From Gammaproteobacteria bacterium (GTDB taxonomy: Bacteria; Pseudomonadota; Gammaproteobacteria; SG8-11), in the NCBI GenBank assembly GCA_013151345.1, contig JAADIM010000115.1:1-35899 (forward strand): 35,899 nt of DNA, given 5' to 3'. Shown here piece after piece: positions 1-35,899 of the stretch (positions are counted from its first letter, which is position 1; every line of letters begins with the position of its first letter). A program made the position numbers and the translations under genes. The notes under the pieces were generated by a model, which saw only the letters and a list, made by a program, of their open reading frames with translations, was not told where the DNA came from and did not search any database.

Positions 1-273
1 AGCGCCATTTTCTTGAATGGCCCAAAGTCTTCCATCTCCACCGACGCTGATTATCGTAGCTTTAATCCCAGGAAAGCTCTTATTCTCATTTGTGTCTACG
101 TTTCTCCAATGGACACTTCCATCTGGATCCACATAATAACAAGCTTGACCTGTTGCTGAGTCAGCAAAAATAAATTTACGGTTTTCGCTGTAAATATCCC
201 AACGCGAATATTCTGGCGCCCAGCGAGTCCAAGCGCCATTTTTTTGAATGGCCCACATTCTATTTGTATTCAT
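1..273 (-). CDS. tectonin/beta-propeller lectin-like protein, N-terminal part (runs off the window)
   Basis: Reverse strand reads MNTNRMWAIQKNGAWTRWAPEYSRWDIYSENRKFIFADSATGQACYYVDPDGSVHWRNVDTNENKSFPGIKATIISVGGDGRLWAIQENGA; repeated WAIQ(K/E)NGA motif about 77 aa apart; SD AAGGAAGG upstream of the ATG. Absent from the ORF track because it has no stop inside the window. Confidence 0.65.
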   Translation of the reverse strand, partial: MNTNRMWAIQKNGAWTRWAPEYSRWDIYSENRKFIFADSATGQACYYVDPDGSVHWRNVDTNENKSFPGIKATIISVGGDGRLWAIQENGA

Positions 274-746
274 TATCCTTCCTTAAAATATTTGAAGATT
301 CTCAGACACTTTTGTAATATTATTCAGGTAAAGTGTAACGTAGATGTATTGATAAATATATTAAATCAACAATACCAAACAAAAAAGGCGTGCCCCGTTT
401 CCGGTAGCAGGCCTTTTCATCTCGGTTTACCGCCGCGACCCAAAGACCGCACAAATAATCCGAGATCGCCTCGATTCCTTGTCGCTTAAACCTTTCGCTA
501 CCATCGCCATCATCCCGGCAGAATAAGTAATATCAGAAGGGGGGCAGGTTACTTGTATAATAATCAAAACCAAATATACAACCACTTTTTAACTTTGGAT
601 ATGATACAAGCAACTTGACCCTGTATGCTTTATCATAGAAACGAACCTTACAACTGCTTATTACCAAAACTAGACGGTCAACGAATATTATCTAGATCAA
701 AATTTGCAGTACCTCAGGGTCAGAGAGCAATAAACGCTAATAAGTC

Positions 747-1079
747 CATTGCCTAGAAACGGGTGAAAGCAAGGGTGGTGGGGACGATCTCTATATTAAG
801 TACACTGTCGATGGTGGCAGTTTTGAAGACCGGTATCCATCTGGGACCGGCAGTGGTGGTCCCGATATTGAAGCAGGTGAGGACTGGCAGCTGGACCTGG
901 ATATCAGCTTCAAAAATACGTTAAGGATCGATTTGTATGATAACGACACGACGAGTTCGAACGATAGCTTAGGTTATCATAACTATACCGCAGGTGACGA
1001 ACAAAATGATATGACCGTCAACACCCAGTCAAATTGTGATGGGCAATATACGTTTGTAACTGGACCACCATCAGCTTAA
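747..1079 (+). pseudogene. C-terminal remnant of an unidentified protein (no start codon)
   Basis: Open frame CLETGESKGGGDDLYIKYTVDGGSFEDRYPSGTGSGGPDIEAGEDWQLDLDISFKNTLRIDLYDNDTTSSNDSLGYHNYTAGDEQNDMTVNTQSNCDGQYTFVTGPPSA* with protein-like composition, closed upstream by an in-frame TAA and lacking an ATG. Confidence 0.45.
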
Positions 1080-1163
1080 CTGCCGCCACTAGACGAAAGC
1101 CTGCGTGGTTTCTCTCACAGAAGAATGTGGGATGAAGCAGCAGATATAATGGCATAACTACGT

Positions 1164-1204
1164 AAAGGCCACCTACCAACATGGGTAAGTGTGGCCTTTC
1201 ATTG
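1164..1204 (+). terminator. possible rho-independent terminator / stem-loop
   Basis: AAAGGCCAC ... GTGGCCTTT perfect 9-bp inverted repeat with inner TACC/GGTA pairing. Confidence 0.5.
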
Positions 1205-1707
1205 TTATATTGTAACGCAACGATGTGTAATGGAATTAATAAAACAATTCCAATTCCAAGCTCAAACGTAAAATACGTTACAATCCATAGTGCAAATTAA
1301 AACCTACCTAATACCAAGTCGCCGACATTGCTGATATAAAATACGCCGAGGCCACCAAAAAATCAGGTTATAAAAACACCGACTGCCATATTTTTAGGCT
1401 GCGTTAAAGTGGTAGCTGTTAATTTATCCACGCGTATTCTCCTTATTTAGCTGATGTATTATTATGTTGAGTTATAGAGATGGTTAGTAGCAATCAATTA
1501 TAGTACCAATCAATAAAGTACCAATACAAAATATAATAAAATAGAATTCATTTAGGAAATGGTCGAACATAACAAAGAGAATAGAAAAAATAAAAGTAAG
1601 TCCACAGGATATGTATCCTATTATTGGTGTTCCCATGTATTGTATGATGAATTTAATATGAACACACACACTCTCTCTACTATCCTTATCATGTTTTTGG
1701 AGCTTAT

Positions 1708-2004
1708 ATGAAACAATATAATTACGATAATCTATGCGAAATTCTTGGTGAAAAAGTAATGCTCAAAGATGACCAAGGCAAGGAAATAGAACTGACGATT
1801 GCTGAAGTCTATAAAGGAACGTTGGACGGGGACGACTGGGAAGCCTTTTCGGTTATTTATCATGGAAGAAAAGACTTTTTTATTTCTCAGGGCGTCTATA
1901 CTTTTACTCATGAGAAATTTGGCGACAAAAGTTTATTTCTATCTCCTAAATCTGAAACTGAGTATGAAACTGTAGTAACACGTAAAAGGTCAAGTTCTGC
2001 ATGA
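1708..2004 (+). CDS. DUF6916-like protein associated with tail-collar proteins
   Basis: 98 aa; pattern LGEKVMLKDDQGKEIELTIAEVYKG...FSVIYHGRKDFFISQGVYTFTHEKFGDKSLFLSP; next to tail-collar genes. Confidence 0.6.
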   Translation: MKQYNYDNLCEILGEKVMLKDDQGKEIELTIAEVYKGTLDGDDWEAFSVIYHGRKDFFISQGVYTFTHEKFGDKSLFLSPKSETEYETVVTRKRSSSA

Positions 2005-2091
2005 ATTAACGACAACTATCTCAAAAAAATAACGTCGAAAGAGAATAATGAAATACAACAATAAAGAAAAATGCTAGTGCTAGTGTTAGGG

Positions 2092-2604
2092 CTAGGGTCG
2101 CCATTCCATCAGCAAATAAATATCGTTGGTCTTCGTTTTCAGTTCGAATCCCAATCGCTCGTAAAGCCGTTTTGCCGGATTGTTATGCTCGACATGAATC
2201 GTTACCGATTTCCCACTGGTTTTGGCTTGTTCAAACAATTGATGGAAAAAATAAGTGCCCACGCCTGTGTTACGATATTCTGGCATCAACGCGATGTCTA
2301 CAATACGAATTTCTTTTTCCCAATAATCCACAAACAGACGTCCAATGGGTGCATTGTCAAACTCAATAATATTAAAGGCATCAGTGCAATAATGCTGAGT
2401 GTAATGACTGTATTGAGCGCTAAACTGTTGTTTTAAAAAGTCCAGTTTTTCCTGTTGGGAAAAATTGGTCATTGCGAGTTCACTTTCACGCGTAGAAGCA
2501 TAGAGTGCTTCCATAAAGGGAATATCATTATGGGTATGTTTTCTAAGGGATCTTTTGTTTGCGCTTTTATTAGCCTTAGTATTAGTACAATGATTTGTTT
2601 GCAT
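2092..2604 (-). CDS. GNAT family N-acetyltransferase
   Basis: 170 aa; IVDIALMPEYRNTGVGTYFFHQLFEQA...VTIHVEHNNPAKRLYERLGFELK is a typical GNAT acetyl-CoA binding region. Confidence 0.85.
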   Translation of the reverse strand: MQTNHCTNTKANKSANKRSLRKHTHNDIPFMEALYASTRESELAMTNFSQQEKLDFLKQQFSAQYSHYTQHYCTDAFNIIEFDNAPIGRLFVDYWEKEIRIVDIALMPEYRNTGVGTYFFHQLFEQAKTSGKSVTIHVEHNNPAKRLYERLGFELKTKTNDIYLLMEWRP

Positions 2605-2639
2605 GAGAGTTTGTAACTTAAGTTATCAGCTATCGAATT

Positions 2640-2673
2640 ATTTATACGGCAGTCCTATTTATACGGTAGGCCT
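2640..2673. repeat. two tandem 17-bp repeats in the divergent promoter
   Basis: ATTTATACGGCAGTCCT (2640-2656) directly followed by ATTTATACGGTAGGCCT (2657-2673), 15/17 identical. Confidence 0.75.
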
Positions 2674-2723
2674 ATAGGGTAAATTGTGAGGAGACTCACG
2701 CTAAATGTAAAGAGGAGAATGTT

Positions 2724-3257
2724 ATGGCAGAACCTTTTGTAAGTGAAATGCGCATGTTTGGTTTTGGCTGGGCGCCACGAGGTTGGGCGCAATGCGATGG
2801 ACAAAGCTTACCGATCAGTCAAAATCAAACTTTGTATTCGTTATTGGGGACCAGCTTTGGTGGCGACGGACGTACCAGTTTTAACTTACCCGATATGCGC
2901 AGTCGAGTGCCGGTGCACAGTCATGGTAGTGCTAATATCCCTTTAGGTACAGCGGGCGGCACTCAGTCTGTGACTCTTACATCAGAGCAATTAGCGACGC
3001 ATACTCATACCATGAAAGCGACCACCAGCAATGGGAATGCGATGACCTTTACCGGAAACATAATTGCTGCGGGATTCGACAATCGTCCTGATAAACAGCT
3101 GCCGGTCGATATGTATGGTCCTGCTGCTAATCTAGTGAGTTTAAACACTCAAAGTGTTTCAAGTAATGGTTCGGGAATGTCCCATGATAATATGCAGCCC
3201 TCTACGGTGGTTAATTTTTGTATCGCGCTTAGCGGTCTATTCCCGTCAAGAAATTAA
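2724..3257 (+). CDS. phage tail-collar domain protein (MdpB-like), paralog 1
   Basis: MAEPFVSEMRMFGFGWAPRGWAQCDGQSLPISQNQTLYSLLGTSFGGDGRTSFNLPDMRSRVPVHSH; SD GAGGAGAA. Confidence 0.9.
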   Translation: MAEPFVSEMRMFGFGWAPRGWAQCDGQSLPISQNQTLYSLLGTSFGGDGRTSFNLPDMRSRVPVHSHGSANIPLGTAGGTQSVTLTSEQLATHTHTMKATTSNGNAMTFTGNIIAAGFDNRPDKQLPVDMYGPAANLVSLNTQSVSSNGSGMSHDNMQPSTVVNFCIALSGLFPSRN

Positions 3258-3273
3258 TTAAGGAGAACAGAAT

Positions 3274-3807
3274 ATGAGTGATCCCTATTTAGGTGAAATG
3301 CGCATGTTTGCAGGTAATTTTGCGCCGCGATCCTGGGCATTTTGTAACGGTGCTTTGTTGTCAGTGGCAGAGAATAACGCGTTGTTTTCTTTATTAGGTA
3401 CAACGTATGGGGGTGATGGTCGCACTACGTTTGCTTTGCCGGAAATGCGTGGCCGATTACCGGTGCATCATGGTCAGGGTCCCGGCTTGTCCGACCGCCG
3501 CTTAGGAACGAAATTGGGTTCAGAAAGTGTCACATTGAACACGACCCAAATGCCAAATCATCATCACATCTTAAATGCGAGTACTGACGTGGCGAGTTCA
3601 AGCAATCCTGCCGGTGATGTTTTGGCATCACAAAATGACGGTGATATTCCTTATGCTACACAACCGGAAGATCCAGTCAACGTCGAAAACATGAACAGTC
3701 AAACTCTCGCAATGGCAGGCGGCAATCAATTTCATAACAACATGATGCCTTATCTTTCCATTAGCTTTATTATCGCCCTATTCGGTATCTATCCGAGCCG
3801 GTCTTAA
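3274..3807 (+). CDS. phage tail-collar domain protein (MdpB-like), paralog 2
   Basis: MSDPYLGEMRMFAGNFAPRSWAFCNGALLSVAENNALFSLLGTTYGGDGRTTFALPEMRGRLPVHHGQGPG; SD AAGGAGAA. Confidence 0.9.
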   Translation: MSDPYLGEMRMFAGNFAPRSWAFCNGALLSVAENNALFSLLGTTYGGDGRTTFALPEMRGRLPVHHGQGPGLSDRRLGTKLGSESVTLNTTQMPNHHHILNASTDVASSSNPAGDVLASQNDGDIPYATQPEDPVNVENMNSQTLAMAGGNQFHNNMMPYLSISFIIALFGIYPSRS

Positions 3808-3818
3808 GGAGAATTATT

Positions 3819-4358
3819 ATGTCAGAACCCTTTATTGCGGAAGTAAGAATGTGGGGCTGTAATTATGCTCCCCGTGGCTGGGCTTTTTGCGATGGTCAAT
3901 TATTGCCTGTCGCCGAAAATACGGCTCTATTTTCTCTTGTAGGTACGCTTTACGGTGGTGACGGTCGTACGACACTGGGCTTGCCTAATTTAACGGATCG
4001 GTCGCCGATGCAACAAGGTAGTGGACCCGGTTTGTCCAGCAGACCGATTGGTCAATTCGGAGGCACGGCTCAAGAGGTATTAGCAGAAGCACAAATTCCA
4101 ACCCATGACCATATTGTTAGAGGCGTTACAGCAGCAGGTAGCGCTGCTACACCCGCCAGCGACCTATATATGGGGCAAGATAAATCATCACGCGGCGAAA
4201 GTATCTTTTATACGTCGACAGATACGACAATGAATACAACGCTATCTGCTGAGGCGATAGGGGCGAGTGGTTCAAGTCAGGCGCATGAGAATCAGCAACC
4301 TTTTTTAGGTGTTAACTTTTGTATTGCTTTGCAAGGGATATATCCTTCAAGATCTTGA
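3819..4358 (+). CDS. phage tail-collar domain protein (MdpB-like), paralog 3
   Basis: MSEPFIAEVRMWGCNYAPRGWAFCDGQLLPVAENTALFSLVGTLYGGDGRTTLGLPNLTDRSPMQQGSGPG; SD AAGGAGAA. Confidence 0.9.
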   Translation: MSEPFIAEVRMWGCNYAPRGWAFCDGQLLPVAENTALFSLVGTLYGGDGRTTLGLPNLTDRSPMQQGSGPGLSSRPIGQFGGTAQEVLAEAQIPTHDHIVRGVTAAGSAATPASDLYMGQDKSSRGESIFYTSTDTTMNTTLSAEAIGASGSSQAHENQQPFLGVNFCIALQGIYPSRS

Positions 4359-4365
4359 CATTTTG

Positions 4366-4392
4366 CAGTATCAGGGGATTCCCTTGATACTG
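4366..4392 (+). terminator. stem-loop after the tail-collar operon
   Basis: CAGTATCAGGG GATT CCCTTGATACTG inverted repeat 8 nt after the stop of paralog 3; no long T tract. Confidence 0.5.
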
Positions 4393-4493
4393 ATTTGAAA
4401 GATTTTAAAAAATTGAATATATCACTTGCATGATGGGCTTACCCCATATTTTTGACTAACCATATTAACTGTCGGGAATAATTACTTGCCGTT

Positions 4494-5339
4494 ATGAGTT
4501 CAAGCTATCATTTCATCTCAGGTCTGCCGCGCTCAGGTTCAACGCTGTTGTCCGCGATACTGCGGCAGAATCCGCGTTTTCATGCGGGCATGAGCAGCCC
4601 GGTGACGGCCATGTTCAAGTCGGTGTTGAACATCGTCAGCGCCGGTGGTGAGTTTTCTGGACAGATTTCAAACGAAAAACGCCAACGACTATTGGCAGGG
4701 TTGTTTGACAACTACTATGCTGACTGTGACAAAGACGTGATTTTTGACACGGGCCGAGGCTGGACGGGTCAATTGGCGGCCATGAAGATCCTCTATCCCG
4801 AATCCCGTTTTATCTGCTGTGTGCGTGATGTGGCTTGGGTCATGGACAGCATGGAGCATCAGTTTCGCAAAGACCCATTCGAAAACACGCGCCTCTTTAA
4901 TGATGATGTAGAGCGTGCCAGCGTCTACAGCCGGGTTAACGCCCTGGGTATGCATAACCGCATGGTGGGCTCAGTCTGGGCTATGCTGAAGGACGCCTAT
5001 TATTCAGAAGAAGCCAATTCACTGCTATTGGTAGACTATGCGTTACTGAGTAGCGTGCCGCACAACGTGATGCCGCTCATTTACGATTTTCTCGGCGAAC
5101 AACCATTCGAGCATAATTTTGATCACGTTGAGTACGACGCTGCCGAGTTCGACGCCAATCTTGGCGTAGAGGGTATGCACAGAATTAGCGGCCCGGTAAA
5201 ACGCAACGAGCGGCGCACCATTCTACCGCCTGACTTGTTTAAGAAATATTCTGAGATGAGCTTTTGGCAAGACCAAAAGGGCACGCGTGCCCATGTGATC
5301 GCCCCCAAACGGACTGAGGTTGAAGGTCAGGGCGAGTAA
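4494..5339 (+). CDS. sulfotransferase family protein
   Basis: 281 aa; N-terminal PAPS-binding type motif FISGLPRSGSTLLSAILRQNP. Confidence 0.85.
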   Translation: MSSSYHFISGLPRSGSTLLSAILRQNPRFHAGMSSPVTAMFKSVLNIVSAGGEFSGQISNEKRQRLLAGLFDNYYADCDKDVIFDTGRGWTGQLAAMKILYPESRFICCVRDVAWVMDSMEHQFRKDPFENTRLFNDDVERASVYSRVNALGMHNRMVGSVWAMLKDAYYSEEANSLLLVDYALLSSVPHNVMPLIYDFLGEQPFEHNFDHVEYDAAEFDANLGVEGMHRISGPVKRNERRTILPPDLFKKYSEMSFWQDQKGTRAHVIAPKRTEVEGQGE

Positions 5340-5378
5340 AAATAATGAATAAAAATTAATAGGTAAAAGGAAAAAAAC

Positions 5379-8300
5379 ATGAAGAATCGGTTCCATTCTC
5401 AGCATGACGGACATTCATTATTGCATCGTACCGCATTCGCATCTGCTATCGCCCTGGCGCTGAGTCCTGTCGCTACCAGTCATGCCTCAATACTGGCTTT
5501 GTCGAAACCGGATGTGTTCACGCCTGAAACGTTTGCTTTAGCTGTACCGATGGTAGCACTGCCCATGGCATCCATCGCGGCACCGCTAATTGTAAAGGCA
5601 CCACTAACGGTAAAACAGCCGCATACTGGCGAGCTGCAAATTCTCACCGGCGGCAGTCAAATCGTCTTCATTGATGCCGCAGTGATTGATTACCAAACAC
5701 TGGTTAATGGCCTTGCGCCTGGCGCTGAGGTTTATCTGCTCGATAACCAGCACGATGGTGTGCGACAGATGGCTAAGATTCTTGGCCGCTACCGCAATGT
5801 ACAGGCCGTACACATCATTGCTCACGGTGAAGAGGCGAGTGTGCAATTGGGTAGTGTTACCTTTGATACCAATACGCTGTCAAATAATTACCAAAGTGAG
5901 ATGAACACTATTCGTCAGGCATTGGCTGAGGATAGCGATCTGTTGGTGCATAGCTGTAACACCGGTCGCGGTGCTGCAGGACGCAATTTCGTTGAAGAGC
6001 TCGCCATGGTTACTGGCGCCGATGTCGCTGCCTCTGATGACCTGACCGGTAGCACCGCGCAAGGCGCAGATTGGGAACTTGAAATCAGCAGCGGTTCTAT
6101 CGAAACCGGTTCTCCTTTTTCGGCGGCGGCATTACGAGATTTCAGTGACGTGCTGGCGCTACCGGCGGATAACACCATATTTGATTTTAGCTCATTTTCC
6201 GGTTCGGGCAGCAATACGCTGACGAATACTTACTTCAACGTGACCGCCGACGATAGTACTGGGGCGAAACCATTGACTATCTACGCTGCTTCGGTGGCGT
6301 ATATAAACTCTGCTACCACGAATGTCACCGGTGCATTCTTCAACGTGGTGGCGGATGGGGTAGATGTTGGCACGTTCCAGCTGACCACGGTGGTTATGGG
6401 AGACTATTCGGCGGCGGCCAATTTTTCAGGTTTTTATATCAAGGGCTATATGTCCGGCGGTGGCACGGTGTTGTCCACCACGAAGAACGGCACGGACGGT
6501 GTGCAGGATACATTCACGTTCAGCGGTGCCGATATGAGCAACTTTGTCGGGGTAAATCTGACGTCGTTCAAGGTTTTCTTCAACGAGGACGATGCTAGCG
6601 CCATTCCCGTTACGGATGCCGAGTTCCGCAGCTTCACCACCACTGGCGCCGCCGCGCCTGCCCCCGCTAACACAGCGCCCACAATTACCGGAACCCCTGT
6701 CAGTGTTACCGTCACGGAAGACGTCGCGACGGATGTTAATCTCTCGGCGGTTACTTTCGCCGACGTAGACGGTGATACGCTAACGGTTACTTTAACTGCA
6801 AACGCCGGAACCATCGCTTCTGCAGGTGGTAATGGTGTATTTGGTGGTGTAACGATTGCAAGTTCCGGCACATCTGCGATGACGCTGGCAGGGACGGCAG
6901 CCAATATCAACACCTTTCTTGATACCACCACCAACATCAAATACACGTCCGCTGCCAACGACACGACGTCACGGAACATCGCCGTTAAGGCCAATGATGC
7001 TACGGTTGATTCATCGATTAGTAATATCACTGTGAACATCACCGCCATAGGTGACACCCCTAGTGTGACTAATGCCAGTACCGATGAAGATGTACAAAGT
7101 ACATCAGGCCTGGTAGTGACGCGTAACGCAGCTGATAGCACTGAAGTGACGGATTTTAAAATCACCAGCATTACCGGCGGTAGCTTGTTCCAAAATGATG
7201 GCAGTACGCCGATTACCAATAATGCCTTTATTACGTTTGCCCAGGCCAACGCCGGGTTAAAATTTACCCCCACGGCTAATAGTAGTAGTAATGGTTCGTT
7301 TAATATCCAGGCGGGTACGGATGGGATTGGGGGCGGACTCTCTGCAGGGAGTGCGACAGCTACGATCACCGTTAATGCGGTTAATGATGATCCTTCCAAT
7401 GGGGGCACCTTACCGACCGATGTTATTGTTACTGAAGATGTCGCAGGCAATTTTGATATATCGGGCGTGACGCTTGTTGATCTGGATGCGGGTGTGAGTA
7501 ATGTGCTTGTTACGCTGACTGCAAGCGCCGGGATATTAGCGGCAACCACGGGGGGCAGTGTAACAGTAGGCGGCTCTGGTACCAGTACCTTAACGCTTAC
7601 CGGCACTGTTGCGAATATCGATACTTTTTTGAATACGGCCAGCAATATTCAATATACCGGTGCAACCGATGTTAATGGTAATAATGCCGCGACGGTTGCA
7701 GTTAAAATAAACGACGGCGGTAACACTGGCTCCGGGGGTGGCACCGATATCGCGCTGGGTACGGTTAATATGGATATCACGGCAGCGAACGATGCGCCCA
7801 CCAATATCGCCCTCTCTGCGACCAGTATCAATCAAAGCGCGACCGGCGCTGCGGCCAATGTAGGCAACTTAACGTCTACAGATATTGATGATGCGAGCTT
7901 TACTTATACGTTGGCTGCTTCCGGCACAGCCGCTAATGGGTTATGCGGTGCGGGTAATGATGCCAGCAATGCTAATTTTCAAATAACGACGGCCTCGTTT
8001 GAAACGGGGGGCACGTTGACGCCAGGCAGCTATAAAGCCTGTATCCAGACCAATGATGGCGACACGACGTTTGAAAAAACGTTTACCATTACGGTTAACG
8101 ATGATGCTGCGCCTACTATCAGTTCCGTCAGTATTCCCAACAACGCGCATAAAGTCGGTGATACGGTTACCGCAACCATTACGGTGGCGTCAGATACCGA
8201 AGATTATACTGCTGGCGGCTCTATCGCTGGAACCGTTGCCGGTTATACTTTAGGTGCTTTAAGCAAGACTAATAACACAACCTATACTGCGACGTTTACC

Positions 8301-11300
8301 ATTACCGATGGCGGTGCCGATGTCGCCGCTGCCAGCAGTGTGCCAGTGAACGTTACCTTAACTGATAACGCTGCCAATAGCAGTGCCGCCTTTACCACGG
8401 CGATCAGCCAGGCAAGCGATGCGATTTATGCGAATATACCGGATGTGGATTTAACCGCCAGCACTAATACCTTAGCGGAAGATGGCGGCACCTCCATGCT
8501 CACAGGCACTTTAAGTGGTAGTTTAAATAACCAATGGCCGGTGGATGTGACGGTGAATCTGGCTTACACCGGAACGGGCACCATCACCACCGACTATACC
8601 GGCGCGGCGGCTATCACCGTCACGTCGGGAAATTCATCTGGCACCACGTTGATCACTAGTCTCGCCGATACACTATTTGATGCCGCCGTTGCTGAAACCA
8701 TTATTGTGGATATCGATAGCTTGTCTGTCGGTAATGAAGGCGTCACTAACCAACAAACCCTCAGCATTACCGATGCGGAAACTGCGCCAACGACAATTCT
8801 ATCCGTCGGCAATGCGTCTGTCGCAGAAAATGGCGGCACGTCTACCATTAGCGCGACGTTGAATAATGCAACCTATGCTAATGTCACCGTTAACTTAACG
8901 TATAGCGGCAGCGCAACCCCCGGTGGGACTGATTACAATACCCCAAGCTCATCCATTATTATTTTGGCTGGAGCGACGTCAGGTAATGCCGTCACCGGTA
9001 TTACTTCGGTGGATGACGTCCTCGGTGAAGGCAATGAAACTATTATTATTGATGTCGCATCGGTCATTGGCGGTAGTGCGAGCGAAAACGGCACTCAACA
9101 ACAAACCGTCACCATTACTGATGATGAAGATACGACGGCGCCTATCATCAGCGCTGTCAGCATTGCCAACAACGCGCATAAAGTCGGTGATACCGTTACC
9201 GCAACCATTACTGTTGTTTCAGATACCGAAGATTATACTGCCGGCGGCTCTATCGCCGGCACCATTGATGGTTACGCATTAGGTGCTTTAAGCAAGATTA
9301 ATAACACTACCTATACCGCCACGTTTACCATTACCGATGGTGGCGCCGATGTCGCCGCTGCCAGCAGCGTGCCAGTGAACGTTACCTTAACCGATAACGC
9401 CGCCAATAGCAGTGCCGCTTTTACTACGGGGATCAGCCAGGCAAGTGATGCGATTTATGCGAATATCCCGGATGTGAATTTAATCGCCAGTACTAATACC
9501 TTAGCGGAAGATGGCGGCACCTCTACGCTCACAGGCACTTTAAGCGGCAGTTTAAATAACCAATGGCCAGTGGATGTGACGGTGAATCTGGCTTACACCG
9601 GAACGGGCACCATCGCCACCGACTATACCGGCGCTGCGTCTATCATTGTTGTATCCGGCAGTTCATCCAACACCACGGTGATCACCAGTCTCGCCGATAC
9701 GCTATTTGATGCCGCCGTCGCTGAAACCATTATTGTGGATATCGATAGCTTGTCTGTCGGTAATGAAGGTGTCACTAACCAGCAAATACTCAGCATTACC
9801 GATGCGGAAACAGCGCCAACAGCCACGCTCTCCGTCGGCAATGCGTCAGTGGCAGAAAATGGCGGCACGTCCACCATTACTGCAACGCTAGATAACGCGA
9901 CTTACGCCAATGTCACCGTTAACTTAATGTATAGCGGCACCGCAACTGCAGCAGGTGTTGATTACAATACCCCAAGCGCGTCTATTACAATTTTGGCCGG
10001 AGCGACGTCTGGCAGTGTAGTAACGGGTATTACCTCCGTGAACGATATTCTTATAGAGGGCAATGAAACTATCATTATTGATGTTGCCTCGGTAACAGGT
10101 GGCAGTGCGACCGAAAATGTTGTCCAGCAGAAAACCGTTAATATCATCGATGACGATGCACCTAGTGTGAGTTTAAGTGTTAGCGCTGCCGCGATAGCAG
10201 AAGCGGCTGGCACAAGCACTATTACAGCGACACTAAATAAAGTCACCTTTGCCGATGTAACGGTGACCTTAGGTTATACTGGCACCGCAACCAGCGTGAC
10301 TGATTATACCAAGTTCAACACGATTACTATTCTCACGGGCCAAACGACCGGAACAGCTGTTTTAACGGCGGTGCAAGATGCGTTAGTTGAAGTTGATGAA
10401 ACCATTATTGTGGATATCACTGGCGTTGCTGGTGGTGCTGCTGTTGAAAGCGGGGTGCAACAACAAACCGTTACTATCACCGACAATAAAGCACCTGTTA
10501 ACACCGTCTTGCCCGTGATCAGCGGCAACGGCTTAGTCGGCGTCACCTTAAGTACCAATGCTGGCACTTGGACAGATGCTGAAAACAACACATTAAGCTT
10601 TACCTACCAGTGGAAAGCAGCGGCTATTGACATCGCCGGTGCGACGACCAATAGTTACACAGTGACCAATGCGGAATTGGGTGCCGTGATCACTGCTGTT
10701 GTCACTGCCAACGATGGCATTAACACCGCTGTCTCCGTCACATCGAATGCGACCGCCGCTATAGATAGTGACTTTGATAATGATGGAACAGGCGACAGCA
10801 CAGATACTGATGATGACAACGATGGCATACCTGATGTCTGGGAGACGGCCAACGGGCTGAACCCACTGGATGCAAGTGATGCCAGTGGTGATCTTGATGG
10901 TGATGGTGTGAGTAACCTCGATGAGTTTTTGGCTTCCACTGATCCGACGGTCGATGACAACCCACCTGTCATCACGCCACCTGCTGATATTACGCTTGAT
11001 GCTGTGGGACTGTTTACGCCAGTTGATATTGGCGTAGCCAGTGCTAACGATGCACTAGATGGCGCTCTAACACCAGTTTCTGATGCGCCAAGCCACTTCA
11101 GCCCCGGCATCAATACGGTAACATGGAGTGCCACAGATGCGGCAGGAAATACGGGAAGCGCCACACAAACAGTGAACGTTAATCCTATGGCTGATTTTGC
11201 GAAAGATCAACTCACCTCAGAGGGCAGTACCGTTACCTTCCGCGTTATCCTCAACGGCGATGCGGTGAGCTATCCGGTGAGCGTGCCTTATACCGTGAGC

Positions 11301-11669
11301 GGCATCGCCGCTACGGACGGCAGTGACCACGACCTTAGCAGCGGTACTGCCATTATTAACAGCGGCACCGAAGTTGAAGTGAGCTTTACTACTGTCAATG
11401 ACGGCGCGGGTGAAGGGTCGGAAAATGTCGTGCTAACTATGGGTACACCGACTAATGCGGTAATTGGTTCTAAATTTAGCCATAATATCGATATTATAGA
11501 GGGCAATGTTGCACCCATAATCAGCCTGAGTGCTGATCAGGCTGCGGTTGAAACACTTATTGTGACGCTGGGGAATGGATCAGTGAGTGTTATCAGTAGC
11601 GTGTTTGATCCGAACACGGGTGATACTCAGGGCTACGATTGGAGTGCAACCGACAACGCCATTGATTGA
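5379..11669 (+). CDS. giant secreted protein: signal peptide, DUF4347, cadherin/VCBS-like and Calx-beta repeats, TSP3 and HYR-like regions (truncated by frameshift)
   Basis: 2096 aa; IVFIDAAVIDYQTLV...HIIAHGE...LLVHSCNTGRGAAGRNFVEELAMVTGADVAASDD (DUF4347); repeated AEDGGTS/AENGGTST...YTGTGTITTDY...ETIIVDI (Calx-beta); DTDDDNDGIPDVWE (TSP3-like). Confidence 0.85.
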   Translation: MKNRFHSQHDGHSLLHRTAFASAIALALSPVATSHASILALSKPDVFTPETFALAVPMVALPMASIAAPLIVKAPLTVKQPHTGELQILTGGSQIVFIDAAVIDYQTLVNGLAPGAEVYLLDNQHDGVRQMAKILGRYRNVQAVHIIAHGEEASVQLGSVTFDTNTLSNNYQSEMNTIRQALAEDSDLLVHSCNTGRGAAGRNFVEELAMVTGADVAASDDLTGSTAQGADWELEISSGSIETGSPFSAAALRDFSDVLALPADNTIFDFSSFSGSGSNTLTNTYFNVTADDSTGAKPLTIYAASVAYINSATTNVTGAFFNVVADGVDVGTFQLTTVVMGDYSAAANFSGFYIKGYMSGGGTVLSTTKNGTDGVQDTFTFSGADMSNFVGVNLTSFKVFFNEDDASAIPVTDAEFRSFTTTGAAAPAPANTAPTITGTPVSVTVTEDVATDVNLSAVTFADVDGDTLTVTLTANAGTIASAGGNGVFGGVTIASSGTSAMTLAGTAANINTFLDTTTNIKYTSAANDTTSRNIAVKANDATVDSSISNITVNITAIGDTPSVTNASTDEDVQSTSGLVVTRNAADSTEVTDFKITSITGGSLFQNDGSTPITNNAFITFAQANAGLKFTPTANSSSNGSFNIQAGTDGIGGGLSAGSATATITVNAVNDDPSNGGTLPTDVIVTEDVAGNFDISGVTLVDLDAGVSNVLVTLTASAGILAATTGGSVTVGGSGTSTLTLTGTVANIDTFLNTASNIQYTGATDVNGNNAATVAVKINDGGNTGSGGGTDIALGTVNMDITAANDAPTNIALSATSINQSATGAAANVGNLTSTDIDDASFTYTLAASGTAANGLCGAGNDASNANFQITTASFETGGTLTPGSYKACIQTNDGDTTFEKTFTITVNDDAAPTISSVSIPNNAHKVGDTVTATITVASDTEDYTAGGSIAGTVAGYTLGALSKTNNTTYTATFTITDGGADVAAASSVPVNVTLTDNAANSSAAFTTAISQASDAIYANIPDVDLTASTNTLAEDGGTSMLTGTLSGSLNNQWPVDVTVNLAYTGTGTITTDYTGAAAITVTSGNSSGTTLITSLADTLFDAAVAETIIVDIDSLSVGNEGVTNQQTLSITDAETAPTTILSVGNASVAENGGTSTISATLNNATYANVTVNLTYSGSATPGGTDYNTPSSSIIILAGATSGNAVTGITSVDDVLGEGNETIIIDVASVIGGSASENGTQQQTVTITDDEDTTAPIISAVSIANNAHKVGDTVTATITVVSDTEDYTAGGSIAGTIDGYALGALSKINNTTYTATFTITDGGADVAAASSVPVNVTLTDNAANSSAAFTTGISQASDAIYANIPDVNLIASTNTLAEDGGTSTLTGTLSGSLNNQWPVDVTVNLAYTGTGTIATDYTGAASIIVVSGSSSNTTVITSLADTLFDAAVAETIIVDIDSLSVGNEGVTNQQILSITDAETAPTATLSVGNASVAENGGTSTITATLDNATYANVTVNLMYSGTATAAGVDYNTPSASITILAGATSGSVVTGITSVNDILIEGNETIIIDVASVTGGSATENVVQQKTVNIIDDDAPSVSLSVSAAAIAEAAGTSTITATLNKVTFADVTVTLGYTGTATSVTDYTKFNTITILTGQTTGTAVLTAVQDALVEVDETIIVDITGVAGGAAVESGVQQQTVTITDNKAPVNTVLPVISGNGLVGVTLSTNAGTWTDAENNTLSFTYQWKAAAIDIAGATTNSYTVTNAELGAVITAVVTANDGINTAVSVTSNATAAIDSDFDNDGTGDSTDTDDDNDGIPDVWETANGLNPLDASDASGDLDGDGVSNLDEFLASTDPTVDDNPPVITPPADITLDAVGLFTPVDIGVASANDALDGALTPVSDAPSHFSPGINTVTWSATDAAGNTGSATQTVNVNPMADFAKDQLTSEGSTVTFRVILNGDAVSYPVSVPYTVSGIAATDGSDHDLSSGTAIINSGTEVEVSFTTVNDGAGEGSENVVLTMGTPTNAVIGSKFSHNIDIIEGNVAPIISLSADQAAVETLIVTLGNGSVSVISSVFDPNTGDTQGYDWSATDNAID
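8109..10157 (+). repeat. about 1029-bp tandem intragenic duplication (unit 1 8109-9137; unit 2 9138-about 10157)
   Basis: CAACGCGCAT(AAAGTCGGTGATA) at 8141 and 9170, offset exactly 1029 bp (343 codons); protein units near identical (NNAHKVGDTVTATITV.SDTEDYTAGGSIAGT...). Confidence 0.9.
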
Positions 11670-12567
11670 TACTGATGCTGTCGACAACACCTTCACCTTT
11701 GATCCTTCGGGGCTAAGTCCCGGGTTCTATGCTTTGCGCTTAACGGTTAACGATGGCAGCGCAACGGACGAGGCAGAAATAACGCTTAATATTTTGAACA
11801 CTGCTCCCGTGCTGACTACCGCTGACAGTGATGGTGACGGCACCGATGATCAGACAGAAGGTTATGGTGACAGCGATGGTGACGGCATCCCGGAATATCT
11901 CGATGCCATCAGTAGCACCAATGTATTACAGAGTGAAACGGGGCAGAGCATGCGTTATCTACTTGAAACCGAAGCAGGCCTAAGCTTAAACCTGGGTAAT
12001 ATTGCCTTCCAGGCTGGCAATGGACAGTCTGAGGTGAGCATGACAGATATCACCAACGCGGGCAGCACCAATGATGACCCCCTTTATGAATATCTTGGCG
12101 GTCTGTTTGACTTCACTATCTCTGAACTACCGGTAGCTGGTCAGTCGGTTAATGTCGTGCTGCCACAGCTTACACAAGTACCAGAAAATGCAGTCTACCG
12201 AACGCTGTTGGTGGGTGGCTGGCAAGATTTTGCATTAGATGCCAACAATGTAATTGCTTCTGCACCGGGTGAAGAGGGATACTGTCCGCTACCGGGTGAT
12301 GTGGCCTACCAAAGCGGTCTCACCGAGGGGCACTGGTGTGTGCAATTAACTATTGAAGATGGCGGTGCCAACGACGCCGACAGTACTGCAAATAATAGCG
12401 TGGCTGATTCCGGAGGTGTAACACAGGCATTGTCTGTCAGAAAACATGGAGATGGCTGGTTTGGTATTGGCAGTTTTAATCCATTGTTGCTAATTTTATT
12501 CGGATTGTTTGGGTTTCACCGCGTTCTCTTTGGCAATCGCAAGAAGAAAAAGCGTCAACATCGGTAG
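11587..12567 (+). pseudogene. C-terminal part of the giant protein in the +1 frame: choice-of-anchor U-like domain plus GlyGly-CTERM-like sorting tail
   Basis: Frame +1 relative to the ORF starting at 5379; AVYRTLLVGGWQDFALDANNVIASAPGEEGYCPLPGDVAYQSGLTEGHWCVQLTIEDGGANDADSTANNSVADSGGV then GWFGIGSFNPLLLILFGLFGFHRVLFGNRKKKKRQHR (TM plus basic tail). Confidence 0.75.
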
Positions 12568-12647
12568 CAATCTCAGCTCGCTTTGACTTAAACAGTCAAT
12601 ATGAAACCCCTTCTATCATTTGCGGGTAATAGAAAGGTGGTGTGGGG

Positions 12648-12670
12648 AAGGCCAGAGAAAAACTGGCCTT
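12648..12670 (+). terminator. stem-loop downstream of the giant gene
   Basis: AAGGCCAG agaaaaa CTGGCCTT perfect 8-bp stem. Confidence 0.45.
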
Positions 12671-13151
12671 TGCCCGATTATGTGTGCCTGAATTCCGTGC
12701 CACATTTCTGAATTTAGGGGTATTTACAGGTCTTGTAAAATGTAGAGTAGGGGACACTGTGATCTTAACCCGATTTCACGCACACTCAGTTAAGCAACAA
12801 AGCGTTCTTAAAAATTTACCAGTGATTGGTAATCAATGTAAGAATGCTTTCGTTGACGATTGTAAAATATTTCTATGTAATTACTACTTATTATTTTCTT
12901 CCAGAATAGTATTGGTAACGCGGCCAGTAATAAAATTACGGCTGGAGGTGTATTGGCGCAGCTGATAAGGTTCCATCATTTACCACCAAATGATCTGTAA
13001 AGGTTGTACTCGGACTAGAGAATTCAAGCCGATGATCTAGCTCATTACCAGTGAAACTTGTAGAAAATGGAGTGATTGTACCTGGGGGAATTGAACACGG
13101 TTTCGATAGAAACACCATTAATGGTGAGGTCTACGAACTCAGTGGGAACGT

Positions 13152-13381
13152 TAATCCTAAATAAATCAGTTGAAGCTTCCGCTCCTGCTCACGCCCCTTG
13201 CCTACGTCCTGTAGGCAAATCGTAGCAAGGGTGCCTAAGGTGCTGAAGATAGCGTGTTTTTCCATTTTTTAAGGCGATCGCGTAGTTACTCTACGGGTGA
13301 GTCTTAAAAAATGGAAAAAAAACGCGTTAGATTCAGTGCGTTAGGCGTCCGCAGTAGATTCAACTGATTTATTTAGGTTAA
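13152..13381. repeat. long-palindrome repeat element, copy 1
   Basis: Terminal IR CCTAAATAAATCAGTTGA / TCAACTGATTTATTTAGG; nested stem TTTTTCCATTTTTTAAG / CTTAAAAAATGGAAAAA around GGCGATCGCGTAGTTACTCTACGGGTGAG; shared core with copy 2. Confidence 0.85.
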
Positions 13382-13606
13382 TCTCTCCGTCAGAGAATAC
13401 GTTAAAATCAAGTTGCCAGGTTTGATTAGTCGGAAGAACTACGGTTCCTTCTTTTTGGAAAAGTTGGCGATTTCTAAATGACTAGGCAAAAATAAGTATA
13501 TTGAGGATTCAAAATAGTTGAGGGCACCGATAACTTAACGGAATTGCTGATTAAGTGATTAAGTTACCAGTGTATCTGCTTGCGTAAATAACGCTTTTTA
13601 CTTCAA

Positions 13607-15460
13607 CTATCTAAACCTGTCTTTCAATTTATCCTTAAGTTTGTCTTTGCTTTTATCTTTTACTGCCTGGCCTTTTTCATTTTTCAACGAATCTATTTTT
13701 GTTTCAATCGATTTGATATTTTCCTCGGCACTCTTTTGCTTGGAATCCATGTTTTGCTGAATTCCGTTAAATTTTTCTAGTTGTGACTCCAGTTTTGCGG
13801 TCAGGCCTTTTGTTTTTTGCTCCACTTTATCCTTGAGCTCGTTTTCAAATGCCTGTGCTTTTTGTTTGAATTGTTCGCCCATGGCGTCTTTAACCACATC
13901 ATCCAGATTTGACGAGATATCAATATCTTGGTCTTTTATTGTTCCTTGCAAGTTAGCCTTTACATCAAAGGTTTTGACGTTCTTTAGGGCGTCGCCGATT
14001 ATCTTGGTGAGCTTGCTGGTATTTTTGTCCGAGGGCGTATCCAAAGACGTGTCCAAAGACATAACAAAGTTTGCTGACTTTACTTGTGACGCTAGATTTG
14101 CATTTAGGTTACCCTGTTTTAGTTCACCGCTTAACACAATGTCTGCTATTGCGCTATCGAGGGAAAGAGGAAATGATTGGCTTCGCGAGACAGTAAAGTG
14201 ACTGACTTTGTAGCCAGTCAGGTCTAAATTTACTGTATCAATTGAATCGTCGGGTTTTATATGATTAAAATTACCGGAGAATTTTAATTTGCTGATGTTA
14301 TCCATTTTGTCCGCGTCAAACAGAAAAGTGAGCGGGCGTCCTAGTATCTGCTGATCTGACGTGATGTCTTTTACTTCGCCGTTCATATTACCTGATTCCA
14401 GTTCTAACGAAACGCGTGTGGATTTGATTAAAAAATCAGGCAGTGGGTTGTGCTCTTTAAATTTAATATCGATGCCTTTGTGGCGCGGCACTTGTACTTC
14501 TTCACTTTGTTCTGATGTCGTGGTCTTCAACAATACGGGAGCTAATTTTTCGTACCAATCCATTGCGACACCGCTCCAATGCGTCACCGTTTCGCCGAAC
14601 AATAAACGACTGATGTTGGATAAACCGGATGACGATGGAGAATATTTTTGCATCAGACGTGCGATATCTTTTGAGGGTGCTTGTGATATGGCCTGAATAT
14701 CGTTTTTCATGAGACTGACGTCTTGACGCAATTCCTTGCCTGCACTGGTTAATTGGCCGAGGTCTGATTGTATGTTTTTCTTTATTGTATTTAATTCATC
14801 AACGGCATTGGACAGGGCTTCCAGGTCTTTTAGCTTGTTACCTGTTTTTACTGGCGTGATAGATTTTAACTTCTCTGCATAAGCATCGAATGTGGCCTTG
14901 TCCGGCAGTTCGGGTATTTTTTTATCCCATTTTTGTTTTGAGTTATCCATATTAATCTGGGCTTCTTCAACCATTTTCTCTGATTCAAGTGTTTCTTTGG
15001 CCAGGATGTCTTTTACATCGGGCATCTCGACGGCGGGCATGGAAAAATCGAATAATTCGTTTGTGTCCGAACCGGGCTCTTCAACCGGTTTTTCAGCAAT
15101 TTTGCCGGAGGTGGTGCGCTTGGTGTTTAGTCTGACTTTTTCTACATTCATCTCATCAACGATGACTTTCAGTCTTAATAGCTCTAGTGCGTGCATATGC
15201 AGCTTGATACGGCCTATCTGTACTGCATTGACCATCGGCTCTTCAGGGTTGGTTACTTGTAAGTTGTGTAATTCAACGCCGAGCGGTGACGCCGTTAGGT
15301 CGGCACGATCAAGTTCCACTTTGGCACCAACCATCTCGGTACCTGTGTGCTCAATGGCTGCTTTTAATAAAGTCTCGGCGAAAAAATAAAATCCACCCGT
15401 AAGCGCAACAGTAAACAATAAAAAAGCAAGGAGTCCGGGCCAGCGTATCCAGTTTTTCAT
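13607..15460 (-). CDS. TIGR03545 family protein (AsmA-like)
   Basis: 617 aa, N-terminal TM, LDRADLTASPLGVELHNLQVTNPEEPMVNAVQIGRIKLHM; paired with a TIGR03546-type gene. Confidence 0.8.
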   Translation of the reverse strand: MKNWIRWPGLLAFLLFTVALTGGFYFFAETLLKAAIEHTGTEMVGAKVELDRADLTASPLGVELHNLQVTNPEEPMVNAVQIGRIKLHMHALELLRLKVIVDEMNVEKVRLNTKRTTSGKIAEKPVEEPGSDTNELFDFSMPAVEMPDVKDILAKETLESEKMVEEAQINMDNSKQKWDKKIPELPDKATFDAYAEKLKSITPVKTGNKLKDLEALSNAVDELNTIKKNIQSDLGQLTSAGKELRQDVSLMKNDIQAISQAPSKDIARLMQKYSPSSSGLSNISRLLFGETVTHWSGVAMDWYEKLAPVLLKTTTSEQSEEVQVPRHKGIDIKFKEHNPLPDFLIKSTRVSLELESGNMNGEVKDITSDQQILGRPLTFLFDADKMDNISKLKFSGNFNHIKPDDSIDTVNLDLTGYKVSHFTVSRSQSFPLSLDSAIADIVLSGELKQGNLNANLASQVKSANFVMSLDTSLDTPSDKNTSKLTKIIGDALKNVKTFDVKANLQGTIKDQDIDISSNLDDVVKDAMGEQFKQKAQAFENELKDKVEQKTKGLTAKLESQLEKFNGIQQNMDSKQKSAEENIKSIETKIDSLKNEKGQAVKDKSKDKLKDKLKDRFR

Positions 15461-15975
15461 CAGCTGCCCGCCCCCGTTAGGGATCTATAAACAGTGATCA
15501 GTTTCGAGCCTTTAATAATCTGCACAATTCGAATCTTGTTTACCCACTGTAGTAGTGAAGTTCGATACTTGGCGATTAAATAATTAGTGATCAAGACAAC
15601 GGGAATGAATAACACAAGGGAGACGAGTAAACTTCCCATGACGATCGTATTATTGAAGCGTTCCAGACGCCAGACAGTTGAATTGTACAAACTGACCCAG
15701 AGTTGGTTCATCGATTCGCTATTTAGTACACGCTGGCCAAATTCATGGAACAGCGGATCAAGCAAATAACCAATACCCGAAAACAAGGCAAAACCGAGGA
15801 TAAAAGTCGCAAGGTTGACCCTGATTACCAGCACTAACAAAATGACCAACAAGTTATGTAAACTGAATAAGGGTGTAAAACCGACAATCATAGCAAACGC
15901 CAAAGCTAGACTGATTTGAGTAGGCCGAGTTTCGGAATTGAGTACTTTAAGAAATGTTGCCAACGTATTGAGCAT
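15460..15975 (-). CDS. TIGR03546 family membrane protein (DUF2062-like)
   Basis: 171 aa; FLKVLNSETRPTQISLALAFAMIVGFTPLFSLHNLLVILLVLVIRVNLATFILGFALFSGIGYLLDPLFHEFG. Confidence 0.85.
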   Translation of the reverse strand: MLNTLATFLKVLNSETRPTQISLALAFAMIVGFTPLFSLHNLLVILLVLVIRVNLATFILGFALFSGIGYLLDPLFHEFGQRVLNSESMNQLWVSLYNSTVWRLERFNNTIVMGSLLVSLVLFIPVVLITNYLIAKYRTSLLQWVNKIRIVQIIKGSKLITVYRSLTGAGS

Positions 15976-16327
15976 TTACTTACCTACTGTGGTGGATTGG
16001 TTAGTCTTATTTTTCATCGCTATTATTTCAGGAAATCGCAAGAATTCAATCAGTTTTATTACAAAAATAATTAAATCTCCTCAGCCAGCAATGAGATCAG
16101 ACTTACATTGCCTTGATTGCAGTAGTACTGAACGAAGCCGTTAGTATATTAGAGGTAAAGCGAGTTAAATAATTTAACCCGTCTGCAGTGCAATGTATTT
16201 GGCACAGCAAATGACAGGTGTTGCATTTTAGGTCAGAATATAACATCTTTTAAGAATGTAGGGACTCTGAACTAGTTCTTTTTGTTTGTGTTTTAAAGTA
16301 GTGAGTATGGGGATTGAACTAGTCATC

Positions 16328-17914
16328 CTAGTCTTCCATGCATGTTTTACAATATACTGTTCCTAGGCGCACGTGATAACGCACTTTCTCGCCCACTGAT
16401 ACCTCATTATGACAGTTATCACATAAGGTGCCATATGAAAGTATAAGTTCGTCAAAGCCTTCGACCGGGTACGATATGCCTTCGATTATTTTATTCCATG
16501 GTTTTGATTTTACAATTTGCTTTCGGTAGATCTCTTCTGCAGCACGCCATCTTTTAACAAGAAATTCGGCTAACCCGTGATTTCGTAAACACGATGCCAT
16601 TAGTTCTTCGCGATAATCAAATAATTCATCCGAGATCACCATCCAGTGATGGGCATTTCGTGGACGGTCGCCAAAATAAACTTTTTCGCCAGTAAATACT
16701 TGGCGCAGAAAATTGTATTGTTTTTCTATAGCGCGCCGTTCAGTGACACCATCAAAAAACGAAGCAAGTCGCGGGTCTTTAAAAACCTGCTGATAGAAAT
16801 CAGCCAATATTTTCGTCAAAAGCGCACCTTTCTGCAAGGCATCCCATATTTCCGGATCTGGGTCTGGATAAAAGCGGGCCTCCTCGATGTGTTCCATAGT
16901 GCTGGGCATCACTGCTGATGGCTCTTCGCTGTCAGGTGCAGGTAAGTATGGATCAATATGAATTTCATCGTTAGAAGCTCCAGTGGCCAATGCTGTTTTT
17001 TCTGCTGCGTATACCATGGCAGGAATACCGCAAAGGTAAACGCGCCATCCTTCGAGTGTTGGATGTTGGGAAAATGCAATATTGTCTGCCCGACCCGCTG
17101 TATATTCTGTTATATGAGAATTTCCTGACAGACAGGGCGTGTAGAAAAAATTAGAATATTGTTTGCTCAATTCTCGAAGAGTATCTTGTAAATAAAGCCC
17201 ATTAACGAAGCGACTACCATGATAAAGTTGTATGGTGCCGGTATGTCCGTTCTGCAATGCATCGTTGATGATTCCTATCAATGGTGCTAATCCAGTGCCA
17301 GTGCCGATTAACAACAGATTTTGAGCTAATTTATTTGGATAATAATAACAAAATCCTCGTGGTCCTTGAATCTCCACCTCGTCGTTAGCCTTCAGTTCGT
17401 CAAATATCCAATTACTCATTGTCCCGTTGGGTATGCGTTTAACATGAAATTCCAAAAAGTAGTCTTTGCTCGGTACACTTACAAGTGAATAACTGCGACT
17501 AACGCCATCGGGGCGCTTCAGGTTAATAAATTGGCCAGCGTGATAGTATAGCGATGTTGCCGGCTCCAATAGAAGACGAACAATATCGGGCGCCAATATT
17601 TCTTTAGCATAAACTATCGCCGGGCTAAACATTGTCAAGCTGAATAGGTCTGCCTCTCTGGGTAGTGCGATCGCCATATCCTCTTGTGGCAGACATTTAC
17701 ACGCGAGAAAGTACCCCCGTTTTCTCAAAGAATCTTTTAGTCCTCTTTGTGCTTTCTCTGGAATAATACCTTTTTCACTGCGCAATAAACAGGTGTGACA
17801 GATTCCGCTACGGCATGAAAATGCGGTATCCACACCATGCCGTTGAAGTGTCTCTAACACTGTTTCTGTGTCACGACAATCATAGTCGGTATTATTGAAA
17901 ATAAGTTTTGGCAT
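16328..17914 (-). CDS. fusion: 2Fe-2S ferredoxin, FNR-type FAD/NAD(P) reductase, truncated haemoglobin-like domain, C-terminal CxxC-x20-CxxC motif
   Basis: CRSGICHTC...C (plant-type ferredoxin); RSYSLVSVPSKD and LLIGTGTGLAPLIGII (FNR); FKDPRLASFFDG...YFGDRPRNAHHWMVISDELFDYREEL (trHb-like with proximal His); CDNCHNEVSVGEKVRYHVRLGTVYCKTC. Confidence 0.85.
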   Translation of the reverse strand: MPKLIFNNTDYDCRDTETVLETLQRHGVDTAFSCRSGICHTCLLRSEKGIIPEKAQRGLKDSLRKRGYFLACKCLPQEDMAIALPREADLFSLTMFSPAIVYAKEILAPDIVRLLLEPATSLYYHAGQFINLKRPDGVSRSYSLVSVPSKDYFLEFHVKRIPNGTMSNWIFDELKANDEVEIQGPRGFCYYYPNKLAQNLLLIGTGTGLAPLIGIINDALQNGHTGTIQLYHGSRFVNGLYLQDTLRELSKQYSNFFYTPCLSGNSHITEYTAGRADNIAFSQHPTLEGWRVYLCGIPAMVYAAEKTALATGASNDEIHIDPYLPAPDSEEPSAVMPSTMEHIEEARFYPDPDPEIWDALQKGALLTKILADFYQQVFKDPRLASFFDGVTERRAIEKQYNFLRQVFTGEKVYFGDRPRNAHHWMVISDELFDYREELMASCLRNHGLAEFLVKRWRAAEEIYRKQIVKSKPWNKIIEGISYPVEGFDELILSYGTLCDNCHNEVSVGEKVRYHVRLGTVYCKTCMED

Positions 17915-17938
17915 ACCTGTTACTTAACTAATTTATTG

Positions 17939-17990
17939 ATAGAGCTATGTTATAGAGCTATGTTATAGGGCTATGTGATAGGATTATGTG
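17939..17990. repeat. four tandem 13-bp repeats upstream of the ferredoxin-FNR-globin gene
   Basis: ATAGAGCTATGTT x2, ATAGGGCTATGTG, ATAGGATTATGTG, contiguous. Confidence 0.85.
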
Positions 17991-18217
17991 TTTACGCATT
18001 ACATAGATCGCTTATTACACGGCTTGATTCGAGATACGGCGTTCGCCATTGCCAGTGATACTTATATTATCGTTATATCCTGGGAAATATTTAGAGTTGA
18101 GTTGTTCAGTGTAATGCAATGGCGGGAGAATTTTAAAAAAACCAAAATTAGCCCTTATTGACAAGCCCTAAATAGGGTTGAATATATATTTGAATTAGTG
18201 AAATAAGGGGCAGATGT

Positions 18218-18595
18218 TTATTTTTTCAGTAATGGAATTTTTATGTAATTTTCTTTTGGGATAAACGCCTTTGCGGCTACCTTGGCTGTTTCCGCGATAT
18301 TTATAAATTCATTATGCAACACTACCTGAAGCAGGAAATCCGAGTTACATTCATACTCTCGACATGTTTGTGGCCTTTTTTCCCAGATATTACACGAGCC
18401 TGAATCACGATTCATATGAATACAAATGCCATCAGGATCTTTATCTACAAACCCTTTAGGCGTTGAGCCATCCAAAGTCTTCTCCATTTCTTCGGGGCGA
18501 AGCCGGACTAACAAGCGGCAGCAAAATGTTTGACAGCCCAGGCGCTTGCCTTCCTCGCAATCGATACAGGTTTTGTCTTGTTTCTGAATATCCAT
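18218..18595 (-). CDS. YkgJ family cysteine cluster protein
   Basis: 125 aa; CIDCEEGKRLGCQTFCCRLLVRLRPEE...CIHMNRDSGSCNIWEKRPQTCREYEC. Confidence 0.8.
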   Translation of the reverse strand: MDIQKQDKTCIDCEEGKRLGCQTFCCRLLVRLRPEEMEKTLDGSTPKGFVDKDPDGICIHMNRDSGSCNIWEKRPQTCREYECNSDFLLQVVLHNEFINIAETAKVAAKAFIPKENYIKIPLLKK

Positions 18596-18618
18596 AGTAA
18601 ATATTACGGTGATTGAGT

Positions 18619-20694
18619 TTATGTTTCGGCGGTAAAATCATACGATAAGGTTTCATTCGGCGATTGTAAATAATCGCCTTGAACAAAATCTATTTCACTT
18701 TGCCAAAGTATAGCCATGGTAGATGCGTCGTCAACTCTTTCAGCGATCGATAAGATGCCATGCTGTTTAGCAGAGCTAAATATGGAATCAACTATTCTTT
18801 GGCTCTGCTCGCTTGTTGCTAAACTTGAAGTAAATAACGGGTCAATTTTTATATATTCTGTTTCGACAAGATTGAGAAAACCAAACAGCTCTTTCCCATG
18901 GCCCGCATTATTTATAGCCGTCATGCAGCCCAATTTTTTAAGATTGCTTATAAATGCTTTTGCTTTAGCCATTGAATTGACAATGGACGTCTCATCTAAC
19001 GCAAAAACAAGCCTATTTGCTGGAAAGTGACAAGCCTTAATCAGTTTGTTTAACCAAACCAGAAACGATTTTTCTTCTATTGATTCAGATGAAATCTTAA
19101 TGAAAAGCTGCGTATCTGTCTTTTCGATGCTTGGCAATATTTCCTTAACGGCATGTTTTATGATCCAGCGATCAATCATTGTTAACAATCCGGTTTTTTT
19201 TGCGACGCCCATAAACTGGTCGGGCATGATTTGTTTATTATCAGCATCTATCAGTCGTACTAAAACTTCATAACGCGATCCTTCTTTGCCATGGAGTGCG
19301 ACGATAGGTTGATAGAGCAAATAGAAATCATCTTGCTTAAGTGCGTTATTGATCAACTGAACCCATTTATGATCTTCTTCATCTTTTACTTTTTCGTCGG
19401 CGAGTGTATATGCATAAATTGTATTACCACCATTGGATTTTGCTACTTTACATGCCGATTCTGCTTGCGACAAAATTTTTATACCACTATCACTTTTCAA
19501 CGAAATCTGTACGATGCCAATACTCGCTGTACAAGAAAATGATTCATCCTGGATGTCAAATTTGTGTTTGATTAACGCTTTACGAACAGATTCCGCAGTA
19601 CTTGTTGCTTTTTTAATGTCCGCCTGTTTGAGCAAAATTGTAAAGATATCGCCGGCAAATCGGGCGGCGATATCTTTTTCAGTGATCTGGTTGTTGATCA
19701 AATTAGCGAAATCTTTTAATACTAAATCACTATTAACAAGTCCTATTTTTTCACTAATTGATTTAAACCCGTCTAGGTCAATATGAATCAAAGCGCTATT
19801 AACATATTTTTCGTTATCCGTTGCTGCAGCAATTTCTTCCTCCAGCTTTTCGGTAAAATAGTTTCGATTGTATAGCGCAGTTAACAGGTCTTGCCTGCGT
19901 AACTTTTCAAGTTCTTCTTTAAGTACTTGGTGACCTCTGATAACAATTTGAGTACACGGTTCACCTTCGATACTTGCGGTTGAAAAAGTCATTGTGGCGT
20001 TAAATTTATCATTGTTGTTCCGTATGGCGACGAAATTAAATTCCTCTTCCGGGTTGCTGCCCTCATCCAGCTTGCGCAGTATTTTTTTAAAATTATCAGC
20101 GTCTTCCGCAGCGATCAGGTCCATCATAGGTATGGCCTCAATTTCTTCAGCAGAGGTGAATCCGAATGTGTCCAGGTAAGCGGTGTTAGAATAAATGTGC
20201 ATACCTTCGTGTATATAAGCAACCGCATCACGGGAACTGTTCAATAGTGCCCAGTTTCGTTTCTCACATTCTTTAAAATTAGACTCTGCCTGTTGAAGTT
20301 GTTGGCGCACTCGGAGGTCGGAGAGTTCCCGATTAAGGGTTAATAATAATAAAGGATCGTTTTTACTGGGTAGGTAGTTTCTAGCGCCATTGCGCAATAT
20401 TTCGAGTTGACTTAGTGTGTTGAAATCGTCTGTAATAACGATTGTCGTAATGTCCGGTCGGGTCAGTGTAACGATATTCAGGACTTCTTTAGCGTTAATT
20501 CCTGATGTGTCATCAGACGATATTATCAAGTCCCAGGAATGCTTCTTTATCGCTTCTTTCAGTTGCTGTTCAGTATTAACGTTTTCACTTCTTACAGCGT
20601 GTCCTTCATTTTGTAGCAGACTTGTGATGTGATCTGTCTCATTTGCAGATTCTAATACTGTCAGTAGTTGTACTACATGCTCACTACTCACCAT
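18619..20694 (-). CDS. FimX-like REC(degenerate)-PAS-GGDEF(degenerate)-EAL(degenerate) protein
   Basis: 691 aa; RFAGDIF in place of GGDEF, YEVLVRL in place of EAL, NNAGHG in place of DDFGTG, retained IKID and QGDYLQSP. Confidence 0.8.
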   Translation of the reverse strand: MVSSEHVVQLLTVLESANETDHITSLLQNEGHAVRSENVNTEQQLKEAIKKHSWDLIISSDDTSGINAKEVLNIVTLTRPDITTIVITDDFNTLSQLEILRNGARNYLPSKNDPLLLLTLNRELSDLRVRQQLQQAESNFKECEKRNWALLNSSRDAVAYIHEGMHIYSNTAYLDTFGFTSAEEIEAIPMMDLIAAEDADNFKKILRKLDEGSNPEEEFNFVAIRNNNDKFNATMTFSTASIEGEPCTQIVIRGHQVLKEELEKLRRQDLLTALYNRNYFTEKLEEEIAAATDNEKYVNSALIHIDLDGFKSISEKIGLVNSDLVLKDFANLINNQITEKDIAARFAGDIFTILLKQADIKKATSTAESVRKALIKHKFDIQDESFSCTASIGIVQISLKSDSGIKILSQAESACKVAKSNGGNTIYAYTLADEKVKDEEDHKWVQLINNALKQDDFYLLYQPIVALHGKEGSRYEVLVRLIDADNKQIMPDQFMGVAKKTGLLTMIDRWIIKHAVKEILPSIEKTDTQLFIKISSESIEEKSFLVWLNKLIKACHFPANRLVFALDETSIVNSMAKAKAFISNLKKLGCMTAINNAGHGKELFGFLNLVETEYIKIDPLFTSSLATSEQSQRIVDSIFSSAKQHGILSIAERVDDASTMAILWQSEIDFVQGDYLQSPNETLSYDFTAET

Positions 20695-20729
20695 TGTGTA
20701 CCTTTTGCTTAATGGATTATAAATTACAC

Positions 20730-21212
20730 TTATAAATCATCTAAAAATTTGTCAAGATCGTTGTTAACAAAAACATCATGTATTTTTGTTGCCGTTTTTC
20801 TTGCGTCCAGCAGTACTTTGCCCAAATTTACATTGGGGCGAGCAACAACGGCTAATACAGCACTTGTACCAACATGAATCAATAACAAGTAACCTTCGGT
20901 TCCATCTATGAGAAGTTGCTTTAAGTTACCGCGCGCCAGTTCCTTGGCCGTTTTATCGGCCAGAGATAGCATCGAGGCGCACATTGCACCTAGTCTATCC
21001 GGATCAACGCTTTCTTCCATGACTGAGCCGACACTCAAACCGTCCCTCGTCATCACGCTTGAAGCTTCTATCTCCTTGGAGGACGCATTTAATTCACGCA
21101 ATATCGGGCGTACGCGTTTTTCAATATTTTCAGATATTTCCTTGATATTAATTATTTTCGCAGGTGATTTATTTGCTGAATCTTTTTTTCCCATCATTAT
21201 TTCTCTATTCAA
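20730..21212 (-). CDS. roadblock/LC7 domain protein
   Basis: 160 aa; EASSVMTRDGLSVGS...DRLGAMCASMLSLADKTAKELARGNLKQLLIDGTEGYLLLIHVGTSAVLAVVARPNVNLGKVLLDAR. Confidence 0.8.
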   Translation of the reverse strand: MNREIMMGKKDSANKSPAKIINIKEISENIEKRVRPILRELNASSKEIEASSVMTRDGLSVGSVMEESVDPDRLGAMCASMLSLADKTAKELARGNLKQLLIDGTEGYLLLIHVGTSAVLAVVARPNVNLGKVLLDARKTATKIHDVFVNNDLDKFLDDL

Positions 21213-21376
21213 TTCCCTGATATAAATCAGTACGACAAATTATAGTTGAAATATGAACAATATATAGCTGCGACGTCGCAACAATGTCATATCTGGATCA
21301 TTATAAACGAGGATCTGACCGTTTTGATAAGCGTAATTATCAAGACGGTCAAGGCCAATAACATGGCTGTCTTTAC

Positions 21377-21781
21377 CTAGGCTGCTTTTTCAACAGTGGG
21401 TAAACTACCGCGTGCTTTTGTCAAAACCATGCCAAGGTTTGCAGATTTGCGACAAACAAGCACCAAAATATGATCTTCATTGGCTTTGCTACGCATGAAC
21501 ACATGAATAAGGTTGTCGCTCATCACTATCATCTCCTGAAAATAATGATGACCATCGTCTGGAACTCCGCGTGATTTTTTAAACATGCTTTCAATCAATG
21601 ATACGTTAGTGCCCTGAAACATTTCGGCAGTCGCGGCTGCAACTACTTCAAGGACTTCTGCAGGGTGTGAGTCAACCGTCTTGGCGCCAAGTAACATGCC
21701 GGTACTCATATCGACATACCCGGCTGCTACGCATTCTGGCACATCAGTAACTGCTTGTTGTAGTGATTTATCGAGGGACAT
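21377..21781 (-). CDS. roadblock/LC7-like protein
   Basis: 134 aa; AAGYVDMSTGMLLGAKTVDSHPAEVLEVVAAATAEMFQG...VLVCRKSANLGMVLTKARGSLP. Confidence 0.6.
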   Translation of the reverse strand: MSLDKSLQQAVTDVPECVAAGYVDMSTGMLLGAKTVDSHPAEVLEVVAAATAEMFQGTNVSLIESMFKKSRGVPDDGHHYFQEMIVMSDNLIHVFMRSKANEDHILVLVCRKSANLGMVLTKARGSLPTVEKAA

Positions 21782-21827
21782 TGTATTCTCCTGTTAATTG
21801 TTTACGTTAGTGAATTAAGTCGTATTA

Positions 21828-23180
21828 TCAATGCGTGTTAACGGCTTTAACTGACCTGGTGGGGTCAATTTGATTACCAGAATCCGCCACCGCCCGAGCA
21901 AATTCCTCAAGAAATTTAACTTGTTCCTCCGATTGAACCCAACGGGGTTCAACCCGGCGTACCGTCTCTAACGCATCCAGTGCTGTATGGCCATCCCAGA
22001 TTAATTGTGTTGCCAACGCTGTACCGGTGCGTCCCATGCCTGCTTTGCAGTGCATTGCAATAGCTTCATTGTTTTCGATTAACGTCTCGACCTGTTTGCA
22101 AAGATCAATGGCTGCATCTATAGTGGGTACACCCATATCGACCACTGGGAATGCAATGCCAGCGATGTCATAGGGCGCCAGGTGCGTTGGGTCTATCGGT
22201 TCTTCTGTTAGCGAGACCAATACGGTAATGCCAACACGCTTTAACGCCTTCAGATCATCTTCTATATCAACTAGTAACCCCGGTTTTGGTGTGCCTGCCA
22301 GGACGCCTTTTTTGAGCCAAAGAAAATTGCGTGGTCCGAATGAATCACTCTTGTATTTGCGCGCTTCTTTTGGCAAAGGACGAATAAGGGGCTCTAAATC
22401 AGGGTCGATTTCTTCGGGCTTTGCATCTACCGGAGGTACAGTGCAGTTACCGTAAACGATAAAATGTTTTGTAAGATCGGATTGTGGCGATGTAAAAAAT
22501 TCTTGCGTACTAGAAACATCTTGAATCCAGCCGCCCGCCAATAAGGCGGTGTTTCCACCTAATTGTTTCGCCTGGGTTTGATTATGTAACACGATGAGCA
22601 CCGCACTTCTTTGGGACTGTTGTTCGATATACTTCAGTAAAGATTGTGCAGCTTCATCATCCAGGTCGCTGGTGGGTTCATCAATGCAAATTAATTTTGG
22701 GCTTGATGCAGAAGTGCGTAGTATTGCTAAATGCCGTTGTTGACCAAGGGGCAGATTAACCACGTTTTCGTCCATTTTCGAAACGAGTTCATCGAGCCCC
22801 GCATGAATAAGCAATCGTTCAGCAACATCGTGCTTTTGTGCCGAGGACAAGCTTTCTCGTTCCGGTAAGCCGTAAACAATATTTTCAAAAACGGTAGCCA
22901 TTAATAATTTGGCGTTCTGCGCGACGAGAACGGGCAGTTCGCCTTTAAATAATTCAGTCCCCGCGTAATAAACCTTGCCCCATGTGCGTAAACTGGGAAG
23001 GGGAGAATTCAATCCGCAAATGGTCCTTAATAAGGTTGATTTTCCGGTTCCTGCTGGCCCCATTAAGGTAAAAATGCCACGCTCAGGAATATCTAGCGTT
23101 ACGGACGCAAGTATAATGGTGTCATTGAATGCCACACCAAAACCCTGCATCGATAGAAGGGGTTCGTCTTGTTGGTTCAT
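21828..23180 (-). CDS. ABC-type ATPase fused to a dual-specificity/tyrosine phosphatase domain
   Basis: Walker A GPAGTGKST, signature-like LPLGQQ, Walker B LICIDEPTSDLDD, then phosphatase motif AMHCKAGMGRTG (HCx5R). Confidence 0.85.
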   Translation of the reverse strand: MNQQDEPLLSMQGFGVAFNDTIILASVTLDIPERGIFTLMGPAGTGKSTLLRTICGLNSPLPSLRTWGKVYYAGTELFKGELPVLVAQNAKLLMATVFENIVYGLPERESLSSAQKHDVAERLLIHAGLDELVSKMDENVVNLPLGQQRHLAILRTSASSPKLICIDEPTSDLDDEAAQSLLKYIEQQSQRSAVLIVLHNQTQAKQLGGNTALLAGGWIQDVSSTQEFFTSPQSDLTKHFIVYGNCTVPPVDAKPEEIDPDLEPLIRPLPKEARKYKSDSFGPRNFLWLKKGVLAGTPKPGLLVDIEDDLKALKRVGITVLVSLTEEPIDPTHLAPYDIAGIAFPVVDMGVPTIDAAIDLCKQVETLIENNEAIAMHCKAGMGRTGTALATQLIWDGHTALDALETVRRVEPRWVQSEEQVKFLEEFARAVADSGNQIDPTRSVKAVNTH

Positions 23181-23717
23181 CTAGTTAATGATCCCCGGAT
23201 CTAGCGTGTAAAGAAGTGCCTGCACTAGCTGTATAACATCTTTTTCCTCTCTACCATCGATTTCTAATACCGGAATATTTAACTTATTTTCCTTTAACCA
23301 ACGATGATAATCGTTAATAGATGGAGAGGGATTCATATCCATACGTGTTATGCCGATCACGACGGCGGTCTTATCAATAAAGTCTTCGAATGCTTCGAGG
23401 AAGAATTGTAGATCGGCCATCGGATCTGGTCGCTTGTTATCAGCCAGCAATATCAGCCCAATGCCACGGTCAGTTAGAATTTCCCACATAAAATCGAAAC
23501 GATCTTGACCGGGTGTACCGTAGAGGTGAATACGCTCGCCACTATCAAGTTTCAACATGCCGTAGTCCATGGCGACCGTTGTCTTTTCTTTTCTATTGGC
23601 TGTTTCGTCAGTAGCGGTTTCTTCAGTTTTAAAAGGCTTAATATCACTAATAGAACCAAGTGCAGTCGTTTTGCCTGCGCCGACGGGTCCGGAGAATATA
23701 ATTTTATAGGCACTCAT
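23181..23717 (-). CDS. small Ras-like GTPase (COG2229/MglA-like)
   Basis: P-loop GPVGAGKTT, G3 region YGTPGQDRF, G4-like ITRMD; immediately upstream of the ABC-DSP gene (stop TAG adjoining ATG). Confidence 0.8.
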   Translation of the reverse strand: MSAYKIIFSGPVGAGKTTALGSISDIKPFKTEETATDETANRKEKTTVAMDYGMLKLDSGERIHLYGTPGQDRFDFMWEILTDRGIGLILLADNKRPDPMADLQFFLEAFEDFIDKTAVVIGITRMDMNPSPSINDYHRWLKENKLNIPVLEIDGREEKDVIQLVQALLYTLDPGIIN

Positions 23718-24187
23718 CGTAAGTATTGATTCTGACTGGTAATGACAATTTCACATGGGTTCTTAAGTTTTTCCTGAAAAATTAAAGAAAGCATTTTGTT
23801 CGAACGCGTGTCCATGCCAAAAACCGTAATCTTTACAGGATGTTTGCTTTGAATACTTAAATTTGGTCTGTAGCACATGCAGTATGCTTCCGATTTACGC
23901 TAATCGCTTCTTAATCGCCATTGCATAAAAAATTATTTCATGTAGCACCTGTTGTTTCGTCAAAAAGATTATTTACTTTAGTGTTACTGTCGGAATTTTT
24001 AGAAATATATAACTATATAAGAGTACTGTTTTGGCATATAGGGTTTGGTATATTGGGGCGGAGCAGAATAAAGGATCGCTACGGAAGAATTGTCATGCTA
24101 CGGAGAAGGGTTACTTGACTCGTTGCTTATTATTATGCAGATAAATTATTAGATGCTAGCCTGTTGAATACTTGGGTTATTTACAAA

Positions 24188-25576
24188 CTATTTTAAGGCG
24201 TATGTTGCATTAGGAAATTCCACTATCACCCTAAGCCCGCCAAAAGCTGATTTTTTTAATGCAATTCGTGCGTTATGTATTTCACCGATACGTTTTACGA
24301 TTGATAGGCCCAGGCCATAACCCGCAATTTTAGTTGCACTACAACGGTAAAATCGTTCAAATACTTTTTGCCGTTCTATGCCAGAGATACCTGGGCCGCT
24401 GTCATCTATTTCCAATAACGTTTGGCTCTTTTTTTGGTAAATTGTTACTTTTACTTTCCCGTTCTCCGGTGTGTAATTTATTGCATTATCTATTAGGTTG
24501 CGCATCAGTATCGGAATTAAACCAAGCCTGGCGGAAATAACAAAAGGCTGATACGCATTCAAGCTTATGTCTAAATTTTTCTCTAATGCTTTGGGGGCCT
24601 GATTTGCAATGACGTCTTTGGCCATCTTGGAGAGATCCAACTGTTCTGTTTTTTGCAAACTGTCCTCTGGATCCAGGCGTGATAACGTCAAAAGTTGCTC
24701 TACCAGGGTAGAAAGCTGACAGACTTCATCGAATATTTCATCTACTGCCTCGATGCGAGATGGTTCGTCCTTGGCTTTAATTGCGAGTTGTGAGTGTATT
24801 TTTAGTACCGCCAATGGCGTACGTAATTCATGCGCTGCATCTGAGGTAAAGCGACGTATATTCTCAAACGCTTTATACAAACGATCAAAAAGGCGATTCA
24901 ATGCTGAAATCATTTTATCGACTTCAACTGGGATGGCACCAGTGCTAATTGGGTGTAGGTCATCTGATTTTCTATTTTCAATTTCTTTAGCGATTTTCTT
25001 TAAGGGCGCCATTGCTCGACCGACACTGAAATATATAACTAGCGCTATGAAAGGTAAAATGATGGCCAGAGAGGTCATATAGTGGAAGGAGATTGCGTTT
25101 GTCAGCCTGTCTCTATCGGTGTAGTCAGCCATAATTTGCACTTGTATTGTTTTCTCTGAGTTAGAGATAGCATACGTTCGACGATTTGTGCCGTCTTCGA
25201 GTACGAGGTCTGAGAAAGTTTTCTCCCGTTCCGTTAGGCGATAATCTGGCGCGCTACTAGTGCGAACTGCCAATATGTCACCATTTAACCAGACCTGATA
25301 ATCGATAATTTGCTCGTAGACATTTTCATCTATTGGAAATGTTTGTGGCAGTCTGTTTGCTTGGTCGCTACCCTGTTGGTTAAACGCCAGCTGTTCGTGT
25401 AATTCATGGGCGCTCATATTTAGGAGAATTTTCGCTGATTGCTCCAATTGCGCATCAAACAGTTTTCCTACTTCGTTATGGGTTTCATTATAAATAATTA
25501 ATGAACTTATGGAGCATATAACAACAGAAAAGGTTATTAGCCAAATAAGCAACCTGCGTCGAATAGAATATTTCAT
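24188..25576 (-). CDS. two-component sensor histidine kinase (QseC-like)
   Basis: FTSDAAHELRTPLAVLKIHSQLA H-box, NLIDNAINYTPENG N-box, DDSGPGISGIERQKVFERFYR, GLGLSIVKRI; 4-bp overlap with the regulator gene. Confidence 0.9.
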   Translation of the reverse strand: MKYSIRRRLLIWLITFSVVICSISSLIIYNETHNEVGKLFDAQLEQSAKILLNMSAHELHEQLAFNQQGSDQANRLPQTFPIDENVYEQIIDYQVWLNGDILAVRTSSAPDYRLTEREKTFSDLVLEDGTNRRTYAISNSEKTIQVQIMADYTDRDRLTNAISFHYMTSLAIILPFIALVIYFSVGRAMAPLKKIAKEIENRKSDDLHPISTGAIPVEVDKMISALNRLFDRLYKAFENIRRFTSDAAHELRTPLAVLKIHSQLAIKAKDEPSRIEAVDEIFDEVCQLSTLVEQLLTLSRLDPEDSLQKTEQLDLSKMAKDVIANQAPKALEKNLDISLNAYQPFVISARLGLIPILMRNLIDNAINYTPENGKVKVTIYQKKSQTLLEIDDSGPGISGIERQKVFERFYRCSATKIAGYGLGLSIVKRIGEIHNARIALKKSAFGGLRVIVEFPNATYALK

Positions 25577-26235
25577 TTCAGGCTATCTACAATATAACCG
25601 ACTCCTCTAATAGTACGTATGAATTTGGCGCCGAATCGCTTGCGAATATTGTGAATATGTACTTCGAGCACATTGCTCTCGACATCGTTTTTCCAGGAAT
25701 AAAGACTTTCTTCCAATCGAGTTCTAGATTGTACTCGTCCCGCGTTTTCCAGCAATTTCTGTAAAATGGTGAATGAACGCGTAGGCATTTCAATAATTTT
25801 ACTCGCTTTGCGCACAGTCAGTGAAGCTGGATCCAACTCGATATCGCCGTAATTAACTACAGTTACCGTTCGACCAACAATACGACGTGACAGCGCGCGA
25901 ATACGTGCGCTCAATTCATCCAAATCAAAGGGTTTCACAACATAATCATCAGCACCACGATCCAGACCAGAAATACGATCATCAATAGAATCGCGTGCTG
26001 TTAGGATAAGCACTGGTAACGACATGCCCTCCTGACGTAATGTATCCAACACAGCCAGACCTGGAAGCATTGGTAAGCCTAGATCTAAAACAAATACGTC
26101 GTAGGTTTCATCTCTGAGCGCACTAAGTGCTGTGCTACCGTCTCTAACCCAATCGACGGCATGACCTTCATACCTTAAACCAGTGCGGATACCTTTGCCT
26201 AATTTTTCGTCGTCTTCAGCTAACAGTAATCTCAT
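25573..26235 (-). CDS. OmpR-family response regulator (QseB-like)
   Basis: LLLAEDDEKLGKGI...DVFVLDLGLPMLPG...VLILTARDSIDDRISGLDRGADDYVVKPFDLDEL; winged-helix C-terminus VLEVHIHNIRKRFG. Confidence 0.92.
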   Translation of the reverse strand: MRLLLAEDDEKLGKGIRTGLRYEGHAVDWVRDGSTALSALRDETYDVFVLDLGLPMLPGLAVLDTLRQEGMSLPVLILTARDSIDDRISGLDRGADDYVVKPFDLDELSARIRALSRRIVGRTVTVVNYGDIELDPASLTVRKASKIIEMPTRSFTILQKLLENAGRVQSRTRLEESLYSWKNDVESNVLEVHIHNIRKRFGAKFIRTIRGVGYIVDSLK

Positions 26236-26239
26236 ATTT

Positions 26240-26248
26240 CCCCCCCCC
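26240..26248 (-). promoter_or_regulatory. homopolymeric G9 (minus strand) ribosome-binding site of the response regulator
   Basis: Minus strand reads CCGGGGGGGGGAAATATGAG with the ATG at 26235-26233. Confidence 0.6.
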
Positions 26249-26319
26249 GGAATATTTAAGTTTACGAATTTTTGTTTTGGCAGTATGCACTATGCCACAC
26301 AATGTGTGTGTTAACCATT

Positions 26320-26356
26320 AATAATGGGCGGCCATATTATTTAATCGCCCATTATT
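26320..26356. promoter_or_regulatory. 11-bp perfect inverted repeat (hairpin or operator)
   Basis: AATAATGGGCG (26320-26330) / CGCCCATTATT (26346-26356). Confidence 0.6.
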
Positions 26357-26454
26357 ATTAACTGAAAATTATTAACTGAAAATTATTAACTGAAGATTAT
26401 TAACTGAAGATTATTATTTGAAAATTATTAACAAAAAATTATGAACTAATAATT
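26357..26454. repeat. seven contiguous 14-bp repeats
   Basis: ATTAACTGAAAATT x2, ATTAACTGAAGATT x2, ATTATTTGAAAATT, ATTAACAAAAAATT, ATGAACTAATAATT. Confidence 0.9.
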
Positions 26455-26467
26455 ATAAGTTTATAAC

Positions 26468-27508
26468 TTAAGGTAAGATTTGATACGACGTTGACATACC
26501 CCCTAAGATATGATCAGAAACGTGACAATGGAAAATCCATTCGTCAGGATTATCAGCCTTCATGTCGGCCGTGATCATCGTTGCGGGTAATAGATTAACA
26601 ACATCGGTACGCCGGGCAAAGTCCTTAGCGCCTACAGTTACTGTTTTACCGTGCCAATGTGGCGTATGCAAATCCACTTCATTACCCATACCTAATACGT
26701 GCCAACGTATTTTATCTTCATTATTAGCAATTAATCCCTTTAAGTTACCAAAAATGTAACCATTGATGGAGTGCATCAAGCCGGGTTCTGTGCCACCTAA
26801 TTCATCGAATATAAAAAATGCGGTAACAAACTCCTGGTCTACACCGATAGGTGAGCCATCTGGCTTCGCTTGGCCTTTTCTGGTGATAATAATCGGGCCC
26901 AATAAACCAGCATTTGTTTCCGCAGGCTCATTAATGTGTGAATGGTACCACCATACTTTTGAACTTTGATCGCCCTTGGCCGGCCCACTTTCTTTATCTG
27001 CAACCCAATTATAAGTAAAACACGTCTGCGGTGCTATTTGGGCACCCGCGCCTTCTGGCGCACCACTGTTTACGCCTGTATAAGATGCACCTTCATTATC
27101 TTTTGTATACCGAAACCCATGTGGATGCATGCCAAGTGGACCAAAATTGGAATTATTACAAAAATGCACTTTGACCTTATCACCCACTTCTGCGCGTATA
27201 ATCGGCCCCAGGATACCCAACCATTCGGGTTGTGGTTTTTTTACAGAAAATGTTGCATCTGTATATTCTATATACCGTGTTTTATTAAACACGTGGCTAT
27301 TTGTCCAAGGTTGCGGAATAGCACAGGGTGCTGGTTGCCTCATACAGTTGCCAAGGTTTTGCCCACTGGGTGCGTAATCCCACACCACGTCTTCAGCTGC
27401 AACAAAATATTCCCGTGTTACGCCTGCAGCAGCTATACTTATATTGACACAACACGCAAATACAAGAATTCCCCCAGTAATATATGATCGTTTGATTTTA
27501 CTTTCCAT
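26468..27508 (-). CDS. ceruloplasmin-like multicopper oxidase
   Basis: Signal peptide; PEWLGILGPIIRAEVGDKVKVHF, HPHGFRYTKDNEGASY, VWWYHSHINE, HTPHWHG, WIFHCHVSDHILGGM copper motifs. Confidence 0.9.
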   Translation of the reverse strand: MESKIKRSYITGGILVFACCVNISIAAAGVTREYFVAAEDVVWDYAPSGQNLGNCMRQPAPCAIPQPWTNSHVFNKTRYIEYTDATFSVKKPQPEWLGILGPIIRAEVGDKVKVHFCNNSNFGPLGMHPHGFRYTKDNEGASYTGVNSGAPEGAGAQIAPQTCFTYNWVADKESGPAKGDQSSKVWWYHSHINEPAETNAGLLGPIIITRKGQAKPDGSPIGVDQEFVTAFFIFDELGGTEPGLMHSINGYIFGNLKGLIANNEDKIRWHVLGMGNEVDLHTPHWHGKTVTVGAKDFARRTDVVNLLPATMITADMKADNPDEWIFHCHVSDHILGGMSTSYQILP

Positions 27509-27850
27509 AATGGTATTCCTCTTGGCTTGTGTAGTAATTGGTTTTCAGTCGGATGAACGAAGACTTCGTTCAATTTACTGCTGATATTATTTTTCGGCAG
27601 TTATTAGAAGAATACATATGAATTTTTTTTATACCTTAATCGCGCATTAGCTACAGCTTAAATAAACCGGAGTTAATTATTATGGCGGCTTAATAATTTA
27701 TTAAATAACCTAAATGGAGGTAGTGCGTAGCGGGTGTGTGAAAAAACTAAAACGAAAAATAACCGAGAGAAAATAATTGGGCAGCCATAAATACTAAAAT
27801 CCTCAAGTAAATATAAGGCTTGCTAGAGTAAAGAAGGTGTAGTGAGTTTT

Positions 27851-28687
27851 CTACTTCGTTTTGTCTTTTTGGACCAGCGCGTAAGCAGAATGGTTGTGTA
27901 TGGATTCGAAATTTTCAGCTTCAACCGTATAAGCTGTAATGCGGTCATCTTTGTTAAGTTCAACCGCAACATCTCTTACCATGTCTTCTACAAACTTTGG
28001 ATTATCATATGCACGTTCGGTAACATATTTTTCATCCGGGCGTTTTAATATGCCATAGAGCTCACAGGTTGCCTGTTTTTCTACGATATCGATAACATCT
28101 TCAATCCAAACAAACCCTTTGGTTTGTACAGTGATTGTGACATGTGAACGTTGGTTATGTGCACCATAGTCTGAAATGCTTTTTGAACATGGGCACAAGC
28201 TGGTAACCGGGATAACGACTTTTATATTGGTGGTTGTTTTGTTATTTAAAACTTCACCTATAAACGTGACGTCATAATCCATAAGGCTTTTGACTTTTGA
28301 TACTGGTGCTTCTTTGGTAACGAAGTAGGGGAAAGACATTTCAATATGGCCTGACTCGGCATCCAGGCGTTGATTCATTTCCTGCAACATGTCCTTAAAC
28401 GATTTGACTGATATCTCGCGTTCATGTTTGTTAAGTATTTCAACAAAACGAGACATGTGGGTGCCTTTGAAGTTATGCGGCAGATCTACAAACATATTGA
28501 AGGTGGCGATGGTATGTTGCTCTCCGCCACATCGGTCTTGTACTCTGACAGGATGGCGAATATCTTTGATGCCTACTTTATCTATAGGGATGCGGCGTGT
28601 ATCTTCACTGCCTTGCACGTCATCGATCGCATTATTTGTCGATTTGTTACTTGGCTTGCTTGAAGTAGTGTTACTTATTTCACCCAT
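27851..28687 (-). CDS. folE2: GTP cyclohydrolase FolE2
   Basis: [17 protein letters not shown]...[40 protein letters not shown]. Confidence 0.92.
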
Positions 28688-28699
28688 TATCCATTATCC

Positions 28700-29086
28700 T
28701 TATTCACTATCATCTGAGTAGCGGACACTTGCACGGTCTGTTTCCCATATTGTTACTGCTTTTACGCGGATTTGTTCATTATTCAGTTTTTCAGACAAAC
28801 CCTGGTAAAAATACGCTGAAATATTCTCGGCAGTCGGGTTTATTTTATCGAACGGTTCAATATCATTTATATTACGATGATCAAGTACTTCGATAAGATC
28901 ACACGTCGCTTTTTTTAAGTCTCTGAAATCTATGCCCATGCCAATTGAATCCAGCTTGTTTGCAACGACTTCAACTTCCACCTTCCAATTATGGCCATGG
29001 ATCCGGCTGCATACGCCGGGATAATCCCGCAGCGAATGGGCTGCAGAAAAATCAGTTAGAATTTTTACGGTGTAATTTGCACCCAT
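28700..29086 (-). CDS. queD: 6-carboxy-5,6,7,8-tetrahydropterin synthase QueD
   Basis: FSAAHSLRDYPGVCSRIHGHNWKVEVEV...GMGIDFRDLKK...LDHRNIND...PTAENISAYFY. Confidence 0.9.
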   Translation of the reverse strand: MGANYTVKILTDFSAAHSLRDYPGVCSRIHGHNWKVEVEVVANKLDSIGMGIDFRDLKKATCDLIEVLDHRNINDIEPFDKINPTAENISAYFYQGLSEKLNNEQIRVKAVTIWETDRASVRYSDDSE

Positions 29087-29118
29087 GAAAATAATTTACT
29101 TAATAACAGACTAATTTA

Positions 29119-31053
29119 CTAGGAATTTACTTGGACTGGACGATATTGGCAAGTCTGATTTTCATAAAATCGCTCAATGGTCGAAATTATACCATCACTT
29201 GAAAGGTTGTAGTCAGTAAGAATTTGCTCTCTACTGCCGTGATTTGAAAATTCATCAGGTAAGCCGAGGTTAATGACCGGAATTTCAATGCCGTTTGCCA
29301 TTAGATACTCATTTACCGCGCTGCCAGCGCCGCCGGCAACGGCATTTTCTTCAATAGTAACAATTAAATTGTGGTTAGATGCCATTTGCATAATCAGTTT
29401 TTGATCAATTGGTTTCACAAATCGCATGTTTACAACGCTGGCATTTAAATTATCGCCGGCTTTCAGTGCCGATGCCACCATGCTTCCGAACGCAAGAATC
29501 GCGGTTTCAATTCCTTCGCGGCGAATCTCACCTTTGCCAATGGGTAACTTTGTCATTGTTTTTTCTATGCGGGCACCGGGACCCTTTCCGCGAGGATAAC
29601 GGACTGAGCACGGCGCATCGTGTATGAATCCGCTATAGAGCATTTGTCGGCATTCATTTTCATCAGCGGGCGCCATGACGACCATATTGGGTATGCAACG
29701 CAAAAAGCTGAAGTCGAAACTGCCTGCATGGGTTGCGCCATCCGGGCCAACAATGCCGGCTCTGTCAATTGCAAAAAGGACTGGCAGATTTTGAATAGCA
29801 ACATCGTGAATAAGTTGGTCGTAGGCGCGCTGTAAAAAAGTGGAGTAAACCGCAACAACCGGTTTTGCGTTTCCACAAGCTAACCCAGCGGCGAGGGTAA
29901 CACAGTGTTGTTCAGCGATACCGACATCTATATATTGTTTGGGATACAGTTTTGAAAATTCGACCAGTCCTGAGCCTTCGCACATCGCGGGTGTAATACC
30001 AATGAGACGTTTATCGATGGCGGCCATGTCGCAAATCCATTGGCCAAATACTTGCGTGTAGGTAAATTCTTTAGATGTAGTATTATTAGAAGAGTTATTA
30101 GACGCTTTTGCAGATTTATTTGCGGATATTGCTGCGGTAGTTTCCCCGGTTTCAGGATCAAATGGCGTAATGCCATGATAGTCGCAGGGATTTTTTTCTG
30201 CGGGTGCGTAACCTTTGCCTTTTTTAGTGACAACGTGCAGAAATCGCGGACCCTTGAGAGAGCGCAGGTTAGTTAACGTTGTTACCAGAGTATCAAGGTC
30301 GTGACCATCAATCGGGCCAATATAATTAAACCCAAGTTCTTCAAACAACGTACCTGGGATCACCATACCTTTTACATGTTCCTCGGCGCGACGCGCTAAT
30401 TCCCACATAGTGGGCATGACACCCAGTACTTTTTTACTGCCTTCGCGAACGGATGAATAGAGGCGACCAGATAATATTCTGGCGAGGTAATTTGACATAC
30501 CCCCCACATTAGGTGAGATGGACATGTCATTATCATTGAGAATAACCAGCAAGTTAGCATCAACATCGCCCGCGTGATTCAAGGCTTCGAATGCCATGCC
30601 GGCCGTCATTGCGCCATCGCCAATAATCGCAACCGCTTTTCGATCACTGCCTTCTTGTTGCGCGGCCAGCGCCATGCCTAACGCGGCACTTATAGATGTA
30701 CTTGAATGACCAGCGCCAAAGGTGTCATAGGGGCTTTCTGAGCGCTTTAGAAATCCTGAAAGACCATCTTTTTGCCTGATGGACGACATTCTATCTTTGC
30801 GGCCGGTTAAAATTTTATGCGGGTAGCCTTGATGGCCAACGTCCCAAACCAGCGGGTCATCGGGTGTATTAAATACGTAATGCAATGCCACTGTGAGCTC
30901 GACGGTACCTAGACTGGACGATAAATGTCCGCCGGTTTTACTAACAGATTGAATCAAATACTCGCGTACGGCATCTGCTAAACTGCGCAAATCATTCTGA
31001 GGCAATTTACGTATTTGTTCAGGGGTGTCAATGGTATCGAGTATACTGGACAT
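29119..31053 (-). CDS. dxs: 1-deoxy-D-xylulose-5-phosphate synthase
   Basis: 644 aa; [58 protein letters not shown]-type motif [18 protein letters not shown]. Confidence 0.95.
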
Positions 31054-31111
31054 ACGTGTTTTACTGTAAATATTAAGGTATTAAAATAAAAGGACAAAAA
31101 AAAGGTATTAC

Positions 31112-31297
31112 GTTTAACCTAAATTAATCAGTTGAATTTGCTGCGGACGCCTAATGCACTGAACCTAAAGCATTTTTCCCTGGTTTTAGGCTCACTCGTA
31201 GAGTGACTACGCGATCGCCTAAAATTAGGGAAAAATGCTTTATCTTCAGCACCTTAGTCGTCCTCGCGACGATCCAACTGATTTATTTAAGTAAAAC
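31112..31297. repeat. long-palindrome repeat element, copy 2 (opposite orientation to copy 1)
   Basis: Terminal IR CGTTTAACCTAAATTAATCAGTTG / CAACTGATTTATTTAAGTAAAACG (21/24); reverse complement shares AAGGTGCTGAAGATA, GGCGATCGCGTAGT, ACTCTACG, TTCAGTGC.TTAGGCGTCCGCAG with copy 1. Confidence 0.85.
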
Positions 31298-31865
31298 GTG
31301 TTTCGAGCAATGATGACGGTTTAACGAAAACGATGCAAGGAGAAATGGAATAAATGTAGCCGGGTTGTAATTGGAATAATGACTGTATATACAATCAATT
31401 CAAGGGGTAAGTGGGATCAAGGCTGCCTGAAAGGAGAGTAGCGCATTCCTGAATGGTGTTTGACTTAATCGTTCCGGAATTTCGCTGTGTTCGGCAATTG
31501 CTTCTCGATAAATGCGTTGTCTGCTGCTTGTATTGTGCTTGATCGTCACTCCCGGCGCTATTTTACCTCCTGGCCCTGATGGTTATTTGTGCTCATCATC
31601 CATATGGCTTCTTGATTGCCGATGCAGGTATCAGGTTTTGAATGAACCCGTCTGACCTATCTCATCAGCAGATTTTGTATCTTTTGCAACTTGCCGGAAA
31701 AGGTTTTCTGTGCTTCACTTGCCAGAAAGTCTCTACGGCTTTCAATCAGACTGCTTTTCTGTTTTCGCTAAACTGGCACCCGGTAAGTTTCTCCTTTGGC
31801 CATGAGCACCCACGTCATTTGACATGAAGACAGATCATATGTGTTAGTTTTTAGAGGTGCCCATA

Positions 31866-32152
31866 ATGGTATTTTCAACCTTCCCAAAAGATAAATTTGC
31901 AATAGAGGATATATTAGAGTGGTATCGTTTGAGGTGGCAAGTTGAACTATTTTTAAACGTCTAAAGTCTATACTCAACATGGGCCATTTACCGAAATTCG
32001 ATCCAGCAAGTTCTCGATCGTGGCTATACAGTAAACTCTTTCTGGCACTATTGTCAGAAAAACTCGCGCGGATTTCTCACGCTTTTTCCCCCTGGGGGTA
32101 CATCTTTGCAGAAGCCGATGGAGGGAGTTTAAATTCATATGGCATCAAATAG
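31866..32152 (+). pseudogene. IS4-family transposase C-terminal remnant, frameshifted
   Basis: VFSTFPKDKFAIEDILEWYRLRWQVELF then, after a 1-nt frame change, KRLKSILNMGHLPKFDPASSRSWLYSKLFLALLSEKLARISHAF; Y-x2-R-x3-E signature. Confidence 0.75.
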
Positions 32153-32303
32153 AACAAGTGCCAGTTCCTGTTCTTTCCCTTCGCGAGATTCTCAACAAAT
32201 GACCCTCAATTGCTGAATCACTAGCAGAACCCTCGCGACTTCGCATTCCTCAGTTAGACGAATACGATTTTTCTTGAAATTATTTGGTTAGCGCTTATGG
32301 AGG

Positions 32304-32736
32304 GTGTCAGGTGACCGGCATTCCTACCACGACACATTCAAAAAGGAAGAAAACATGGCGAATTGCATACAAATCGCAGATCCAAAAACACATACCAGAA
32401 GAAACCTATTAAAGTCATTTTCAATACAGGAATTCAAAAAAACTAATAGATGCCAGATACTTGTTTCTATCACAACACGAGCAGTACATCTCGTAAACGG
32501 AATTTCAAATCCGGCAGAAACCTTAATCGGAGACCTCGAAGCCGTGATAATTGGTGCAAACATGACTGATTGTTGTGGTCGTGGATTATATTTCGTAGGG
32601 AATACACCAAGGAGCTTCTGGTTTTAAAGCTAACTTGAGAGGCCCCTATAATCAAGTGCAACACGCAACTGCAGGTATTGTTATAGGTTTTCGATATGGT
32701 GGGCCGGGCATCAATTTGCTAAGTGGCGTGAAATAG
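32304..32736 (+). pseudogene. frameshifted ORF with a possible toxin/DUF6973-like tail
   Basis: Frame 0 ends ...GRGLYFVGNTPRSFWF* at 32627; frame +1 reads on IHQGASGFKANLRGPYNQVQHATAGIVIGFRYGGPGINLLSGVK*. Confidence 0.4.
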
Positions 32737-32850
32737 AGGCTGAGGACGACCGTTTTATACGACGCAACATGTCTAATTAGGTCGATCTCTTAATGACAAA
32801 AATTACTTTGCCTTACCAATGAGAATCAAATCTGCTATTGGTGACAAATC

Positions 32851-33216
32851 ATGCTGAGGCGCAGAAAATATATTTTTGCTTTTTTGATTATGATTGTTCT
32901 TATGCTTATTGTAGTGATAGAAGAGCTTGAAAGACACGATATTCTAGTCAAGGACTTTGCAAAAAGTCAAATGTTTCAAATACTTTCTAGTGAGAATTCT
33001 TTGTCTAAATTAGGCTTTCCAAAAAAATTACTAACTAGTATTTTCAAAATAGTTGATACAAACTATACCTTTACTCAATGAGAGGTTATTTTTTCATTTG
33101 AGGAAGGAGGATATGCTCAAGTATATATTAAGCCAAAATATTTTTTTATTGTGCCATTATTTAATTTCAAGGAGGACTTCGAAATCGACTACATTAGTTA
33201 TGTTGAAAACGAATAA
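32851..33216 (+). pseudogene. hypothetical single-TM protein interrupted by an in-frame TGA
   Basis: 76-aa ORF ends TGA at 33079-33081; same frame continues EVIFSFEEGGYAQVYIKPKYFFIVPLFNFKEDFEIDYISYVENE* to 33216. Confidence 0.5.
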
Positions 33217-33255
33217 ATGCTAACAACACGCCCTGAGGTGGACAGCAAGTAAAAA

Positions 33256-33955
33256 TCACTCATTTGCAGCATATTTTAAAAGTGGAGAACCTCGTTTTTT
33301 CAGGGCTTTGAGATAGGTAGATTCATCATATGGCTTGTTGTCTTTCCAACACCTAAAAGCAATCCTGATCCATTTAAATGCCAATGCACGAATGACAGTA
33401 TTATGGGGTTTGCCTTTGCTAATTTGTTGATCGTAATAAGCCTTCGCCCAGAAAGAATAACGAATCGTTAACCCAGCCCATTCGACGAACGTTTGCCGTA
33501 AAAATGTTGGGCAACTGTACCTCCAATGAGTCCATTTCTTTTGCCCACTCTGCTCAGTCACAGGCGCGATACCGGCATATTTCTGTAAGTCTGATGTACA
33601 GTGATAGCGTTCTCGATTTACCCCAAAGGCGACGAGTAGGTGCGGCGTGAGTTGAGGCCCGGCACCTGGAAAGCGGTTAAAAATATTTTGGTCCTCTAAC
33701 GTTTTGTAAAGCTGTCTAATTTCACGGTCCATACGATCAATTGATTCGATGAGTAATTTGAATTGAGGGATTAGCACTTCGATCATGATCCGATTGGGTT
33801 CTATTACACCCGAATCATTGGTTAAAGCCTGCGCGGATTTAATATCCGAAAACCGTTTTTCATTTACTGCAGGATAACGTGAGTTATGCTGGTTAAAGAA
33901 ATTAAATAGCGTTTGTTTGCGTGCTTTTTTGATTGCCGCGAGAGTGAAAGTTCGG
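33256..33955 (-). mobile_element. 5'-truncated IS110-family transposase (Transposase_20 half only)
   Basis: LAAIKKARKQTLFNFFNQHNSRYPAVNEKRFSDIKSAQAL...FNRFPGAGPQLTPHLLVAFG...LQKYAGIAPVTEQSGQKKWTHWRYSCPTFLRQTF; open upstream of the ORF-track ATG but no N-terminal DEDD domain. Confidence 0.85.
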
Positions 33956-33962
33956 GGGACAC

Positions 33963-34020
33963 GAGTTCTGGGGACACAATACTAAATTCCGTGAAACTAA
34001 ATATTGTGTCCCCAGAACTC
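33963..34020. repeat. REP/RAYT-like palindromic unit
   Basis: GAGTTCTGGGGACACAATA (33963-33981) / TATTGTGTCCCCAGAACTC (34002-34020), perfect 19-bp inverted repeat. Confidence 0.75.
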
Positions 34021-34046
34021 ACACCACGGTGCGATGACTGAAATCA

Positions 34047-34469
34047 TCAGCGTTCATTCCAAGGCCCACCCCGGCCCAGTAGTGGCCGATACCCGGCGCA
34101 GACCAGACCGTTTGGGCGGGTCACCGACAGGCTGAGACTTTTTACCTCCTGCCCGATTTTAATCGTCGTAGGCGCAAGAGTAAAAGTCCGGTATTTCAAT
34201 TCATACCATACCCGTAGTAATGGATTATGATTGTCAATAGGGATTGTCATCATGCCGGAGAAATACGTCAGGTCCCTCCTGGCGGTGAAACCCGACTCGC
34301 CTAATCCGTTAGGATCATTAATCCATAGTTGTGCTACATTCCAACCCAGGCCATACCTTGTATTAGTTTGACCTACCGCAGACTGGAAAAATAACGAAAA
34401 GGCGATACCCATCAAAACATAAAACAGGTATTTTTTCTTTATGCTCTTATCCATACATAACCTATCCAT
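34047..34469 (-). CDS. exported hypothetical protein, possibly a C-terminally truncated outer-membrane protein
   Basis: 140 aa; signal peptide KKKYLFYVLMGIAFSLFFQSAVGQ then beta-rich sequence; C-terminus runs into probable intergenic DNA. Confidence 0.45.
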   Translation of the reverse strand: MDRLCMDKSIKKKYLFYVLMGIAFSLFFQSAVGQTNTRYGLGWNVAQLWINDPNGLGESGFTARRDLTYFSGMMTIPIDNHNPLLRVWYELKYRTFTLAPTTIKIGQEVKSLSLSVTRPNGLVCAGYRPLLGRGGPWNER

Positions 34470-34930
34470 ACAGCTTGTTTATGCGGGCCTGCAATTCTAT
34501 AGACGCCATTGGCGTACCGCATACGACGACTAATATTTCCCAGTGCTGTTTTCACGCGGGAGGAAATGTGTTTCTCCATCAAAATCTAAGCCTATTGTCC
34601 ATCTTTATATAGGTAAGCGAATTACAGGAGACTTAAAATTGAGTTAATGTAAGATTTAATATCAATCTTTTAGAGCGGGGAGGGGAGGCCTGATCTTCTT
34701 GCGGTATTTGCTAGTCAGGCCCTGAGCCGACTATTGCGTATTTCTTACTCATTGGGTATTCTGTCTTTGAATCTTCACGCAAACGCGGCATGGGCGGGTA
34801 TTAGAATAAATTCACCGTGTGTCTCAGCCGCCTTGTGGGCTCGTTCTCATTGACGTTACTAGCAGATAACTGCGGCTATTTATCTTTTATTCCACCATGA
34901 GTGCACCATAGGAATCTATAACGCTCACTA

Positions 34931-35584
34931 TCAGGTAGACCACCTCTCCTTTAAACGAAGGAGATTGCCATAATAATCTGAGTCTTTTTCCTCACCATCT
35001 TTTTTTAACTCTCTTGCCATTTTAATAAACAATTCAGCCCGTTTACAATTATTTAAAATAATTCCGCGTAAACAAGTTTTTAATAATGTTTCATCAAGAT
35101 CGCCACTTAAAATACCTGCAGCAATAAATTCATAATAATTAAGCAAATATTTCATTGCGTCTAAAGATTCAGTTTTGTCTTTACCGAGGTCACCCGATAA
35201 ATATTCATCTATATCCTTTTGTGGCACACATATGAGCTTTGGATTTTCTGGGTAGGACTTCGCCGTCTTTTCTCTATACCCTTTAAATGTATCGCTTAAT
35301 CTGGATTGCAGTAAAATATTGATAGTATGCTGTTTCGTAGAATTGTAGAGTGATACTCCGGCAGCAACGAGCCATCCCGTCAGCGCGACCAACATACTGA
35401 AAAAAATGATAACTGGTGTCAGGGTCACATCATCAGCAATTAAAAACATTATAATACTTATAAAAACAACTACTAAAGCCATCATCAGTCCAAATAAGAA
35501 CAAACGATCCACAGCTTTATTTGGAAGTTTTTTAAAGCACTCGGGAAGTTTCTGAAAATACTCTTTGAGTTTTTGAAAACACAT
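34931..35584 (-). CDS. two-TM protein, DUF4760-like
   Basis: 217 aa; two N-terminal TM segments, then STKQHTINILLQSRLSDTFKGYREK...MKYLLNYYEFIAAGILSGDLDETLLKTCLRGIILNN. Confidence 0.5.
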   Translation of the reverse strand: MCFQKLKEYFQKLPECFKKLPNKAVDRLFLFGLMMALVVVFISIIMFLIADDVTLTPVIIFFSMLVALTGWLVAAGVSLYNSTKQHTINILLQSRLSDTFKGYREKTAKSYPENPKLICVPQKDIDEYLSGDLGKDKTESLDAMKYLLNYYEFIAAGILSGDLDETLLKTCLRGIILNNCKRAELFIKMARELKKDGEEKDSDYYGNLLRLKERWST

Positions 35585-35616
35585 AAAATTAAGTTTTCTA
35601 GATTGTATTATCCATA

Positions 35617-35645
35617 AAAAAACCCCGTATTCGACGGGGCTTTTG
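35617..35645 (-). terminator. strong rho-independent terminator
   Basis: Minus strand AAAAGCCCCGTCGAATACGGGGTTTTTTT. Confidence 0.85.
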
Positions 35646-35678
35646 ACTCATATAAACATTAGATTGTGGCCTGAGAAA

Positions 35679-35711
35679 CTATCCTCCAAAACCTTCGCTT
35701 ATCTTGTTCAT
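35679..35711 (-). CDS. 10-codon micro-ORF MNKISEGFGG
   Basis: Minus strand AGGA-N8-ATG AAC AAG ATA AGC GAA GGT TTT GGA GGA TAG, between a promoter and a terminator. Confidence 0.45.
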   Translation of the reverse strand: MNKISEGFGG

Positions 35712-35743
35712 TTGATTATTCCTAATTAATTAACTTGCTTAAT

Positions 35744-35771
35744 ATGATACGCCTTCATCGAGACATGTCAA
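35744..35771 (-). promoter_or_regulatory. sigma70-type promoter
   Basis: Minus strand TTGACA (35771-35766), 16-nt spacer, TATCAT (35749-35744). Confidence 0.65.
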
Positions 35772-35792
35772 TCTACTACAACATCGGCCTAG

Positions 35793-35812
35793 CTATTTAA
35801 ACCTTTAAATAG
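35793..35812. promoter_or_regulatory. perfect palindrome, candidate operator/activator site
   Basis: CTATTTAAA CC TTTAAATAG, 9-bp arms, upstream of the -35 box. Confidence 0.5.
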
Positions 35813-35899
35813 GTAAAATATCAATGAGTTAGATGTGTTTATATGCCTGATAAGTATATGATTATACGATATTTGCACCCAGCTCTGTGTTTCGGACCA

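Follow-up and report, generated by a model that had tools for sequence, protein, structure and literature searches.

Two copies of a palindromic repeat

The window, that is, the whole 35,899-nucleotide stretch of DNA that was analysed, carries two copies of a palindromic repeat, the second of them inverted. The limits of both copies, their parts and the gene next to copy 2 are as follows:

13151-13155 (no strand): left TSD of copy 1, TTAAT, 5 bp, an exact match to the right TSD
13156-13377 (+): MITE copy 1, 222 bp, from TIR to TIR
13156-13174 (+): left TIR of copy 1, CCTAAATAAATCAGTTGAA, an IS1380-type end
13175-13217 (+): extra 43-bp segment of copy 1, in long copies only
13217-13361 (+): conserved hairpin module of copy 1 (covariance model R2)
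13235-13345 (+): core hairpin of copy 1 (model R1)
13359-13377 (-): right TIR of copy 1
13378-13382 (no strand): right TSD of copy 1, TTAAT, 5 bp
29119-31053 (-): dxs (1-deoxy-D-xylulose-5-phosphate synthase), downstream of copy 2
31118-31291 (-): MITE copy 2, 174 bp, TSD decayed
31134-31275 (-): conserved hairpin module of copy 2 (model R2)
31150-31257 (-): core hairpin of copy 2 (model R1)

The initial annotation had placed the two copies at 13152-13381 and 31112-31297; the elements are real, and their exact limits are those above. Its description of the pair can be read directly in the sequence, since both copies share their ends, the base AAGGTGCTGAAGATA / TTCAGTGCRTTAGGCGTCCGCAG and the apex, with stems that differ in sequence and are each self-complementary. 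The TIRs measure about 19 bp and the elements 174-222 bp. No ORF of at least 100 aa overlaps either copy, and a search of copy 1 for promoter-like sites gave none. The start of dxs lies 64 bp downstream of copy 2, and of the two strands of this copy, the one that folds better as RNA has the same sense as the dxs mRNA. The extra 43 bp of copy 1 (13175-13217) are absent from copy 2. Copy 1 was matched in plasmid records only through this segment (blastn query bases 18-63, which cover most of it), by Pseudoalteromonas megaplasmids, in one record of which the match adjoins an ISAs1 transposase gene. Element queries of types 1, 2 and 4 had no match among plasmid records, and the type-3 query matched one Pseudomonas plasmid.

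Elsewhere in the window there are an inverted repeat with 26-bp arms (GAGTTCTGGGGACACAATACT...; 33963-34020) beside an IS110-type transposase fragment (33256-33786), 14-bp tandem repeats of the ATTATTAACTGAAA type (26340-26470) between the ORFs 25573-26235 and 26468-27508, three related ORFs side by side (2724-4358), the first of which encodes a phage tail collar domain protein (PF07484), and a 2096-aa protein with a DUF4347 domain and internal repeats (5379-11669).

A mobile family with IS1380-type ends

In blastn searches, copy 1 matches the host genome (2.18 Mb) at about 40 places, and the pattern of the family's ends (CCTAAATWAATCAGTTG) occurs 88 times, whereas the reversed control has no match, so that the repeat is not due to chance. 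Exact 5-bp TSDs, such as TTTAA, ATTAT, TTCAT and TTCAA, flank 30 of the 37 TIR-to-TIR elements of this genome (one of 38 tabulated rows was excluded as a spurious pairing) and also most type-1 copies in other genomes. Across the class, most members have type-1 ends, a length of 174-178 bp and exact 5-bp TSDs. Moreover, a genome of the same genus (G001) keeps an empty site upstream of dxs, where the distance from anchor to anchor is 85 bp instead of the 264 bp of the host, a difference of 179 that corresponds to 174 + 5, and the joined flanks align with G001 with small indels. In another genome, a copy of the element interrupts hypD (locus L049); removal of the element plus 5 bp restores the reading frame, and PF01924 then spans the junction with an E-value of 1.3e-122. 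Genes for an alpha/beta hydrolase and an IS110 transposase are among the others interrupted by insertions, and the insertions, judged by eye, showed no obvious bias in their orientation to neighbouring genes. Altogether, this is a short, non-coding and multicopy family with TIRs, TSDs and empty sites, as MITEs are.

The search for a transposase with matching ends led to the IS1380 family. Three intact IS1380-type elements, one from the same family as the host, found by a PF13701 search of relatives (L087), and two from a class-wide search (L158 and L159), have ends that share the layout CCTARANNNNNCAGTT with the MITE, the end of L159 being CCTAGATTAATCAGTTGAA. The transposase of the relatives lies above the cut-off of Pfam PF13701, and the IS1380 model of NCBIfam is its best-scoring family, yet below the cut-off of that model. 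In the host genome, which is 68.5% complete, no intact transposase was found, and the PF13701 search gave nothing at threshold; only a closer relative used as query brought up a decayed IS1380 copy on contig 131 (C131; L079), in which the transposase N-terminus is followed by a deletion and then by the C-terminal part, with the end CCTAAATTAATCAGTT lying some 150 bp ahead of that N-terminus. A decayed copy with the same end at the same spacing (L155) is found in JAADGF, also a host of the MITE, and the left end of both relics is that of the MITE. Furthermore, five of the six transposase-positive genomes in a sample of 369 also have the hairpin (P 1e-5 in a hypergeometric test, and 0.013 once the three training genomes are left out). 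From ends and TSDs that match those of IS1380-family insertion sequences, and from intact and decayed relatives that share the ends, we infer that the window repeats, MITEs without an enzyme of their own, are very probably moved in trans by IS1380-type transposases. Thus, among the identities put forward by the initial annotation, that of a MITE is borne out by ends, 5-bp TSDs, empty sites and relatives.

The same module is not tied to one kind of end, and it occurs within at least four different terminal repeats. A similar module lies between the ends TAGCCCGGATTTCTCACC, a second IS1380-type end that in Marinobacter salarius flanks a gene annotated as IS1380-family, and between two further kinds of end without an assigned transposase. 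One of them, GGAGCCTGTCGGACTTAGG, delimits two hairpin elements of G001 (L187:1471-1631 and L208:558-720) that have the shared flanks GAATCGTYGCGAGG / CCGCAGTAGATTC, and it was seen as an end alone at L036:6917 (Cli_6); the other, GTTACCAACCACAAACAG, is the fourth kind and encloses the module at L231 (G258). Two genomes hold the same truncated form (L032 and L051), where the right half past the apex is replaced by GTAACGGTGTCCGCAGT.

A covarying hairpin with a strand bias

Among 18 close sequences (alignment A1), which are related and therefore not independent, 12 of 44 pairs show two-sided change, a value that none of 500 shuffles reached. Diverged members were found with a covariance model built after this close-copy alignment, and in 17 diverse sequences (A3) 26 of 48 pairs covary, above all 500 shuffles. 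For A4, an alignment fitted to R2 with 15 rows from 14 genomes outside training, of which the L212 row is an antisense hit, covariation extends to 34 of 48 pairs, with a score of 0.547 versus 0.223 in shuffled data and 0 of 500 shuffles reaching the observed one. Model R2, which includes the flanks and was trained on some of the genomes later tested, matches 28 of the 369 sampled gammaproteobacterial genomes. The further copies that the initial annotation called for do exist, therefore, both in the host genome and in relatives, and the compensatory change that it noticed in both arms is real, extending through A1, A3 and A4 far beyond the two copies of the window. Its 'invariant' apex holds among close copies only, and differs in other genomes. 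The step from arms that changed together to selection was too strong, because changes of this kind also arise by template switching in palindromes (PMC8794818), and tracts of arm-to-arm conversion are seen in some copies. In this line, covariation alone is no proof of RNA function, since template-switch repair of the palindrome may contribute to it. No hairpin match was obtained at the Rfam gathering threshold in the window or in 14 related loci, and by E-value the element and other loci had only sub-threshold, unrelated matches. With base pairing preserved through changes of sequence, the long hairpin suggests a structured part, as RNA (or single-stranded DNA), that is absent from the Rfam matches.

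A second line of evidence comes from the two strands. All 38 close copies, which share ancestry, fold better on the same one strand, and their non-canonical pair types are weakly biased to G-U (14 versus 6 column types). In a test of 33 members, taken as one to three per genome and oriented by the conserved flanks, G-U pairs outnumber A-C ones in 30 (168 versus 61), and purine-purine mismatches exceed pyrimidine-pyrimidine ones in all 33. The A3 pairs 25:122 and 26:121 remain mostly G-U while neighbouring pairs covary. That the mismatches are mostly G-U or purine-purine on one strand suggests that an RNA, or DNA in single-stranded form, is under constraint. Taken together with covariation, these strand-specific G-U and purine-purine mismatches make the structured ncRNA of the initial annotation a plausible reading. 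A pairing of the apical loop with bases just downstream is mentioned here only as a possibility.

Interpretation and alternative explanations

The reading that we favour, with a probability of roughly 0.84, is that of MITEs mobilised in trans by IS1380-family (DDE) transposases, with a cargo constrained as a one-strand structure, kept up in part by template switching and possibly acting on host mRNAs. The ends CCTARANNNNNCAGTTG would be the recognition sites of these transposases, insertion would duplicate 5 bp of an A/T-rich target, and cross-mobilisation of the MITEs would indeed take place. The structure on one strand would most likely be an RNA hairpin with purine-rich internal loops, whose arms template-switch repair of the palindrome may help to stay complementary. 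When co-transcribed, the hairpin might act on the host mRNA, for instance as an RNase III substrate or as a stabiliser in a 5' or 3' UTR; copy 2, upstream of dxs, would be a candidate for such an action and may affect dxs expression. More tentatively, and leaning towards doubt, we consider that IS1380-family MITEs may carry structured RNAs of a widespread class not described before. Their hairpin would combine G-U pairs that are conserved, internal loops rich in purines and an apical stem whose loop might form a pseudoknot with downstream bases, and two or more IS1380 end types would have retained it either for the life cycle of the element (e.g., binding of the transposase or a host factor) or for tuning host mRNAs.

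A functionless hairpin might preserve its complementarity through template switching during replication and arm-to-arm repair, by which one arm serves as the template for the other. RNA hairpins can arise and persist through template switching (PMC8794818), a process that also homogenises the arms of inverted repeats and inverts their spacers (PMC8604942). In this regard, L062 (right arm) and L008 (left arm) have tracts of several bases that pair perfectly with the opposite arm at positions where sister copies have mismatches, and L033 and L053 in Cli_6 have tracts of similar look. However, L062 and L008 belong to a fragmented assembly in which the N runs of the fetched loci are confined to these elements; moreover, this process predicts a symmetric loss of mismatches, whereas one strand retains G-U pairs and purine-purine mismatches in many genomes, with the two retained G-U pairs of A3 among covarying neighbours, so that as a full account of the hairpin it seems to us rather unlikely. 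The reverse possibility, a core that is an RNA gene (a small RNA or a cis-regulatory hairpin) useful to the host and travelling in IS1380-type elements, would agree with the covariation, the strand bias and a module found within four or more different terminal repeats, and Coxiella MITEs do yield small RNAs (PMC5896051). We hold it to be distinctly unlikely, as the patchy distribution (28 of 369 genomes), the many copies per genome, the insertions inside genes and the lack of a visible pattern in position or orientation fit a selfish element.

The way in which the elements move leaves little room for the hairpin-recognising enzyme proposed initially, either a Y1 transposase of the REP/RAYT kind or integron attC-like recombination. 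The long hairpin would suit such an enzyme, as would a GTTAGGC in copy 1 that we take to be R'-like by the box consensus, but the elements have TIRs of DDE type and exact 5-bp TSDs, and they share their ends with IS1380 relatives; the attC and REP/RAYT readings were discarded on these ends and TSDs, and any mobilisation of this sort is very improbable. Hardly credible at all is that the whole family is an assembly artefact of the metagenome-assembled genome. It is true that N runs and short tandem duplications lie inside many own-genome copies and that the contig of L181 folds back, but the same element with TSDs appears in separately assembled genomes, some of them in few contigs (nine in G285), and there are empty sites. 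What is uncertain is the interior of single copies, because the N runs of the fetched own-genome loci lie only inside the elements, and several of these interior details are probably artefacts. The short tandem duplications of the host genome (L009, L010, L014, L016, L025-L029, L061 and L063), each at a different position inside the element, probably arose by scaffold joining, because N runs sit at similar places; together with the flipped apex of L024 and the perfect palindrome of L181, they were set aside.

Comparison with known systems

As MITEs of IS1380 type, the repeats of the window represent a bacterial MITE family tied to a named transposase family and offer broad natural data on a hairpin with co-evolving arms, in which RNA selection and template switching as sources of covariation can be asked about directly, and which also bears on whether IS1380-type elements carry functional RNA. 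REP/RAYT hairpin elements rely on a Y1 transposase and show no target duplication. Like the window family, REP/REPIN sequences moved by RAYT are hairpins, dispersed and mobilised in trans, but REPs are palindromes of 20-40 bp (PMC3733652), and the window family has exact 5-bp TSDs and DDE-type ends. Closer in form are QMITE1 and QMITE2 of Coxiella, the Correia elements of Neisseria and ERIC, which are likewise short, non-coding and present in many copies, with terminal repeats and transcripts able to form a stable hairpin (PMC5896051, PMC10969869). The window family differs from them in its IS1380-type ends, in a hairpin that covaries across many genomes and in the shared layout of base and apex. 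No IS1380-linked MITE was found in the literature searched, and one may exist elsewhere. Regarding the insertion sequences themselves, ISEcp1 is a member of the IS1380 family. Its ends read CCTAGATTCTACGT on one side and CCTAAATTCCACGT on the other, with 5-bp repeats, and IS1380-family elements including ISEcp1 share with the window family ends that begin with CCTA[GA]A and 5-bp TSDs (ISEcp1: PMC7864471); a PF13701 transposase is encoded by the relatives found. On the other hand, the window element, with its 174-222 bp, has no transposase, and the CAGTTG that marks positions 12-17 in the end clade of the window is absent from ISEcp1.
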